Assembly (NCBI RefSeq): GCF_000789255.1 | Contig: NZ_CP009552.1 | Location: 1,426,001 to 1,490,000, forward strand | Direction: 5' to 3' | Length of the DNA: 64,000 nucleotides | From: Geoglobus acetivorans | GTDB taxonomy: Archaea > Halobacteriota > Archaeoglobi > Archaeoglobales > Archaeoglobaceae | Part shown: piece after piece, positions 1 to 64,000 of the stretch | How the letters are laid out: each line of letters begins with the position of its first letter | How positions within the stretch are numbered: position 1 is the stretch's first letter | Translations under genes and position numbers: made by a program | The notes under the pieces: model-generated | The model's input: only the letters and a program-made list of their open reading frames with translations | The model's database searches: none | What the model was told of the DNA's origin: nothing

Positions 1-1
1 G

Positions 2-514
2 GGCAAAATTGTCGTAAAAATACTAAGCGGAGAACTGAAAGGAAAGAAATTCAAAAGAGTGGAATGCTGCACAGTCAGGGGAATAAGCCACTGCTCGAAT
101 CTTCCCGCACATGTTGCCGAAAGACAGGCAAAAAGTGCCGAAGAGGTTTTGAGAGAACATGGGTTACAAAGCGAAATAAGGACAGAGGTCAGGAGAGATG
201 TGTCCACTGGCTCAGGTATTACGCTGTTCTGCAAGTACAAAGGCTCAATATCGTACGGAGAAAAAGGCAAGCCCGCAGAAAAGGTTGGTGGTGGGGCTGC
301 ACTCGAAATTATAGGAGAGATTGGCTCGCCCGGTACATTCGACAGACACCTTGCCGATCAGGTGATGATCCCAGGCGTTATCGCAAGAGGAGTTACGGTG
401 TACAGCTCAACAGAGATCACACGGCACATACTCAGCAACGCCTATGTCATCAACAGCTTTATCGATGGTTCCGTAGAAATAAAAGACGACACAATCAGAA
501 TATCGGGGATCTGA
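2..514 (+). CDS. rtcA: RNA 3'-terminal phosphate cyclase, C-terminal part (5' end outside window)
   Basis: RtcA converts RNA 3'-phosphates to 2',3'-cyclic phosphates using ATP through a covalent AMP-histidine. The reading frame is open from the window edge, so only about the last 170 residues are present. The family signature VRGISHCSNLP is visible near residue 22, and the HLADQ segment that carries the catalytic histidine lies about two thirds of the way along. The protein ends with a normal TGA at 512-514. The true start lies upstream of the window. It is codirectional with the hydrogenase but separated by about 130 bases containing a promoter, so it is probably a separate unit. Confidence 0.9.
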   Translation, partial: GKIVVKILSGELKGKKFKRVECCTVRGISHCSNLPAHVAERQAKSAEEVLREHGLQSEIRTEVRRDVSTGSGITLFCKYKGSISYGEKGKPAEKVGGGAALEIIGEIGSPGTFDRHLADQVMIPGVIARGVTVYSSTEITRHILSNAYVINSFIDGSVEIKDDTIRISGI

Positions 515-573
515 ACCTCATATACCCATACTGGGAGATCTGCTCTTTATGAATAAAAATTAACGGCGAAAAC

Positions 574-582
574 CTTAAATAT
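574..582 (+). promoter_or_regulatory. TATA-like element of the hydrogenase operon
   Basis: An A+T core (cttaaatat) lies about 70 bases upstream of the hydrogenase small-subunit ATG, in the gap after rtcA. It would place transcription start near 605. A strong ribosome binding site (ggaggtg, 636-642) sits 6 bases before the ATG, so this transcript probably has a leader. A second A+T stretch at 629-636 is a weaker alternative. Confidence 0.45.
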
Positions 583-594
583 GAGTTTATATTA

Positions 595-626
595 ATTAAT
601 CATGCGAAAAAAAGTAAATGATTAAT
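595..626. repeat. 9-bp inverted repeat overlapping the expected hydrogenase transcription start
   Basis: The arms attaatcat (595-603) and atgattaat (618-626) are perfect reverse complements separated by 14 bases. The element lies just downstream of the TATA-like box and before the Shine-Dalgarno site. That is where an archaeal repressor would block initiation. The operator role is inferred from position only. Confidence 0.4.
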
Positions 627-648
627 AGTTATATTTGGAGGTGTCTCA

Positions 649-1716
649 ATGCAACTGAGCAGGAGAGATTTTAGCAAAGCTCTTGCAACCCTGGGCGCAA
701 CCGGATTTCTGCTGAGATACAAAACAGAGATTGTAAATGCTTTTGAAACGGCAAAAAGCAATGGGGTGAATCTGTTCTGGTTGCAGGGTCAGAGTGATAC
801 TGCCTGTACGGTTTCACTTCTTCAGGCCTCCGATCCAGACCTTTACGACGCTGTTGAAGAACTGAAGGTTGGAATCAACTTCCACCCAACAATCATGCCA
901 TCATTTGGAGATGAGGCAATAAGTGTTCTGGAGAATACTGAACCAGATATACTCGTTCTCGAAGGTTCCATTCCCACAGGAGACATGGAATACGCATGCA
1001 CCTTTGGAGAGAGAAACGGAAAGGAGGTAACTCTTGTCGAGTGGCTGGACGAGCTGATTCCAAGGACGAAAGTGGCGATAGTCGGTTTTGGAAGCTGTGC
1101 CACGTACGGAGGGATACCCTCTGGAAGGGATTTCGACGGAAAAAGCCCGACAAATGCTGTGGGGCTTTACCAGTTCCTGAAGGACAGGAAACCATCAGTG
1201 CCGGTGGTGCTGATACCCGGCTGTCCGGGACACCCAGACTGGCTGATGGTCACGCTCGCAAGTGTGCTGCTCGGGATTGTTCCCGAGCTTGACGACCACT
1301 GGAGGCCCAAAGCATTCTTCTCAAACCTGATACACGACAACTGCGCGAGGAGGGGATTCTACGACGAAGGGTGGTTTGCTGAGAGCTTCATGGAGAGCGA
1401 CATGAGGTACAACAAGTGCCTGTTCAAGCTGGGGTGCAGGGGGCCGATGACGCTCTCCGCATGCAGCGAGACCAAGTGGAACGGAGGAATAAACGTCTGC
1501 ATGAATGCCGGAGCGCCCTGCATAGGGTGCATGCACCCCGGATTTCCGGACGAGACTTCGCCGTTCTTCAAGGCCCAGAGCAGGCTGGAGATAGACCTGA
1601 CGAAGACCGTATTCACGACACTGACCGGAGCGGTTCTGGTTGGTGCGGGAGCCTACATTGTAACCCATGCAGTAAGGGAGAGCAAGATTGAGAAGGAAAG
1701 GAGGAAAGAGAAATGA
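649..1716 (+). CDS. membrane-bound [NiFe] hydrogenase, small (Fe-S) subunit
   Basis: Electron-transfer subunit of an uptake [NiFe] hydrogenase. The N-terminus carries a Tat twin-arginine motif (SRRDFSKAL, residues 4-12) and a hydrophobic stretch. The C-terminus has one membrane span (about 320-340) followed by a basic tail, so the enzyme should sit on the outer face of the membrane. Iron-sulfur ligand motifs include CATYGG (near 150), PGCPG, and the C-terminal cysteine groups. Odd point: the first proximal-cluster motif reads QGQSDTACTVS, with Asp50 where the family normally has the first Cys; Cys53 is kept. It resembles Vht/Hya group 1 enzymes. Its stop overlaps the cytochrome b start (ATGA). 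Confidence 0.93.
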   Translation: MQLSRRDFSKALATLGATGFLLRYKTEIVNAFETAKSNGVNLFWLQGQSDTACTVSLLQASDPDLYDAVEELKVGINFHPTIMPSFGDEAISVLENTEPDILVLEGSIPTGDMEYACTFGERNGKEVTLVEWLDELIPRTKVAIVGFGSCATYGGIPSGRDFDGKSPTNAVGLYQFLKDRKPSVPVVLIPGCPGHPDWLMVTLASVLLGIVPELDDHWRPKAFFSNLIHDNCARRGFYDEGWFAESFMESDMRYNKCLFKLGCRGPMTLSACSETKWNGGINVCMNAGAPCIGCMHPGFPDETSPFFKAQSRLEIDLTKTVFTTLTGAVLVGAGAYIVTHAVRESKIEKERRKEK

Positions 1717-2369
1717 GGTACGTTCTGAGGTTTGATGTCCACCAGAGGCTCCAGCATCTGCTCCTTCTCACCAGCTTCATAATTCTCGCAGTCACAGGCC
1801 TTCCACTTCTCTACAGATATACGGACTGGGGCATGGGGCTGATCAATGCTATGGGAGGGGTTGAAAACGTACGAGGGTGGCACAGACTTGCCAGTTTCGT
1901 GATGATTTTCGCAGGAATTTACCACATCCTGTGGGCCCTGGCAAAAAGACCGACAACAATGATACCCAGGATGAAGGATGTCCGGGACTTCATAGCGGAC
2001 GTGAAGTTCGCATTTGGCATGTCCAATGAGGTGCCGGAATACCACAAGTTCAGCTACGTGCAGAAGTTCGAGTACTGGGGTGCCTTCTGGGGAATGGTCA
2101 TAATGATCTCAACCGGGCTCGTGCTGAGCTATCCGGATATTTTCTCTCCATCAGGAGAGTGGTTTGCCGCTTTCAGAGTTGCGCACTGGGAGGAGGCAAT
2201 TCTGGCTGTTGTTTTCATAGCGAGCTGGCACATGTACTTCAGCCATCTCAGGAAGAAGTTCTTCCCCTTCAACAAGGTCATCTTCACCGGCAGGATGGAA
2301 CTGGACAAGGCGGAGGATGAGCATCCCCTCTGGGTTGAGGAGGTGATTAAGCGTGGAAGTGGTAATTGA
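1713..2369 (+). CDS. hydrogenase cytochrome b subunit
   Basis: A 218-residue membrane protein of the HyaC/VhtC di-heme cytochrome b type. It anchors the hydrogenase and passes electrons to the quinone pool. About four transmembrane segments are visible (roughly 15-35, 55-75, 110-130, 165-190). Candidate heme histidines lie in the first helix (HQRLQH), in the GWHRL and IYHILW segments, and in the last helix (AHWEE, ASWHMYFSH). Translation is coupled to both neighbours: ATGA overlap upstream and 17 bases shared with the large subunit downstream. The order small-cytochrome-large differs from the usual small-large-cytochrome order. Confidence 0.9.
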   Translation: MRYVLRFDVHQRLQHLLLLTSFIILAVTGLPLLYRYTDWGMGLINAMGGVENVRGWHRLASFVMIFAGIYHILWALAKRPTTMIPRMKDVRDFIADVKFAFGMSNEVPEYHKFSYVQKFEYWGAFWGMVIMISTGLVLSYPDIFSPSGEWFAAFRVAHWEEAILAVVFIASWHMYFSHLRKKFFPFNKVIFTGRMELDKAEDEHPLWVEEVIKRGSGN

Positions 2370-3927
2370 TCCGGTTACGAGACTTGAGGGTCATCACGGA
2401 GTGAAGCTGAACGTGGAGGGTGGAGTGGTCAGGGAGGCGAAGGCTCTCGCAACGATGTTCAGGGGGTTTGAGAGAATCGTGGTTGGCAGGGATGTGAGGG
2501 ACGCACCGATAATCCTGCAGAGGATATGCGGGGTCTGCCACAACGACCACAGACTTGCGAGTCTGTTTGCAATTGAAAACGCCGCAGGACTCGGAAACGA
2601 ATGGGGTCACGGGCTACCCGAACCGGCGCTGCTGCTCAGAAACGTCATCGCAAGCCTTCAATACGTCTTCGACCACCCGGTATGGGCTTACGCTCTCACT
2701 GGCCCCGATTACTGCGACCAGATACACAAAACCGGACTTACAAGGTTCAACCCGCTTGTTGGCCAGGGCGTGAAGGAGGCCGTCTTCGCCCAGAGAAGAC
2801 TTCACCAGGCCATGGCATATATCGGTGGAAAGGTGCCGCACATCATGACACCCATTCATGGCGGGGTAACCCTCGAAATAGACGAGAAGGTGATTAGCAG
2901 GCTGATCAGCATCGTTCTCGATGTCAAGAAGTGGGCAATAGGGGTTGGACTCGGAAAGACCACGCTCGAACACACGGCCGATGTGGCCGGATACATCATA
3001 GACGACGTCTCCAGAAAGATTCAGGACGGTAAGGAGATCACGCCGCCTTCAGATCCGGAGATCGGCAGGGGCCTCTACGACCTCGTGTCGCTCATCGTGG
3101 TGATGGCAAACATGGGCCTGGCTGAAATGGGAGATAGAACACCAGCGATGCTGGCATACGGATTTCTGACAGATGCTGAAGGAAAGCTGTTCTTTCCATC
3201 AGGCTTTTTCAACGGAAGCGAGCTTGAGAAGTTCGACTACAGAAAGATAAGTGAAGACGTGAAGCACTCATACTACAGCGACGATGCAGGTGGGGAGTAC
3301 GTGGGTAATGAGGACACGAGAAAACTCGTTCCGAAATACGGAAAGAGCGGCGCATACACCTGGGCCAAGGCACCCAGATACGCTGGCAAGCCGGCAGAGG
3401 TGGGGCCTCTCGCAAGGATGGTGGCCAAGGGTTTCAGAGACGGGTGGGAATACGGAGACCCGCTTGACTTGAGAAAGAGCCTTGCAGGGGGAAGAACCGC
3501 AAGCAACGCTCTGGCGAGGAACATTGCGAGGATTCAGGAGGAACTCCTCATGATAGACTACCTCGAAAACCTGCTCCTCCAGCTGAAAGACCATGCAGGC
3601 AAGAAAACACACATCGAGTTTCCGGAAAACCTGACGGGAGAGGGTGTCGGACTGAGAGAGGCCCCGAGAGGGGCGCTGGGACACTGGATGAGGGCGAAGG
3701 ACGGGAAGGTCGAGAACTATCAGGTCATAGCTCCAACGACCTGGAACGTCTCACCGAGAGATTCAGCCGGAAATCCCGGACCGCTTGAGGAAGCGCTTGT
3801 CGGAACTCCGATGGAGAATGAAGATCAGTGGGACGTCGTGAGAGTGATACACAGCTTCGACCTCTGTCTGGCATGCACGGTCCACGTTTTCACCAACGAT
3901 GGCAGAAAGTGGAACTTCATTGTCTAA
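2353..3927 (+). CDS. membrane-bound [NiFe] hydrogenase, large (catalytic) subunit
   Basis: Catalytic subunit carrying the Ni-Fe site. The N-terminal ligand motif RICGVC (Cys59, Cys62) and the C-terminal motif DLCLACTVH (Cys505, Cys508, His511) are both present. After His511 there are 13 more residues, the peptide normally removed by a maturation endopeptidase after nickel insertion. The C-terminal motif has Leu504 where DPCxxC is nearly universal. Starts with GTG at 2353, overlapping the cytochrome gene. No maturation protease or hyp gene is in this window, so maturation must be encoded elsewhere. With the cytochrome subunit it should feed menaquinone, whose synthesis genes are at 30.8-33.6 kb. 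Confidence 0.93.
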   Translation: MEVVIDPVTRLEGHHGVKLNVEGGVVREAKALATMFRGFERIVVGRDVRDAPIILQRICGVCHNDHRLASLFAIENAAGLGNEWGHGLPEPALLLRNVIASLQYVFDHPVWAYALTGPDYCDQIHKTGLTRFNPLVGQGVKEAVFAQRRLHQAMAYIGGKVPHIMTPIHGGVTLEIDEKVISRLISIVLDVKKWAIGVGLGKTTLEHTADVAGYIIDDVSRKIQDGKEITPPSDPEIGRGLYDLVSLIVVMANMGLAEMGDRTPAMLAYGFLTDAEGKLFFPSGFFNGSELEKFDYRKISEDVKHSYYSDDAGGEYVGNEDTRKLVPKYGKSGAYTWAKAPRYAGKPAEVGPLARMVAKGFRDGWEYGDPLDLRKSLAGGRTASNALARNIARIQEELLMIDYLENLLLQLKDHAGKKTHIEFPENLTGEGVGLREAPRGALGHWMRAKDGKVENYQVIAPTTWNVSPRDSAGNPGPLEEALVGTPMENEDQWDVVRVIHSFDLCLACTVHVFTNDGRKWNFIV

Positions 3928-3935
3928 TTTTTTTA

Positions 3936-4484
3936 TCATGCCCTTCCCCTGTTTTCTCCATGGATTATGGCTGAAGCAATCATGTGTGCCATTCTCAAAC
4001 ACTCCGGAATGTTTCCCTTCAGGGATGCAAGCCTCAAGTACTCTCTCGCCTCTTCCAGCCCGCATCCTTTAAACTGGATAAATACCTCTCCTGCATCATA
4101 AACAGGTCCGGCTTTTTCAATCATGTTTTTTCTCGTTTCGAAGCCATCCACGTTTTTCAATGCGCTGTAAATGTCATCAAAATTGGGCCGCTTCCTCATC
4201 ACAACGACAACAGGCATATTAAGCCGCTCATGTATGGCTTCAATATCTGCTATGTTGAACCCCCCGAATGTTATTCCACTCAGAAATATGCAGTGAACAA
4301 GTTCTCTGAATTTTGACCTTCCGAGCATGGAGATTATCCGGTCAGTAACGTCAAAACCATCAACAGCAATGCTGTCGACAAGAACCCCTTCGAGATACGA
4401 ATTGCCCTCGGTTACTGCACCAACAATGCTGGCCCTATCGTTCCTGAAGCTGTCATCAAAACCAACAAATCGATATCTTTTCAT
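3936..4484 (-). CDS. DUF99 family protein (endonuclease dU / endonuclease V-like)
   Basis: A 182-residue protein matching the archaeal DUF99 family, annotated in databases as endonuclease dU and structurally related to endonuclease V. The start FVGFDDSFR carries an acidic pair typical of the RNase H-like fold. A second conserved segment is LSGITFGGFN. The role is probably repair or processing of deaminated or uracil-containing DNA, known only from family work. Its ATG shares one base with the stop of the upstream 61-residue gene (TGATG), and it ends just downstream of the convergent hydrogenase gene. It is therefore the last gene of a chain running from the ATP synthase operon. Confidence 0.82.
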   Translation of the reverse strand: MKRYRFVGFDDSFRNDRASIVGAVTEGNSYLEGVLVDSIAVDGFDVTDRIISMLGRSKFRELVHCIFLSGITFGGFNIADIEAIHERLNMPVVVVMRKRPNFDDIYSALKNVDGFETRKNMIEKAGPVYDAGEVFIQFKGCGLEEAREYLRLASLKGNIPECLRMAHMIASAIIHGENRGRA

Positions 4485-4669
4485 CAGCAGTTATAATGGC
4501 TTTTCACGTATTTAACCCCATCCACCTTGCTCAATTCCTCTCCGCTATCTGCGTTCACGATGAAGTGATAATCATAAAAAGCCTCATAAACCTCAGGGAA
4601 TATATCCCTGAGCTTTCTAAAAACCTCTTCTTTCCTCGCCAGGTCCACCCAGACCTCAAAATAGGGCAT
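4484..4669 (-). CDS. small conserved-looking protein, 61 aa, function unknown
   Basis: Not assigned to a named family. The predicted product is a compact alpha/beta protein with alternating hydrophobic strands (YFEVWVDL at the start, YHFIVNAD in the middle, VKYVKSHY at the end), which resembles a small ferredoxin-like or ACT-like half-domain. There is no membrane span. The gene starts one base after the stop of the 53-residue membrane protein and shares one base with the DUF99 start, so translation is coupled on both sides. The coupling supports it as a real gene. Confidence 0.6.
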   Translation of the reverse strand: MPYFEVWVDLARKEEVFRKLRDIFPEVYEAFYDYHFIVNADSGEELSKVDGVKYVKSHYNC

Positions 4670-4670
4670 G

Positions 4671-4832
4671 CTAACCCCTCAGACCGGCAATATCATATAC
4701 TCCAAAAACGATTATAAAAAATAAGATTATGCCGACTGCAACCCTGATTGTGCTGATTACCCACCAGTACTTGAGAATCCTCACGAGGTTTTCTTCGTCC
4801 ATCAACCATCTGAAAATCCGCTCTGAAATCAT
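4671..4832 (-). CDS. 53-aa single-span membrane protein coupled to atpD
   Basis: Very short gene found by reading the gap after atpD. The ATG at 4832 overlaps the atpD stop in an ATGA junction and the gene ends with TAG at 4671. The product has a charged N-terminal half (ISERIFRWLMDEENLVR), then a segment with Trp-Trp, and one hydrophobic span (AVGIILFFIIVFGVY). No family recognised. Position directly behind the last ATP synthase subunit suggests a small membrane accessory or assembly factor, but that is inference. Overlaps at both ends and a clean hydrophobic helix argue against chance. Confidence 0.6.
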   Translation of the reverse strand: MISERIFRWLMDEENLVRILKYWWVISTIRVAVGIILFFIIVFGVYDIAGLRG

Positions 4833-5458
4833 GCCTCAGCCTGCTCTTTCTTCCCCTTGATCTTCTTCAGCCTGATGATATTCTCTCTGTCCATTTCTTC
4901 AAGCTTGAACGTGATATATCCTGCAGCTTCCTCCATCCTCGGGATGACATTGAACTCGAGAGCATTGACCCTCCTCTTGGTCCTCTCAATCTCGTCAATG
5001 AGCCTTTTCAGTGTGGTTTCAATCTCAGCAACCTCAAGAATCGCATCTACAAGCTCTTCGTATGCTTCGACAGCCTCATCAATTCTTGCAGTTGTACCAA
5101 TTATACCGTAATTTCTCTCCCCAACACTCTTTCGGACTTTTTCCCTTTTTATAACCGGAACAACAACACCCATGATGTTCTTTCGCTTGAGGGTGAATGA
5201 CGGGGGCTTGTCCACAGACAGTGCAATTGATTTCACGGCGATAACACCATCTGCCGCCATTGCAAGAGCGAGCTTCTCCTGAGCCTCCTGATAGCTCCGA
5301 ACCATCTCGTCAATAACCTTCTTCGCATCTTCGAGTATCGTCCTGAATTCCATTATGAGGCCATCTCTTTTCATTTTCAGGAGCGAGTGCCCCTTCTTTG
5401 CCATTGTTATTCTCCTTCTGAGCTTGATGAGCTCCATTCTCGTTGGCTGGACGTCCAT
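4829..5458 (-). CDS. atpD: A-type ATP synthase subunit D (central stalk)
   Basis: A 209-residue coiled-coil subunit of the rotary central stalk. The family start is clear (MELIKLRRR near residue 8, then HSLLKMKRDGLI), and so is the C-terminal helix with RRVNALEFNVIP. It forms the rotor axle with subunit F and couples the proton- or sodium-driven ring to the A3B3 head. It is the last recognised subunit gene in the operon, 27 bases after atpB, and its stop overlaps the 53-residue membrane protein gene. Length is normal. Confidence 0.95.
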   Translation of the reverse strand: MDVQPTRMELIKLRRRITMAKKGHSLLKMKRDGLIMEFRTILEDAKKVIDEMVRSYQEAQEKLALAMAADGVIAVKSIALSVDKPPSFTLKRKNIMGVVVPVIKREKVRKSVGERNYGIIGTTARIDEAVEAYEELVDAILEVAEIETTLKRLIDEIERTKRRVNALEFNVIPRMEEAAGYITFKLEEMDRENIIRLKKIKGKKEQAEA

Positions 5459-5485
5459 TGTCTACCACCTCAAAAAATTAAAAAG

Positions 5486-6877
5486 TTATTCAGCCGTTTT
5501 TTCCTTCTTCTTGTATGCAGGGTGATACTTCACTATGTACTTCCTCTCGATCTTTGTCAGCTCGCTTTCTGGAAGCATCGAGAGGAGGTCCCAGCCAATA
5601 TCAAGGGTCGTCTCGATGTCTCTGTCCTCGTATCTTCCCTGCTGTACGAATCTCCTTTCAAACTCATCCGCAAATCTGAGGTATCTTCTATCTCTCTCCG
5701 AAAGCGCCTCCTCACCAACAATTGCAACGAGACCTCTGAGATCGACACCCTCAGCATAGGCTGCATACATCTGGTCGTTCCACTGCACATGATCATCTCT
5801 CGTCTTACCCTCGCCAATACCTTCTTTCATCAGCCTGCTGAGTGATGGCAGAACGTTGATGGGCGGGTAGATACCCTTGGCGTGCAGCTCTCTGCTGAGC
5901 ACGATCTGTCCCTCTGTGATGTAGCCGGTGAGGTCCGGAATCGGGTGAGTGATGTCGTCTCCCGGCATCGTAAGGATGGGCATCTGGGTGATCGTACCCT
6001 TCCTTCCCCTGATTCTTCCTGCCCTCTCGTAAATCGTAGCAAGGTCGGTGTACATGTAACCCGGATAGCCTCTTCTTCCAGGCACTTCTTCTCTCGCAGC
6101 GGAGATCTCTCTCAGAGCCTCACAGTAGTTGGTCATGTCAGTGAGGATGACGAGGACATGCAAGTCATACTCGTAGGCGAGGAATTCAGCAGCGGTGAGA
6201 GCCATTCTCGGTGTAAGCAGTCTCTCAATGGCAGGATCGTTTGCCAGGTTCAGGAAGACCACTGCTCTTTCGAGTGCTCCGGTCCTCTCAAAATCCTTCA
6301 TGAACTGGTGAGCCTCTTCGTAAGTGATACCCATGGCCGCAAAGACGACAGCGAACTCTTCTCCTTCCCCTCTAACCTTTGCCTGCCTTGCCACCTGCAG
6401 GGCTATATCGTTATGGGGAAGACCTGAACCGGAGAAAATGGGCAGCTTCTGTCCTCTGACAAGGGTGTTCATTCCGTCTATGGCCGATATACCGGTCTGT
6501 ATGAATTCTCTTGGATACTCTCTTGCGTACGGATTAATAGCCGCACCAATAATCTCCCTTCTCTCCTCCGGAACGATCTTGGGCCCACCATCGATTGGAT
6601 CTCCTGAACCACTCAGAATTCTCCCGAGCATGTCGTAACTGACGTTAAGCCTGATGATGTCTCCGGTAAACCTCACAGTTGATGAGGTGTCGATACCTCT
6701 CGTACCCTCGAAAACCTGAACGACAACGACATCCTTTGAGGTGTCAAGAACCTGTCCTCTCCTCGTTGACCCGTCGGGCAGTGTTATCGTAACCAGCTCA
6801 CCGTAACCAACCGGCTCTGTCTTCTCAACAAAGACAAGAGGTCCGGAAACCTGAGTGATTGTTTTGTATTCTTTCAT
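5486..6877 (-). CDS. atpB: A-type ATP synthase subunit B
   Basis: Non-catalytic regulatory subunit of the A3B3 head, 463 residues. It has the family start ([14 protein letters not shown]), the [11 protein letters not shown] segment that replaces a functional P-loop, and the [15 protein letters not shown] region. It lies directly after atpA with no gap: the atpA stop ends at 6878 and this ATG begins at 6877. Head subunits are encoded F-A-B-D as in other euryarchaea. Confidence 0.97.
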
Positions 6878-8614
6878 TTATTCCACCCCCAGATTTGCCT
6901 TAATCTTCTTCAGTGCGTTATCAAGTGCCCCCTGGTAATCTTCCTCAAACTTGGCTCTCGCAAGCTCGTCAATACCCTCGACGCCAATTATTTCATCAAC
7001 GAGCTTTCCGGATTCAAGTGCCTTGTAGAACAGGTCATTGACGTCCTTTATCGCTTTGAGCAGGTCATACTGTTTCTTGAGGTCACAGTATGTATCAACC
7101 GGATGATAGGCATACTGCTGGAGATACACTTCTCTTATCAGCCTCGCAACCTCAAGCAGAAGTCTCTGGGATTCCGGCAGAGCATCGCTACCGACAAGCT
7201 GCACAATCTCCTGAAGGTTTGCCTCCTCCTGCAGCACAGTCATTGCCCACTTTCTCAGCTCGCTCCAGTCTGAGGCAATATTCTGATTGAACCAGTCAGC
7301 AAGGATGTCGGCATAAAGGCTGTAGCTCTGGAGCCAGTTTATAGCCGGGAAGTGTCTTCTTGCTGCAAGCTTCGCATCAAGAGCCCAGAAAACCTTAACA
7401 ATTCTCAGAGTGTTCTGAGTCACAGGCTCTGAGAAGTCACCACCGGGTGGTGAGACCGCACCAACAACCGTGACACTTCCAATGTTACCGTTCAGCGTCC
7501 TGACTCTTCCAGCCCTCTCGTAGAACTCTGCAAGTCTTGAAGCGAGATAGGCAGGATATCCTTCCTCACCGGGCATTTCCTCAAGTCTTCCAGAGATTTC
7601 TCTCATTGCTTCCGCCCATCTGCTCGTTGAATCTGCCATGATACTGACATCATATCCCATATCTCTGAAGTACTCGGCAATCGTGATTCCGGTATAAACA
7701 CTTGCTTCTCTTGCGGCAACAGGCATGTTTGATGTGTTTGCGATAAGCACCGTTCTCTCCATGAGTGGTTTACCTGTCCTCGGATCCTCGAGCTCCGGGA
7801 ACTCCTCCAGAACCTCGGTCATCTCGTTGCCCCTCTCACCGCAACCAATGTAAACGACGATGTGCGTGTCACTCCACTTGGCAAGCTGGTGCTGTGTGAC
7901 TGTCTTACCACTTCCGAAGGGTCCCGGAATTGCCGCCGTACCACCCTTGGCCACAGGGAACATGGTGTCAAGAATCCTCTGACCGGTTATCAGAGGGATC
8001 TCAGGTGGAAGCTTTTCCTTGTAAGGCCTTGGAACTCTAACGGGCCACTTGTGAGCCATTTTAAGCTCAGTCCCGTCATCGAGAACGGCAACAGTATCAT
8101 CAACCGTAAAGCTGCCTTCATATATCTCAGATATCGTTCCCGAAACGTTTGGTGGCACAAGCACCTTATGCTCAAACATCTCTGTTTCCTGCACTGTTCC
8201 AAGAATGTCTCCTCCACTAACCTTATCACCCTTCTTGACGACCGGTTTGAACTCCCATTTCTTTGATTTGTCAAGTGCCGGAGCATCGATACCCCTTCCA
8301 ATGAAGTCACCACTTGCATCTTTCAGTGCTGGCAGAGGTCTCTGAACACCATCGTAGATTGACTTCAGCAGCCCTGGACCGAGCTCAACGCTAAGTGGCA
8401 TTCCCGTGTTCTCAATTTTGTCCCCCGGCTTTATTCCGGACGTGTCCTCGTAAACCTGAATCAGTGCCTTCTCTCCTACGAGACCTACAACCTCTCCCAT
8501 CAGTCCCTCTTCTCCGACCCTGCAAACGTCATACATTCTTGCCTTCAGCCCTTCCGCAACCACTAAGGGCCCTGATACACGATAAACCTTTCCAATTAAT
8601 TCCTTCACTTCCAT
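6878..8614 (-). CDS. atpA: A-type ATP synthase subunit A (catalytic)
   Basis: Catalytic nucleotide-binding subunit, 578 residues. The Walker A loop GPFGSGKT is present near residue 234, followed by [13 protein letters not shown] and the [32 protein letters not shown] core in pieces. The roughly 100-residue non-homologous insertion typical of A/V-type subunit A lies before the P-loop. There is no sign of an intein in the P-loop region, an occasional feature of archaeal homologues. The start overlaps the end of atpF by 10 bases. Confidence 0.97.
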
Positions 8615-8910
8615 AAGTCAACACCTATAGCCCTTCTTATCTTTTCTCTAATTTCCTCAACTCCTCCCTCCTCGCCGAGGGCAACAAACGTTGGCTCAAC
8701 ACTTTCATCGACCGCCCTTCTCAGAGCGAGAGGGAGCTTTTTCAGGAGATCATACTTTATGACCGCAACACCAATTTCCTCGCTCCCGAGTACCTTTTCA
8801 ACAGTTTCAACAAGCTCCTCATCAGTCCTAACATCAAAAATATCCCTGATGCCTACGAGTCTGAATCCCAGGTTGAACTCCGGATCGCCAATAACTGCCA
8901 GCCTCTTCAT
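8605..8910 (-). CDS. atpF: A-type ATP synthase subunit F
   Basis: Small Rossmann-like central-stalk subunit, 101 residues. The start [18 protein letters not shown] is a good family match, with a glycine-rich beginning and an alternating beta/alpha pattern. It binds subunit D in the rotor. It overlaps atpC upstream by an ATGA junction (8907-8910) and atpA downstream by 10 bases. Confidence 0.93.
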
Positions 8911-9959
8911 ACCATCACCAGCTGCTCCTTAATCTCATCCACACTCATACTGCTCTCCTTGCCCCTCGCTATGATTCTGAGGTTGTCCACTTCAACCTTC
9001 TTGAGAATCATATACGCAAGAACGGGGAGTATCGACAGCGGATAGTTATGGGACTTTCTGAGCATCTTTTCAGCCCAGTTTTTCGTGAGCATGTTTTCGA
9101 TCTTGGACACCGGCTGTGTTCCGATCATCTCCTTCACGCCATCAACGAACCAGTACCCCTCCAGAGACTTAACAAGCTCATCAATGTCCATTGCCGCGAG
9201 TCTTCTTGCCTCATCCTCGGATAGCTGATATCCATGGGGAATGATTCGTCCTGCAATCTCTTCGACAGTTGCTCCTTCCTTTTTCAGCCGGAGAATCGTC
9301 TTGACGTTGGTGATATCGATCTCCATCCTTATGGAGTCTATGAAATATTTCATATCTATGCTCTCTGCACTGAGCCTTGCAAGAGACGTGTAGTAGAACT
9401 TGTCGAGTTCATCCTCAACAACGGACAGCTTCTCTCCGTGCAGAAGCTTCTCGAGAATCGGGTAGAACGGCTTCCCCCTGAACACCTCCACAATCTCCTC
9501 GACGCTTTCTCTGGCAATGAGGGACTTAAAGAACTCTTCGTCGAATTCTCCCGCTGGTATAAGTGTCCCTTCAATTTCTTCGTCAGAAAAACCAAACATC
9601 TTGCCCCTTATAACGTTCTTTATGTTCCAGTAGTCCATTTTCCTGAGATAGAGGACAATCAGGTCCCTTGGCAGACCCTTTGAGATCCTGATTAACTTCC
9701 TGTAAGTTCTGGCAAGATTGAGGGAAAGAGCCTGGTCAATAAGGTCAACGCCAGAATAGCGATATGCCAGCTCATCTATTTCCTTTTTGTATTCAGTCTC
9801 TTCGAGATACCTCGCAATTTCGTTGAGATCCATATTGAGAAGCTTCGGGTATTCTTCCTCAGGTATGAGCTTCCTTTTCATCACTCGAACTCTGGCAACA
9901 ATATATGCCCACTCAGAAATCTTTGTTCTCCTTATTATCTTTGAAATCATTTTCATCAC
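8907..9959 (-). CDS. atpC: A-type ATP synthase subunit C
   Basis: The 350-residue alpha-helical cone subunit that links the central stalk to the membrane c-ring. It matches the V-ATPase d / A-ATPase C family, with EWAYIVARVRVMKRKLIP near the start and the NIKNVIRGKMFG repeat in the first half. Three internally related helical segments are typical of the family. It overlaps atpE (ATGA) upstream and atpF downstream. Confidence 0.94.
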   Translation of the reverse strand: MMKMISKIIRRTKISEWAYIVARVRVMKRKLIPEEEYPKLLNMDLNEIARYLEETEYKKEIDELAYRYSGVDLIDQALSLNLARTYRKLIRISKGLPRDLIVLYLRKMDYWNIKNVIRGKMFGFSDEEIEGTLIPAGEFDEEFFKSLIARESVEEIVEVFRGKPFYPILEKLLHGEKLSVVEDELDKFYYTSLARLSAESIDMKYFIDSIRMEIDITNVKTILRLKKEGATVEEIAGRIIPHGYQLSEDEARRLAAMDIDELVKSLEGYWFVDGVKEMIGTQPVSKIENMLTKNWAEKMLRKSHNYPLSILPVLAYMILKKVEVDNLRIIARGKESSMSVDEIKEQLVMV

Positions 9960-10516
9960 CCGAAGAGCTTCTCGTATATATCCTTCATCTTAGACTCGTA
10001 AAGCTCCTGAAGGAGGTTATCAAACGTCAGATTTATTCTGTACTCACCATCCTTCGTTTCAAGCACAACTCCGCCAAGGCACTCAATATTTCCCGCATAT
10101 TCCAGATTCGTGAGTTTCTTTACAATTGCTTCGTCCCTCTCGTTCGAATAAACAACATACTCTCCATCGCCATACTTCTCCAGCAGAGCCTTAAGCAGCG
10201 CTTCCCGGTCACCATCGTCCAGGTTCCTGACCCTGTCAACGAGCGTCTGATAAACCTTCTCAACCACTTCTCTTTTCCTCGCAAGCTCTTCCTTCTTCAT
10301 TTCGAGATTTATTCCTGAAATCTCCTGCCTCCTGAGCCTCTCAACTTCCTTCTCTGCTTCTTCTCTCGCCTTCTTCAGAATTTCATTGGCCTCCTCTCTT
10401 GCATCCTGAATTATTTTCTCCGCTTCCTCTTCTCCAGACCTCTTAATCTCCGCAATCTGCTGCTGCCCCTTCCTGACTATCTCCTCAATTATTGGTTCCA
10501 GTGGCATTGTCTGCAC
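9956..10516 (-). CDS. atpE: A-type ATP synthase subunit E (peripheral stalk)
   Basis: Peripheral-stalk subunit of 186 residues. The N-terminal half is a long charged helix rich in Glu, Lys and Ala (AEKIIQDAREEANEILKKA), which pairs with subunit H as a coiled coil. The C-terminal half is a globular alpha/beta domain with GGVVLETKDGEYRI that contacts the A3B3 head. It overlaps atpC by four bases. Confidence 0.94.
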   Translation of the reverse strand: MQTMPLEPIIEEIVRKGQQQIAEIKRSGEEEAEKIIQDAREEANEILKKAREEAEKEVERLRRQEISGINLEMKKEELARKREVVEKVYQTLVDRVRNLDDGDREALLKALLEKYGDGEYVVYSNERDEAIVKKLTNLEYAGNIECLGGVVLETKDGEYRINLTFDNLLQELYESKMKDIYEKLFG

Positions 10517-10542
10517 CTCTAAAAAAAATGGGTTTGCTGAAG

Positions 10543-10758
10543 TTACATGAACATCAGCAGGAACGCAACGACAAGGCCGAAGATGACAATTGTTTCTGGG
10601 ATAACGGTCATCAGCAGACCTCTACCGAAGAACCCAGGATCTTCGGCCATTGCACCTACAGCAGCAGCACCAATTCCCTGCTCACCAAGACCAGCACCAA
10701 TTCCAGCCAGACCAACAGCCAGACCAGCTCCAACAGCCACCATACCTTCAACCGCCAT
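10543..10758 (-). CDS. atpK: A-type ATP synthase subunit K (c-ring proteolipid)
   Basis: Two-helix proteolipid of 71 residues, the rotor ring subunit. Helix 1 is Gly/Ala-rich (GAGLAVGLAGIGAGLGEQGIG) and helix 2 contains the conserved carboxylate in VIPETIVIFGLV. A Gln sits beside the loop-side Glu in helix 1 (GEQG), so sodium-type coordination cannot be excluded. Ion specificity cannot be settled by eye. The single-hairpin size is the simple archaeal form. It lies between atpI and atpE. Confidence 0.93.
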   Translation of the reverse strand: MAVEGMVAVGAGLAVGLAGIGAGLGEQGIGAAAVGAMAEDPGFFGRGLLMTVIPETIVIFGLVVAFLLMFM

Positions 10759-10775
10759 TTACAACACCTCCATTT

Positions 10776-12725
10776 TTAATCCTCTTTTGTATATTTTCTC
10801 CTCCTACCAAAGGGGCTGTAAAGTTTGCCCCCACCTTCAAAGAACTTAACAAAAAACTCTACATAGTGCAATCGAAGGCTCTGCAACCCCGGATCGAGGA
10901 TACCGAGGAGAATGTTTATGACATGCCCTATAAGGAACACAACGATTGCCACAACAATTCCTACGGGCCCCGAAGGCCAGAGCATTTCAAAAGCCATGTA
11001 GTTGAACGCTATTGCAAAGCCAACACTGGCAAGACCAACAGCCAGCAATCGAGCGTAGCTGATTGTGTTGCTGAGAAGCGTGAGATACTCGATCAGAAAC
11101 ATCGGACCCTCGCCAATGATCGTGAGAATCGCCCAGCCTGCAATGAATGGCATTGCAAGCAGATATGCTGCGTTCATCTGGAACACAGGTACTCCAGCGA
11201 TATTATTGACTATGAAACCCGTGATAATCAGAGCTATGCTGATCAGAGCCATCAACCAGTTGAACTTCTCTTCAACTGCATGCTTCCATCCGTGTTCCTT
11301 AGCAACATTTCTGATACCAATCACGTACGCCAGAGCCATGTGAAGAACACCTATTGCTATGGTGAGGACCAGCAGCTTTGGCGCATCATGAAGTCTGTTT
11401 GCAACTGGATGCATCTCTGCAAAATAGCGTGCAATTTCACTTTCATGGCCCAGGAGCTTGGCGAAAAGCGATTCCTCTCCGAACAGCTCAAATCCAAAGA
11501 ATTCGCCGTATACAAACCCGAACACAATCGTGGAGATTGCAGAATAGTTGAGAACCTTGAGCAATGCCTGCCAGCCCTCTGTTTTGAACTTCGTTGAAAG
11601 CCAGAGACCAAGCCCCAGAATGACGAGACCGTAACCGATATCTCCGAGCATAAAGCCAAAGAATATCGGGAACAGCACTGCCATTATCAGTGTTGGATCA
11701 ACTTCACCATATTTTGGAACAGCATACGAGGTCGTGAGAAGTTCAAAGGGCTTCGCAAATCCCGGATTTTTCATTGCTGTTGGTGGGTCCCACCTTGAAT
11801 CACTTATCTTAAGGGCAACCACTTTGCCAGCGCTTACCTCCTTAAGATGCTTCTCAAATTCGTCAAACCTCTCCTCAGGCACATAACCTACCAGTACAAA
11901 AGCATACTTGGATGTTGCGGCCTTCAGCGGAAGTTCACTCTTCTCAAGCTCTATGCTCAGATACTCCTCAAGAGCAAGGAGCAGATCAAGATTCTCCCCC
12001 TCATACCTCTTAAGCTCATCATTCAGCTTCTCAAGCTCGTTTCTCAGAGACCTCTCTTCCTCCTCAAGCTGTTTCAGCCGTTCATCATAACTCACAGAGA
12101 TCTCGGGAACCTGAATTTCTCTAAAGGCGAATTCCTGAAGTACTTTGAGAACGTCATCAGCATGGTCATTTCTGACGAAGACGGCAACAACCGTCTCACC
12201 ATCGTACTCTGCCGTGAAAACCTCCAGCTCTTTTGTTACCCCAATCAGCTTTTCAAATGGGTTTGCTTTTACGAAACCCACAAAGACAGAAAGGTTTCTG
12301 TATCCGGTCAGCAACTCAGATGGGACTCCAAGAGCCTTCAAAGGATAAATAACTCTTCTCTCGTCGGCAATCCTCCTTAGTCCCTCCTCTATCGCCCTTA
12401 TCCTGTTAATCCTCGAAGTTATCAGTTCCTCAAGCTCGCCAACTTTTTTGTCGAGTTCTCTATCCAGTTCGCTTACACTGAAGGTCCTTTCCGGCTCGTA
12501 ACCATCCTTAATTCCGGCATGAGACAGGAGGGACCTCACAGTCACAAGGAACTTTGAAAGCCGGGAGGCTTTTTCAAGTGGCTCACCAATCCTGAAGTAC
12601 TCGTCCTCTTCACTGTAATCCTCGATATGCAGACTGCTGAGCCTGTAAAGAGCATTTGAGGTTACCTCAAGATATTCCTTCGGTCCCACTACCGAAACTT
12701 TAACCATCCTCACAGGCTCAAGCAT
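10776..12725 (-). CDS. atpI: A-type ATP synthase subunit I (a subunit, membrane stator)
   Basis: Stator subunit of 649 residues. The N-terminal half is soluble and coiled-coil rich (residues about 90-260). The C-terminal half has seven to eight transmembrane helices. The membrane part includes FFGFMLGDIGYGL and the SYARLLAVGLA segment, whose Arg is the conserved ion-path arginine. It overlaps atpH by 8 bases upstream and lies 17 bases before atpK. Confidence 0.95.
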   Translation of the reverse strand: MLEPVRMVKVSVVGPKEYLEVTSNALYRLSSLHIEDYSEEDEYFRIGEPLEKASRLSKFLVTVRSLLSHAGIKDGYEPERTFSVSELDRELDKKVGELEELITSRINRIRAIEEGLRRIADERRVIYPLKALGVPSELLTGYRNLSVFVGFVKANPFEKLIGVTKELEVFTAEYDGETVVAVFVRNDHADDVLKVLQEFAFREIQVPEISVSYDERLKQLEEEERSLRNELEKLNDELKRYEGENLDLLLALEEYLSIELEKSELPLKAATSKYAFVLVGYVPEERFDEFEKHLKEVSAGKVVALKISDSRWDPPTAMKNPGFAKPFELLTTSYAVPKYGEVDPTLIMAVLFPIFFGFMLGDIGYGLVILGLGLWLSTKFKTEGWQALLKVLNYSAISTIVFGFVYGEFFGFELFGEESLFAKLLGHESEIARYFAEMHPVANRLHDAPKLLVLTIAIGVLHMALAYVIGIRNVAKEHGWKHAVEEKFNWLMALISIALIITGFIVNNIAGVPVFQMNAAYLLAMPFIAGWAILTIIGEGPMFLIEYLTLLSNTISYARLLAVGLASVGFAIAFNYMAFEMLWPSGPVGIVVAIVVFLIGHVINILLGILDPGLQSLRLHYVEFFVKFFEGGGKLYSPFGRRRKYTKED

Positions 12726-13047
12726 TTTGGATCATCCTCTTGAATTCATCATAGAGGAAGTTAACAACATCATCAACCCGCGATTCACCCCTCTTCACGA
12801 TTTCATTTATCTCTGCCATTCTCTTTTCCCTGATTTTCTCCTTTTCCGCCTCTATCTCTGCTCTCGCTTTCTCGATGACATCCGCCTTTATCTTTGCCGC
12901 CTCCTTATTAGCATCCTCGATAATCTTCCTCGCTTCATCCTTAGCAGAAAGAATTTTCTTCTTCCTTTCCTCTTCGGCCTGCCTGATCTCTTCTTCAATT
13001 TTCTGCTCGGTCTCTTTTATTTTTTTAAGGATCTCTGTTTTTTCCAT
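12718..13047 (-). CDS. atpH: A-type ATP synthase subunit H (peripheral stalk)
   Basis: A 109-residue, almost entirely helical and charged protein that pairs with subunit E to form the peripheral stalks. Heptad-like Lys/Glu/Ala patterning runs through its length. It is the first gene of the ATP synthase operon: a ggggtg ribosome binding site lies just before the ATG, and a TATA-like box about 60 bases upstream. Sequence is low-complexity, so the assignment relies on its position at the head of the operon as well as on its pattern. Confidence 0.9.
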   Translation of the reverse strand: MEKTEILKKIKETEQKIEEEIRQAEEERKKKILSAKDEARKIIEDANKEAAKIKADVIEKARAEIEAEKEKIREKRMAEINEIVKRGESRVDDVVNFLYDEFKRMIQNA

Positions 13048-13105
13048 GACATTTCACCCCATAAAAGTAAGTCTATGCTACAGCGTTCCTTGCAACAACG
13101 GTGTG

Positions 13106-13114
13106 ATATTTAAG
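13106..13114 (-). promoter_or_regulatory. TATA-like element of the ATP synthase operon
   Basis: On the minus strand cttaaatat lies in the 96-base gap between moeA and atpH, about 60 bases before the atpH start. This leaves room for a short leader with the ggggtg ribosome binding site. All nine subunit genes plus the three genes behind atpD could be read from here, since no gap in the block exceeds 27 bases. Confidence 0.45.
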
Positions 13115-13143
13115 GATTTTCTTTTTTCACAATTATTAGAAAA

Positions 13144-14319
13144 TCAAAGAGGGAAAACCCTGACCGATTCACCCCTCTCAACCACCTCGGTGTTTTCGTC
13201 AATTATCGTATAGCAATTCGCTTTTGTAATGCTGCTCAGAATTCCAGAACCGTAAGATGATATAGGCTGAGCGACCATTCTGCCGAAATCGACTCTCAAC
13301 CGGACGAAACTCGTAAAGCCTGCCTTTGAATAAATGTTATCAGAAACTCTGGCAAAAAACGACATATCTTCGCTAAATCCAAGCATTTTCTGTATTGCCG
13401 GTTTGAGAAAGAGGTAAGCTGATGCAACGCATGCCGCCGGAAAACCGGGCAGTGCAAGAACAGGTGTGTCATCCACCATGGCAAACAGTGTTGGTTTCCC
13501 GGGCCTCAAAGCCACACCTCTGAAAACAACATCTCCAAGCGTGTCCAGGACGCTGTATACAAGGTCCCTTTTCCCCACTGACGTGCCGCCCGTTGTAACC
13601 ACCAGATCATAATCTCCGGCATTTTCAAAGATTCTCCCGAGCTGGGATACCTCATCCCTCACGATGTCAGTAACTTCAGCATCAGCACCCCATTCTCTCA
13701 GATATGCGGCAATCATTATTCCGTTGCTCTCGTAAACCTTCCCCTCAACCAGGCGCTCTCCTGGCTTCAGAAGCTCGTCACCGGTGGGAACGACAAGAAC
13801 CCTCGGCCTTCTGAAGACCTCAACACTCTCCACGCCCGCACTTCTGAGCAGGGCAATGCTGTGTGCCCTGAGCAGTGTTCCCTTTTCAGCAATTACATCT
13901 CCTTTCCTGACATCTTCTCCTCTCAGCCCGACGTTTTCATGTTTTCTCACAGCTTTGTAAACCGCAACAAAGCCTTCGATTTCCTCAGTGTCTTCAACCC
14001 TGACAACAGCATCAAAACCCTCTGGGAGGGGGTCGCCTGTGTGCACCCACACAGCATTCCTGCCCTTTTCGAGCAAAACAGGATTCATTCTTCCAGCCTG
14101 TTTGACCTCTGCGTGTCGGACAGCAAAGCCATCCATTGCTGCCCTGTTGTAATGGGGTATGTCTATCCCGGACATAACATCTCCGGCAAGAATTCGCATG
14201 TGTGCATCTTCAATAGGAAGAGTTTCAACGTCCTCACTGCCAAAAGGTTCTATTCTTTCAAGAAGCCTGCGTTTTGCCTCCTCAACACTCGTAAGGCTCC
14301 CAAACAGCATCTCAACCAC
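13144..14319 (-). CDS. moeA: molybdopterin molybdotransferase MoeA
   Basis: Inserts molybdate (or tungstate) into adenylylated molybdopterin. The 391 residues show the MoeA layout: ALPIEDAH-like N-terminus (LPIEDAHMRILAGDV), YNRAAMDGFAVR, the central TTGGTSVGKRD motif of the MogA-like domain, RPGKPTLFA, and LPGFPAACVASA. Its start overlaps the MoaD-like gene by 8 bases, so the two products are probably made together. A second cofactor gene, mobB, lies at 53.3 kb. Enzymes needing the cofactor are not in this window. Confidence 0.94.
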   Translation of the reverse strand: MVEMLFGSLTSVEEAKRRLLERIEPFGSEDVETLPIEDAHMRILAGDVMSGIDIPHYNRAAMDGFAVRHAEVKQAGRMNPVLLEKGRNAVWVHTGDPLPEGFDAVVRVEDTEEIEGFVAVYKAVRKHENVGLRGEDVRKGDVIAEKGTLLRAHSIALLRSAGVESVEVFRRPRVLVVPTGDELLKPGERLVEGKVYESNGIMIAAYLREWGADAEVTDIVRDEVSQLGRIFENAGDYDLVVTTGGTSVGKRDLVYSVLDTLGDVVFRGVALRPGKPTLFAMVDDTPVLALPGFPAACVASAYLFLKPAIQKMLGFSEDMSFFARVSDNIYSKAGFTSFVRLRVDFGRMVAQPISSYGSGILSSITKANCYTIIDENTEVVERGESVRVFPL

Positions 14320-14557
14320 CGCTCACCGGAGGTAAAAGGGCAACGACGTCTTCGCTCTCCAACCTCAGATTTGTATCTTTCGCCTGCCTTCCGTTGACCA
14401 TGATTATAGCATAACTGTAGAGCTTTTCCATTCCCGGATACCTGAGTTTGAGATTTTCCAAAAGCTCCTCAAGCGTTTTAGCCTCAATCTCCAGATCGTT
14501 CGTGCCAGCAACCTCCCTGAAATTTGCAAAAAACTTTACCCTGACCACGCCACTCAC
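14312..14557 (-). CDS. MoaD / ThiS-type ubiquitin-like protein
   Basis: An 81-residue beta-grasp protein ending in Gly-Gly (PPVSGG), the terminus used for thiocarboxylation or conjugation. In context with moeA the likely role is the sulfur carrier of molybdopterin synthase. Archaeal proteins of this size can also act as SAMP protein modifiers, so either role or both is possible. It is coupled by ATGA overlap to the Clp-fold protease gene upstream and by 8 bases to moeA. Confidence 0.87.
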   Translation of the reverse strand: MSGVVRVKFFANFREVAGTNDLEIEAKTLEELLENLKLRYPGMEKLYSYAIIMVNGRQAKDTNLRLESEDVVALLPPVSGG

Positions 14558-15408
14558 CTTCCCGCCTTTCCCCTGTCTCCATGGCTGGGAACGAATTCAA
14601 CGCCCGGGTGCCTCTGCATTATTGGCTGAGAGTAGAGGTCCATAAGCTCATACACCTCCTCCGGCACATCAGTTGAAACGTTCAGCCCAAATTCCTCAAC
14701 GACACGGTACGTGAGCGGATAATCATGGGTCCACTTTCCCTCAGTCAGGATTCTGGCTATCTCTTCAGCCTTTTTATCCCCCACCTTATCTTTAAGCAGT
14801 GAAAAAACAAGATCTCTCACCTGATTGATTGCTTTTTCGGCTATATCTGCCATTATTACTGTCTGATCATCGATGTCCTTTACGTCCTTCTTTTCCAGAA
14901 CTTTCAGGATGGATGGGGCAGGGTAGTTCATCAACTGCGGATCCACGGGACCAAGAACCGCATGGGGGTCCATGATAATCTCATCAGCAGCAAGAGCAAT
15001 CAGCGTACCGCCGCTCATCGCATAGTGCGGAACTATAACAGTGGTCTTTGCCGGGTGCTCGTGAATTGCTCTGGCTATCTGGGTTGCAGCGAGAACAAGC
15101 CCACCAGGAGTGTGGATTATGAGATCTATGGGTTTGTCCTTTGGCGTACTTCTTATTGCCCGGAGAACCTTCTCGGAATCATCAATATCAATGTATCTGT
15201 AAATTGGAATCCCAAGGAAACCGACGCTCTCCTGCCTGTGGATCAGGGTTATAACGTTGCTCCCCCTTTTTTCAGCCAGTTTTTGCAGAACCTTTCTTCT
15301 CGTATTGAAAAGCATTTGCTGCCTCATCTGGGGGGCAAATAGCAGATAGAAAAAGAGCAGAAACCAGATTATGGACAGGGGATCGTACATAATTCTGAGC
15401 TTTCTCAA
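14554..15408 (-). CDS. SDH-family Clp-fold serine protease, membrane-anchored (DUF114)
   Basis: A 284-residue protein with one N-terminal transmembrane helix (about residues 10-26), then a ClpP/crotonase-fold domain. The nucleophile region YAMSGGTLIALAADEI is visible, with IIHTPGGLVLAA earlier and VDPQL later. Homologues are annotated as SDH-family Clp-fold serine proteinases for the Ser-Asp-His set. Substrates are unknown. It may process membrane proteins. It sits at the head of the MoaD-MoeA pair by ATGA overlap, a linkage that need not mean shared function. A start a few codons further in is possible. Confidence 0.85.
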   Translation of the reverse strand: MRKLRIMYDPLSIIWFLLFFYLLFAPQMRQQMLFNTRRKVLQKLAEKRGSNVITLIHRQESVGFLGIPIYRYIDIDDSEKVLRAIRSTPKDKPIDLIIHTPGGLVLAATQIARAIHEHPAKTTVIVPHYAMSGGTLIALAADEIIMDPHAVLGPVDPQLMNYPAPSILKVLEKKDVKDIDDQTVIMADIAEKAINQVRDLVFSLLKDKVGDKKAEEIARILTEGKWTHDYPLTYRVVEEFGLNVSTDVPEEVYELMDLYSQPIMQRHPGVEFVPSHGDRGKAGR

Positions 15409-15444
15409 TACTATAAAACTCTTTTGGAACTCTCCAGGGACATA

Positions 15445-15855
15445 TTACGGCCTGAACATTACCTGAGACGTGGTTTTCAGCTTTTTCCTGATTCTTTGCA
15501 TCTCGTACGAATAGAGCATCATGATGTTGTCAACATACCTGTCAAATCCAAACGCCTTCTCAATAAACTCGGCATGCCTCCTGTCCCGGACATATATTAC
15601 ATACTCTCCCCCGATGCTTGCCATTTCGAGGATTATCGGGATCATAAATCTGTCCTGCTCGAATTCATCCACGTAACAGGCTATAAACTCCAGCTCCTCC
15701 CGTTCTATGTAGTAATCTATTCCATCCCTGCCCCGGATTTCGGGACTATCCATTTCAAGCAGTGCTTTCAGACTCTTTCTTTTTTCAGGCAGGTGTCGGT
15801 TTATTGTCTCAACCAGCTTGAAAAGTGTTCTTTCACCAATCTCCATCATATCCAC
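15445..15855 (-). CDS. DUF61 family protein
   Basis: Uncharacterised archaeal DUF61/UPF0216 family, 136 residues. The match rests on INRHLPEKRKSL near residue 18, RDGIDYYIEREEL in the middle, and MIPIILEM later. The family is largely restricted to archaea and its function is not established. It overlaps the end of the SAM hydrolase gene by 10 bases, so the two are translated from one message. Confidence 0.8.
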   Translation of the reverse strand: MDMMEIGERTLFKLVETINRHLPEKRKSLKALLEMDSPEIRGRDGIDYYIEREELEFIACYVDEFEQDRFMIPIILEMASIGGEYVIYVRDRRHAEFIEKAFGFDRYVDNIMMLYSYEMQRIRKKLKTTSQVMFRP

Positions 15856-16604
15856 CCCAGTTCGATATTCCCGAAGTCAACGTTGAAATGCCTTGAAAAA
15901 TTATCCTCCCTCAAACTGAGCTCGAGGGTGTTGAAACTCCCGATTATTGCGAGAGGTTTTCCCCTCTCAACATCCTCGTATTTTTCGACGAGGGGAATCT
16001 CATGACCCCTATACATGAAACCAGTCACAGAATATTCCTCAATCTGATTTCTCGTTATGTTTGTCACAGCGTTCCCAAATCTGTCAATATGCACAACCCT
16101 CCCCACAATACGGCCACCCTCAACCCGTGCATCAAAAAGATCAAGCTTTACAGGCTCTCCTTTAAACCTTTCAAAATGTTCCATCCTGCCCTCTCTGATC
16201 AGCGCCCCCGCGGGAGCGAATATGTCCCTGCCATGAAAGGTGGACGAGAAAGCGCCAGAAAACTGACTCACAGATTCCTTAATCCTGAGGATTTTCCGTA
16301 TGCCGTCCTCAACAGCAGATGGAAAAGCGATGCCATTGTCCGGACAGACAAACCAGTAATTTTCAGTTTTGATGACTATCGCAGCCCTGTCACCACCGAC
16401 TCCCGGATCCACAACGCTGATGAAGATAGTTCCGGCTGGAAAGTATCTGTAAGCAGAGTGGAGCAAAAAAGCCCCTTCAAAAACGTTTTGAGGGTGGATG
16501 GAGTGCGTTAAATCAATAACTTCATCCTGTGTGATTTTCCTTATCACTCCTTTCATCACTCCGGGGTAGTAATCACCAAAGTCTGTAAGTAGTGCGATCA
16601 CCAT
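15846..16604 (-). CDS. S-adenosyl-L-methionine hydrolase / hydroxide adenosyltransferase (DUF62)
   Basis: A 252-residue member of the family that hydrolyses SAM to adenosine and methionine, related to fluorinase. Family markers are [17 protein letters not shown] at the start, [14 protein letters not shown], and CPDNG, followed by the C-terminal domain with [12 protein letters not shown]. The physiological reason for SAM hydrolysis in archaea is unclear. It overlaps the nitroreductase gene by 7 bases and DUF61 by 10. Confidence 0.92.
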
Positions 16605-17116
16605 CTTTCCAAGTGGGTGAGTTCATCTATATTAAACCTTCTTCTTGCCTCCGGCGCCTCAGCAGGATAGCCTACAGGCAGAATTGCCGCTGGTCTTGCG
16701 TAGCTGGGAATTCCAAGGATCTCTGAGACCACCTCATCATCATAGGCCCCAATCCATACCGAAGCAAGACCCATGCAGTGTGCCGCAAGAAGGATGTTCT
16801 GAACTGCAGCTGCCGCATCCTGTTCGGCATAAATTTTCCCCCTGTCACCGTATACCTTCATGCTCCGGGGATAGTTTGCAACAACCACAATTACCACGGG
16901 CGCCTGAGCGATGAACATCTGCCTCAGTGAAGCGACCGCAAGTTTAAGTTTGGTCTCGTCATCTCTCACAACCACAAAATCTCTGGCCTGCAAATTTCCT
17001 GCGGAGGGGGCTGCGTTTCCGGCCTCAAGAAGCTTTCTGATCATCTCATCATCAACATCCTTTTTGAGAAATTTTCTGACAGACCTCCGGGAAAATATTG
17101 CATCAAGGCACTCCAT
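16598..17116 (-). CDS. nitroreductase family protein (FMN-dependent)
   Basis: A 172-residue NAD(P)H-FMN oxidoreductase of the nitroreductase fold. It shows the FMN-binding start [10 protein letters not shown], then [18 protein letters not shown], and [13 protein letters not shown] with a C-terminal LPVGYPAE. The physiological substrate cannot be read from sequence. It is the first gene of the block running to moeA and apparently leaderless: a TATA-like box lies about 25-33 bases before its ATG. Confidence 0.9.
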
Positions 17117-17139
17117 ATTGTTTGTTCATGGGAAAAGAC

Positions 17140-17150
17140 CAATAAATTTC
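17140..17150 (-). promoter_or_regulatory. TATA-like element upstream of the nitroreductase operon
   Basis: On the minus strand aaatttatt lies roughly 25-33 bases before the nitroreductase ATG, the distance expected for an archaeal leaderless transcript. It probably drives nitroreductase, SAM hydrolase and DUF61, and perhaps the protease, MoaD and MoeA genes beyond a 36-base gap. Confidence 0.4.
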
Positions 17151-17178
17151 TTTCCTTTACCCACGATCAAAAAACCAG

Positions 17179-17307
17179 CTAATATAATATGCCCCGGATT
17201 TTTAACTGATGAAATGCTTCCCACCAGTACTTCACCCAGAGGTTACCGATGTCATCATGCCATACTCCGGGATACTCAACACAACCATGACCTGCACATA
17301 CGAACAC
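17179..17307 (-). CDS. possible 42-aa small protein in the nitroreductase-histone gap
   Basis: Candidate only. A GTG-started frame reads 42 residues with unusual composition: two Cys, four Trp, three His (FVCAGHGCVEYPGVWHDD, then LWVKYWWEAF). A ggaagg stretch lies a few bases before the GTG. Chance frames rarely give such a Trp/His-rich sequence with no low-complexity run. However, no overlap with a neighbour supports it and no family is recognised. The rest of the 340-base gap holds the two divergent promoters and nothing else visible. Confidence 0.3.
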   Translation of the reverse strand: MFVCAGHGCVEYPGVWHDDIGNLWVKYWWEAFHQLKIRGILY

Positions 17308-17412
17308 ACACCTTCCCGTAATTTTATCTAAAGAGTTGAATCGGTACAGGAATTAGCATACTTACCTAACGGGCGATAGAAGTAAACTGAAATGAAATCA
17401 CAACAGAATAAA

Positions 17413-17421
17413 ATTTATATA
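17413..17421 (+). promoter_or_regulatory. TATA box of the histone gene
   Basis: A strong archaeal TATA sequence (atttatata) lies 36-44 bases before the histone ATG. A ribosome binding site (gaggtgat, 17446-17453) precedes the start, giving a short leader. This is one of the clearest promoters in the window. Confidence 0.6.
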
Positions 17422-17456
17422 CCTCCAATTCATGAAAAGAGAATTGAGGTGATAAA

Positions 17457-17660
17457 ATGGCTGAGTTGCCACTTGCCCCAATCGACAGATTGATAAGAAA
17501 GGCTGGTGCTGAGAGAGTTAGCGAGGATGCAGTAGAAAAGATGGCTGAGGTCCTTGAAGAATACGCACTTCAGGTTGCAAAGAAAGCAGTCGAAATTGCA
17601 AAGCACGCAAACAGAAAGACTGTCAAGGCAGAGGACATCAAGCTTGCTCTCAGCATGTAA
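17457..17660 (+). CDS. archaeal histone (HMf-like)
   Basis: A 67-residue single histone-fold protein that compacts DNA as dimers and polymers. The start [19 protein letters not shown] and the end [16 protein letters not shown] are nearly invariant in archaeal histones, and three helices with two loops are recognisable. It stands alone with its own promoter and is followed by a T-rich stretch (17661-17682) that may terminate transcription. Confidence 0.97.
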
Positions 17661-17690
17661 TTTTTCTTTTATTTTTATTTTTGATAGATT
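17661..17690 (+). terminator. T-rich terminator after the histone gene
   Basis: Immediately after the histone stop codon come runs of T (tttttcttttatttttattttt). Archaeal RNA polymerase terminates on such oligo-T tracts without a hairpin. No alternative role is apparent. Confidence 0.5.
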
Positions 17691-17895
17691 TAAAAAGCAA
17701 AGTCTTTACCAGGATGGCAGTATCAGCGGGATGTTGCAAGAAAGATGGTAGCTACGATGGTTGCAGATTTGCTCTCCACCTTCCGACTTTCCAGTCCTTT
17801 TTACTGGAATTTCTCCATTCATGAATAACAAAAATTTCCTGAAAGATATAATATTTTCTATTATTATTGCAGCGAGTATAGCAGGACATGCAACT

Positions 17896-17903
17896 GTTAT
17901 ATA
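17896..17903 (+). promoter_or_regulatory. TATA box of adenosylhomocysteinase, leaderless
   Basis: The sequence gttatata sits 22-29 bases before the ATG at 17925 and no ribosome binding site is present. The transcript therefore probably begins at or next to the start codon. This supports ATG 17925 as the true start. Confidence 0.55.
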
Positions 17904-17924
17904 TTCGGGCACGAAAGCATATTC

Positions 17925-19145
17925 ATGGACGGTAAGGGCAAGATAGAGTGGGCAGAGAAGAACATGAGAGTTCTTTCCAGAATCCGAAAAAGATTTGAAG
18001 AAGAGAAACCACTGGATGGGCTGAGAATAGGTATGGCACTCCATGTTGAGGCAAAAACCGCTGTTCTTGTCAGAACTCTTGTTGCTGGCGGTGCTGAGGT
18101 TGCGATCACTGGCTGTAACCCGCTCACAACACAGGATGATGTTGCAGATGCACTCAGAAAAGAGGATGGAGTTTCATGCTTTGCCAGAAGAGGCATGAGC
18201 AGAGAAGAATACTACCACGCCCTGAATGCAGTTCTGGACTTTGAACCTGATATAATCATAGATGATGGAGCAGACCTCATATACCTGATCCATGAAAAGA
18301 GAAAGGTTATAGCCGACAGAATTCTCGGAGCGAGTGAGGAAACCACAACAGGTGTGAACAGGCTCAGATCCATGGAAGAAGACGGCGTTCTGCTCTTCCC
18401 GGTTATAGCCGTGAACGATGCATACACAAAATATCTGTTCGACAACCGCTATGGAACCGGACAGTCCACGTGGGACGGGATATTCAGAGCGACAAATTCT
18501 CTGATCGCAGGGAAAAAAGTGGTCGTTGCGGGATACGGGTGGTGTGGTAGAGGAATAGCCATGAGAGCGAAAGGATTGGGAGCCAAAGTAATCGTAACCG
18601 AGGTAGACGAGATACGGGCGCTTGAAGCCGTTATGGATGGTTTCGATGTCATGACGATGGATGAAGCTTCGCTCATAGGCGACATATTCATAACCGCAAC
18701 GGGAAACAGAGATATCATCACAAGAAAACACTTCCTGTCAATGAAGGACGGGGCAATTCTCGCAAATGCAGGGCATTTCAATGTGGAAATAAACGTTGAA
18801 GAGCTTGAAAAAATGGCCCACGAGATCAGAGAGCTCAGGCCAAATCTGAGGGAGTACAACTTGGGCAATAAGAAACTCTATCTGCTTGCAGATGGGAGGC
18901 TCGTCAACTTGGTATCCGGAGACGGACACCCCATAGAGGTTATGGACATGAGCTTCGCAAATCAGGCTCTCGCTGTGGAGTACATCGCCAAAAATGCTGA
19001 AAAACTGGAAAACAAGGTTTACAGGATGCCCGAAGAGCTGGACAGAGAGGTTGCAAGAATCAAGCTGGAAACAATGGGAATAAAAATCGATGAGCTGACA
19101 GAAGAGCAGGCAAAATACCTCTCTGACTGGAGGGAGGGGACTTGA
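17925..19145 (+). CDS. ahcY: adenosylhomocysteinase (SAH hydrolase family)
   Basis: Cleaves S-adenosylhomocysteine to adenosine and homocysteine, clearing the product of methyl transfer. The 406 residues show [33 protein letters not shown], the NAD-binding [18 protein letters not shown], and a C-terminus ending in a Tyr-containing tail ([11 protein letters not shown]). Some archaeal homologues act on S-inosylhomocysteine instead, which cannot be distinguished here. The window is rich in SAM-dependent corrin methyltransferases and radical SAM enzymes that make SAH or consume SAM. The next gene overlaps its stop by a TTGA junction. Confidence 0.95.
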
Positions 19146-19525
19146 TCTGGATATATCGCCCTTACAAAAACGCTCTTGCGAGAAAAAGATATCTGAGAAC
19201 GATTGCAGTCTTCTTCGCATTCGCCCTGTTGCTCATTGCGTACAGATACACAAAATACGGACTTACGCAGGAGTTCTACATACCCTCTCTGGCACTCATG
19301 CTATCTCTGCTGTTCTTCTCAGCACTGATACTCAGAAAACCGAGAGCATGTTACACAGACTATGAAAACATTTACTGCGGGAGCAAAAGGATAAAAAAAG
19401 CTTCAGCCACATTCCATCCTGATTACGAGAATCTCGCAGTGCATGTGGAGGGCGACAAAAAGGCAACACTCTATTTTGAGAAAAAAGAGGACCTCGAAAA
19501 ATTCCTGAAAGAAGTGGGGTATTAA
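19142..19525 (+). CDS. two-span membrane protein, 127 aa, function unknown
   Basis: No family recognised. It starts with TTG, overlapping the ahcY stop. A basic N-terminus ([15 protein letters not shown]) leads into two hydrophobic segments (about 20-38 and 47-65). A cytoplasmic-looking domain of about 60 residues follows, with [14 protein letters not shown] and [25 protein letters not shown]. That tail resembles a PH-like or small beta-sandwich module, but this is only an impression from strand patterning. It is probably cotranscribed with ahcY and the following radical SAM gene (3-base gap). Confidence 0.65.
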
Positions 19526-19528
19526 CCG

Positions 19529-20410
19529 GTGAAAGATATGTTCGAATTATACGACATGCCGCTTTTCAGACCGCCCAGTGAGGCACACAGCCTGATAATT
19601 CAGGCGACCATCGGCTGTTCCCACAATAAATGCACATTCTGCGGGATGTACAAGATGAAAAAATTCAGAGTTAAGTCCGTTGAAGAGATCAAGAAAGAAA
19701 TGGAGATCTTCAAAAAGTTTTATCCCAAAACGAGGAGGATTTTCCTCGCCGACGGTAATGCGCTCTGTATGGAAACCGATGACCTGCTGAAAATTCTGAG
19801 ATATGCCAGAAAACTTTTCCCAGATCTCGAGAGAGTATCTGCATACGCCACTCCGATGGACATTCTTGAGAAAACGGGAGAGGAGCTTGGAGAGCTTGCG
19901 CATGAGGGGCTGAAGATGATTTATCTTGGAGTGGAGAGTGGAGATGACCAGATTCTGGAAGAAATCAGGAAAGGGGTCGATTCTGAGAAAATGGTCAAAG
20001 CCGGAAGGAAAGCCATAGAATCAGGAATGATTTTGAGCGTTACTGCAATCACCGGACTTGGTGGGAAGGATTTGAGCTACAAACATGCTAAAAACACCGC
20101 AAAAACACTCAACAGAATGAAACCACAGTTCACAGCATTTCTGACGCTGATGATTGTCGAAAACACCCCGCTTTACCCGAAGATGAAAAAAGGAGAATTC
20201 AGACCGCTGAATCAGACCGAAGTTCTCCAGGAATTGAGATGGGTTATCGAGGACCTCGACTACAGCACGGTTTTCAGGGCAAACCACGCCTCAAACTACC
20301 TGCCGATAAAAGCGAACCTTCCAGAAGACAGAGACAGAATTCTGAAGCTTATAGACCATGCAATGGAACATCCCGAAATTTTAAGGCCTGAATACATGAG
20401 AGCGCTGTAA
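19529..20410 (+). CDS. radical SAM protein
   Basis: A 293-residue radical SAM enzyme. The Fe-S motif is CSHNKCTFC, a CX4CX2C spacing rather than CX3CX2C. The set GVESGDDQIL, typical of the Elp3/MiaB/HemN-like core, follows near residue 135. There is no extra C-terminal cluster. Reaction and substrate are unknown. Homologues in archaea and bacteria are annotated only as radical SAM. It starts with GTG at 19529, three bases after the membrane protein gene. Confidence 0.85.
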   Translation: MKDMFELYDMPLFRPPSEAHSLIIQATIGCSHNKCTFCGMYKMKKFRVKSVEEIKKEMEIFKKFYPKTRRIFLADGNALCMETDDLLKILRYARKLFPDLERVSAYATPMDILEKTGEELGELAHEGLKMIYLGVESGDDQILEEIRKGVDSEKMVKAGRKAIESGMILSVTAITGLGGKDLSYKHAKNTAKTLNRMKPQFTAFLTLMIVENTPLYPKMKKGEFRPLNQTEVLQELRWVIEDLDYSTVFRANHASNYLPIKANLPEDRDRILKLIDHAMEHPEILRPEYMRAL

Positions 20411-20415
20411 TCCCT

Positions 20416-20439
20416 TTTTTTGGGATTAAACCCAAAAAA
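20416..20439. repeat. 9-bp perfect inverted repeat ahead of the CoA ligase promoter
   Basis: Arms ttttttggg (20416-20424) and cccaaaaaa (20431-20439) flank a 6-base loop. An alternative pairing aatccc/gggatt overlaps it. It follows the radical SAM stop and precedes the next TATA box by 9 bases, so it could be a terminator for one gene, an operator for the next, or both. Confidence 0.4.
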
Positions 20440-20447
20440 TGAGAAAG

Positions 20448-20456
20448 ATTTATATA
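20448..20456 (+). promoter_or_regulatory. TATA box of the PaaK-type CoA ligase, leaderless
   Basis: The sequence atttatata lies about 23-31 bases before the ATG at 20479 and no ribosome binding site is present. This fits a leaderless transcript that would also cover the symporter genes behind it. Confidence 0.55.
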
Positions 20457-20478
20457 CTGAGGCTCGAACCCATTTTTA

Positions 20479-21735
20479 ATGACTAATGTTTATGGCAGGG
20501 CAAAGCAGGATATCTTCAGAAAACGGAGTGAAATTGAAGAGATCAAAAACAGAAGGTTCAGGAAGATCGTCAGATACGTTTATGAGAATTCACCCCTGTA
20601 CAGGAAGAAATTCAAGGAATCAGGGGTAGATATAGACAGGATAAAAAGTGTGGAGGACCTATCAGTGCTGCCATTTACAACCAAACAGGAGCTTAGAGAG
20701 AGCTACCCGCTCAAAGCAGTCTGTGTCCCAAAAGAAAAGGTGGTTAGAATTCAGATGTCCGGTGGAACCACCGGTCAGCCTGTGATCATACCCTACACGA
20801 GACATGACGTGGAACAGTGGAAGGAAATGATGATGAGGGCTTTCTTCCTTGCAAACGTAACAGAAAGGGATATCATCCAGATAACCCCTGCTTTTGGACT
20901 CTGGAACGGAGGATTTGGATTCCACTTTGCGGCAGATGCGATAAATGCATTTGTTATACCCATCGGCCCCGGAAATACGAGAAACCAGATCAGGTTCATG
21001 GTAGATTTTGGAACGACTGTTCTTGCCGGAACCGCAAGCTATCCGCTGAGAATTGCAGAAGTTGCGGACGAGATGGGGATAGATGTGGCGGAACTGAACG
21101 TCGAGAAGCTCATTCTCGGAGCCGAACCGTGGAGTGAAGAGATGAGAAGACAGATAGAAAAAACATTTGACGCAAGAGCTTATGACATTCCCGGTCTGAC
21201 AGAGATGGGTGGAGTCGGAACCGTGGGCTTTGAATGTCCCGAAAGGGAAGGTCTGCATATCTGGGAGGACAATTACATAGTGGAAGTCGTTGATCCAGAA
21301 ACCGGAGAGGTCCTCGATGAGGGTGAAGAGGGAGAGATCGTTTACACGGCTCTCAACAGAGAAGGTATGCCGCTGATAAGATACAGAAGCGGTGAGATCA
21401 GCACAATTATCGGCAGAGATGGATGCGAGTGTGGAATTGAGCATATCAAAATAAAGAGGATACGGGGAAGGACGGATGACATGATAATCTACAAGGGAGT
21501 GAAGTTTTACCCCACAGACGTCGAGAGCATTCTCGCAGAACACGGCGTGGTGAACTACAGAATTCTCGCCATTAATGGCAGGCTCGAAATTGTTTTTGAA
21601 GGGGATGAGCGGATTAAATCTGCGATAGCAAAAGACCTTGCCGAATTCGTTGGCATCCATCCAGCCATCAAAGTTGTTCCCATCGGTCAGCTTGAGCGAT
21701 TTGAGGGCAAGGCCAGAAGGCTGATAAGGGGTTGA
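20479..21735 (+). CDS. phenylacetate-CoA ligase family protein (PaaK-like)
   Basis: Adenylate-forming acid:CoA ligase, 418 residues. The ATP loop MSGGTTGQPVIIPYT, the PGLTEMGG segment and the C-terminal GRTDDMIIYKGVKFYPTDVE match PaaK. It activates an aryl or other organic acid as its CoA ester. The next two genes encode a solute symporter and its small partner, so uptake followed by CoA activation of an organic acid is a reasonable inference. The acid is unknown. The paaK family is widely duplicated in Archaeoglobales. Confidence 0.88.
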   Translation: MTNVYGRAKQDIFRKRSEIEEIKNRRFRKIVRYVYENSPLYRKKFKESGVDIDRIKSVEDLSVLPFTTKQELRESYPLKAVCVPKEKVVRIQMSGGTTGQPVIIPYTRHDVEQWKEMMMRAFFLANVTERDIIQITPAFGLWNGGFGFHFAADAINAFVIPIGPGNTRNQIRFMVDFGTTVLAGTASYPLRIAEVADEMGIDVAELNVEKLILGAEPWSEEMRRQIEKTFDARAYDIPGLTEMGGVGTVGFECPEREGLHIWEDNYIVEVVDPETGEVLDEGEEGEIVYTALNREGMPLIRYRSGEISTIIGRDGCECGIEHIKIKRIRGRTDDMIIYKGVKFYPTDVESILAEHGVVNYRILAINGRLEIVFEGDERIKSAIAKDLAEFVGIHPAIKVVPIGQLERFEGKARRLIRG

Positions 21736-21745
21736 GGTGGTGAAT

Positions 21746-21823
21746 ATGGTTATAGCCGCAATTTATGCAATCAGCATTCTGATGATGATCGCCGGAGCGG
21801 TGATTGCATACAGAAAGGTGTGA
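21746..21823 (+). CDS. symporter small accessory protein, 25 aa
   Basis: A very short gene between the CoA ligase and the symporter. The ATG at 21746 is preceded by gaggtg (21734-21739). The product is a single hydrophobic helix with a basic end (IAAIYAISILMMIAGAVIAYRKV). Short single-span partners of this sort are known directly upstream of archaeal sodium:solute symporters. Gene position, ribosome binding site and hydrophobicity all fit. An in-frame GTG at 21740 overlaps the ribosome binding site and is less likely. Confidence 0.65.
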   Translation: MVIAAIYAISILMMIAGAVIAYRKV

Positions 21824-21825
21824 GC

Positions 21826-23247
21826 ATGATTATAGCCGCCGTATTCACTGTATATCTTATTTTAATGCTGATAATAGGTGCTGCAGAGTACAGAAAATCC
21901 AGGGGGTTGCTTGACTACTATCTTGCAGGAAAGGGGCTCGGAGTTACCCTCGTGAGTTTTTCCTTTTTCGCCACGTATTTCAGCACGTCCGCATTTCTCG
22001 GAGGTGGGGGTTTTGGATTTGTTGCCGGATTCCAGTGGTCCGCATTTCTCACATTTTTCCACGTTTTATTCGCAATACTCGCCTGGTTGCTTATAGCCCC
22101 AAAGCTCAAACAGCTCGCAGAGGAGACCTCGTCACTCACCATACCTGAAATATTTGGCTCTAAGTTCGGAAAAGAAGTGCAGATGCTGTCATCAGCGGTG
22201 ATCATAGTCTTCTTTTCATTCTACATGGTCTCGATATACAAGGGGGCGGGAAATCTCCTGCAGGTGATGCTGGACATACCGTACACCCACGGATTGATTA
22301 TAACCGCACTGATAGTGGTGCTGTACACATCAATCGGAGGCTTCAGGGCGGTTGTGTACACGGACCTGATTCAGGGATTGCTCACATTCACAGGCGGCAT
22401 AGTGCTTTTCGCCTCGATCATTTACTTCCTCGGAGGTTTTGAAGTGATGGAAAAACTTGCCGGAACGCAGATATTTGCAGGCAAAGGAGCGCTGCTGTTC
22501 GAGGTGGGGAAGCTTGCTCCTCCGCCGATAATGAAGGCGGGAATGGTCATCCCGTTTATCCTGAGTCTTACCTTTGCGATCAGCATCGCCCAGCTTTCAT
22601 CCCCCCAGCTCGTGATCAGGTTTGTCGCTGCCAAAAATGAGGATGTCCTGAAAAAAGGGGCTCTGCTCACACCCCTGATAATTGGTGTCTTTGCAATATG
22701 CGTATTTTCAATTGGACCGCTGGGCTGGCTCATAATACCCCAGTTCGATGACCCGGTCAAGTACCTGAAGGACTCAGACCTCGTTGTGCCAGTCATAGCA
22801 ATGAAGGTTCTGCCTGAAGGTATCAATGCACTGCTGCTAACCGCAATAATCGCCGCAGCAATGTCAACGGTGAATTCACTGCTGCACATGATGGCAACAT
22901 CACTCACCAAAGATATTCTCAACAGGGAGAATATAGCCCTGACAAGAACAATGGTCTTCGTTCTTTCCCTGATACCACTCTACATAGCTCTGAAACCTCC
23001 AGAGATAATCGTGGGCATTGTTGGCGTGAGCTTCTCCGTGATCACATCCGTTTTCCTGGTACCTCTGCTCGCAATGCTGTATGCAAAGCCATCAAGATAC
23101 AGCATTCTCGCCTCGATGGTCGTCGCACTGATTGCATCAGTCGTCTGGTATTTCATGTATTACAGAGTTTACTGGATATATCCCGTTGTTCCCGGATTGA
23201 TTGCGTCAGCTCTGACATACATGATTTTTGAAAAATTTTTTAAATAA
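21826..23247 (+). CDS. sodium:solute symporter (SSF family)
   Basis: A membrane transporter of about 473 residues with some 13 transmembrane helices. It matches the SSF family: RKSRGLLDYYLAGKGLG near the start, ATYFSTSAFLGGGGFGF, SIGGFRAVVYTDLIQG, and AAAMSTVNSLLHMMATSL. The ATG at 21826 with aggtg upstream is preferred to a GTG six bases earlier that overlaps the previous stop. The neighbouring CoA ligase suggests a monocarboxylate or aromatic acid substrate, but specificity is not readable from sequence. Confidence 0.92.
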   Translation: MIIAAVFTVYLILMLIIGAAEYRKSRGLLDYYLAGKGLGVTLVSFSFFATYFSTSAFLGGGGFGFVAGFQWSAFLTFFHVLFAILAWLLIAPKLKQLAEETSSLTIPEIFGSKFGKEVQMLSSAVIIVFFSFYMVSIYKGAGNLLQVMLDIPYTHGLIITALIVVLYTSIGGFRAVVYTDLIQGLLTFTGGIVLFASIIYFLGGFEVMEKLAGTQIFAGKGALLFEVGKLAPPPIMKAGMVIPFILSLTFAISIAQLSSPQLVIRFVAAKNEDVLKKGALLTPLIIGVFAICVFSIGPLGWLIIPQFDDPVKYLKDSDLVVPVIAMKVLPEGINALLLTAIIAAAMSTVNSLLHMMATSLTKDILNRENIALTRTMVFVLSLIPLYIALKPPEIIVGIVGVSFSVITSVFLVPLLAMLYAKPSRYSILASMVVALIASVVWYFMYYRVYWIYPVVPGLIASALTYMIFEKFFK

Positions 23248-23266
23248 TTCTGAATTAAGCTTTACA

Positions 23267-23737
23267 ATGGAAAAGATTGACGCTATGGATTTAAAGATTC
23301 TTTCGGAACTTCAGGATGACGCAAGAAAAAGCCTCAGGGAAATTGGAGAAAAGCTGGGAGTAACTGAGGCAACAGTCCACAACAGAATAAACAAGCTCAG
23401 AAAGCTCGGAATAATTGAGAAATTCATTCCCGTAATAAACTACTCCAGACTCGGTTATGATTTGACGGCCGTTATAGGCATAACAGCCAAAGGCGGAAAA
23501 GTTATAGATGTGGAAAAGTTTCTCGCCGAAATGCCGAATGTTACAGCCGTTTACGATGTTACGGGAGAATATGACGTGATTGCCGTTTCGAAGTTTAAGG
23601 ACAGAGAAAGCCTGAACGAGTTTGTAAAGGAGATTGGAAAGCTCGAATTCGTGGAAAAAACATACACGATGCTTGTGCTTAACGTGGTGAAAGAATCCCA
23701 CATGATAGACATATTAAAAGTCTTCGAGCTTGATTAA
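23267..23737 (+). CDS. Lrp/AsnC family transcription regulator
   Basis: A 156-residue regulator. The N-terminal helix-turn-helix spans about residues 5-45 (MDLKILSELQDDARKSLREIGEKLGV). The C-terminal ligand-binding RAM domain follows, with VTGEYDVIAVSKF. The frame extends upstream into the end of the symporter gene, but the ATG at 23267 gives the normal family length, so it was chosen. It may regulate the preceding transport genes or respond to an amino acid. Confidence 0.9.
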   Translation: MEKIDAMDLKILSELQDDARKSLREIGEKLGVTEATVHNRINKLRKLGIIEKFIPVINYSRLGYDLTAVIGITAKGGKVIDVEKFLAEMPNVTAVYDVTGEYDVIAVSKFKDRESLNEFVKEIGKLEFVEKTYTMLVLNVVKESHMIDILKVFELD

Positions 23738-23782
23738 AATAATAACATAAAATATCCATTTTACATTTGGAGCGGAGAAAGC

Positions 23783-23791
23783 ACTTATATA
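23783..23791 (+). promoter_or_regulatory. TATA box of radA, leaderless
   Basis: The sequence acttatata lies 23-31 bases before the radA ATG at 23814, with no ribosome binding site. A nearby ATG at 23807 is out of frame with radA. Confidence 0.5.
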
Positions 23792-23813
23792 TTCATTTTT
23801 CAAACCATGTTCG

Positions 23814-24854
23814 ATGGCAAAGAAGAAGGAAGTGAATAAGGAAAACGAGAAAAAAGAGCAGATGAGCCAGTCCTCAAAAAATGCTGATGAGGGAAGCACA
23901 GTGCTTGACATTGAAGATCTTCCATTTGTTGGCCCCGCAACGGCTGAAAAACTTAGAGATGCTGGTTATTATTCCATAGAGGCGATAGCCGTTGCATCAC
24001 CCTCCGAACTCAGTGCCGCTGCTGAAATTGGAGAAAGCACAGCAATGAAGATCATCTCCGCAGCAAGAAAGCTTGCGAATGTCGGTGGTTTTGAGACGGG
24101 AGACGTTGTTTACGAAAGAAGAAAGAAGGTGGGTAAGATAACCACAGGTAGCAATGCCCTTAACGACCTGCTTGGAGGAGGAGTTGAAACCCAGGCCATA
24201 ACTGAACTTTTTGGTGAGTTCGGCAGTGGTAAAACGCAGATATGTCATCAGCTTGCCGTGAATGTTCAGCTACCCCGAGAACAGGGAGGACTCAATGGAG
24301 CAGTGGTTGTGATTGACACGGAAGGGACGTTCAGGCCGGAGAGGATCATCCAGATGGCCGAAGCAAAGGGTCTTGACCCGGACAAAGCTCTGAAAAACAT
24401 TTACGTCGCTCAGGCATACAACTCAAACCACCAGATGCTTCTGATAGATAATGCCAAGGAGCTGGCCAACAAGCTCAAAAAGGACGGAATAAACGTCAGG
24501 TTACTCATCGTTGATTCCCTGACAGCCCACTTCAGAGCGGAATACGTTGGAAGAGGGACGCTTGCAGACAGACAGCAGAAACTGAACAAGCATCTCCACG
24601 ATCTCCTGAGATTCGGCGAAGTCTTCAATGCAGCAATCGTTGTCACCAATCAGGTGATGGCGAAGCCAGACCAGTTCTTCGGAGACCCCACAAAACCCGT
24701 TGGCGGACACATTGTTGCCCACACCGCAACATTCAGAATTTACCTGAGAAAGAGCAAAGGCGAGCTCAGAGTTGCAAGACTGATCGACTCGCCCCATCTG
24801 CCTGAATCAGAGGCAATATTCAGGGTTACCGAAAGGGGTATTGAAGACAAATAA
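23814..24854 (+). CDS. radA: DNA repair and recombination protein RadA
   Basis: Archaeal RecA/Rad51 recombinase, 346 residues. After a Lys/Glu-rich start there is an N-terminal helix-hairpin-helix domain ([20 protein letters not shown]). The Walker A motif GEFGSGKTQ and the Walker B strand [15 protein letters not shown] follow, and [11 protein letters not shown] marks the L2 region. No intein is seen. It catalyses strand exchange in homologous recombination. It is transcribed alone. Confidence 0.97.
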
Positions 24855-24942
24855 TCGAAATTTTTTATTAATTTAGTAAGATAGATGTCTCTCCAACTCC
24901 CAAAAGATTAACCTTAAAAATAGCCTCTTCCTTCATTACAAC

Positions 24943-25917
24943 ATGGATATTGAAGACAGACTCAGCATAGCAACAAGAAACATAGAAGAAGTTGTAACTC
25001 TCGACGAGCTTAGGACTCTGCTGGAAAGTGGAGAGAAACTTACGGCATACGTCGGCTACGAGCCAAGCGGGGAAATCCACCTTGGACACATGATGACCGT
25101 GAACAAGCTTATGGATCTGCAGGAAATAGGCTTTGAAATCACAGTTCTTCTTGCGGATGTTCATGCTTACCTCAACGAGAAGGGAGATTTTGATGAAATA
25201 AAAAAGGTGGCAGAGTATAACAGGGCAGCATTCATAGCACTCGGACTGGATGAAAGCAAGGCAAAATTCGTGCTTGGAAGCGAATATCAGCTTGAACAGG
25301 AGTACATGCTCGATGTTCTTAAAATGGCCAGGATTACGACGATAAACAGGGCGAGAAGGAGCATGGACGAGGTCAGCAGAAGGAGGGAGGATCCCATGGT
25401 CTCCCAGATGGTCTATCCGCTGATGCAGGCCCTCGATATTGCGCACCTAGGCGTAAAGGTTGCTGTTGGGGGTATGGATCAGAGAAAGATTCACATGCTT
25501 GCAAGAGAGAACCTGCCAAAGCTCGGTTATGATGTGCCGGTTTGCATGCACACACCCATACTGGTGGGGCTGGATGGAGAGAAGATGAGTTCCTCGAAGG
25601 GCAACTACATCTCGGTGAGAGACGACGAACAGACAGTCGTGAAAAAGCTGAAAAAGGCATTCTGTCCTGAAAAGCAGGTGGTGGATAATCCGGTAATGGA
25701 TATCATGAGATACCATGTATTTCCCAGATTCGAAAGAGTGGTTATCGAAAGGGATGAGAAATTCGGTGGTGATTTAGAGTACGAAAACTTTAATGAACTT
25801 GCCGAAGATTATTCAAAGGGTGAAATTCATCCTCTTGATGTGAAAATTAATGCTGCGAGATATCTGAACATGATTCTCGATGGAGCAAGAAAAAAACTGA
25901 AAAAAATGGGGTGGTGA
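24943..25917 (+). CDS. tyrS: tyrosyl-tRNA synthetase
   Basis: Class I aminoacyl-tRNA synthetase of the archaeal/eukaryal TyrRS type, 324 residues. The HIGH-like motif HLGH follows [10 protein letters not shown], and the KMSKS-like motif is [13 protein letters not shown]-like box (ccttaaaaa, about 24911) precedes it. It begins a run of translation genes: aIF1A, Rio1 kinase and a KH protein follow with gaps of one base each. Confidence 0.95.
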
Positions 25918-25918
25918 C

Positions 25919-26996
<1,078 letters not shown>

Positions 26997-26997
26997 A

Positions 26998-27546
26998 ATG
27001 GAAACGATTGAAATCAAGATTCCCTCCGACAGGGTCGGTGTTATAATCGGCAGAGAGGGAGAGGTGAAGAAAAGACTTGAGGAGGAGACTGGCTGCAAGA
27101 TCAGCATTGACGGCAGAAACGGGATTGTAAGAATAACGAGAGGCGAGGATGCGGTTGGATTTCTTAAAGCAAAAGACGTTGTCAATGCCATTGCGAGAGG
27201 ATTCAATCCAGATACCGCAATGAAACTGCTTGATGATGACTTCACACTTTTTGAAAGCATTGACTTGAGCCAGTACGTCTCTCCAAAGGCGCTGGAGAGG
27301 ATAAAGGGAAGGATTATCGGCAAGGAAGGCAAGATCAGGAGAATGATAGAGGAAACGCTGAACGTGAAGGTCTCGGTGTACGATAAATACGTCTCCATAA
27401 TAGGTCCGATGGAAAACGTTGCCGCTGCAAGAGAGGCAATTATGATGCTCGTCGAAGGTTCCCAGCACTTCACCGTCCAGAAGTTCATGGAGAGAAAGAA
27501 AAGAGAGATCGAAATGCGGAGCATGGACTGGTATCCCAGTCCGTAA
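26998..27546 (+). CDS. KH-domain RNA-binding protein (Pno1/Krr1-like)
   Basis: An archaeal protein of about 182 residues with two KH domains, related to eukaryal Pno1/Dim2 ribosome-assembly factors. The KH motifs are visible as GVIIGREGEVKKRLEEETG (about 12-30) and GRIIGKEGKIRRMIEETL (about 106-123). The partner of Pno1 in eukaryotes, Nob1, is encoded at 35.1 kb, and Rio1 is the preceding gene. This ATG was chosen over an in-frame GTG three codons earlier that overlaps the Rio1 stop. Confidence 0.92.
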   Translation: METIEIKIPSDRVGVIIGREGEVKKRLEEETGCKISIDGRNGIVRITRGEDAVGFLKAKDVVNAIARGFNPDTAMKLLDDDFTLFESIDLSQYVSPKALERIKGRIIGKEGKIRRMIEETLNVKVSVYDKYVSIIGPMENVAAAREAIMMLVEGSQHFTVQKFMERKKREIEMRSMDWYPSP

Positions 27547-27623
27547 ATTGCGGGAATTCGCATGACTCTGTAACCCCCGACACTTTTTAAACATTTGAAT
27601 TATTATTCATAAAGGTGGTTCAG

Positions 27624-28388
27624 ATGCATCAGACAGTTAGTGATCGGGAAATTCAGGAAAGACTCGCAGGTATCGGCAGAAAGATAGCGGTAATGAGCGG
27701 CAAAGGGGGCGTGGGAAAATCAACCGTAACAGCTCTGCTCGCAATCCACCTCGCCAGAGAGGGCAAAAGAGTCGCTGTTCTGGATGCGGATTTTCTCGGA
27801 CCGAGCATCCCCAAGCTGTTTGGACTTGATGATGCAAGCATTGGATTCACAGAAAAGGGCATTGAGCCAGCCACTACAAGAAAATACGGAATAAAGATAC
27901 TCTCGATACAGTTCTTACTGCCAGAAAAGGATACACCAGTTATCTGGAGAGGGCCGATGATTGCGGGCGTGATAAAAGACCTGCTCGGGAAAACAAACTG
28001 GGAGGGTATGGACTACCTGCTTTTCGACCTGCCTCCCGGAACTGGAGACGCTCCGCTCACCCTGATGCAGACAGCAAAGCTCGATGGGGTCGTGATGGTT
28101 GCTTCACCCACAGAGCTCACATCCATAATTGTTGAAAAAGCCCTTAACATGGCAAATATGATGAACACGAAAGTCGTGGGGCTTGTGGAAAATATGAGCT
28201 TCTTCAAATGTCCTCACTGTGGAGAGATCTCCCACATATTCGGAAAACACAGGGCAAGGAAGCTTGCAGAAAAATACGGGCTGGAAGTTCTTGCAGAGAT
28301 ACCCATCGACCCTGAGCTTGCGGAGCTTTCGGATTTGGGAGAGATCGAGAGCTACGAGACCGATTACTTCCGGGAGATCACCCTCTGA
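27624..28388 (+). CDS. Mrp/NBP35 family P-loop ATPase (Fe-S carrier)
   Basis: A 254-residue deviant-Walker ATPase of the ApbC/Nbp35 type. The motif GKGGVGKST is near residue 26. Then come the switch DADFLGPSIPKLFG, the LPPGTGDAPL strand and the cysteine pair CPHC that binds the transferred cluster. It delivers Fe-S clusters to target proteins. Its 3' end overlaps the convergent HAD gene by 25 bases. ATG 27624 is preferred over a GTG three codons upstream. Confidence 0.93.
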   Translation: MHQTVSDREIQERLAGIGRKIAVMSGKGGVGKSTVTALLAIHLAREGKRVAVLDADFLGPSIPKLFGLDDASIGFTEKGIEPATTRKYGIKILSIQFLLPEKDTPVIWRGPMIAGVIKDLLGKTNWEGMDYLLFDLPPGTGDAPLTLMQTAKLDGVVMVASPTELTSIIVEKALNMANMMNTKVVGLVENMSFFKCPHCGEISHIFGKHRARKLAEKYGLEVLAEIPIDPELAELSDLGEIESYETDYFREITL

Positions 28389-29164
28389 GCAAAGTCGTAG
28401 AGGTCCCTGAAAACAAAATCTGGAGTTAGCCCAGCTTCATTTACCTTTTTTTCGTAATTATATTTGGTTGTAACCCCTGAAAGCACCAGAACCGTCTTTA
28501 ACCCGGAATTTTTCCCCGCGAGGACATCAATCTCAATCTGATCCCCGACTATGGCTATCCTGTCCCTCTCGACACCAAGCATCTGCACCGCCTGCTCCAC
28601 GATAACCTTGGACGGTTTTCCAACCACTGCATCCGGCTCCCTTCCAGTCATCCAGTAAATTGCCCCAATAACAAGGCCTGTTCCTGGAACAGGGCCGTCT
28701 TCACCGGGAAATATCCTGTCAGGATTCACTGCAACATATTTCACCTGGTCATTCAGAGCGAGTCTCAGTGCCTTCGTGAAGATCTCGAAGTTTATGTTTC
28801 TGTTCGATGCCGCAACAAGGTAATCTGCATCGGGATTTTCAACTACCTCGTGTCCTTCATTTTCCAGCTCCTCCACAAGTCCGTGCTCTCCGGTTGTATA
28901 CACCCTGGATTTTCCATCACGTTCTCTTATAAAAACAGCAGTTGCGTGTGTTGCCACAATTATCTCGGCCTCACCCACGTCCATCCCATAGCGTGAAAAC
29001 TTCTCAACCATCATCCTTCTGCTCCTTGCCGAATTGTTGGAGACGAATACTGTTTTTATCCCGGCATCCCTCAAAAGCCTGTAACCCTCAATGGCCCTTT
29101 CTATGGGCTTTTTACCACGCGATATGACACCATCAACATCCAGAATGACTCCTTCAATGTCCAT
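28364..29164 (-). CDS. HAD-superfamily phosphatase (IIA, NagD-like)
   Basis: A 266-residue HAD hydrolase. Motif I is ILDVDGVISRG, motif II VFVSNNSA, and motif III/IV include VVGKPSKVIVEQA and IAVVGDQIEIDVLAG, as in the NagD/4-nitrophenylphosphatase group with a large C2 cap. The second Asp after the nucleophile (DVD) fits phosphatase activity. The natural substrate is not predictable. It is convergent with the Mrp gene and divergent from the Kht-like pair. Confidence 0.88.
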   Translation of the reverse strand: MDIEGVILDVDGVISRGKKPIERAIEGYRLLRDAGIKTVFVSNNSARSRRMMVEKFSRYGMDVGEAEIIVATHATAVFIRERDGKSRVYTTGEHGLVEELENEGHEVVENPDADYLVAASNRNINFEIFTKALRLALNDQVKYVAVNPDRIFPGEDGPVPGTGLVIGAIYWMTGREPDAVVGKPSKVIVEQAVQMLGVERDRIAIVGDQIEIDVLAGKNSGLKTVLVLSGVTTKYNYEKKVNEAGLTPDFVFRDLYDFAQRVISRK

Positions 29165-29234
29165 CGTATCCACCAGGCCCTCAATGCTTAAAAGAGTGTC
29201 GAAAGCGTTTTATCTTTCTAAGTAAAGTGAATAT

Positions 29235-29717
29235 ATGGTCCGTCTCACCGGTATGGAAGGCATAGGAACAAAATATGAACTTGAAACGTCAAAAGGAGAT
29301 AGGATAGCAGTGGTATTTTTACTCAACCGGAGAGTCCAGCTCTACATACAGGAGAAAGGCTGTGAGAAACCATGTTCTATTGAAATGAGCGAAAACGAGT
29401 CAAAGAGACTCGCCACGATCCTCAGCGGCGCTCCGGTTGAAAAAGAAAAGGAGAGTATAGAAGTTGATTTCATGGGAATACCGGATTTGACCCTTGCACT
29501 CCACACATACACGGTCGGCAGGAGCATGGCGGGAAAAACAATTGAAGAGCTTGCAATAAGAAAAAGAACAGGAGTAAACGTCATAGCAGTATCAAGAAAA
29601 GGCAATACCATAATCAGCCCGCCCCCACATCTGATTTTCGAGGAAGAAGATCAAATAGTGGTTATCGGAAACAAAGACCAGATTGAAAGGTTTGAAAAGG
29701 AGATACTGGGTGCCTGA
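29235..29717 (+). CDS. TrkA-C (RCK C-terminal) domain protein, KhtT-like regulator
   Basis: A 160-residue cytoplasmic protein. The second half is an RCK C-terminal domain (ELAIRKRTGVNVIAVSRKGNTI, then EEDQIVVIGNKDQIERFEK). The first half is a small beta-rich region without a Rossmann motif. It abuts the antiporter gene with no gap. In the characterised KhtTU system a similar protein gates a K+/H+ antiporter, so that role is inferred here. Confidence 0.85.
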   Translation: MVRLTGMEGIGTKYELETSKGDRIAVVFLLNRRVQLYIQEKGCEKPCSIEMSENESKRLATILSGAPVEKEKESIEVDFMGIPDLTLALHTYTVGRSMAGKTIEELAIRKRTGVNVIAVSRKGNTIISPPPHLIFEEEDQIVVIGNKDQIERFEKEILGA

Positions 29718-30812
29718 ATGGAGATCGCAATTGCCGGGCTGGTTTGCCTGATTTTTGCGATAATTGCAAGGAAGCTATCTTTTCCGGCAATCCCGGTCTA
29801 CATTATCGCAGGACTTGCTTTAGGAAGCTCTGGATTTGGAATACTGCAGGCTGACGAGGTCTCAAAAAAGATAGCCGAGTTCGGCGTTGTTTTCCTGCTT
29901 TTCTACATAGGCCTGCACATAAACCCGAGGGAAATAGGAGCTAAGAGAAAAACAATATTCGCTTCAGGCTTTTATGATTTGCTCATAAACTTTGCACTTG
30001 TCTTTATTCTGCTGTCGGTCACCGGATTTGAGCTGTCCAGAGCGTTCATCATAGCATCCTCACTGTACATCTCAAGCTCCGCCATCGTTCTTCAGTCACT
30101 CATCGAGAACAGGAAGCTCATCCTCAAAGAAGCTGAAATCATTGTCTGGATGATGGTTTTTGAAGATATCGTCATCGCAATCCTGATCGTCCTGAACAGC
30201 ATAGGCTTTTCCGACCTGATGTATTTTTTTGCCAAGCTGACTGTATTCACGGTCACAGTACTAATCCTTTCAAACACCGCACCCAAGTACCTGGATAGGG
30301 CCATGGAAAGAGATGATGAAGTTCCCCTCCTCCTCGTTTTTTCTGCCGGTCTCCTCGGTCTGGCAATTGAAGAGCTTTTCCAGATACCCTACGCATACGC
30401 CGCAATACTCATTGGACTGATGTTCTCACAAGTCAAAAGCGTGGAAGAGATGGTCATACCATTCAAAGATGTTTTTCTGATCCTTTTCTTCTTCTTTTTC
30501 GGGGTTTCAACAAAGTTCGATATGGGTGGACTTGCTCTCGGAATCGTTCTCGCCCTGGTTGCTATTTCAGGAAAGGTTGCCTCCGGACTCCTCACCGGAT
30601 TGAGAACCGAAAAATCCTGGAAGTCCGGACTTGAAATCGGGCTCAATACAATTGCAAGAGGAGAATTTTCAATATTCATGGCTTTCGCATTCGGAGATGT
30701 GCTGACAGCCTCCGCAATAACAGTAACGGTTTTGATAACGTCGATACTCGGTTCACTGACCTCGAGGTATTCGGAAAAAATAATTTCCATACTGGGCAGA
30801 GCCAGTCAATAG
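29718..30812 (+). CDS. Kef/CPA2-type cation:proton antiporter, KhtU-like
   Basis: A 364-residue membrane protein with about 11-12 helices and no soluble C-terminal domain. CPA2 features include FPAIPVYIIAGLALGSSGFG in the first helices, and EFGVVFLLFYIGLHINPRE. It probably exports K+ or Na+ in exchange for protons under control of the partner encoded just before it. Its stop overlaps the convergent mqnC end by 7 bases. A separate K+ uptake pair (TrkAH) is at 48-50.8 kb. Confidence 0.88.
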   Translation: MEIAIAGLVCLIFAIIARKLSFPAIPVYIIAGLALGSSGFGILQADEVSKKIAEFGVVFLLFYIGLHINPREIGAKRKTIFASGFYDLLINFALVFILLSVTGFELSRAFIIASSLYISSSAIVLQSLIENRKLILKEAEIIVWMMVFEDIVIAILIVLNSIGFSDLMYFFAKLTVFTVTVLILSNTAPKYLDRAMERDDEVPLLLVFSAGLLGLAIEELFQIPYAYAAILIGLMFSQVKSVEEMVIPFKDVFLILFFFFFGVSTKFDMGGLALGIVLALVAISGKVASGLLTGLRTEKSWKSGLEIGLNTIARGEFSIFMAFAFGDVLTASAITVTVLITSILGSLTSRYSEKIISILGRASQ

Positions 30813-31870
30813 TAGTACTCCAGGACGTTATAATACGTGTCCCTCCTGTACGGAATTCTTCCGGCGGATTTTATCCTCACAACAATTTCGTCAACCCTCG
30901 CAGGTCGGAATGGCTTTCCAGTAGCTCTGACAACGTTTTCCTCCAGCATCACACCACCAAAGTCGTTTGCACCGAAGCTGAGTGCGAGAGTTGCGATATC
31001 CATTCCCTGTGTTAACCAGGAAACCTGGATGTTCCGGATGTTGTGAAGCACTATTCTCGAAACCGCAAGTATCTGCAGGTATCTTGCGGGGGGTGCAGGT
31101 CTCCTCACCATTCCATAAAGCTCAGTATTTCCGGGCTGGAAGCTCCAGGGGATGAAAGCTGTGAAACCACCGGTTTCCTTTTGCAGATCTCTGATCCTGA
31201 AAAGATGCTCTATGATGTGTTTTTCACTTTCGATATGCCCGAACATCATTGTGGCTGTTGTTTTCATCCCGATCTCATGTGCCGTTTTCATGACTCTCAG
31301 CCAGTCATCAACAGTTCCCTTGCTGCTTATTTCAAGCCGAACCTCATCAGAGAGTATCTCTGCCCCTCCGCCGGGAATGGAGTCCAGACCCGCTTCTCTC
31401 AGCCTCGATATTACCTCCTCAATGCTGATCCCCTCCATCCTGGAAAGGTAAACGATCTCCGGAGGGGACAGACTGTGAACGTCAACATCGAATTTTTCCT
31501 TTATTTTCCTGAAAAGCTCTTCGAACCACTCAATGCCAAGCTCGGGATTAATCCCTCCCTGTAGCATTATCTGGGTGGCCCCGTGATCCACAGCCTCCTT
31601 AATTCTTCCAAGAATTTCCTCATGGCTCAGCAGATATGAATCGTGCTCATCTCTTGCATAAAAAGCACAGAACTTGCATTTCGAAACACAGACGTTGGTG
31701 TAATTGATATTCCTGTCGATAACAAACCCGACCTCGTTTCCGCATTTCTTCACCCGGATTCTGTCGGCTATGTATCCCAGCTCATACAGCGGCAAATCAA
31801 AAAGCTCCAGAGCTTCCTCAAAGCTCAGATCCTCTCCAGCAATGTTCTTTTCAAAGTAATCCACACTCAT
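30806..31870 (-). CDS. mqnC: cyclic dehypoxanthinyl futalosine synthase
   Basis: Radical SAM enzyme of the futalosine route to menaquinone that closes the second ring. The 354-residue protein has CVSKCKFCAFYAR as the Fe-S motif, HDSYLLSHEEI, MLQGGINPELG, and PGGGAEIL, all typical of MqnC and its CofG/CofH relatives. MqnC is preferred because the gene stands behind mqnA and mqnE. ATG 31870 is used, overlapping the mqnA end by 20 bases. A TTG five codons upstream is an alternative. Confidence 0.88.
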   Translation of the reverse strand: MSVDYFEKNIAGEDLSFEEALELFDLPLYELGYIADRIRVKKCGNEVGFVIDRNINYTNVCVSKCKFCAFYARDEHDSYLLSHEEILGRIKEAVDHGATQIMLQGGINPELGIEWFEELFRKIKEKFDVDVHSLSPPEIVYLSRMEGISIEEVISRLREAGLDSIPGGGAEILSDEVRLEISSKGTVDDWLRVMKTAHEIGMKTTATMMFGHIESEKHIIEHLFRIRDLQKETGGFTAFIPWSFQPGNTELYGMVRRPAPPARYLQILAVSRIVLHNIRNIQVSWLTQGMDIATLALSFGANDFGGVMLEENVVRATGKPFRPARVDEIVVRIKSAGRIPYRRDTYYNVLEYYY

Positions 31871-32591
31871 GACCCAGCTCACCAAAAACCCTGAGGCTCT
31901 TTTCTTCCTTCCTGCTCATTTTGTGAACGAGCGCTTTGAAGTAAGTTCTCAGGAATTCGACGGGCATCCGGTATTTCAGGCTTGCTATTTCGGCAATTTC
32001 ATCGATGTTTTTCAGCCCCCTCTGATATGACCTCAGTATGTCCGAGTCCACATGTGCAGCATCGGCACTCATTAATGAAGCAGAAATTCCGAATACAGCA
32101 GGCAACCCTGTGAGGTCCTTCCATTCCTCTCCCACATCCATGACGATCCTGAACACCATTCTTGCGGTTATCGCCTCGTCACCAATAACAAGAGCATGGT
32201 CAAAATCCTTCAGCATCTCGAAGAAATTCCCGCCGTGAGGCACGAGACGGTTTATCAGGCCATTCTGCCTTCGTATGATTTCAAGCATGCTCACAGAAGT
32301 CAGGGATTTCGAAGTAACGGCAATTGGTGAGTCGTCAAGCCTCTTTTTCCTGGAGACCACAACAACGCTGTAAACCTCTCCATCACTCCCAACGCAGAAG
32401 GAGTATTTCCTCAACCTCTCACGGTTCTTCAAATAAAAAAAGCTCGGAACCGGAGCATAGTCGATTTTACCTTCCAGAAGCATTTCTGCGAGTTTTTTGG
32501 GGTGTTCCTCAACAAACTCATACTTCTGCTCTTTTTCAAGATGATAGTAGGGCAGAAAGTTGTTGACAAGCCCAAATTTTCCAACCCTCAT
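31851..32591 (-). CDS. mqnA: chorismate dehydratase (futalosine pathway)
   Basis: A 246-residue periplasmic-binding-protein-like enzyme that converts chorismate to 3-enolpyruvylbenzoate, the first step of the futalosine pathway. Markers are the start VGKFGLVNNFLPYYHLE, LLEGKIDYAPVPSFFYL, and VIGDEAI. It is coupled to mqnE by an ATGA overlap and overlaps mqnC downstream. The three genes cover chorismate to the cyclic intermediate except for the futalosine hydrolase or deaminase, which is not here. Confidence 0.88.
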   Translation of the reverse strand: MRVGKFGLVNNFLPYYHLEKEQKYEFVEEHPKKLAEMLLEGKIDYAPVPSFFYLKNRERLRKYSFCVGSDGEVYSVVVVSRKKRLDDSPIAVTSKSLTSVSMLEIIRRQNGLINRLVPHGGNFFEMLKDFDHALVIGDEAITARMVFRIVMDVGEEWKDLTGLPAVFGISASLMSADAAHVDSDILRSYQRGLKNIDEIAEIASLKYRMPVEFLRTYFKALVHKMSRKEEKSLRVFGELGHECGLL

Positions 32592-33604
32592 GAGTAAACC
32601 TCCAGAACGTTGAAAAACGCATCCCTCTCTGCAGGAATTTTTCCCGCATCCCTTATCATATCAACAAGCTTCTCCTTTGCAAGTTCCAGAGGTGTTTTCG
32701 CTCCGGCGGAGTGTGCTATCCTCTCGCCCATAACTGTACCATCAACATCATTTGCACCGTAGTTGAGAGCGATCTGTGCGAGTTTTTCCCCAATCATTAC
32801 CCAGTAAGCCTTAACCCCTTTGAAGTTAGAAAGGGCGATTCTCGATACCGCTATGGTCTTCAAAATCTCCTGAGGAGAGACTTTGTGAAGGCTGTCAAAA
32901 GAGGTGTTTGCTGGGTGAAATACCAAAGGAATAAAGGAAACGAAACCCCCTGTTTTTTCCTGCAGCCTTCTCAGCCTGTACAGATGGATTGCTCTGTCTC
33001 TGTAATTCTCGATGTGTCCGAAGAGCATCGTCGCATTGCTCTTTACTCCAGCGTTGTGAGCAATTTCCATAACCCTGAGCCACTCCTTCGAGTTCGCTTT
33101 ATCTGGGGCTATTTTTTTCCTTACACGCTCTGCAAGTATCTCTGCTCCACCACCGGGAAGCATATCGAGCCCCGCATCCTTCAGCCTGGAAATATATTCA
33201 CGAACGCTCATTTTCTCCTTTCTGGCGTAATAGCTCACCTCCGTTGCGGTCAGAGCCTTTATAACCACATTTCCGCCCGTATTTTCCTTTATTTCCCTGA
33301 AAATCCTTTCAAAGTACTCAATATCGACGTCAGGATTGTGACTACCAACGATGTGCAGTTCTCTCGCACCAAGCCTGTATGCTCTCAAAGCCTCCTCCAC
33401 AACCTCCTCAGGCCTCAACAAAAACCCGTCAGACCTGTAATACGCACATATCGGGCACCTGGAAACGCACACATTGGAATAATTTATGTGCTTGTTAACC
33501 GAAAAGGTGGCGATCCTTCCGTTAATACCGTCTGCAACTTTTCCAAGCTCGTGCAGATCCCTGTAAAACAGCTCCTCAATTTCTTTCACTTTCAAGTTCT
33601 TCAA
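32588..33604 (-). CDS. mqnE: aminofutalosine synthase
   Basis: Radical SAM enzyme of 338 residues that joins 3-enolpyruvylbenzoate to SAM-derived adenosine. The Fe-S motif is CVSRCPICAYYRS. The segment ELHIVGSHNPDVDIEYF, IKALTATEVSYYA, and MLPGGGAEILAERV separate it from MqnC. It stands first in the mqnE-mqnA-mqnC run and its 5' end overlaps the glycosyltransferase stop by 29 bases. Confidence 0.86.
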   Translation of the reverse strand: MKNLKVKEIEELFYRDLHELGKVADGINGRIATFSVNKHINYSNVCVSRCPICAYYRSDGFLLRPEEVVEEALRAYRLGARELHIVGSHNPDVDIEYFERIFREIKENTGGNVVIKALTATEVSYYARKEKMSVREYISRLKDAGLDMLPGGGAEILAERVRKKIAPDKANSKEWLRVMEIAHNAGVKSNATMLFGHIENYRDRAIHLYRLRRLQEKTGGFVSFIPLVFHPANTSFDSLHKVSPQEILKTIAVSRIALSNFKGVKAYWVMIGEKLAQIALNYGANDVDGTVMGERIAHSAGAKTPLELAKEKLVDMIRDAGKIPAERDAFFNVLEVYS

Positions 33605-34499
33605 GCCTCCTCCGGATTTCTCTCATCTCCCTCTTGATCTGAATGTTGACCCTCATCATTGAATCGCTCAGAAAGCCGACGGCAATTATCAGAATCCCGC
33701 TCACCACAAGCATTGATACGAGATTGACGAGCAGGAAGTGAGATATGTTCCTGAACCAGTCATACACGACATAAATCCCGCCAGCAAAGCCCAGAAGGAG
33801 AAAAACCAGCCCTATGAGGTAAAAGTACCTCCCCGGACTGTATCTCCCAAGAAGATTGTATATCGTATACACAATCCTGTAACCGTCGCTGAACGGTTTC
33901 AGTTTGGTTTTCCCCCTCCTCTTCCGGTAGTAAATGGGAACCTCCATGATTCTGAATCCGTTTGCTATTGTCTCGACTGTCAGTTCTGTCTCAACCTCAA
34001 ATCCCATCTTTTCGAGGTTCACATTTTTGTAAACCTCTTTCGTCATGGCACGATAGCCTGAAAGTATATCCTGAAGGTTTACACCATAAAGAATCCTGAA
34101 AATCAAATTGATTATCTTGTTTCCAAGCAGATTTAGCTTTCTGAAGGCTCCTTCCTCAAAATTCAAAAGCCGGTTCCCCACAACGTGGTCAGCTATCCCC
34201 TTTTCAATCGGCTCGAGCAGCTTTTGAACATCTTCGGGCATGTATGTGCCATCGGCATCAATCATCACGACAACGTCATCATCAAGAATCTCGAAAGCCT
34301 CCCTCACTGCCTGTCCCTTGCCCTTCCCACTCTGAACGATGACCTCTGCCCCTCTCTCCTCAGCTATCTCTCTCGTTCTGTCAGTACTGTTCCCATCCAC
34401 AACCGTGATCCTGCTAAAGCCCTGCTTTTTGAATCCCTCTATCACATCTCCGATCGTTTCCTCCTCATTCAGGGCCGGAATGAGTATTCTGACATTCAT
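33576..34499 (-). CDS. AglJ-like dolichyl-phosphate glycosyltransferase (GT2)
   Basis: A 307-residue GT2 enzyme with a C-terminal membrane pair. The nucleotide-sugar domain starts ILIPALNEEETIGDVI, with the metal motif MIDADGTYMPED and the later GYRAMTKEVY. Two transmembrane segments lie at about 225-245 and 258-280. The match is to the family that adds the first sugar to dolichol phosphate in archaeal N-glycosylation of S-layer proteins. The charged C-terminal tail (about 285-307) is likely cytoplasmic. It is coupled to the PRTase gene upstream by an ATGA overlap. Confidence 0.87.
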   Translation of the reverse strand: MNVRILIPALNEEETIGDVIEGFKKQGFSRITVVDGNSTDRTREIAEERGAEVIVQSGKGKGQAVREAFEILDDDVVVMIDADGTYMPEDVQKLLEPIEKGIADHVVGNRLLNFEEGAFRKLNLLGNKIINLIFRILYGVNLQDILSGYRAMTKEVYKNVNLEKMGFEVETELTVETIANGFRIMEVPIYYRKRRGKTKLKPFSDGYRIVYTIYNLLGRYSPGRYFYLIGLVFLLLGFAGGIYVVYDWFRNISHFLLVNLVSMLVVSGILIIAVGFLSDSMMRVNIQIKREMREIRRRLEELESERN

Positions 34500-35086
34500 A
34501 TTCTGAATACCTTGAGAACGCTCAGAACCGGGATGCCCTCCACATCATCGTGGCTCCTCTTGTCAACTATCACCGCTGCTGCTATAACGTTTCCGCCCCT
34601 CTTCCTTATGCTCTCAGCCACCTCGTGAATCGTTTTTCCTGTGGTGATGATGTCATCAACAACCACACACGCCTTTCCGGAAACGTTTGCAAAGTTCTCA
34701 CTGAATGTTCCCCTCGCATGGCTTTCCTCGCCATCCCATTTGAGCTTCTTTGGATAGTATATCGAAAGCTCACAGCCAATCTCCTCAGCGACCATCGTCG
34801 CTACCGGAATGCCGGAAGTTGCGACACCAACAATGACATCTGCATCTCCGGCATCAAGAACCATATCGGCAAGTATTCTCGCCATCTCTCTGAGCCTGAA
34901 TGATGAACCGTTAATGCTTTTCAGCTCAACATAAATATCAGATGGAGGTCTTTCCGTTCTTGAACTGGTTAAAAGCCAGATTGCGGTATCACGGGATATG
35001 TTCAATTCATCAGCAATTTCGCCGGTAGTCAGACCCTTCTCCTTGAGCTGCTTTGCTCTCTCAACAAGCTCCTCAATTTTACTCAT
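34496..35086 (-). CDS. orotate phosphoribosyltransferase-like regulator (GfcR-like)
   Basis: A 196-residue protein with an N-terminal helix-turn-helix (TTGEIADELNISRDTAIWLL, about 19-38) joined to a type I PRTase domain. The PRPP loop is VVDDIITTGKTIHEVAE, as in orotate PRTases. Haloarchaeal GfcR, with the same layout, is a transcription activator of sugar-degradation genes, so a regulatory role is more likely than pyrimidine synthesis. It is coupled to nob1 upstream (ATGA) and to the glycosyltransferase downstream. Confidence 0.86.
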   Translation of the reverse strand: MSKIEELVERAKQLKEKGLTTGEIADELNISRDTAIWLLTSSRTERPPSDIYVELKSINGSSFRLREMARILADMVLDAGDADVIVGVATSGIPVATMVAEEIGCELSIYYPKKLKWDGEESHARGTFSENFANVSGKACVVVDDIITTGKTIHEVAESIRKRGGNVIAAAVIVDKRSHDDVEGIPVLSVLKVFRI

Positions 35087-35538
35087 TTTTTCACCACCTT
35101 TTTAAGCCTGGTTTCGCTCCCGCAAATCTCACATACCTCTTTCTCAGTTCTCCTGCCACAACCCTTACATACACGAATCCATTTAAATTCTTTTTCAATG
35201 CCCTTCTGCAGAATTCTTTCCAGATTTAACCCGAGCTTTCTCGCCACATTCTGAACAGCATAATCATCGCTCACAACTGTCGCATTATATTCCAGTGCCT
35301 TCGCCAGAACCCGTATATCTGTCTCGCTGAGCTTGTAAATGTCCCCGGTTTTTTCTGCCGCTTTTTTCACCTCAGAAATGAACTCTTCCCTCGCATCCTC
35401 AACCCGAATATTCTTAATCTCAAAATAGAGCCTGGAGTTCTCATCCCTGATCTCGTTAACAACCTCCGGGACGGTTACCATATCATCAAAAATTGCCTTC
35501 CTGAGTATTATTGCAGACGTGTCGAGGACATGCATCAT
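35083..35538 (-). CDS. nob1: endoribonuclease Nob1
   Basis: PIN-domain endonuclease with a C-terminal zinc ribbon that cuts the 3' end of 16S rRNA. About 151 residues. The PIN residues are in HVLDTSAII, TVPEVVNEI, ETDIRVLAKA and VVSDDYAVQN. The zinc ribbon is CKGCGRR then CEICGSE. The frame runs 234 bases further upstream, but the start VLDTSAI is the normal Nob1 N-terminus, so ATG 35538 was chosen. An ATG at 35535 also fits. Rio1 and Pno1-like partners are at 26-27.5 kb. Confidence 0.92.
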   Translation of the reverse strand: MMHVLDTSAIILRKAIFDDMVTVPEVVNEIRDENSRLYFEIKNIRVEDAREEFISEVKKAAEKTGDIYKLSETDIRVLAKALEYNATVVSDDYAVQNVARKLGLNLERILQKGIEKEFKWIRVCKGCGRRTEKEVCEICGSETRLKKVVKK

Positions 35539-35588
35539 GGTCATGCCAGCGGGAGTGCATAAATTTTTTAGTTCAGAGCCTGCGATGT

Positions 35589-35608
35589 CTTGGCACAGCA
35601 CTGCCAAG
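35589..35608. repeat. 7-bp perfect palindrome next to an orphan promoter
   Basis: Arms cttggca (35589-35595) and tgccaag (35602-35608) with a 6-base spacer, 20 bases upstream of a TATA box. Spacing and symmetry are those of a dimeric repressor or activator site. It lies between nob1 and the orphan 5' gene stub and could serve either strand. Confidence 0.4.
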
Positions 35609-35627
35609 GTGCGGCAAAAATGGAAAG

Positions 35628-35636
35628 CTTTATATG
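35628..35636 (+). promoter_or_regulatory. TATA box of the orphan gene stub
   Basis: The sequence ctttatatg follows a run of purines (tggaaag) that resembles a BRE. It lies 44-52 bases before the stub's ATG, and a gaggtgat ribosome binding site is in between (35668-35675). Promoter, leader and start codon all look functional. Confidence 0.5.
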
Positions 35637-35679
35637 CCATTGTGTCACTAAGACTCACAACAACCGAGAGGTGATGAAA

Positions 35680-35748
35680 ATGGACGAGAAAGAGAGAAAA
35701 GATGCGGCCGAAATACTGAAGGATCCCAGGCTGTTCAGACCGACATGA
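35680..35748 (+). pseudogene. 22-codon 5' gene stub, probably truncated at the island edge
   Basis: A well-formed start (TATA, gaggtgat, ATG) leads into only 22 codons, a Lys/Glu/Asp-rich sequence (MDEKERKDAAEILKDPRLF), ending in TGA. The composition looks like the N-terminal helix of a larger protein. The most economical reading is that the rest of the gene was lost when the mobile region to the right arrived or decayed. A true 22-residue protein is possible. The original gene is not recognised. From 35749 to 35989 nothing coding is seen. The sequence ccaactgtggat at about 35871 recurs at 39851. Confidence 0.4.
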
Positions 35749-35989
35749 GATAAATCCAGCAGTATTGGGCAAAATTCCTATCCAATCCCTTTTACTTTAC
35801 TCACAGGCTTTTAGGAGTCATCCGGTATTTTTGCACTTAAGCTAATGTTTAATGAAGCGAATAACCCCTCCCAACTGTGGATAGCTCGCCTCTTTAATTC
35901 TCCCACCCTTCAATTATTGCTCTTCGTGATTCGATCAGTCTCCCGATTATATCCACATACAATTATGTTATGAAACGGGAAAAGCCATG

Positions 35990-37135
35990 TCAAAGGAATA
36001 GCAGATACACAAGAGCGCTCATGACTGCGATTCCCATAATGAAGCCCAGTGCAATTCCTTTTTTAAATTGACTTTTACCATATTTTTTGTATTCTGAGGA
36101 CATATCATTGATTAAACTCTTTTTTTCTTTGATTTTATTTTCCAAAACGATTATGGAGTTCTTGAGTTTGCTTATTTCTTTGTTTTTTTCAATTATCATA
36201 TCGTATACCGAGAAATGTGTTTTTTCTCCGCTCAGGGACTCTTCTAAATTTTCACCCAATACGTATAGTATCTGGAAAACATCCTTTGCTATAGCCCTAT
36301 TGATTCTCATGAGTTTATCATAAAGCTGCTTAAAAAACTTATAATAATCTTCAATCAACTCCTCTTTTATTGATAAAAGATTTTTGCCATTGTATTTTTT
36401 ATAAATTTCATCTCTCCACTCTTCGATTTCCTTCGCAAGATGTGCTTCAATAGTAGAGTGCTTTACCGTTGTATAATCCACCCTATTTGTCTTTTCTTCT
36501 ATGCCTCCATGACCATACAGCAATCCAATAACATTATTTAATTTAGGATTGATAAGTTTTGTAATAAGGTCGTGAAAGTCCTCAACTCTTGTTTTCCCTC
36601 CCCTATCTCCAATTCGATTAACGAGCTTTTCACACTCTTCCTCCATTTCACGCAGAGACCGTTCCAGAAAAGCTATTTTTTCTTTGAGATTAGACATATT
36701 TATATCTTGTTCTACCATAACATTGTAATACGAGAACAATTCTATGTATCCTGTCAGCTGTTGCTCCAGTACACGGCCCAGCTCATACAGATTCTCAAAT
36801 ACCTCTTTTGACAGACTTATATCCAATTTCTTAAGTTCAGGATAGAGATTCAAAATCAAATTGTGATAATCTTTAAGAAAATCCCTTTTGATTAGCTCAA
36901 ATTCTCGATTACCATATTTTTTATAAATGCCATCCCTCCAGTCATTAATCTTACCGATAATTAACTCTTCCACAGGTCTCCATCTAACCGAGATCGAATC
37001 TACCCTGTATTCTAAGTTTCTCTTATTGCTTTTATGACTCTGAAGAAGCCCGATAACATGATTTAACCTAGGATTTAGGATCTTTGTGACAAACTCGTAA
37101 ATATCGCTTACTTCGCCCATACCATCTGACATCAT
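35990..37135 (-). CDS. tail-anchored protein of two tandem about 180-aa repeats
   Basis: No known family recognised. The 381 residues contain an internal duplication. Repeat 1 (about 8-165) and repeat 2 (about 185-345) share a start of the type NPRLNHVIGLL / NPKLNNVIGLL, then WRDGIYKKY / WRDEIYKKY, LYELGRVLEQ / LYVLGENLEE and a closing coiled-coil helix. A charged linker leads to one C-terminal membrane span (IALGFIMGIAVMSALVYLLFL). There is no signal peptide, so the bulk should face the cytoplasm. The A+T-rich, A/T-ending codons differ from the flanking genes. It lies inside the tRNA-linked island and has its own promoter. Confidence 0.7.
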   Translation of the reverse strand: MMSDGMGEVSDIYEFVTKILNPRLNHVIGLLQSHKSNKRNLEYRVDSISVRWRPVEELIIGKINDWRDGIYKKYGNREFELIKRDFLKDYHNLILNLYPELKKLDISLSKEVFENLYELGRVLEQQLTGYIELFSYYNVMVEQDINMSNLKEKIAFLERSLREMEEECEKLVNRIGDRGGKTRVEDFHDLITKLINPKLNNVIGLLYGHGGIEEKTNRVDYTTVKHSTIEAHLAKEIEEWRDEIYKKYNGKNLLSIKEELIEDYYKFFKQLYDKLMRINRAIAKDVFQILYVLGENLEESLSGEKTHFSVYDMIIEKNKEISKLKNSIIVLENKIKEKKSLINDMSSEYKKYGKSQFKKGIALGFIMGIAVMSALVYLLFL

Positions 37136-37321
37136 TCTCCCCCCACGAGAGAATTATTCGTGTATAACTATTTTAAACTTTTCAATCTATTATTTCAATC
37201 TATTCAGGAAAAGTAGAGGAGAATTAGTAGCAATATGCAGTTGAATAATCAATATTACGCATCTTTCCTTCTTTTGCATTTAAAGACCGTCTTCCCCGTT
37301 CTTTCTCATCTTTATAGATCA

Positions 37322-37330
37322 ATTAAATAT
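37322..37330 (+). promoter_or_regulatory. TATA-like element of the AN1-CAP gene
   Basis: The sequence attaaatat lies about 42-50 bases upstream of the ATG at 37372, within the 236-base divergent gap between the tail-anchored protein and the AN1-CAP protein. No clear ribosome binding site is seen. The other promoter, for the minus strand gene, is probably near 37170 (tttaaaata). Nothing else is visible in the gap. Confidence 0.35.
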
Positions 37331-37371
37331 CGAAAATGTTATGTTCAGCAAAATAAATTCAGGTCTAAAAT

Positions 37372-38706
37372 ATGGCGAAGTGTCATCACTGCGGTAAAGA
37401 AGCTGCACTACCTTTCAGATGTAAGTACTGTGGAAACCTTTTCTGCGAGGATTGCAGGTTACCTCCAAAGCATAACTGTTCTGGTATTAATCTATGGTTT
37501 CAAAGAGCATCGCCAAGTAACCTGAAGAGGGAAGACGAATATCTCCCCGTTAGATTCAAACCCAGTACAAGTCATAAAACGAGCAAAGATCCAACCAAAA
37601 AGAGTGGTAAATCCAAAAAAATAAAGCCAAAATACAAAAAATCTAAAAGAAAGTCAACAAAATTAAAGATTTTGTTATTATCCATGCTCATTGCCTTGTT
37701 GGGAATCGGGGTTTATTATAATACCAGCAATTTGCCGATTAAGGTTAACGACTTGGATGGAATTTTGCCCAATACAACACAAACCGAGGTCGTAGAGAAC
37801 GTAAAGGAAGAGTTAAATAAAGCCAAAAAAAGTGTAAATCAGACTTTGCAAAAGGTTATCAGAACACCATCAAGAGAGAAGATAACGAATGAGACAATCC
37901 ATGCAGTTCTTGAATACCTTAATAAAGAGAGAACGAAAAGAGATTTACCAGCGGTTAAGCTGATAAGCACTGGAATTGCCCAATTTAGGGCAGAGGATAT
38001 GATCAAGCGAGATTATTTTAGCCATTACGATCCTGAAGGATACCCTCCATTCTATTATTACACCCAGAAAGGAGGAGTTTATGCAATGGAAGAAAATTGT
38101 GGCGAATATCGAATTGTTGGAGGGTTTTTGTATCCGAATGATGTGCCCGACTACGCTGTAAAAAGCGTTAAGAGTATGATTTATGACGATGCGTTGTCCG
38201 ACTGGGGACATAGAGATTCTCTCCTAGATCCCAGCAACAATTACGTCGATATCGGTGTTGCTTGGGACTCGAATAGAATGGTATTGGTTCTACACATGAC
38301 AAAAAAGTATGTAGAATGGACTAAAGTCCCCAAAGTGGACAATATGGTGTTTTCAGCTTCTGGGAAGTTAAACCAGGATCTGAAGTTTGAAGGAGTCATG
38401 GTGTATTATCATCCGCCACCCAGAGAGGAATTCAATAAGAGGCACAGTTATGACATAGGAGACCCCATTGCTGGCGTAGTCCCGGGACGAGCCTATTACG
38501 AAGATGTTGAGACGTGGAGACCTTTAAAATGGACCATAGCTGGTCAAAAGTTTGATATCTCCTTTAAAATAAGACCAATTAAAGGCCCCGGTTTCTATAC
38601 AGTAGTGATATGGGCAGAGAATAAAAGTGGACTTAAGCATCCTTTCGACCCTGAGCGCGATAATTACTGGACAGTTCTTGAATATACTGTCTTTGTTCAG
38701 TCCTAA
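37372..38706 (+). CDS. AN1 zinc finger - transmembrane - CAP domain protein
   Basis: A 444-residue fusion of three parts. Residues about 4-42 form an AN1-type zinc finger (CHHCGKEAALPFRCKYCGNLFCEDCR, cited in part). A Lys/Ser-rich basic linker (60-100) precedes one membrane span (LLLSMLIALLGIGVYY, about 103-118). After a spacer, a CAP/SCP domain follows (about 170-320) with NKERTKRDLPAV, FSHYDPEGYPP, GHRDSLLDP and YVDIGVAW. A beta-rich C-terminal region completes it. The zinc finger should be cytoplasmic and the CAP domain outside. Catalytic or ligand role unknown. The A+T-rich codons suggest it belongs to the island. Confidence 0.78.
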   Translation: MAKCHHCGKEAALPFRCKYCGNLFCEDCRLPPKHNCSGINLWFQRASPSNLKREDEYLPVRFKPSTSHKTSKDPTKKSGKSKKIKPKYKKSKRKSTKLKILLLSMLIALLGIGVYYNTSNLPIKVNDLDGILPNTTQTEVVENVKEELNKAKKSVNQTLQKVIRTPSREKITNETIHAVLEYLNKERTKRDLPAVKLISTGIAQFRAEDMIKRDYFSHYDPEGYPPFYYYTQKGGVYAMEENCGEYRIVGGFLYPNDVPDYAVKSVKSMIYDDALSDWGHRDSLLDPSNNYVDIGVAWDSNRMVLVLHMTKKYVEWTKVPKVDNMVFSASGKLNQDLKFEGVMVYYHPPPREEFNKRHSYDIGDPIAGVVPGRAYYEDVETWRPLKWTIAGQKFDISFKIRPIKGPGFYTVVIWAENKSGLKHPFDPERDNYWTVLEYTVFVQS

Positions 38707-38797
38707 CCAAATTTCGCCTTTGCAACACAAAAAAACAAGCTTTTTGAGAGATTTTTTAGAAAAAATGTTCTAGTTCAATCGGAATGAGGTGATACCC

Positions 38798-39214
38798 CTA
38801 TTTTTCTAAAATAAAAGCAAATGCAGTCAATCCAAACAAGCCCATAACAACAAACAGGAAGAAAAAGCCAGTACCTGCCCACAATGCCCCACTGAAAGAT
38901 TTAGACGATAAAACAAAATTGATTGCATAAACAGTTAAACCACCATACACTCCCGCAATGTAGCTTGCCATATACTGGTTTCTATCGTTTTTTGGAACCC
39001 TTCTTTCAATCTCCTTTTTTATGAACATCTCATAAACAATAACGACTATAGAAAGAGCAAAAAGCAACACACCAATCGCAAAAATATGAAGCCCAAGTGT
39101 GACTGTGCTGATTGAAATTTTAATAGGATGTATTGCCATCCAGTAACCCGCACCTGTTATCATGGAAGAAGAGATAAGCAAGATTATTGGTACGTTCCTA
39201 TTGTTTAATCCCAT
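38798..39214 (-). CDS. four-span membrane protein, 138 aa, function unknown
   Basis: Four hydrophobic helices are evident (about 9-27, 38-62, 83-103, 110-133), separated by a basic loop (IKKEIERRVPKNDRNQ) between helices 2 and 3. No recognised family. It is convergent with the AN1-CAP gene, sharing a T/A-rich 90-base gap that may terminate both. A TATA-like box (cttttaaaa on the minus strand, near 39240) lies upstream. A+T-rich composition matches the island. Confidence 0.6.
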   Translation of the reverse strand: MGLNNRNVPIILLISSSMITGAGYWMAIHPIKISISTVTLGLHIFAIGVLLFALSIVVIVYEMFIKKEIERRVPKNDRNQYMASYIAGVYGGLTVYAINFVLSSKSFSGALWAGTGFFFLFVVMGLFGLTAFAFILEK

Positions 39215-39256
39215 ATTACTACTTATGGATTTTTGGATGTTTTAAAAGTATCTATG

Positions 39257-39370
39257 TCAGAGGTATTTTTCTGCATAATCTTTCACCCAATCATCTAAGT
39301 TATTCTCACCGGCGTCACACCATATAACATACTTTTGAACGGAGTCTATAGAAATCTGGTAAAGAAACAT
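39257..39370 (-). CDS. possible 37-aa small protein or gene remnant in the island
   Basis: An ATG-started frame of 37 residues (MFLYQISIDSVQKYVIW, then CDAGENNLDDWVKDYAEKYL) upstream of the four-span protein gene. The sequence looks protein-like, with balanced hydrophobic and acidic residues and a plausible C-terminal helix. It has no recognisable family and only a weak A+T stretch upstream. It could be the 3' end of a decayed gene rather than an intact one. Confidence 0.3.
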   Translation of the reverse strand: MFLYQISIDSVQKYVIWCDAGENNLDDWVKDYAEKYL

Positions 39371-39381
39371 TTATTATTTAG

Positions 39382-39849
39382 GTGAACAACTCTCCGAAAG
39401 ATAATCTCATTTTTAAAAAATTCCATAATCTTATTATGTATCCCCGAATTTCAGCATCTCATATTACATCTAACTTCGAAACCAGACTCAAAGAATTCTT
39501 AGAATGGGTAAATCACCCATTAGCATCCTCTTCAAACACACAAGTGACGGGCCGGAGGGGATTTGAACCCCAGACACCGGGATTAAGAGGATTGCAACGC
39601 CAAAATAAAGCCGTAGAAACGGAGATTTTCGACTTAAAAGACTTCTACGAGGAGTTTAAACCTGAATTTGAAAAATGGCTTAAATAAGGAAAGTTCCAGA
39701 ACTTTGCCATAGAGCATGGACTGAAAACTGAGGCAGTCCGGTTTATTGTGGGACACTCTCCAACAACTGTTGGGAAAGCTCATTACTACAACCTCAGGAA
39801 GTTGGCCAGAGATGAATATCGGAAACTGATTGACAAATTCTCAATCTAA
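39382..39849 (+). pseudogene. tyrosine integrase remnant interrupted by the att site
   Basis: One frame runs through three blocks. (1) An N-terminal integrase piece, residues like RLKEFLEWVNHPLAS, up to about 39535. (2) A stretch that is the antisense translation of the tRNA 3' half (TGRRGFEP). (3) A C-terminal integrase part, broken by a TAA at 39685-39687, then continuing to 39849 with VRFIVGHSPTTVG and HYYN. The GH and Tyr of the tyrosine-recombinase active site are seen, but the region with the first Arg and its neighbours is missing, so it is dead. Blocks 1 and 3 probably come from two different integrations that met at this att site. Confidence 0.7.
39530..39588. repeat. left att site: duplicated 3' half of tRNA-Lys
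   Basis: This 59-bp block is a direct repeat of 40898-40956 with one mismatch (A at 39572 for C at 40940). It covers the tRNA 3' half from the end of the acceptor stem back to the anticodon loop, plus 18 bases beyond the 3' end. Weaker similarity reaches about 24 bases further left. Such displaced tRNA ends mark the far boundary of an integrated element. Confidence 0.85.
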
Positions 39850-39936
39850 CCCCAACTGTGGATCGATTCCACCTCTTTTACTCCTCTCTTTCAGTAATCA
39901 GCAAATTAAATATACCATTGTATAACAATAACAGAT

Positions 39937-40173
39937 ATGGTAACTGAGAAAGGAAGGCTTGTAATCCCGGTTTCCCTCCCTGAAGGTCTGGTTAAGGAAC
40001 TTGATGAGCTCGTAAAAAAGAAAGTATTTTCTTCAAGGTCTGAAGCTCTCAGATACGGTGCAAGACTCGTGGTTCTCCTTGAGAAAGGAGTCCATGCAGA
40101 GGCTGAAGATTACGCATACGAAATAATCAAGGAAAGGCTTGAAAGGAGAGTCAGGGATGTATCCGGACACTGA
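39937..40173 (+). CDS. ribbon-helix-helix antitoxin (VapB/CopG-like)
   Basis: A 78-residue protein with an N-terminal ribbon-helix-helix fold (GRLVIPVSLPEGLVKELDEL, then SSRSEALRYGARLVV) and a C-terminal helix for toxin binding. It overlaps the PIN toxin gene by 17 bases, the normal antitoxin-first order. It should bind its own promoter, where a TATA-like stretch (aaatatacc) lies about 30 bases upstream. It sits between the two att copies. Confidence 0.85.
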   Translation: MVTEKGRLVIPVSLPEGLVKELDELVKKKVFSSRSEALRYGARLVVLLEKGVHAEAEDYAYEIIKERLERRVRDVSGH

Positions 40174-40546
40174 TGTCATACTATCTCAGATAAAGGAAAA
40201 AGACTGGCTCAAAGATATCGTGAAAAGAAAACTCGAATCCATAGATGAGGAGTTTGTTACCTCTGCGATTACAATCGTGGAGTGTCAGATTGTGCTCGTA
40301 AGAGAATTCGGAAGGGATGAGGCAGTGAAGGTTCCTGAAAGAATCAAAGAGCTTGGTGTCATGATCCTTCCCCTAAGCAAGGAAGTTCTTGAAATTTCAT
40401 CTGACTTGCTTGAGAGGTATCCAAAACTGAATGTTTTTGATTCGATACATCTGGCTCATGTAGTCCATGAAGGTGAAAGAATACTATCAACCGACAGGCT
40501 GTTTGACGAAGTTGAAAATATTGTCAGGGTGGATCCCTTAAAGTGA
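40157..40546 (+). CDS. PIN-domain toxin (VapC-like)
   Basis: A 129-residue PIN endoribonuclease. Acidic residues are placed as expected: an N-terminal Asp pair (PDTDVIL), Glu in TIVECQI, Asp in FDSIHLAH, and STDRLFDEV. The ATG at 40157 gives the start at PDTDVIL and the overlap with the antitoxin. An upstream start in the same frame would run deep into the antitoxin gene. Expected to cut tRNA or rRNA when the antitoxin is lost. It is the only intact cargo between the att sites. Confidence 0.85.
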   Translation: MYPDTDVILSQIKEKDWLKDIVKRKLESIDEEFVTSAITIVECQIVLVREFGRDEAVKVPERIKELGVMILPLSKEVLEISSDLLERYPKLNVFDSIHLAHVVHEGERILSTDRLFDEVENIVRVDPLK

Positions 40547-40752
40547 GTGATGCCGTTTGTCTTTTTCACCCATTAAATCCCAGTTATCACCTTAGAACGT
40601 GCTAAGATTGTGGTGCAAAAATCAGAATATTCCCCTTCCTTGGAACTCGAAAGAATTTTCGAACTCCTCGAGACATGGACCTGTCGAAAGATTGTTAGAC
40701 GAACTGACCGGGTATCCCCGGTAACACCACATAGTTGGAGTGTATACATTGA
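40547..40752. other. non-coding or decayed stretch between VapC and the integrase fragment
   Basis: About 200 bases with no convincing gene. A plus-strand frame without an ATG reads through 40590-40765 (LELERIFELLETWTCRKIV) and could be a fragment of a lost gene. It has no start signal or recognised match. The opposite frame is equally unconvincing. Confidence 0.35.
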
Positions 40753-40956
40753 CAATATTCCGAAATAATTTCACCCTGTAAACAACCACACCATATCACC
40801 CCAGAAGCTTCAAGGGAGTGCATCCCTAACCTGTCCCAGTTTCCCGAAAATCGTCTCCTGGAGTTTCTGAAGTGGGTTAATCACCCATTAGCTTCCACTT
40901 CAAACACACAAGTGACGGGCCGGAGGGGATTTGAACCCCCGACACCGGGATTAAGA
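40753..40956 (+). pseudogene. integrase N-terminal fragment, Int(N), ending in the tRNA att site
   Basis: An open frame with no clear start reads NLSQFPENRLLEFLKWVNHPLAS and then passes antisense through the tRNA gene. The last part matches the block before the left att site almost residue for residue (RLLEFLKWVNHPLAS against RLKEFLEWVNHPLAS). This is what integration by an SSV-type integrase produces: the gene is split at att, leaving the N-terminal piece against the tRNA gene and the C-terminal piece at the other end. Confidence 0.65.
40898..40956. repeat. right att site within tRNA-Lys
   Basis: Direct-repeat partner of 39530-39588, 1,368 bases away in the same orientation. Its right edge falls in the anticodon loop, a standard crossover location for archaeal tRNA-targeting integrases. 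The two copies bound a 1.37-kb segment that carries Int(C), VapBC and Int(N). Confidence 0.85.
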
Positions 40957-40989
40957 GTCCCGTGCTCTGCCTGGCTAAGCTACCGGCCC
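40916..40989 (-). tRNA. tRNA-Lys (anticodon CTT)
   Basis: All arms fold. The acceptor stem is GGGCCGG with CCGGCCC, discriminator G. The D stem is GCTT with GAGC, the anticodon stem CGGGA with TCCCG around loop CTCTTAA, giving anticodon CTT. The T stem is GGGGG with CCCCT around TTCAAAT. CCA is not encoded, as usual in archaea. It is 74 bases long without an intron. A TATA-like stretch (ttgataaat, minus strand, about 41013-41021) is at the right distance for its promoter. The integrated element lies against its 3' end and preserves the full tRNA. Confidence 0.95.
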
Positions 40990-41030
40990 TTATCACTCCA
41001 ACCCACTGAAGCGATTTATCAATTTTTTGG

Positions 41031-41154
41031 TGATTGATGCCGGACGGAATTCCGGTGAAAGGTGGGAAGAAAGTCCGGACGATATGCACTAAGCCCGAGG
41101 GGAAATCACGCTGACACTCGTTCTGAAAATGCAAATTCCCCCACCATTCAATCC
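41031..41154. ncRNA. possible structured RNA between tRNA-Lys and pepQ
   Basis: Candidate only. Several complementary pairs nest in this gap: gattga (about 41032) with tcaatc (about 41148), ggtggg (41061) with cccacc (about 41139-41144), and ccgga with tccgg closing a small hairpin at 41041-41054. A GC-rich core (aagtccggac) is also present, while the flanks are A+T-rich. No protein frame is convincing. The strand is undecided. The local text gaaagtcc recalls the P4 region of RNase P RNA, but the span is too short and the matching partner is not seen. Confidence 0.3.
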
Positions 41155-41192
41155 GCCCCAAATTTTATAACCCCCTGAGATAATGACGGGAT

Positions 41193-42299
41193 ATGATATT
41201 CTCTCTGCTGAGGGACAGAGATGCGCAGTTTTTCATAATGTATGCCAGCTCGAAAAACGCAAACTTTCGCTATGCCACAAAATTCTGGATTCCCGATCCC
41301 GCATTTTACATGATAGGTGATGATGGCACGGAGCTGCTCGTTGTGAGCGAGATGGAAAAAAAGAGGGCAGAAAAGGAGAGCAGAGTTAGAGAAATCGCAA
41401 GCCTGAACGATCTCGGATTCTACGAGAAAATAAAAGAGGGCAAAAACGCAAAAGAAGCCCTCACCGAGACATATATTGAGCTGCTCAAAACACATCATGC
41501 CAGAAAAATCTTAGTTCCGGATGATTTTCCTGCATTCATCTACGAAAAGCTCGCTCAAAATTTTGATGTGGACGTGGTGGAAAATCCCTATGCGGACATG
41601 AGGAAAATAAAAACTCCAGAGGAGATAGAGCACATAAGGGACGTGAGCAACGCCATAATCGACGCTTTTGAGTTCTTTCTGAAACTGCTTGAGAAGGAGA
41701 GAGATTCTGAAAAGCTGAGAAACAGGGTTGAAGCATACCTGTACGAAAGAGGCTATCTTGCCCAGGACACGATCATTGCTGGAAAGGCAAGCAGTGCTTA
41801 CCCTCACGACATCGGGCATGGGAAAGTTGAAGGCCATGTTATCTTTGACATATTCCCCGGAAGCAAAAAAACCGGATACCATTCGGACTTTACCAGAACA
41901 GTTGTAATTGAAGAGAATCGGGAAATTGAAGACATGCTGATGGCATGCATAGAAGCGAAAAACGCAGCGATATCCATGGTGAAAGAAGGTATAAGCGGTG
42001 AGGATATTCATTTCAGGGTTTGTGATATCCTCGAATCTTACGGATACAGAACAACAAGACAGAAGGCAAGAGAGGGCTTTATACATTCCACCGGACACGG
42101 AGTGGGACTTGAGGTGCATGAAAAGCCGAGAATATTTGATGGTGGGGAAGAACTTAAAGCAGGGATGGTCATAACAGTAGAGCCAGGCCTGTATTACGAA
42201 AAAGTTGGCGGTGTGAGGGTTGAGGATGCCGTCGTTGTTAAAAAAGGCGGGTGTGAGATATTAACGAAATTCGAAGATTACGTGAGGCTGGGAAGATGA
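41193..42299 (+). CDS. M24 family Xaa-Pro aminopeptidase / prolidase
   Basis: A 368-residue metallopeptidase of the pita-bread fold. The N-terminal creatinase-like domain is followed by metal ligands in FDIFPGSKKTGYHSDFTRT, the GHGVGLEVHE segment and VEPGLYYE. It removes N-terminal residues before proline or splits X-Pro dipeptides. A TATA box (ttttataac, about 41164-41170) lies about 25 bases upstream, suggesting a leaderless message. It overlaps the methionine aminopeptidase gene by ATGA. Confidence 0.92.
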   Translation: MIFSLLRDRDAQFFIMYASSKNANFRYATKFWIPDPAFYMIGDDGTELLVVSEMEKKRAEKESRVREIASLNDLGFYEKIKEGKNAKEALTETYIELLKTHHARKILVPDDFPAFIYEKLAQNFDVDVVENPYADMRKIKTPEEIEHIRDVSNAIIDAFEFFLKLLEKERDSEKLRNRVEAYLYERGYLAQDTIIAGKASSAYPHDIGHGKVEGHVIFDIFPGSKKTGYHSDFTRTVVIEENREIEDMLMACIEAKNAAISMVKEGISGEDIHFRVCDILESYGYRTTRQKAREGFIHSTGHGVGLEVHEKPRIFDGGEELKAGMVITVEPGLYYEKVGGVRVEDAVVVKKGGCEILTKFEDYVRLGR

Positions 42300-43153
42300 T
42301 GGAAAAGCATGTTGAGGCGGGAAAGATCCTGAAAACAGTTAGAGAAGAGGCGGTAAAGCTTATCCAACCAGGAACCAGAATGATTGAAGTTGCTGAGTTC
42401 GTGGAGAACAGAATAAGAGAACTCGGCGCAGAACCTGCGTTCCCGTGCAACATCTCGCTAAATGAAGATGCAGCACACTGCACGCCTTCAAAAAATGATG
42501 AGAGAGTATTTAAAGATGGAGACTTGGTTAAGCTGGACATTGGAGCTCATATCGAGGGCTATATCGCAGATACGGCAATAACCATCGATCTCGGAGATCA
42601 TGAAGAGCTGGTAAGGTGTGCTGAAGAGGCACTTAAAAATGCCATCGAGATTATAGAGCCGGGAATAACCACGGCAGAAATAGGGGAGGCTATTGAGAAC
42701 ACCGCAATAGATTTCGGTTTCAGGCCTGTTTACAACCTAACGGGGCACGGTTTCATGCCTTACATCGCCCATGCCCCTCCGTCCATCTACAACTACAAAA
42801 CAGAGAGAGGTGTGAAGCTGGAGGAAGGGATGATATTTGCCATCGAACCATTTATTACACCCGGAAAGGGAAGAGTCGTCGAAAGGAGTGAGGTCGAGAT
42901 ATATTCGGTTATTTCCAGCAGACCTGTAAGAATGAAAATGGCAAGAGAACTGCTCTCCGAGGTTGAGAAGTACAGAACGCTACCATTTGCGAAAAGGTGG
43001 CTTTCGAACCCAAGAGAAATAATAATATCGAAGCTCGTGAGGGATGGGATTTTGAGAGCATATCCCGTGCTTTCAGAGGTGAGCGGAGAACCCGTGAGCC
43101 AGGCAGAGCATACAGTAATTGTTACCGAGAGCGGAGCAGAGATCATAACTTGA
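42296..43153 (+). CDS. map: methionine aminopeptidase, type II
   Basis: A 285-residue M24 enzyme that removes initiator methionine from new proteins. The metal-site motifs KLDIGAHIEGYIADTA, NLTGHGF and FAIEPFIT are present, and the insertion region before the last motif marks type II. It overlaps pepQ (ATGA), so two aminopeptidases are made together. Its 3' end overlaps the convergent tubulin-like gene by 11 bases. Confidence 0.95.
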   Translation: MMEKHVEAGKILKTVREEAVKLIQPGTRMIEVAEFVENRIRELGAEPAFPCNISLNEDAAHCTPSKNDERVFKDGDLVKLDIGAHIEGYIADTAITIDLGDHEELVRCAEEALKNAIEIIEPGITTAEIGEAIENTAIDFGFRPVYNLTGHGFMPYIAHAPPSIYNYKTERGVKLEEGMIFAIEPFITPGKGRVVERSEVEIYSVISSRPVRMKMARELLSEVEKYRTLPFAKRWLSNPREIIISKLVRDGILRAYPVLSEVSGEPVSQAEHTVIVTESGAEIIT

Positions 43154-44084
43154 ACTTCTTTATGCCAGAAAAAACAGTGACAATATTTATTTCTCTCGAA
43201 TTCGGGATGGGGTAGTCTCCATACCTGACGAGCATTTCGGGATTCATCCGCTCAATCGCCTTTATGCATTCAAACATTCCGTCCATTGTGATTTCATCAG
43301 GGTCTCCTGAAAAAACTACAAGAGCTTTTCTCGCGCTTTCTATCTCAAATCTCGCTCCAATGGTTGTCAGCGAGGTTTCATAAAGCCTGACCATCCTTTC
43401 AGTCCTTTCAGCAATTGTCGTGCTTGAACTCCTTGCCCTCAGCCTTCTAATAATCTTGAACGGCAGAATCTCTCCCGAAGTCCCGGTTACTGTTACTCCG
43501 TCCCCCGAAAGAGAATTGAGAAAGTCACTCGTATCAACGACAACCTCCCCGCTCAGCCGTTTTCTTGCATCAATTTCGCCCACGAGAGATAGCACGTTGA
43601 ACGCCTTGAGCAGGTTGTGCTCAAATCCGGGTGTTTTTTCAAAAACAAACACATAGTCGAAAGAATTCATCAGTTTCTTCACCCTCAGAAGAGAGATCGA
43701 GACGCTTGAAGCATCCGAAAGTTCAGGAATCATGGCGATGCAGAGCCTTGGCTCCTCGGTTACAACTTCCAGCTCGTCTCCAAACCTCACTGCTGAATAG
43801 AAGGAAAATTCATCCTCCACATCGCATACAACCAGAGATGCTTCGTAAAGCTCGTTGAATGAGAGAATGCTGTTGAACGCGCTTCTGACGTCAACATCTC
43901 CATCTCTGAAAACGGTGTAAAATCTCCGCTTATCATCAACGTGCCTTATTGATTTGAGCTTATCAACGCTGTTCACGACTGCAAACGTCTTGAAAAGGCT
44001 GATGTTGTTTACCCTCGCACCCCTCGATGCAAAGAGATCTGCAATCCACACTGCATCCCCGGTCCCTATGGTCAGAAGTTTCAT
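43143..44084 (-). CDS. divergent FtsZ/tubulin-superfamily protein
   Basis: A 313-residue protein whose overall order matches FtsZ. The start LLTIGTGDAVWIADLFASRGA fits the first Rossmann strand, FDYVFVFEKTPGFEHNLLKAFNVLS fits the core after the T7-equivalent helix, and the segment VVVDTSDFLN fits the following strand. The C-terminal part ARKALVVFSGDPDEITMDGM, with VTVFSG at the end, fits the second FtsZ domain. The glycine-rich T4 loop (GGGTGSG) of true FtsZ is not present, so GTP binding is doubtful. It could be a non-polymerising regulator of a real FtsZ. Assignment is by pattern and not certain. Confidence 0.6.
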   Translation of the reverse strand: MKLLTIGTGDAVWIADLFASRGARVNNISLFKTFAVVNSVDKLKSIRHVDDKRRFYTVFRDGDVDVRSAFNSILSFNELYEASLVVCDVEDEFSFYSAVRFGDELEVVTEEPRLCIAMIPELSDASSVSISLLRVKKLMNSFDYVFVFEKTPGFEHNLLKAFNVLSLVGEIDARKRLSGEVVVDTSDFLNSLSGDGVTVTGTSGEILPFKIIRRLRARSSSTTIAERTERMVRLYETSLTTIGARFEIESARKALVVFSGDPDEITMDGMFECIKAIERMNPEMLVRYGDYPIPNSREINIVTVFSGIKKFKL

Positions 44085-44155
44085 TCAGATTTGAATTTAA
44101 TAATTCAATTTAAATTACTTTTCGAAACCGAAGTTGAGTTTCGCAGAATGTCAGG

Positions 44156-44710
44156 CTAACCGAGCCTCTCGAAAAAAGCATCTATGCCGCCAAAATTCCG
44201 GATTATCCTCATGTACAGGTCATCCAGTATTCTGCTCGATGCTCCCCAGACCAGTTCTCCGTCGCACTCGAAATTGGGTCCCCAGTCAGCAATTCGTCTC
44301 GATTTGAGAACGAGGTCGAGTCTGTCGACGAGAACCCTGTCAACCTCGGCATCATTTATTACAAATTCCGCTTTATCAATCACGCCCACCACAGGGTGAA
44401 TTTTTATCCTGTGCTCAATAACCTCCTGAGGGGTCAGAAAGCCAAGAACCTCAACCTCTTCAGCATCAACACCAATTTCCTCTTCAGTTTCCCTCAAAGC
44501 TGTATCCACCGGGCTTTCATCTTCGTCCTTCATCCCACCGGGAAAGGCTATGTGTCCTGCGCTCCTGCTCAGTGTCTTTTTTCTCTTGATCATCACAATC
44601 TCAGGATGTTCCGAGTTTACAATCGGTATGAGTATTGCCGCAATTCTCTCGGTTCTCACATATTCGAGCGTTGAATCCAGGATGTTCGCAAGCATTTCAT
44701 GCAATCTCAC
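44156..44710 (-). CDS. NUDIX hydrolase, CoA pyrophosphatase-like
   Basis: A 184-residue NUDIX enzyme. The CoA-type marker SAGHIAFPGGM leads into the NUDIX box GGMKDEDESPVDTALRETEEEIG (given in part), with the catalytic REXXEEXG visible. Homologues hydrolyse CoA derivatives to 3'-phosphoadenosine and 4'-phosphopantetheine. No operon partner is evident: a 22-base gap separates it from the next gene, which is on the same strand. Confidence 0.9.
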   Translation of the reverse strand: MRLHEMLANILDSTLEYVRTERIAAILIPIVNSEHPEIVMIKRKKTLSRSAGHIAFPGGMKDEDESPVDTALRETEEEIGVDAEEVEVLGFLTPQEVIEHRIKIHPVVGVIDKAEFVINDAEVDRVLVDRLDLVLKSRRIADWGPNFECDGELVWGASSRILDDLYMRIIRNFGGIDAFFERLG

Positions 44711-44732
44711 AGTCTAACTCCCTCGCCATCCT

Positions 44733-45761
44733 TTATAAGCCTTCCACAAATTTGAAGGGGACAGGTGTGAAGCACAGAATCCCGACCGCAAACGTTACCA
44801 TTCCGAGAAAGAGATACCTCAGGGGCAGCGGACTGTCATCGTAAGGCTTTGGATGCCTCTGCATCGAGAAGAAGAATGCCAGTATTGCCCAGAAGAACCA
44901 GATTCCCCCCGAATCCTTGAAGAAATATCCTGCAGCGAGCAGAACAAACGGAAAAATCCTCGAAATCGCATCAGCCCTGTTTCCCAGCATCGCCCTCATC
45001 ACATGCCCTCCATCAAGCTGGCCAACAGGGATTAGATTCAGAGCAGTAACAAACATCCCCACCCAGCCTGCAAAAGCGACGGGATGAATGTACTCACCGG
45101 TAAATCCAGCAACGCCTGCCACGAATCTGAAGAGCAGTGGCTCTCCGAGCATTATTCCACCGCCACCCTCAACACTCAGTTCAGGAACCGGCAGTTTCAG
45201 TCCTATATAGGTGACGATCAGTGCCGCCACGACTCCGGCAAGTGGACCGGAAGCACCTATCTCCAGCAATGCCCGCCTGCTCTTTATCACACCCCTCTGC
45301 CTGATTACGGCACCTAGGGTACCTATGATAGTCGGAAAGGGTATGAAGTAGGGCAATGACGCTTTCATCCCCCATCTCTTTGATGCGATGAAGTGACCCA
45401 TCTCATGGCTTCCCAGAACGAACATAAGGGCAACTGCAAATTTCAGACCGAGAATTAAGTCAAATGAGCCGTAAAACGTGGATCCTGTAAACGTGATGCT
45501 CGCAAAAGTTGCGATGAACAGTATCACGTTCAACCTGTAACTCTCCTTCCTCCTTTTCAGTTCCAGAATGAACTCACCGAAATGTGTCTTCAACCTCACA
45601 TCATAGTTCTCAGAGAGTTCCTGAAAGAGATACTGCACCTCCTCCGAATTGAGATTCACAAGAGGCAGGACATAATACCTCTCAAAATCATCTCCCCTTT
45701 CATGATGGTAAACATGAAAATACTTCTCAATCCTCTCTCTCAATTTCAATCCACCCCTCAT
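44733..45761 (-). CDS. site-2 protease family intramembrane metalloprotease (M50)
   Basis: About 342 residues with roughly seven membrane spans. The zinc site is in GSHEMGHFIAS, and the partner aspartate in NLIPVGQLDGGHV. An N-terminal soluble domain of about 90 residues (KYFHVYHHERGDD and so on) precedes the spans. It cuts within transmembrane helices. The start is uncertain: ATG 45761 overlaps the end of the phosphomevalonate dehydratase gene by 35 bases, and ATGs at 45779 and 45767 are possible. The C-terminal gene end precedes the NUDIX gene by 22 bases. Confidence 0.88.
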   Translation of the reverse strand: MRGGLKLRERIEKYFHVYHHERGDDFERYYVLPLVNLNSEEVQYLFQELSENYDVRLKTHFGEFILELKRRKESYRLNVILFIATFASITFTGSTFYGSFDLILGLKFAVALMFVLGSHEMGHFIASKRWGMKASLPYFIPFPTIIGTLGAVIRQRGVIKSRRALLEIGASGPLAGVVAALIVTYIGLKLPVPELSVEGGGGIMLGEPLLFRFVAGVAGFTGEYIHPVAFAGWVGMFVTALNLIPVGQLDGGHVMRAMLGNRADAISRIFPFVLLAAGYFFKDSGGIWFFWAILAFFFSMQRHPKPYDDSPLPLRYLFLGMVTFAVGILCFTPVPFKFVEGL

Positions 45762-46134
45762 CAGCATTGATTCTGACAAAATCCCCTGATCGAATCATGT
45801 TGAAACTGCTGGCTTCTGGCATATCCACCAGCGGGATTTCCGCAATTATGGCGCCAACAGCAACAATAGCCTCGCTTTTTTTCATCACAATCCCCGCAGG
45901 AGCGCATCCATTCTTTTTCATCCTCAGAAGGATGTACGTGCCGACAGTAGATCCCCTGCCTTCAGGAAAGACGAATATCTTCCCGGCTATGCTCTCACCA
46001 TAAATATCGCTGTCCGAATCAACAATTACTCCGGTTTCGGGATTGACATCCCCCAGAAAGGATACCGGTTTTTTTGAAACAATCGCATAACCTTCAGCCC
46101 TGCCCCTTGAAATGCTCCTCACTCTGAGTTTCAT
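45727..46134 (-). CDS. phosphomevalonate dehydratase small subunit (DUF126)
   Basis: A 135-residue DUF126/aconitase-swivel protein that partners the large subunit in dehydrating 5-phosphomevalonate to trans-anhydromevalonate phosphate, in the archaeal mevalonate route to isoprenoid lipids. Markers are RSISRGRAEGYAIVSKKPVSFLGDV (start in part), PEGRGSTVGTYIL, and MPEASSFNMIRSGD. ATG 46134 forms an ATGA overlap with the large-subunit stop, so it was chosen over an upstream start in the same frame. Confidence 0.9.
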   Translation of the reverse strand: MKLRVRSISRGRAEGYAIVSKKPVSFLGDVNPETGVIVDSDSDIYGESIAGKIFVFPEGRGSTVGTYILLRMKKNGCAPAGIVMKKSEAIVAVGAIIAEIPLVDMPEASSFNMIRSGDFVRINADEGWIEIERED

Positions 46135-47258
46135 TCGGCAGCCCTCCTTATGCATTCCTCAACAGAGCCAAAAATGGCCTTTACTCCCCTCAGTTTGGGC
46201 AGATACTCAAAAGCCTTTCCGCTATTGACCATTACACATTCAAACCTCTCACTCGCCGGTGAGACAACCATACACGTATCCGCAAAAACCCTGACTCCAA
46301 AGCCTCTTATTTTTTCGACAAGCTCAGCATACTCATTCATTACTGATCTCGACGTGAAGAGCCATACCTCTCTTTTAACCCTGCCATGTCTCTCGAGAAG
46401 GGTGTAAACCTCCTTAAGCTCATCAGGTGATAAATGAGGACATCCGATAGCTATGAGGTCTGGTTCACAGCCTCCAAGCTCTACATCCGGCTCGACCTCG
46501 ATTTTTTCTGCAAGAATATCGAAATCTTCCCATTCAGGGGTCTGCCCCTTGACATGGAACATTCCTGCTCCACCGCTTGCGGCCAGTGCAGCACCAAACG
46601 CCTTGAGTTCGTCCTTAGAAAGCGTTCTGTCAAACTCCACAAAGGGGATGCTGGCACCAACCAGCTTCCCGACCTCGTATCCGGCATACGCAGGTTCAAT
46701 CCCCCTGACAATTACTCTGATCTCCGGAGCCCTGTTTTCCTTTAAATGCAAACCATACATCGGGGTTTTACCGACAATCGCTGCGGCCAGGGCGGAAATT
46801 CCGCTCTCTCTGTTGGTTCTCGCCCCAATCACGGAGTTAGCATAAATCACGGCAGAGCTTTCCGCCCATGCAAGGTGGTCCCCATACGAGGGCGTATCGA
46901 TGTAATAGGGAGTGCATGTAAGCGTCATTTCTACGCCCAGCCTCTTAAGAGCGCTGAGCACCATCATCTGCTTTTCATAAAATTCCTTGCCAATACCCAT
47001 TTCTCGCCATTTCTCAATGTCCATGCCCGCAGGATTCACGTAACTCTTAACCGCAACTCTGGCGTTCAGGGATTCAAGCCATTCAAGCCCGGCATCGCCA
47101 ATATTCCCGTAAGAAATTCCAGAAATTTGTGCAGATTTTATCTCCACGAGCCTTTCAGCCCCGTATATCTCTCCAAGAGCCACAAGAATTTCCATGCACT
47201 TCCTTACCGTTTCGTTCTCACTTTCGAGCAGCATTTCTTCATCCTTCGTGAGATACAT
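46131..47258 (-). CDS. phosphomevalonate dehydratase large subunit (aconitase X, DUF521)
   Basis: A protein of about 375 residues of the aconitase-X catalytic type. It begins MYLTKDEEMLL, with SAQISGISYGNIGDAGLEWLE, the cysteine in TCTPYY, SSAVIYANSVIGARTNRE, and GGCEPDLIAIGCPHLS. The cysteines hold a 4Fe-4S cluster in characterised homologues. The start at 47258 has a TATA-like stretch (gatttattttt) about 29 bases upstream and no ribosome binding site, so it is probably leaderless. An ATG 13 codons further up is possible. It is coupled to the small subunit by an ATGA overlap. Confidence 0.92.
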   Translation of the reverse strand: MYLTKDEEMLLESENETVRKCMEILVALGEIYGAERLVEIKSAQISGISYGNIGDAGLEWLESLNARVAVKSYVNPAGMDIEKWREMGIGKEFYEKQMMVLSALKRLGVEMTLTCTPYYIDTPSYGDHLAWAESSAVIYANSVIGARTNRESGISALAAAIVGKTPMYGLHLKENRAPEIRVIVRGIEPAYAGYEVGKLVGASIPFVEFDRTLSKDELKAFGAALAASGGAGMFHVKGQTPEWEDFDILAEKIEVEPDVELGGCEPDLIAIGCPHLSPDELKEVYTLLERHGRVKREVWLFTSRSVMNEYAELVEKIRGFGVRVFADTCMVVSPASERFECVMVNSGKAFEYLPKLRGVKAIFGSVEECIRRAAE

Positions 47259-47341
47259 TGAATGAAATTTCGGGGACAAAAATAAATCAGTTTCCATAAA
47301 GCATGGATGAACTTTTTATGTAGCCGTGCATATACCCTGCT

Positions 47342-48061
47342 GTGCAGCCACCTGAAGACCGGGACATGGAGCTGAGAGAACATCTTGCCGAACTGAAGGA
47401 CAGGGTTACAAAGGGTATCATACCCTTTTTCCTGGCCACGGGAGCTTTTTTTTACTTTTCAGACAGAATACTGACATTCCTCTGGCAGCAGCTTTTCCCC
47501 GAAAAAGACATGGTCGTTTACACGCCTACCGAATACATGATTGCAAGAATTCTGATTTCCGCATTTCTCGCCTTTCTGGTAACATACCCCTGGATAATTT
47601 ACCAGATATACCTGTTCATGAAGCCAGGACTCTATCCTCACGAGCGGGAGTTCGTCAGGAGGCTCGCACCATTCTCATACGTAACATTTGTAATAGGTGT
47701 TCTCTTTTCATACTACATAATTCTGCCAAAACTCTACAGCGTTACGGTTGTTGAGTACTTTGGTGCTGAGCCGTTTCTGTCAGTGAGAAAAGCTCTGAAC
47801 AACGCGGTAAAGCTGTCCCTCTCCGTAGGGTTATCATTTCAGATTCCGGTTGTAACACTCATAGCCGTAAAGCTGGGGCTTGTCAGCCACAGGTGGCTGA
47901 GAGACAAACGACTGGTCGTGTATGTGGTCGTGTTCATCCTCGCCACAAACCTCACACTCGATTTTACAGGAGTTACCCAGATGATTGTGCTTGCGGCAGT
48001 TGTCGTGATGTATGAGATAAGTATATTAATAGCCAAGGTATTTGAGAGGGATACGCAATGA
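47342..48061 (+). CDS. tatC: Sec-independent protein translocase TatC
   Basis: The twin-arginine translocase core, 239 residues with six membrane spans. The start REHLAELKDRVTKGI is the conserved N-terminal motif, followed by FMKPGLYPHER and PFSYVTFVIGVLFSYY. It should export folded proteins such as the hydrogenase small subunit. TatA is not in this window. It begins with GTG at 47342 and overlaps trkA by ATGA. Confidence 0.93.
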   Translation: MQPPEDRDMELREHLAELKDRVTKGIIPFFLATGAFFYFSDRILTFLWQQLFPEKDMVVYTPTEYMIARILISAFLAFLVTYPWIIYQIYLFMKPGLYPHEREFVRRLAPFSYVTFVIGVLFSYYIILPKLYSVTVVEYFGAEPFLSVRKALNNAVKLSLSVGLSFQIPVVTLIAVKLGLVSHRWLRDKRLVVYVVVFILATNLTLDFTGVTQMIVLAAVVVMYEISILIAKVFERDTQ

Positions 48062-49359
48062 GGATAGTGATAGCTGGAGCCGGCGAGGTTGGATACAACA
48101 TCGCAAAAGAGCTTGCTGAAGATTACGATGTCACGGTAATCGAGAGTGATCTATCAAAAGCCCAGGAAGTTGATAAGCTGAATGTGGAGGTTGTGATGGG
48201 AAATGCAGCAAACGTTGCTGTTCTCAAAAGAGCAAGTATTGAATCTGCAGATCTGTTTCTTGCAGTTACTGGCAACGACGAGATTAACCTGCTCTCAGCT
48301 CTGGCTGCAAAAAAGCTGGGAGTTAAAACCGTCATAGTAAGGGTAGACAAGCCGGAATACGCAGACAAACCGGTGATACGGAATCATCCTGTGGGATACG
48401 ATGTCCTCGTATGTCCAAACCTCGTTCTTGCCAGTTATCTTGCAAGGCTGGTAACGATTCCCGGCTCTGTGGAATTTGCAGAGCTTGAGGATGCGATACT
48501 TGTGGAGATGGCGGTGAAGGAAAATTCGCTCCTCGCAGGAAAAACGATTGCCGATGCAGGATTCCCGAAAAACGTTATTGTTGCTGCCATACACAGAAAA
48601 GGCAAAATCCTGCTCCCGAGAGGAAATACAGAAATACTGCCCGGAGACATACTGGCAGTATTTGGAAAAAAAGAGGAAATTCAGGTTCTGAGGGGAGTGA
48701 TAGGCGAGCCAGTTGTGAGAAACGTTTTCATTGTTGGTGCAGGCGAAATCGGTGTTTATACTGCAAAAATACTCGAAAAATCAAATCTGAACATCAAGAT
48801 GATAGATCTGGATGAGAGCATCGCTGAAAGGGCAAAAAAGGAATTGAAGAGGACAAAGGTCATTGTTGGTAACGCGACCGACATAGACCTGCTAATGGAG
48901 GAGGAAATCGACAGGGCAGATATTGCAATCGTTGCCACCGAAAGCGATGAGAAAAATCTGCTCATCGCACTGCTTGCCAAAAGTCTTGGGGCAAAAAAGG
49001 CGTTTGTCAAGGTAGATAAAAAGGAGTACATACCTCTGTTTGAGAAGGTGGGTGTTGACGCTGCTGTCTCGCCAAGAAGAGCAACATACCTCGAAGTTAT
49101 GAAACTCCTCAGGCTAATGGACATAAGGGCGATTGGAGAGGTGAAGGAGGGCGTCGTGGTTCTTGAGATCGAGAGCGGGATTGGAGGAAAAAAAGTCTCG
49201 GAGATAAAGCTCCCCGAAAGCACAATAATTGTCGCAATCAGAAGGGGAGGTGAGATCGAGATCGCCAAAGGAGATACCGAGATAAGCAAGGGAGATTTAG
49301 TATACATCATAACCACGTGGGAGAATGTAGAAAAGGTGAAAAAAAGGCTGGTGGCATGA
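48058..49359 (+). CDS. trkA: Trk potassium uptake protein TrkA
   Basis: A 433-residue cytoplasmic regulator with two RCK repeats. Each has a Rossmann motif: VIAGAGEVGYNIAKEL at the start and IVGAGEIGVYTAKIL near residue 225. Each is followed by a TrkA-C domain. It gates the TrkH channel in response to nucleotides. ATGA overlaps join it to tatC on the left and trkH on the right. The tatC link is likely incidental. Confidence 0.94.
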   Translation: MRIVIAGAGEVGYNIAKELAEDYDVTVIESDLSKAQEVDKLNVEVVMGNAANVAVLKRASIESADLFLAVTGNDEINLLSALAAKKLGVKTVIVRVDKPEYADKPVIRNHPVGYDVLVCPNLVLASYLARLVTIPGSVEFAELEDAILVEMAVKENSLLAGKTIADAGFPKNVIVAAIHRKGKILLPRGNTEILPGDILAVFGKKEEIQVLRGVIGEPVVRNVFIVGAGEIGVYTAKILEKSNLNIKMIDLDESIAERAKKELKRTKVIVGNATDIDLLMEEEIDRADIAIVATESDEKNLLIALLAKSLGAKKAFVKVDKKEYIPLFEKVGVDAAVSPRRATYLEVMKLLRLMDIRAIGEVKEGVVVLEIESGIGGKKVSEIKLPESTIIVAIRRGGEIEIAKGDTEISKGDLVYIITTWENVEKVKKRLVA

Positions 49360-50789
49360 ACACCAAACTGGTGGTCAATTATCTGGGTCAGATTTCGATT
49401 TACTATTCTTTCATATTCATCCTGCCACTCATATCGGCCCACATATACGGGGAAGACCTTTCCGCATTCATAATACCCATGGTCATTTCGATGGCGCTCG
49501 GGATTGTGTTCTATGTCTCATCAAGGCCTGAGAGCGAATACGCAAAGTACAAGGAGGGTTACGCCATCGTGGGGCTTGGATGGCTCATAACAGTTCTTGT
49601 TGGCTCCATTCCGTACATCTACTACGGCGTGGGTTTCATAGATGCCTTCTTCGAGACCATGTCAGGATTCACGACAACCGGTGCCACAATTTTTGACAGA
49701 GTGGAAAACCTCCCCAGATCGCTGCTCCTGTGGAGAAGCTTAACACAGTGGCTCGGAGGTATGGGCATTGTCGTTCTCTTCGTTGCAATATTCCCCGCCC
49801 TCTCAAAGAAAGGAGAGACTCTGCTACAGGCTGAGGTTCCCGGACTGAAAATAGAGAAAATAAGGCCCAGGATGAGAGACACTGCATTAAGACTGTATGC
49901 AACCTACATGATACTGACCGTGCTTGAAATTGTGTTCCTGAAACTGCTTGGCGTTTCATTTTTTGATGCAGTAAACCACACCTTCACAACCCTGTCCACC
50001 GGAGGTTTCTCGACGCACACGGAGAGTGTTGCGTATTTCAACAGCCCGGCAATCGAGTTCATAATTTTCGTTTTCATGGTTCTCGGCGGTTCAAATTTCG
50101 TCCTGATTTATCTTTTGCTGACCGGAAAGCCAAAATTCCTCAGAGACGTGGAATTCAGGTTTTACATATTTATCCTCATACTCTCGGGAATCATACTGAC
50201 AGCGATGAACCTGAGCAGCTATGATTTGCTTGAATCCATAAGATACTCATTTTTCCAAGTTGCAAGTATAATGACCACCACGGGGTACACCACAGCCGAC
50301 TTTGACGCATGGGGCGACTCGGCAAAGATTCTGATTCTGATGCTCATGTTCATAGGAGGTTCGACCGGCTCAACGGGTGGAGGAATTAAGGTAATTCGAA
50401 TATATCTGCTCTCCCTGTATTCCCTCAATCAGATTCTGAAAAGCGCCGAACCCAGATCCGTCAGGCTGATAAAGCTCAATGGAGAGGTGGTTGACTGGGA
50501 CATACTGCACAACATCACAGCATTCTTCTCATTATATGTCCTGATCTTCGTCTTTTCAACATTTCTGGTGTCGCTTACCGGACTCGATGCAATATCATCC
50601 ATCTCTGCAGTCTCAGCAACCATAAACAACGTTGGTCCAGGGCTTGGTGCAGTTGGGGCCACAGAAAGCTATGCCTCACTCCACCCCCTTGCAAAGGTCG
50701 TGCTTGCATTCAACATGTGGATTGGGAGGCTCGAACTCTTCACAGTCCTTTCGCTTTTCATACCTTCATTCTGGAGGGAGAGGTGGTAG
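49356..50789 (+). CDS. trkH: Trk potassium uptake protein TrkH
   Basis: A potassium channel-like transporter of 477 residues with about ten helices. Selectivity filter segments include ETMSGFTTTGATIF, FTTLSTGGFST and IMTTTGYTTADF, each with the conserved Gly. The ATG at 49356 overlaps the trkA stop as ATGA. The frame extends 39 bases further left but that would invade trkA. Its stop abuts the next convergent gene. Confidence 0.94.
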   Translation: MNTKLVVNYLGQISIYYSFIFILPLISAHIYGEDLSAFIIPMVISMALGIVFYVSSRPESEYAKYKEGYAIVGLGWLITVLVGSIPYIYYGVGFIDAFFETMSGFTTTGATIFDRVENLPRSLLLWRSLTQWLGGMGIVVLFVAIFPALSKKGETLLQAEVPGLKIEKIRPRMRDTALRLYATYMILTVLEIVFLKLLGVSFFDAVNHTFTTLSTGGFSTHTESVAYFNSPAIEFIIFVFMVLGGSNFVLIYLLLTGKPKFLRDVEFRFYIFILILSGIILTAMNLSSYDLLESIRYSFFQVASIMTTTGYTTADFDAWGDSAKILILMLMFIGGSTGSTGGGIKVIRIYLLSLYSLNQILKSAEPRSVRLIKLNGEVVDWDILHNITAFFSLYVLIFVFSTFLVSLTGLDAISSISAVSATINNVGPGLGAVGATESYASLHPLAKVVLAFNMWIGRLELFTVLSLFIPSFWRERW

Positions 50790-51287
50790 TCAGCCAATAA
50801 CTATCTTGAACACTCCCGGAACCTGAAGGAACTCATCCACGAGCTTGCCCGGTATCTTCGTTTCCGTCACCACCGTGAGCTTGCTTTCAACGCTGAGTTC
50901 GGGGTCTTCAGCAAGCATGTATCTTATGGATATTCCTTCCCTTGCAAGTATCTGGGTTACAGCAGAGACTATTCCCGGTTTCTGACTGTCCGCATAAACC
51001 TCAAGAACACCGAATCCAAGAATTCTGGCAACTTCAGCTATGTATGCAACAGGTCTGAGGGATGAAAAGACCTTCCTAAGCTCTTCGTCATCCTCTATGT
51101 TCTGGATGGCCGAGACCACAACCTTTCGGTCAACACCAACCGCATCGGCTATTTTTGTCGGGACGAGCTCAATATTGCCACAGTAGGCCTTACCATCCCT
51201 AACAGAGATGCCGAGCTTCAAGAATTCCTTTGCAACGGCTATCTGCGAGGGGTACCTCTCAAATTTTTCCCGAATTTTGCTCCACAT
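50790..51287 (-). CDS. ACT-domain regulatory protein
   Basis: A 165-residue protein with an N-terminal DNA-binding-like region (residues about 20-75, KIADAVGVDRKVVVSAIQNI) and a C-terminal ACT domain (FGVLEVYADSQKPGIVSAVTQIL, in part, near 95). Such archaeal proteins are thought to be regulators of amino acid metabolism. A specific ligand cannot be named. It lies 4 bases downstream of pyrI and may be read with the pyrB-pyrI genes. Confidence 0.8.
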   Translation of the reverse strand: MWSKIREKFERYPSQIAVAKEFLKLGISVRDGKAYCGNIELVPTKIADAVGVDRKVVVSAIQNIEDDEELRKVFSSLRPVAYIAEVARILGFGVLEVYADSQKPGIVSAVTQILAREGISIRYMLAEDPELSVESKLTVVTETKIPGKLVDEFLQVPGVFKIVIG

Positions 51288-51291
51288 GGTC

Positions 51292-51750
51292 TCACACCAG
51301 GTACCTTTCTATCTCATAAACTTTCTTCCCACAGTATTCGCATCTCGCCACAACGCCACCGCTGTTCTCTACTCTGAATCTGGCCAGGACCGGTTCCCTC
51401 GGATCGTTGGATATGCAGTTTCTGTTGGGACATTTGAGTATGCCCTCAACCCTTTCAGGCAGCGAAACCTTGAATTTCCTGACTATCTCGTAGTTCTCGA
51501 TTATGTTTATTGTAGCTTCCGGGGCTATCAGAGAGATTCTGTTCAGCTCCTCCTCACCAATGTACTTTCCCTCCACCTTCACGATATCCTTTCTTCCCAT
51601 TTTGCTGCTCTCAACATTCATAGCCATGCTGACCCTCTCTCTGCTCCCGCTCCTCACACCAATAATTCTCAGAACTTCGAGGGCCTTGCCTGAAGGGATG
51701 TGGTCTATGACGGTCCCATCCCTTATCTTGCTGATTGTGAGCAGATTCAT
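51292..51750 (-). CDS. pyrI: aspartate carbamoyltransferase regulatory subunit
   Basis: A 152-residue allosteric subunit of ATCase. The N-terminal nucleotide-binding part has IRDGTVIDHIPSGKALEVL. The C-terminal zinc ribbon has CPNRNC and CEYCGKK. It overlaps the pyrB end by 4 bases. With PyrB it forms the regulated ATCase of pyrimidine synthesis. Confidence 0.95.
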   Translation of the reverse strand: MNLLTISKIRDGTVIDHIPSGKALEVLRIIGVRSGSRERVSMAMNVESSKMGRKDIVKVEGKYIGEEELNRISLIAPEATINIIENYEIVRKFKVSLPERVEGILKCPNRNCISNDPREPVLARFRVENSGGVVARCEYCGKKVYEIERYLV

Positions 51751-52643
51751 AACAGCACCTCCGCAAGAATCGCCATTCTTACAGGCACGCCGTAAAAGGC
51801 CTGTCTGAAGTAAACAGCATTTCTCAGGCCGTCAACATCATAGGCAATCTCGTCAACCCTTGGCAGAGGGTGCATGATTATTGCATCGCTGTCTCCAAGC
51901 ATCTCCGCAGTTATCCTGTAACTTCCGGCAACCTTTCTGTATTCCTCCTCATCAGGAAAGCGCTCTTTCTGAATTCTTGTTACATAAACTACACCCACTT
52001 CCTCGATAGCTGTTTTGAGGTCGCACTCCACAAAGTTGACATCCATTTCAAGCATTTCTTCCGGAAGCTTAAGGGAATCCGGAGACACGAGATATATCCT
52101 GGCGTTGAAGAGGGCAAGAGCTTTTATCAGGGAATGAACAGTCCTTGAATACTTCAAATCTCCTACAAGAGCGATTTTCAGATTGTCAAGCCTCGCCTCT
52201 TTCTTTATTGTATAAAGATCCAGCAGGGTTTGAGTTGGATGCTGTCCTGCCCCATCTCCTGCATTTATCACCGGAATACTGCATATCTCGCTTGCAAACC
52301 TCGCAGCCCCCTCTCTGTAATGCCTCAGCACTATGCAATCAGCATACTGCTCAACAACTCTAAGCGCATCTGCAAGACTCTCTCCCTTGGCAAAGCTTGA
52401 AGCCTCAAGGCTTCCAAGATTGATCACATCGCCCCCCAGCCTTTTCATTGCAGACTCAAAACTCATCCTTGTCCTTGTGGAAGGCTCAAAGAAGATGTTG
52501 GCAAGAAGTTTTCCCTCAAGGATCCTGAGTTTCCTTTCGCCTCTTGCAACATCCAGAAACTCATCAGCTCTTGAAAGAATGTGTTCGATATCCCCCCTGC
52601 TGAGGTCATCTATGGAGATGAGATTCCTGAATTTCGACATCAA
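51747..52643 (-). CDS. pyrB: aspartate carbamoyltransferase catalytic subunit
   Basis: A 298-residue transcarbamoylase that makes N-carbamoyl-aspartate. The carbamoyl-phosphate loop FFEPSTRTRMSFE is present, with HPTQTLLDLYTI and HPLPRVDEI. It starts at 52643, 22 bases after the hemD stop, and is coupled to pyrI. Confidence 0.96.
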   Translation of the reverse strand: MMSKFRNLISIDDLSRGDIEHILSRADEFLDVARGERKLRILEGKLLANIFFEPSTRTRMSFESAMKRLGGDVINLGSLEASSFAKGESLADALRVVEQYADCIVLRHYREGAARFASEICSIPVINAGDGAGQHPTQTLLDLYTIKKEARLDNLKIALVGDLKYSRTVHSLIKALALFNARIYLVSPDSLKLPEEMLEMDVNFVECDLKTAIEEVGVVYVTRIQKERFPDEEEYRKVAGSYRITAEMLGDSDAIIMHPLPRVDEIAYDVDGLRNAVYFRQAFYGVPVRMAILAEVLL

Positions 52644-52665
52644 AATCTGATTGAAGAGGATATAT

Positions 52666-53361
52666 TTAAGCGCTTTGCAACCTCTTTAAAAGTGAAATCA
52701 CTCCATCCAGGGTGTATTCTTCCGGAATCAGTGCCTTCACGCCGAAATTCTTGAGCTTTCCTGCCGTTGGCGGGCCTATCGCAACAGTTACAATTCTGTT
52801 GAGCTGTCCAACGACTCTTTCAAAAAGATTAATCTCTCTTGCATTTTCCATGAAGCTCTCAGCAATCATTGAACTTGAAAAAATCACTGCATCCACCCTG
52901 CCCCCGGCGATTTCCCTCACAGCCTCCTTCTGCATTGTGCCTTTCAGTGGCACTATTCTGTAAAGCTGATATTCCTTTAAATCACACACCTCTGAAAGTT
53001 TGTTCAAAACGGGGTCGCCCCTATCACTCCTCAGCAAATTTACCTTTTTGCCTGCAACCATTTCTCTGAATTCCTCATAAAGGGTTTTTGAATCATATTT
53101 CGAGGGAAGCAAGGACTCCCTGCCAAGAACATCCCTCGTTTTTGGCCCGATGGCTATTATTGTCCCCCTCAGAAGGTTCTTCTTCAGGGCTATTCTGGCT
53201 GCGGTCTGGCTCGTTATTACCGTGAAATCCGCATCCCTCACACTCACATCATTTTCCTCAATGCCTATCATCGGCACTGCCAGAACGTCATAACCCTGGC
53301 TCCTCAGGAGGTCCGCTGTCCCGCTCAGATATTCCTCAGGTCTGAATACAGCGACCCTCAT
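52666..53361 (-). CDS. hemD: uroporphyrinogen-III synthase
   Basis: A 231-residue two-domain enzyme that closes and inverts ring D of hydroxymethylbilane. The family is weakly conserved, but the FTVITSQTAARIAL strand and the IFSSSMIAESF region, with VAIGPPTAGKL near the end, fit. The product feeds the corrin genes at 56-64 kb and siroheme-type branches. ATG 53361 overlaps the mobB stop by 26 bases. A start three codons further up is possible. Confidence 0.85.
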   Translation of the reverse strand: MRVAVFRPEEYLSGTADLLRSQGYDVLAVPMIGIEENDVSVRDADFTVITSQTAARIALKKNLLRGTIIAIGPKTRDVLGRESLLPSKYDSKTLYEEFREMVAGKKVNLLRSDRGDPVLNKLSEVCDLKEYQLYRIVPLKGTMQKEAVREIAGGRVDAVIFSSSMIAESFMENAREINLFERVVGQLNRIVTVAIGPPTAGKLKNFGVKALIPEEYTLDGVISLLKRLQSA

Positions 53362-53839
53362 TTCTGACAAACTCCAGAATGAATCTGACTATTCCACCAA
53401 CGTCGTCTTTCTTGAAGACCGGATAGCCGTCAACATCAGCATCGCAAACCACGGCAAGAATTCTCCCATGAGTGAACCTGCCAATTTCTTCAGGCCGGTT
53501 TACCACGACAATCCTATCCTTTCCCGCTCTGCTGAACCCCTCTGTAAGAACAAGGTCGTAATCTCCGTCCAGATATCTCTCGAAAATCCAGTCAAGGCTG
53601 TCATTTTCGGCTCTTCTTATGAATGCCATTTTTACGGGAGATGAGACTATAACATCTGCACCGCTGCTGTAAAGCTTCCAGGAATCCTTACCCTCCCTGT
53701 CAATCTCAAAATCACCGTGTGCGTGGTGCTTTACAACCGCAACCTTCAGCCCCTCTTCCCTGAGCTTCGGAATGATTTTCGTGAGAAGTGTGGTTTTGCC
53801 GCTGTTTGAAGTACCAACAAAGCTTATCAGCCTCGTCAT
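53336..53839 (-). CDS. mobB: molybdopterin-guanine dinucleotide biosynthesis protein MobB-like
   Basis: A 167-residue P-loop GTPase. It starts ISFVGTSNSGKTTLL, a Walker A loop. VVKHHAHGDFEIDREGKDSWKLYSSGAD is given in part, and VLTEGFSRAG is the later motif. It takes part in guanine nucleotide addition to molybdopterin. It overlaps fttA (ATGA) and hemD. moeA and a MoaD-like gene are far away at 13-14.5 kb. Confidence 0.88.
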   Translation of the reverse strand: MTRLISFVGTSNSGKTTLLTKIIPKLREEGLKVAVVKHHAHGDFEIDREGKDSWKLYSSGADVIVSSPVKMAFIRRAENDSLDWIFERYLDGDYDLVLTEGFSRAGKDRIVVVNRPEEIGRFTHGRILAVVCDADVDGYPVFKKDDVGGIVRFILEFVRNEGRCIQT

Positions 53840-55746
53840 AGGAATCGCACCGTCTCCAGATTCATTGGGGCACGGGTTTCAACCCTGTAGGTCTTGTAGA
53901 TTGCTGAGGCGAGTTCTATGCATTTGTTCTCATCACCGTGAATCGTTATAACCTTCTCAGGTTTCTGTTTCAGCGCCCGCACATAATTCAAAAGCTGTTT
54001 TCTGTCAGAATGTCCCGAAAACCCATCAACGGTCTCAACTTCCATATTGATTGTTACAACATCTCTCTTTCCTCCGGATGACGGTAGTGGCACCTCCTTC
54101 CACCCTTTCTGAATCCTCCTTCCAAGCGTCCCTTCAGCCTGATAACCCACGAAGACTATCGTGTTCCTTTCGTCTGGGGCAAAGGTTTTGAAGTACTCCA
54201 TGACGGGTCCGCCATTGAGCATACCGGAAGTGGCCAGAATCACAGATGGTTCGGAGCTTTCTATAACCTCCTGTCTCTTGCCCGGAGAGTCCACCCTGAC
54301 AAAGCTTTCACTTATGAACGGGTTAATACCCTGGTGGAAGATAAGGTCCCTCAGGTGAGAGTTGAGGTATTCGGGATAGGCCGTGTGGATGGCCGTTGCC
54401 TCATAGATCATCCCGTCGAGATACACAGGAACAGGCTCAAGTATCTCGTTCCTTATTGCCTCCTCGAGAACTATCATAACCTCTTGGCTTCTTCCCACCG
54501 CAAAAGTCGGAATGAGCACCTTTCCTCCACGTTCAATAGTTCTCTTTATGACCTCTATCAGTTTTTCCTCAGCCTCCTTTCTCGAAGGCTGGAAATCCTC
54601 TGCTCCACCATACGTCGCCTCCATTATGAGGCCCTCGATTCTCGGAAAGTTCGTGAATGCCCTGTCGAACAGCCTTGTTTTTTCAAACTTGAAGTCGCCG
54701 GTGAAGGCGATGTTGTACAGCCCCTCCCCCACATGGAAGTGTGCAATCGCAGAGCCGAGAATGTGACCTGCATTGTAGAATGTGAGCCTTATATCAGGAG
54801 TTATGTCCGTAACAACTCCGTAATCAAGAGGTATCGTGTGCTTCAAGGCCTCCCTGACATGCTGGGACTCATACGGAGTTGGATTCCCCTCTCTCGCTGC
54901 AACCTCGATAAAGTCGAGCTGAAGGAGGACCATAAGGTCTCTGGTTGGTGGCGTGAGATAAACCGGCCCCCTGTAACCGTATTTGAAGAGGATGGGCAGC
55001 AGACCACAGTGATCAAGATGAGCGTGAGTTATTACGACCGCATCAATACTGTCGAGGGGCTGAATTTCAGGCACATAGAAGTAAGGAGACTGATGAACAT
55101 TTCCAACATTGACTCCGCAGTCTATGAGCACCTTGCTTTCAGGAGTTTGCAGGAGGTAGCAGCTCCTTCCAACCTCCCTCGAACCACCAAGAAACGTTAC
55201 TCTGACCCACCTGTCCTCATAAATCGTCCCCCTGTGAATCCTTTCTCCGATTCTTTTGAGAATCTCCTTCCTCTCATCTTTTACATTTATTAGAAACTCC
55301 CTGACGTTTTCTATGGTCTTTGATTTAAGAGGGGCGGTCCTCACGGCTTTGGGACTCCATCCAACGGCCTTCATTATTTCTCTGAGTGTAACACCATTCT
55401 TTCCGATGACGATCCCGGGCTTCTCCGCCTCAATTATGACCTCACCATTCTCTTCATCAAAGAAAAATCCCGTAATCTGTGCCTCTTCAGGCACAATTTG
55501 CCTGATGATTTCCTTTGCTTCTTCTGGAGGTCTGAGGTTCTTTGGATCAGGTCTCACAATGATTCTCTTCCTCAGGTCTTTTGCAAGCCTCCTTACAACA
55601 TCTCCAGCTTCGGCAAACTCCTGAAGATTGTCCACGTAAATTACAAGGAGCGGCCCCTCAAACTCAATGTTTTTAATTCTTACACTTTCCGGGACCAGCT
55701 CCCTGATTTTCTCCTTTAACTGCCTGATGTATTCCTTGCTTGACAT
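53836..55746 (-). CDS. beta-CASP ribonuclease aCPSF1 / FttA
   Basis: A 636-residue archaeal homologue of CPSF73 that cuts RNA 3' ends and ends transcription. Two N-terminal KH domains are visible (about 5-65, and GIVIGKNGVTLREIM near 130). The metallo-beta-lactamase core has the metal motif THAHLDHCG, then the beta-CASP region with the GHSDRKQL segment near the end. It is essential in studied archaea. It stands downstream of the proteasome gene by 25 bases and couples to mobB. Confidence 0.95.
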   Translation of the reverse strand: MSSKEYIRQLKEKIRELVPESVRIKNIEFEGPLLVIYVDNLQEFAEAGDVVRRLAKDLRKRIIVRPDPKNLRPPEEAKEIIRQIVPEEAQITGFFFDEENGEVIIEAEKPGIVIGKNGVTLREIMKAVGWSPKAVRTAPLKSKTIENVREFLINVKDERKEILKRIGERIHRGTIYEDRWVRVTFLGGSREVGRSCYLLQTPESKVLIDCGVNVGNVHQSPYFYVPEIQPLDSIDAVVITHAHLDHCGLLPILFKYGYRGPVYLTPPTRDLMVLLQLDFIEVAAREGNPTPYESQHVREALKHTIPLDYGVVTDITPDIRLTFYNAGHILGSAIAHFHVGEGLYNIAFTGDFKFEKTRLFDRAFTNFPRIEGLIMEATYGGAEDFQPSRKEAEEKLIEVIKRTIERGGKVLIPTFAVGRSQEVMIVLEEAIRNEILEPVPVYLDGMIYEATAIHTAYPEYLNSHLRDLIFHQGINPFISESFVRVDSPGKRQEVIESSEPSVILATSGMLNGGPVMEYFKTFAPDERNTIVFVGYQAEGTLGRRIQKGWKEVPLPSSGGKRDVVTINMEVETVDGFSGHSDRKQLLNYVRALKQKPEKVITIHGDENKCIELASAIYKTYRVETRAPMNLETVRFL

Positions 55747-55771
55747 GATACCCTAACCTGACAAAATAGAT

Positions 55772-56419
55772 TTATTTTCTGAATTTTGAGAGAATCTGCT
55801 CAACTTCCTCTTTCCTAAGCTCATAATACATTTCTGGAGTTATTTTTACCACATCGATCCCATCACCGCTTGCAGAGTCTCTTTTCATTGCTGAGTTTAT
55901 TGCCCTCACCGCAAGCTCAACTGCCTCATCCACTGTCAGACCCTCTGTGTAGGCATCTTCAAGCACACCGTACGCCATTGGAGAGCCTGAACCTGTCGCA
56001 ACTATGTCTGTCTCCTCAATAGCTCCCCCAATAGGGTCTATGGAGAATACACTCGCACCATTTTCATCCACCCCTCCAATGAGCAGCTGAACAAGATACG
56101 GGAAGTACCTTGTTGAGTGGAGGAGATTAGAAGTCATGGTGGCTATCGCCCTAACCGTAGGTCTTTTTTCTTTCTGTGCCTCATAGAGATTCATCTCAAC
56201 CTTGATAAGCCTCGCAAGGAACTGTGCATCACCAACACTTCCCGCAGTTGTCATCGCAACCCTGTCAGAGACCTGGTAGATTTTTCTGGCCCTCTTACTG
56301 GCAATGAAGTGACCCATTGTTGCCCTTTTCTCCGTTGCCATCACAACGCCGTCACGGCACACTATCCCTACGGTTGTCGTTCCTTTATACACCTTATCCT
56401 GTAACATTTCTGGCATCAT
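55772..56419 (-). CDS. psmB: proteasome beta subunit
   Basis: Catalytic 20S proteasome subunit, about 215 residues. A short propeptide ([13 protein letters not shown]) ends before Thr, the N-terminal nucleophile of the mature enzyme (TTTVGIV). The Lys in ATEKRATMG and the [12 protein letters not shown] segment are typical. The frame runs about 47 codons further upstream, but ATG 56419 is preceded by ggagatg. No alpha subunit is in the window. Confidence 0.93.
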
Positions 56420-56611
56420 AAACATCTCCTTTTTTCTGGATTTTTCGAAGAAAAGCCCGATGGCTGTAAACATTTTACCCAGAATGTTTTTAAGTTTTGC
56501 GTTTGATGTATTGTTATATGCATAACCGCCAAGATCAAAAGCACAAAACACACCCTGCAAGGGGTCATTTGCCTCCCTGCCCGAAAACCGTTAACCGGCA
56601 GAGATGGAAAT
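56420..56611. other. gap between psmB and cbiD
   Basis: This 192-base gap holds the psmB promoter (a TATA-like cttaaaaac on the minus strand near 56488-56496) and no convincing gene. A plus-strand frame from 56497 runs into cbiD and is only a shadow. No cobalamin riboswitch-like structure is evident in it. Confidence 0.4.
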
Positions 56612-57541
56612 CTAACTCCTCAGAAGAATCACATCCAAAACGTTGCTGTTTATCTCCCTTGCTTTTTCAAGGACTGTCTTTCTGTATTTTTCAGGATCAA
56701 TCCCCCTCAGGATTTTTCCCCTCATCTCCGGAATCGCCCACTTGATAATCAGAGACGGCAGCCCGGCGATGACTATCTCCCCATCAAGCTCCCGAAGAGC
56801 CTTCTCAAAATAAACCCCCATGACGAACGGTTGAAAACCTTTCAGATTTTCTCTCGCCCACTTCCACCCCTTCCTGCCTGTCGTGAGCACCACGCGATCA
56901 TACTGCTTGGCTATCATCACCTTGGCATCAACAAGCTCATCACACCAGGGTTCGACGAAGCCAGTGGTTCCGAGGATGGAAATCCCACCCTTTATTCCGA
57001 TTCGGGGATTGTCCGTGAGAGTGGCTAAAGCATTACCTTTGGGAATAGTTATTCTGACTGAACCATCATAATCGTATTTTGCTCTTGTCATTTCGATATT
57101 TCTGAGAATTTGATTCCTGGCCGAGAGACTGACAGCAGGTTTTCGTCTGAACCTACCAATACCCTCTCCAAACTCGAGACTTTCACTCACCTCTGCTCTT
57201 ATCTCAACACCGTCAGTGACATCAAACGAGTGGTCTCCAGAGAATTTTTTTGCCACTGCCACCCCGTTTTTTGCTTTAACTCCCACCTCGACATATATCC
57301 CGGCGGGAGTCCATACCTCGACCTTCTCACTTTCTCCGAAAAGGGATGCTATCGCTCCTATCGCCGAAGCTGAGGCGGTTGTCGCAGTTGTTATACCTCT
57401 CTTCAGCCATCCCCTGTGGGTGAGAATGTAAAGTCCTGACTCTATCCTGCTCCTCACTCTGTCAGGGCCTGTCTTCTCTGCCTCCCTTTCGACCCATTCC
57501 TCCGGGTAACTGTAAAGTTCAAGAGGGTCTTTCATAAGCAA
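56612..57541 (-). CDS. cbiD: cobalt-precorrin-5B C1-methyltransferase
   Basis: A 309-residue corrin methyltransferase of the anaerobic pathway. Markers are RGWLKRGITTATTASASAIGA (in part) and TTGRKGWKWAREN, with NPRIGIKGGISILGTTG. It is the last gene of the minus-strand corrin run and overlaps cbiC by 23 bases. ATG 57535 is an alternative start. Confidence 0.93.
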   Translation of the reverse strand: MLMKDPLELYSYPEEWVEREAEKTGPDRVRSRIESGLYILTHRGWLKRGITTATTASASAIGAIASLFGESEKVEVWTPAGIYVEVGVKAKNGVAVAKKFSGDHSFDVTDGVEIRAEVSESLEFGEGIGRFRRKPAVSLSARNQILRNIEMTRAKYDYDGSVRITIPKGNALATLTDNPRIGIKGGISILGTTGFVEPWCDELVDAKVMIAKQYDRVVLTTGRKGWKWARENLKGFQPFVMGVYFEKALRELDGEIVIAGLPSLIIKWAIPEMRGKILRGIDPEKYRKTVLEKAREINSNVLDVILLRS

Positions 57542-58130
57542 GATTCACGAGGGCGTTGAACACGGCAACTGCGAGTGTCGAGCCACCTCTCGTGCCTGCG
57601 GTCGTGATTGACGGAATATCAAGCTCCCGGATCATTTCCTTCGACTCACTGGCATTCACAAACCCCACGGGCGTTGCTATGATGAACTTTGGCCTCACAC
57701 CTTCCTGCACGAGATTGTAAAGAGCTATTGCCGCAGATGGTGCATTGCCCACAATGGCGATTCCTCCATCCACCTTTTCCCTCAGAGCGTACATTCCGCA
57801 CATGGCTCTCGTAAGTCTGGTGTCATTCCCATGCTTAACGGCCACAAACACATCCCCTCTGAACCTTCTCCTGTTTATCCCCGCAGAAACCATGTTCACA
57901 TCGCACACAACTGTTGTGTTCTCAAGCACCGCCAGTATTCCTGCCTCAACAGCGTTTCCTTTAAAAACGATTAGATCCTTTACATTCGGATCTCCGGTTG
58001 CAATTATGCACCTCTGAATGACTTTTTCTTCCAGAGTTTCTCCCCTGACATACTTCTCCACAATCCCGTAACTCTTCCTCACAATTTCGTCCGCATCTAA
58101 CGTGACGTTGCCCATATCCTGCACATTCAC
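57519..58130 (-). CDS. cbiC: cobalt-precorrin-8 methylmutase
   Basis: A 203-residue mutase that moves the C11 methyl to C12, giving cobyrinate. The start VRKSYGIVEKYVRG, the segment CIIATGDPNVKDLIVF, VVCDVNMVSAGI and the catalytic-region NAPSAA fit the family. It is coupled to cbiH (ATGA) and overlaps cbiD. Confidence 0.93.
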   Translation of the reverse strand: MNVQDMGNVTLDADEIVRKSYGIVEKYVRGETLEEKVIQRCIIATGDPNVKDLIVFKGNAVEAGILAVLENTTVVCDVNMVSAGINRRRFRGDVFVAVKHGNDTRLTRAMCGMYALREKVDGGIAIVGNAPSAAIALYNLVQEGVRPKFIIATPVGFVNASESKEMIRELDIPSITTAGTRGGSTLAVAVFNALVNLAYERPS

Positions 58131-58876
58131 ACCTCCAGATCATATTTCTCCGAATATCCTCTTGGAGTTATCATCTGACCACCATCCACGATTGTTCCAG
58201 ACGAAGGGATTATGATCAGCGTATGCATGTCCGCAAGTCCTACAACCTCATCGAGTCGCACAACCCTGATATCCTCACCATCCCTGCAAACATTTCTGGC
58301 GAGGGCAACAAAGCAGTTGCCCCTGTACTCCTGAATTATTTCAACAGCATTTTCCAGCCGGGATTTCCTCTTTCTGCTCGAGGGATTGTACAGCGCAATA
58401 ACAAAATCCCCCTCAAGTGCAGTTCTCAGCCTCCTTTCGATGAGGGCCCATGGAGTGAGCAGGTCACTCAAACTGATCACGGCATGATCCCCGGCTATGG
58501 CAGAGCCAAACAGAGGGGAAGCTGCATTTAAGGCAGAAACTCCCGGAACCACTTCCCAGTCAATTTCGATTCCATTCCTGTAAATGACCTCCGCAACAAG
58601 AGGGGCAAGTCCGTAAATGCTGGGATCTCCACCGCTAACAAGACAGACAAGATAACCTTCCCCTGCAAGCCCTATGGCCTTTTTCACTCTCTCAACCTCT
58701 CTGCCCATTCCGCTCTCTACGATCTTGCCAGTTATAATATCTCTGACAAAATCAAGGTATCTTTTATGCCCTATAACATAATCTGCACTTTCAAGGACTT
58801 CTTTAGCTTTAAGCGTAAGCAATTCCCTGCATCCGGGTCCTATCCCAACGACATAAAGCTTACCTTGCGATTGCAA
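58127..58876 (-). CDS. cbiH: cobalt-precorrin-3B C17-methyltransferase
   Basis: A SAM-dependent ring-contraction methyltransferase of about 249 residues. The start is taken as TTG at 58876, which gives the family start GKLYVVGIGPG and is preceded by ggagg at the right spacing (8 bases). The frame extends about 49 codons further, but that stretch overlaps cbiG throughout. Motifs VGIGPGCRELLTLKAKEVL (part), VSGGDPSIYG and VPGVSALNAASPLFG are typical. It overlaps cbiG by 17 bases. Confidence 0.9.
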   Translation of the reverse strand: MQSQGKLYVVGIGPGCRELLTLKAKEVLESADYVIGHKRYLDFVRDIITGKIVESGMGREVERVKKAIGLAGEGYLVCLVSGGDPSIYGLAPLVAEVIYRNGIEIDWEVVPGVSALNAASPLFGSAIAGDHAVISLSDLLTPWALIERRLRTALEGDFVIALYNPSSRKRKSRLENAVEIIQEYRGNCFVALARNVCRDGEDIRVVRLDEVVGLADMHTLIIIPSSGTIVDGGQMITPRGYSEKYDLEV

Positions 58877-59555
58877 CTGTAACGCCTCCGTAAATTTTTT
58901 TGGGAAGTAAAATCTTTTTTTCTCTCGAAAAATAAAGAGCACATGCCTCGCTAACACTCTTAAGTCCGATACGGTCAGCCTTAGATTCAGACAGGACTTC
59001 CGTGCTGTTAATTTCCTGATCACTCAGAAACATGAGAGGTCTCTTAAAGTAATCAGACACCCTTATCAGTTCCTCGCTGCCTTTTTTTCCCTCCCACGTT
59101 GAAATTACACGGATATCATTCTTTCCAGCCCCAATTTCCTTCAAAGCCCGTTCAATAGCGCAGATTATTTCTTCAGCCATGGAATTTTTCCTGAATCCGA
59201 TGCCCACACTCAGCCCATCCTCGAACTCCATTGCGGTGGTTATCACTGCCCTCATTCCAAGCTTCTCAAGCCTCAGAGCAATCTCGTTCGCTCCATGGTG
59301 CCCTCCCAGGAGAGGTACTGCATAATTCATCCCCTTGTCAATCACCACGATAGCAGGATCAGCCCATTTGCTCTTTATAATTCCACACACCCCCCTGACG
59401 ACAATGCCGGTGGGCATGATGGCAACGATTGCATCACAATCAGCAAGTTTCTCCCACACATTTTTCTCATAGATTACAATTTCTCCACTTAAAAATCCGG
59501 CAACTTTTTTCAGCTTTTCCAGGTCTTTTTCAAATCCAACTACCGCGATGCGTAT
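58860..59555 (-). CDS. cbiG: cobalt-precorrin-5A hydrolase, probable AUA start
   Basis: CbiG opens the lactone ring and releases acetaldehyde. The core IMPTGIVVRGVCGII, PLLGGHHGANEIA and GIGFRKN are clear. A GTG at 59459 would give only 199 residues and lose the N-terminal strand. The same frame continues upstream through IRIAVVGFEKDLEKLKKVAGF, which matches a CbiG start. No ATG, GTG or TTG exists there. The codon in place is ATA at 59555, 8 bases after ggagg (59564-59568). The cbiF stop at 59540-59542 lies inside, giving a 16-base overlap. The start is inferred. Confidence 0.78.
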   Translation of the reverse strand: MRIAVVGFEKDLEKLKKVAGFLSGEIVIYEKNVWEKLADCDAIVAIMPTGIVVRGVCGIIKSKWADPAIVVIDKGMNYAVPLLGGHHGANEIALRLEKLGMRAVITTAMEFEDGLSVGIGFRKNSMAEEIICAIERALKEIGAGKNDIRVISTWEGKKGSEELIRVSDYFKRPLMFLSDQEINSTEVLSESKADRIGLKSVSEACALYFSREKKILLPKKIYGGVTVAIAR

Positions 59556-60253
59556 AGTATCGACCTCCTTGCAGTTTTTATGGCTCTGCCTATGATTATT
59601 GTTGCAGTTTTTCTGATTCCTGCCTTTTCTACCTTGTCAGCGATATCGGCAAGAGTTCCCTCAATAACCCGCTCGTCCTCTCTGCTCGCCCTGTAAACAA
59701 CGCACACGGGCTCATCATAACCTCTGATTTTCCCCACTCTCTCGGCAATATCTCTGATTTTATCTATCCCCAGCAAAATTACCAGCGTGGAATTTGTTCT
59801 CGCAAACTCCTCAATCTCATCCTTCTCGAGTGTCATGCCTGCCGGTCTTGTTACCACCACACTCGGGATGTCTGGCGAGGTTAACTCGCTCTTCATTGCG
59901 GATGCGGATGCAAAGATGCTGCTGACTCCCGGGATCACCTCAACCTCAATCCCACGCTTTTCAAGCTCCGCAATCTGCTCATTTATCGCCCCGTAAATGC
60001 TTGGATCGCCGCTCTGCAACCTGACCACAAGTTTCCCCTCTCTGACGGCCTTTTCAATTAAATCAACGATTTCCTCGAGACTTTTCCCGTAGCTGTCCAC
60101 CTTTTCACCACTGAATTCATCCAGAAACCCAGCCTCAACAAGCGAACCCGGGTAGATTATGAGATCTGCCTCCTTTAGCAGTTTGTAGGCTTTTACTGTA
60201 AGAAGTTCCGGGTTGCCAGGACCGAAACCCGCAAAATATACCTTCATCTCCAC
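59540..60253 (-). CDS. cbiF: cobalt-precorrin-4 C11-methyltransferase
   Basis: A 237-residue SAM-dependent methyltransferase. The start KVYFAGFGPGNPELLTVKA, the LQSGDPSIYGAI segment and VIPGVSSIFASASAM identify it with CobM/CbiF. It overlaps cbiL by 10 bases and cbiG by 16. A start two codons further in is possible. Confidence 0.93.
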   Translation of the reverse strand: MEMKVYFAGFGPGNPELLTVKAYKLLKEADLIIYPGSLVEAGFLDEFSGEKVDSYGKSLEEIVDLIEKAVREGKLVVRLQSGDPSIYGAINEQIAELEKRGIEVEVIPGVSSIFASASAMKSELTSPDIPSVVVTRPAGMTLEKDEIEEFARTNSTLVILLGIDKIRDIAERVGKIRGYDEPVCVVYRASREDERVIEGTLADIADKVEKAGIRKTATIIIGRAIKTARRSILYASR

Positions 60254-60834
60254 CCCACCAGCAAAGTGAAATACGACGACTTTTCTTTCGGCTCCCCAAT
60301 GGACTCTCCCTCCATGAACATCCTCTCTACCTGGACAACTCTGTAGCCCTCATTTCTGAGCGTTTCAGCCAGTTCCAAAGACTTGACTGCTTTTAAAACA
60401 ACTACATATCGCTCTTCGCCATCGAGAGCCGAACTTACTCTGAAAGAAGAGTCAACAAACCTTTTAAGTTTTGAGAAAACGGCTGTAAAGCTCGGTACAC
60501 CTGGAACAAGTTCAACATCAACTCCAGGATTCCTCTGTTTCACAGCATGGAACACATCCTGAAACGTCGAAAAAAATGCAACATCTCCCAGCACACAGAA
60601 AGCTATGTCCTCTTCAACGCATCTCTGTGCAAGCTCACTGGAAAGCACATCAACAATTTTCTCAGCATTGCCCATCGGAAATTCAACGACTCTGACATCC
60701 TCCCTGTAATTTCTTACCACGTTCTCAGCAAGCCTTCCCGGCACAATAACTTCATCCACCTGCTCGATCACTTTTTTAGCCCTGAGAGTTACAAGTTCCG
60801 CATCGCCCGGCCCAAGACTAACTCCGTAAAGCAT
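60244..60834 (-). CDS. cbiL: cobalt-factor II C20-methyltransferase
   Basis: A 196-residue methyltransferase with the start LYGVSLGPGDAELVTLRA. It also has CVLGDVAFFSTF and ELVPGVPSFTAVFSK. The ATG at 60834 gives the normal beginning and overlaps the cbiT stop by 17 bases. The frame continues 27 codons upstream but lies fully within cbiT there. It acts early in the pathway, after the cobalt chelatase (cbiX, 63 kb). Confidence 0.9.
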   Translation of the reverse strand: MLYGVSLGPGDAELVTLRAKKVIEQVDEVIVPGRLAENVVRNYREDVRVVEFPMGNAEKIVDVLSSELAQRCVEEDIAFCVLGDVAFFSTFQDVFHAVKQRNPGVDVELVPGVPSFTAVFSKLKRFVDSSFRVSSALDGEERYVVVLKAVKSLELAETLRNEGYRVVQVERMFMEGESIGEPKEKSSYFTLLVGWR

Positions 60835-61357
60835 GCCCGACCACCACGAAAACAGGATTGTAAGATTTAAAAGCCATGCCTCCCGCAAGTTCGTAGCTTT
60901 TAGATATGCTTGCAAGAACTATCTCCTCAAACATCCCCTTCTCCTTAAGCTTTTCTGCAACCCTGAGAGCCACATCCATTCTCGCACAGTTAACTGCAAT
61001 CCTGTTTGCTCTGCAAACATCAATCATCCTCTCTATGTCCCTCGTCCCGCCGAAAAAAACCCCATCAACCTCATGTTCTTTCAGAAAATCGTAACCATCT
61101 GAGTATATAACCTCCACATTTGTCCCCCTGAATTTTTCCTCAAGCCGTGAAACCAGTTCTCCATCCACCTCAACCGCATAAACCTTGTGGACATATCTCG
61201 AAAAGAATTCTGCCACCCTTCCTGTTCCACTACCTATGTCAGCAAACACCCAGCTCCTGCCCGGCATTAACTTTGAAAACACTATGCCAATGACCTCATC
61301 CTTCGTGAACTTTCCTTGATTAAGTTTACTTTCCATTGGAACAAGAAAATTTGACAT
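60818..61357 (-). CDS. cbiT: cobalt-precorrin-6B C15-methyltransferase (decarboxylating)
   Basis: A Rossmann-fold methyltransferase, about 179 residues. The SAM loop ADIGSGTGRVAEFF is clear. The start GKFTKDEVIGIVFSKL and the FFGGTRDIERMI segment are typical of CbiT. ATG 61357 was chosen; ATG 61336 would also leave a full domain. It is the first gene of the minus-strand corrin run and divergent from the Fe-S membrane protein gene. Confidence 0.88.
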   Translation of the reverse strand: MSNFLVPMESKLNQGKFTKDEVIGIVFSKLMPGRSWVFADIGSGTGRVAEFFSRYVHKVYAVEVDGELVSRLEEKFRGTNVEVIYSDGYDFLKEHEVDGVFFGGTRDIERMIDVCRANRIAVNCARMDVALRVAEKLKEKGMFEEIVLASISKSYELAGGMAFKSYNPVFVVVGHALRS

Positions 61358-61432
61358 TGTATTAAAGCATTGCCTTTTGGAGTCGAAAATGTTCGGGATA
61401 ACAAATAAAGCCTGGAGGGAGAACATACCGCC

Positions 61433-62407
61433 ATGAACGAAACAAAATGGCGTTCATTCATTATTGAGCATTACAGAAGGTTCTTTCAGGTCTTTTTCTT
61501 CACTCTTGCAACATATTCATGGGTAAGGCTTTACCTCTTCGTCAAGCATTTCGACGCTGGCTGGCCCTACGTGAGCAGACCTGTATCAATCGAAGCTTTT
61601 TTACCAATTGGTGCACTCGTATCATTAAAAAATCTGATCGTAAACCATTACATTGATCCAATCCATCCGGCAGCTCTTGTAATATTTCTTTCAATAATAC
61701 TATCAGCGGTACTTCTGAAAAGAGGTTTTTGCGGGTGGGTATGTCCGGTCGGATTCCTCTCGGAGATGGTGAGCCTCGCAGGAAAGAAGATTTCAGGGAA
61801 AAACCTCAGGGGATTCAGTTATGCCAGAATCATAAAATACCTGCTTCTGCTGTTCTTCCTTTATCTCATCCTCCCGATGAGACCAGAAGAGCTTACAGCG
61901 TTCATCTTTTCGCCATACTGGGCGATAGCAGATGTTAAACTGCTGGATTTCTGGCTTAAGCCAGGAACCTTGACAATTGCTGTTACTGCACTGATAATCA
62001 TTCTAACCCTTTTTGTCAGAAACTTCTGGTGCAGATTCCTGTGCCCTTACGGAGCCCTACTCAGCATTCTATCATACCTATCGCCGGCAAGAATTGAAAA
62101 AACCGATTGCACATATTGCAGAAGATGCGACGAAGTATGCCCCTCGTTTATCGAGATAAGTGAGAGGGAATCGGTCAACGGTCCGGAATGCATAATGTGC
62201 CTGGAATGCGTTAAAACGTGTCCTCATGATTACCTGTCTCTTAAAGTGGCGGGGAAAAGCATGAGCAGGTTCATATATCCTCTGACGATTGTCGCCATGC
62301 TGTTCGGGTTCTTCATAATTGCAAAGCTGAGCGGCCACTGGGACAGCATTCTGACCTACGAGGACTACAAAAAGTTGCTTGCACTGAGAGAGTTCATAGG
62401 ACACTGA
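61433..62407 (+). CDS. membrane 4Fe-4S protein, NapH-like
   Basis: A 324-residue protein with about five membrane spans and two ferredoxin-like clusters. The Cys-Pro motifs of NapH-type electron-transfer proteins are present after the second and fourth spans (CGWVCPVG and CRFLCPYG). The soluble part carries CTYCRRCDEVCP and CIMCLECVKTCP. A strong ribosome binding site (ggaggga) lies 12 bases upstream. It should move electrons between quinones and a soluble acceptor. Standing between corrin genes, it might supply electrons for a corrin reduction, but this is only inference. Confidence 0.85.
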   Translation: MNETKWRSFIIEHYRRFFQVFFFTLATYSWVRLYLFVKHFDAGWPYVSRPVSIEAFLPIGALVSLKNLIVNHYIDPIHPAALVIFLSIILSAVLLKRGFCGWVCPVGFLSEMVSLAGKKISGKNLRGFSYARIIKYLLLLFFLYLILPMRPEELTAFIFSPYWAIADVKLLDFWLKPGTLTIAVTALIIILTLFVRNFWCRFLCPYGALLSILSYLSPARIEKTDCTYCRRCDEVCPSFIEISERESVNGPECIMCLECVKTCPHDYLSLKVAGKSMSRFIYPLTIVAMLFGFFIIAKLSGHWDSILTYEDYKKLLALREFIGH

Positions 62408-62443
62408 ACCACAATTTTTTAAATGCAGTGACGTAATGAAGCT

Positions 62444-62992
62444 GTGCTGTTCGTTGTCGGAGTTGGACTCAAGAAAGAACATCTCACGGACGAAGCAAAA
62501 AAAGCAATTTCAAGAGCTGAGAAGGTTTATGGAAGCGAAAGAGCGTTAACAATTGCCAAAGAGTGGGTTAAGGGAAAAGCGACTGTTTTGAAGAGGTTCG
62601 ATGAAGACGTTTACAGAAAAATCGAACGTGAAGGTGCAGAGAGAGATGTTGCTGTTCTCTCAACGGGTGATCCGATGGTTGCAGGCCTGGGCAGATTTTT
62701 CAAAGATGCAAAAATAATCCCCGGGATTTCGAGCGTTCAAATTGCACTTGCAAGGGTTAAGGCTGACATCTGCGATGTGAGCGTTTTCAATGCCCACAGC
62801 CAGAATCCAGAATTTTTGGGGCAGAGAAACATGCTGATCCTGACAAGAAAGGGTGTCCAGCTTGACTTTCCAGGAAAAAAGATGGTGATACTCGAAAATC
62901 TCGAAAATGAAAATGAGAAGATTTATGAAGTCCAGGACTCCTTTACCGCTGAGGAGAATTACACAATCGTCTTTGTGAGGGTGAAAGAATGA
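62444..62992 (+). CDS. cbiE: cobalt-precorrin-7 C5-methyltransferase
   Basis: A 182-residue methyltransferase of the tetrapyrrole type. It starts with GTG at 62444 ([17 protein letters not shown]). [13 protein letters not shown] and [16 protein letters not shown] follow. CbiE works together with CbiT, whose gene is divergent at 61.3 kb. It overlaps cbiX by 4 bases. Confidence 0.92.
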
Positions 62993-63387
62993 AAAGGGGT
63001 TTGATTATCGTCGGACACGGCAGCAATCGGCCCCACTATGCCGAAGTTATGGCAGAGCATAAGAAGAGAATCCAGAGCTTTGGCATATTCGATGAAGTCG
63101 AGATAGCCTACGCCACGGGAGACAGAGAACCCACACCCGATGCAGTTGTCAGAGAAATGCAATCGGAGTTGATTTTCCTCGTTCCAATGTTTCTATCCTA
63201 TGGGTTGCATGTAACGAAAGACCTGCCAGCGTTCTTCAACCTCGACGAGGGAAGGGGAGTGAAAGTCACGGAAATGGATGGCAAGAAGATTGTCATCTGC
63301 GAACCCATCGGCGAGGATACGTTCATAACCTACGCCATTCTCAACTCCGCATTCAGGGCAGGAGGTCAGCAACATCTCCAACAATGA
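62989..63387 (+). CDS. cbiX: sirohydrochlorin cobaltochelatase, short form
   Basis: A 132-residue CbiX-S chelatase that inserts cobalt into sirohydrochlorin. The metal-binding His is in IVGHGSNRP, the second in [10 protein letters not shown]. This short single-domain form is the archaeal type, active as a homodimer. ATGA overlap joins it to cbiE. Its end overlaps the convergent SUMT gene by 35 bases. Confidence 0.93.
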
Positions 63388-64000
63388 ACAGTACCGGCCC
63401 TTTGAAATCCCTCATTTTTTCACCTATGTTCTTCAATCTTCCCTTAACGATCCTCTGAGTATCCAGAGTGCCGTTCTCGATTGCAACGGCAGGTTTATCG
63501 GGGCTGATACCAATTTCAATCATCCTCTCCGCAACGCTCTGGATGCTATCCCTCCCCATCATGACCACAAACGTTCCTCCCAATATCGCCTCAATCCCGA
63601 AATCCTCTCTTCCCGAAAGAACTGTGAGTGATGAAATCCCCCTGGCAGTCAGAGGAATTCCGGCAAGGACAGGAACACCATTCAAAGAGCTTACTCCGGG
63701 AATTATTTCAAACGGTATTCTGTTCGCCTTCAGAAAGAGAATTTCGTCCGCAAGCCTGCCAAAAATTCCGGGATCCCCTCCCTTCAGCCTCGCAACAGTC
63801 TTCCCCTCAAGCGCATATTTTTTCATCATTTCGTTTATTTCTTTCTGCCTTTTCTCCCCGTTACCATCGCCTTTTCTTTTTCCAGCATAAACAAGCTCTT
63901 TGTTTTCACAATCAACAAGCTCAAAGATTCCTTCATCGATGAGCGCATCATACAGAATTACATCCGCTTTTTCAAGAGCCTTGAGTCCCCTGAGAGTTAT
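63353..64000 (-). CDS. cobA: uroporphyrinogen-III C-methyltransferase (SUMT), N-terminus outside window
   Basis: Makes precorrin-2 from uroporphyrinogen III by adding two methyl groups, the entry to corrin and siroheme. The frame is open to the window edge with about 216 residues present. It has [21 protein letters not shown] (in part), [21 protein letters not shown] and [22 protein letters not shown] (in part). The true start lies to the right. It is convergent with cbiX and consistent with the corrin genes around it. Confidence 0.92.

Follow-up and report, generated by a model that had tools for sequence, protein, structure and literature searches.

A two-repeat, putatively tail-anchored protein of Geoglobus acetivorans and its provirus-borne relatives in the Archaeoglobales

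Introduction

The closest described systems to the gene analysed here are the moron-type cargo genes of archaeal proviruses and the genes of dark-matter islands (PMC4158269), together with the pleolipovirus-like proviruses published for the Archaeoglobi, with examples in G. acetivorans and, within a tRNA-Gly, in A. veneficus (PMC10919331). The gene, here called P, lies in a 64,000-nucleotide stretch (the window) at positions 1426001-1490000 (G000:C1) of the 1,860,815-base single-contig genome of Geoglobus acetivorans. The family of P resembles moron-type and dark-matter genes in consisting of narrowly distributed, fast-diverging genes found in tRNA-integrated Archaeoglobales elements and opposed to the viral operons. 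A tRNA-Gly is used both by the provirus AvPV1 and by one of the elements carrying a P relative. P has, however, no homology to any named product. The carrier elements matched no deposited phage genome, and an AvPV1-like identity of the carrier viruses is at most conjectural.

Results

The P gene and its architecture

GC content of the P stretch was approximately 32-36%, compared to approximately 46% around the locus. A strong Shine-Dalgarno sequence (GGGGGGAG; 37137-37144) and a TATA-like box (AAGTTTAAAA; 37171-37180) are located upstream of the start. Comparison with the counterpart in the sister species (G025) gave a dN of 0.32 and a dS of 1.47, and the resulting dN/dS of approximately 0.22 indicates that P is a genuine protein-coding gene under purifying selection. 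The features of the locus are listed in Table 1.

Table 1. Features of the P locus, with positions counted from the first letter of the window.
Feature	Position	Strand	Remarks
P, two-repeat tail-anchored protein gene	35990..37135	-	381 aa; ORF, half-versus-half alignment, hydrophobicity, dN/dS
Promoter-like and ribosome-binding sequences of P	37137..37180	-	read from sequence
Repeat 1 of P (residues 1-178)	36602..37135	-	helical domain and coiled coil (residues 130-175), without membrane span
Repeat 2 of P (residues 179-381)	35993..36601	-	four-helix bundle (predicted), coiled coil, tail anchor
C-terminal membrane span with glycine zipper GxxxGxxxG	35993..36058	-	hydrophobicity and sequence
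AN1 zinc finger - membrane span - CAP protein, 444 aa	37372..38706	+	divergent neighbour of P
Multi-span membrane protein, 138 aa	38798..39214	-	adjoins the pair in the two Geoglobus only
tRNA-Lys (CTT)	40916..40989	-	one border of the variable slot
PIN_6/Nob1-like gene	35083..35568	-	other slot border; present in 7 of 7 genomes of the genus
Separate 1.37-kb tRNA-Lys insertion	39547..40914		tRNA 3' copy, integrase C-terminal remnant (about 39590-39850), RHH-PIN pair (39937-40546)

A preliminary description of this gene had proposed two diverged repeats sharing the blocks NPxLNxVIGLL, WRDxIYKKY and LYxLGxxLE at the same spacing, and the alignment bore this out. The two halves (residues 1-178 and 179-381) aligned over 161 residues with 37% identity and 61% similarity (BLASTP E 2e-34). 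The alignment score was 295 compared to 39.5 +/- 7.2 for 2000 shuffles (maximum 86), and judged from these alignments the homology of the halves is beyond doubt. The three blocks recurred at offsets of 178, 177 and 177 residues, a spacing that is equal to within one residue. Each half has its coiled coil after the helical domain, with a heptad contrast p of 0.002 in repeat 1 and 0.007 in repeat 2.

One hydrophobic span was detected, at about residues 360-381 (Kyte-Doolittle 2.45), agreeing with the single terminal membrane span described earlier. No second span was present in P, which consequently has the layout of a tail-anchored protein, with a single C-terminal span and no other in the N-terminal bulk. 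An N-in, C-tail topology is expected because lysines precede the span and no charge follows it, the chain ending there; the cytoplasmic placement of the bulk is read from this positive-inside rule only. GxxxG spacing was found in the span of all five family members (shuffle p 0.008-0.05 in four and 0.22 in one).

An AF2 model of repeat 2, built from an alignment of three sequences, resolved into four helices (mostly pLDDT 77-94), one long helix and one membrane helix, with a mean pLDDT of 73. Taken with the single C-terminal span, this model is in line with the helical cytoplasmic domains on a membrane anchor that had been suggested for P. We read the four helices as packing into a bundle, going by the order of the elements and by weak Foldseek matches to helical bundles. 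A single-sequence model of full-length P had a pLDDT of 48, was too poor and was set aside.

Searches for known families

Foldseek searches of solved structures (PDB) and viral structures with the repeat 2 model returned no significant match. There was a loose likeness to four-helix bundles of the S23/Avd type (PDB 2rld and viral Avd-like models; target TM 0.53-0.56), but with a Foldseek E of approximately 1 it was not significant, the model having a pLDDT of 73 and three sequences behind it. P resembles VAMP/SNARE-type tail-anchored coiled-coil proteins in having a coiled coil that runs into a C-terminal span; the profile match to VAMP2 (E 0.09), however, was limited to generic coiled coil and span, and the N-terminal domain differs. 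No SNARE family of Pfam matched P, whose likeness to this group consists only of the weak PDB profile match to VAMP2.

Pfam, NCBIfam and PHROGs gave no convincing match to P, the best Pfam match (E 0.01) being below the cut-off and within the coiled coil, and P itself had no match in PADLOC-DB. Other family members gave scattered weak PADLOC-DB matches (best 2e-4, to PDC-M33C over 62 residues) that were not common to the family. The initial impression that no known family was evident therefore held across all of these collections and the PDB, and no confident match of the halves to a known housekeeping family was obtained. With tblastn, P and a provirus-borne relative found nothing in phages and plasmids. 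Both single-sequence and alignment scans of viral contigs found no P relative; of the genome contigs, the single-sequence scan found no relative and the alignment scan returned the G004 locus only (see below). From these comparisons, P appears to be a member of a new, uncharacterised protein family.

Relatives in the Archaeoglobales

Convincing relatives of P were found in four other genomes among 57 Archaeoglobales, none of them with the two-repeat form. The sister Geoglobus (G025) has a single-repeat relative of 205 aa at the same locus as P, and a member of another genus (G014) has one of 187 aa in its chromosome. The G004 relative (173 aa) has 29% identity to repeat 1 (E 2e-14), and the G007 relative is frameshifted. 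The motifs of P are conserved across genera. Repeat 2 and the G025 and G014 proteins are about equally distant from one another (53-56%), and in a tree repeat 1 fell outside the group formed by these three (support 86), indicating that the doubling in P is not a recent copy. Weak profile matches across the phylum (393 genomes; E 1e-4 to 1e-2) were rejected as relatives, being partial matches. The linkage counts reported for P are small, with five known loci, two of them in sister species.

The AN1-TM-CAP neighbour

An association of P with the adjacent AN1-CAP gene had been noted from G. acetivorans, and this gene proved to be a constant neighbour, lying directly beside P at all three chromosomal loci (G. 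acetivorans, G025 and G014). Full-length AN1-TM-CAP orthologs occurred in the same 3 of 57 genomes as chromosomal P, and elsewhere in the phylum matches covered the AN1 end only. The two genes are divergent in the two Geoglobus and convergent in G014, so their adjacency has outlasted a change of orientation. Identity of the AN1-CAP protein is 88% within the genus and 53% to G014, a difference not seen among repeat 2 and the G025 and G014 relatives of P (53-56%); the CAP part is strongly conserved across genera. We saw no AN1-CAP gene next to P in the provirus-type elements, and it is therefore not an obligatory partner. The third gene of the trio, initially taken as a four-span partner, did not keep that place, as its relative in G014 lies 60 kb off. 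A gene near P in G014 (L014, 10352-10843; no Pfam match) has 39% identity to a homolog beside the multi-span gene in G011 (L058, 2098-2601), and these homologs are possibly a further member of the P neighbourhood.

AN1 fingers in eukaryotes have a role in ubiquitin-linked quality control. Three further genes combine an AN1 finger and a membrane span with an outward part (L039, 319-1761; L040, 478-1827; L041, 655-1815) that looks transglutaminase-like by eye, and they occur in genomes with no convincing P relative. An AN1 finger, a span and a varying outward part are thus a modular design in the Archaeoglobales, to which the partner of P belongs with CAP as its outward part, whereas P itself is not an AN1 protein. 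No description of this design, nor any of AN1 with CAP in archaea, was found in the literature searched.

A variable slot between tRNA-Lys and nob1

As Geoglobus genomes hold different genes between tRNA-Lys and nob1, this interval is a variable cargo slot across the genus. G. acetivorans and G025 carry the trio there; G026 has a TPR-repeat Ser/Thr kinase, G027 an AbiEi/AbiEii pair and G030 a PAS-like fragment. The alternatives are located at L078 1549-6132, L079 3014-6638 and L080 500-1832.

The trio had been proposed to be carried by a mobile element, and an integrase remnant lies next to it. The sister species aligns on both sides of the 1.37-kb insertion that holds the remnant, the two alignments overlapping by 44 nt that are the 3' end of the tRNA; it has the trio but not the insert. 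The remnant therefore belongs to a separate insertion and the element boundary first drawn was wrong; P as part of the adjoining integrase-bearing element was rejected accordingly. No second att copy bounding the trio was found. Positions 39477-39589 and 40845-40957 form a 113-nt repeat (85% identical) in which the tRNA 3' half and about 70 bases downstream are duplicated, more than the usual att core, which suggests entry by circle recombination or repeated integration.

In G014 the chromosomal locus lies in an island that also contains toxin-antitoxin genes and restriction genes that are broken. Neighbours of the pair there include a transposase, an XRE-IrrE gene with a DUF4411 gene, a nucleotidyltransferase, Cdc6, PolB, an HsdM-like fragment and an EVE gene.

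Divergence between sister species

Flanking DNA was mostly 88-97% identical between G. acetivorans and G025, compared to 54-76% for P and the DNA upstream of it; nothing in G025 corresponds to repeat 1. The dS of P (1.47) compares with 0.37 for AN1-CAP, 0.21 for nob1 and 0.44 for pepQ. Positive selection as the cause of this divergence was rejected, as dS is raised along with dN and the ratio is 0.22. The simplest reading is that the P allele was replaced while the genes around it stayed conserved. Such replacement fits a role in conflict with other elements without proving it, and could occur with no conflict. The multi-span gene (38798-39214) had a dS to G025 of 0.04, compared to 0.2-0.44 for its neighbours, and a recent between-species exchange of its segment is likely.

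Relatives in provirus-type elements

The G007 relative lies beside an integrase in a 21,091-base provirus-type element (contig 20, 5699-26789) bounded at 5699 and 26748 by identical 42-nt stretches from the 3' end of the tRNA-Gly. This element (L016, L086) also carries genes for membrane proteins, an ATPase of family phrog_22963, a resolvase, and MazF-like and PIN genes; two of its proteins were searched against the phage collection with no match. A relative of its ATPase (83%) is carried by G028. The G004 relative lies downstream of an integrase at tRNA-His, in an element with genes for an exonuclease, a LamG surface protein, an ATPase and what is presumably a sliding-clamp-like protein; the far end of this element was not found on the contig. 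In tblastn searches against phages, the LamG protein, a surface-protein candidate and the viral ATPase returned nothing. The ATPase family phrog_22963 is common to both elements (E 8e-55 in G004 and 1.5e-46 in G007). Of the five genomes with this ATPase, two had a P relative detected near the gene and the other three had none in the stretches read.

In both elements the P relative is oriented opposite to the flanking viral genes, a layout that would suit an independently transcribed cargo gene with its own promoter (promoters were judged by eye). Like moron-type genes, the G004 and G007 relatives appear to form their own transcription unit opposed to viral operons and are absent from related viruses in the stretches read. 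The G007 relative in addition lies inside an att-bounded element; for P in the window no bounding second att copy was found. With relatives inside two provirus-type elements and in the G014 island, the expected recurrence of the family near mobile elements was found.

Discussion

Our preferred reading, to which we give a probability of about 0.35 as a whole, is that P is a mobile-element-derived, tail-anchored accessory protein that works with AN1-TM-CAP in a membrane-based block or response to an incoming element, of the superinfection-exclusion or immunity type. Integrated viruses and variable chromosomal islands would have disseminated the small family, so far seen only in the Archaeoglobales, as accessory cargo. 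The putative cytoplasmic four-helix bundles would be the sensing or binding part, and the coiled coils and glycine zipper would assemble P on the inner membrane face. AN1-TM-CAP, with a cytosolic zinc finger, a single span and an outward CAP domain, would form a membrane complex with P, which would pass a signal or physical coupling to the outward domain and block or respond to the incoming element. The doubling of the unit in G. acetivorans would have produced a fused pseudo-dimer.

The preliminary description had proposed a membrane-based function, possibly in defence. Its mobile association stood, while the defence part is guilt by association, with no consistent PADLOC match. In favour of defence are the provirus relatives, the linkage to AN1-TM-CAP, a slot that elsewhere holds an AbiE pair or a kinase, the toxin-antitoxin, HsdM and EVE setting in G014, and the raised divergence. 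Against it, no consistent match to a defence family was obtained and co-location with mobile genes is no proof of defence. Further points against it are the small number of known loci (five), the frameshift in the G007 copy, the detection of a relative in only two of five genomes with the viral ATPase, and the lack of a partner gene at the provirus copies.

A somewhat unlikely alternative is that P and AN1-TM-CAP serve an envelope or stress function, such as turnover or remodelling of surface proteins, and that the variability of the locus is incidental. AN1-TM-X proteins with other outward domains in these archaea suggest that the role of the partner is a general one in the envelope, and the pair is conserved in two genera. 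P is, however, rare, provirus-borne and unusually diverged, whereas housekeeping partners normally have a broader distribution.

A role of P in viral morphogenesis or membrane remodelling, as a virion or egress factor of Archaeoglobales viruses, with the chromosomal copies captured or left over, is unlikely. Two relatives do lie inside provirus-type elements, single-span coiled-coil proteins would suit membrane-enveloped viruses, and the weak profile likeness is to coiled-coil and span proteins such as VAMP2. However, the three genomes with the same ATPase and no relative detected near it argue that P is not a core viral gene, the relatives and the viral genes flanking them point in opposite directions, and in chromosomes P is under purifying selection and paired with a cellular-type gene.

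A bolder form of the preferred reading, in which P and AN1-TM-CAP are the two components of a so far unrecognised system for immunity or superinfection exclusion at the membrane, is decidedly doubtful. The recognition subunit P would be provirus-derived and would diversify by repeat duplication and allele swapping, with the partner conserved.

It is improbable that P acts as a toxin-like effector in the membrane, or as one of abortive infection, kept in check by a partner. A glycine-zipper span can oligomerise, and toxin-antitoxin pairs occupy the slot in a relative and the adjacent insertion; the soluble part of P is nevertheless large and duplicated, unlike small toxins, there is no antitoxin-like partner, and the provirus copies stand alone. 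A decaying orphan with no present function, as the narrow distribution and the frameshifted G007 copy might suggest, is very improbable given the dN/dS, the intact start signals and the motifs conserved across genera.

Even if the exclusion reading of P were false, the analysis would still define a protein family not described before and, in Geoglobus, a slot of variable content from tRNA-Lys to nob1. Little is known of membrane-level virus resistance in hyperthermophilic archaea. If that reading is true, P would be a virus-derived exclusion factor whose partner faces outward, in archaea whose viruses were described only recently (PMC10919331), and AN1 fingers would acquire a role at the archaeal membrane.
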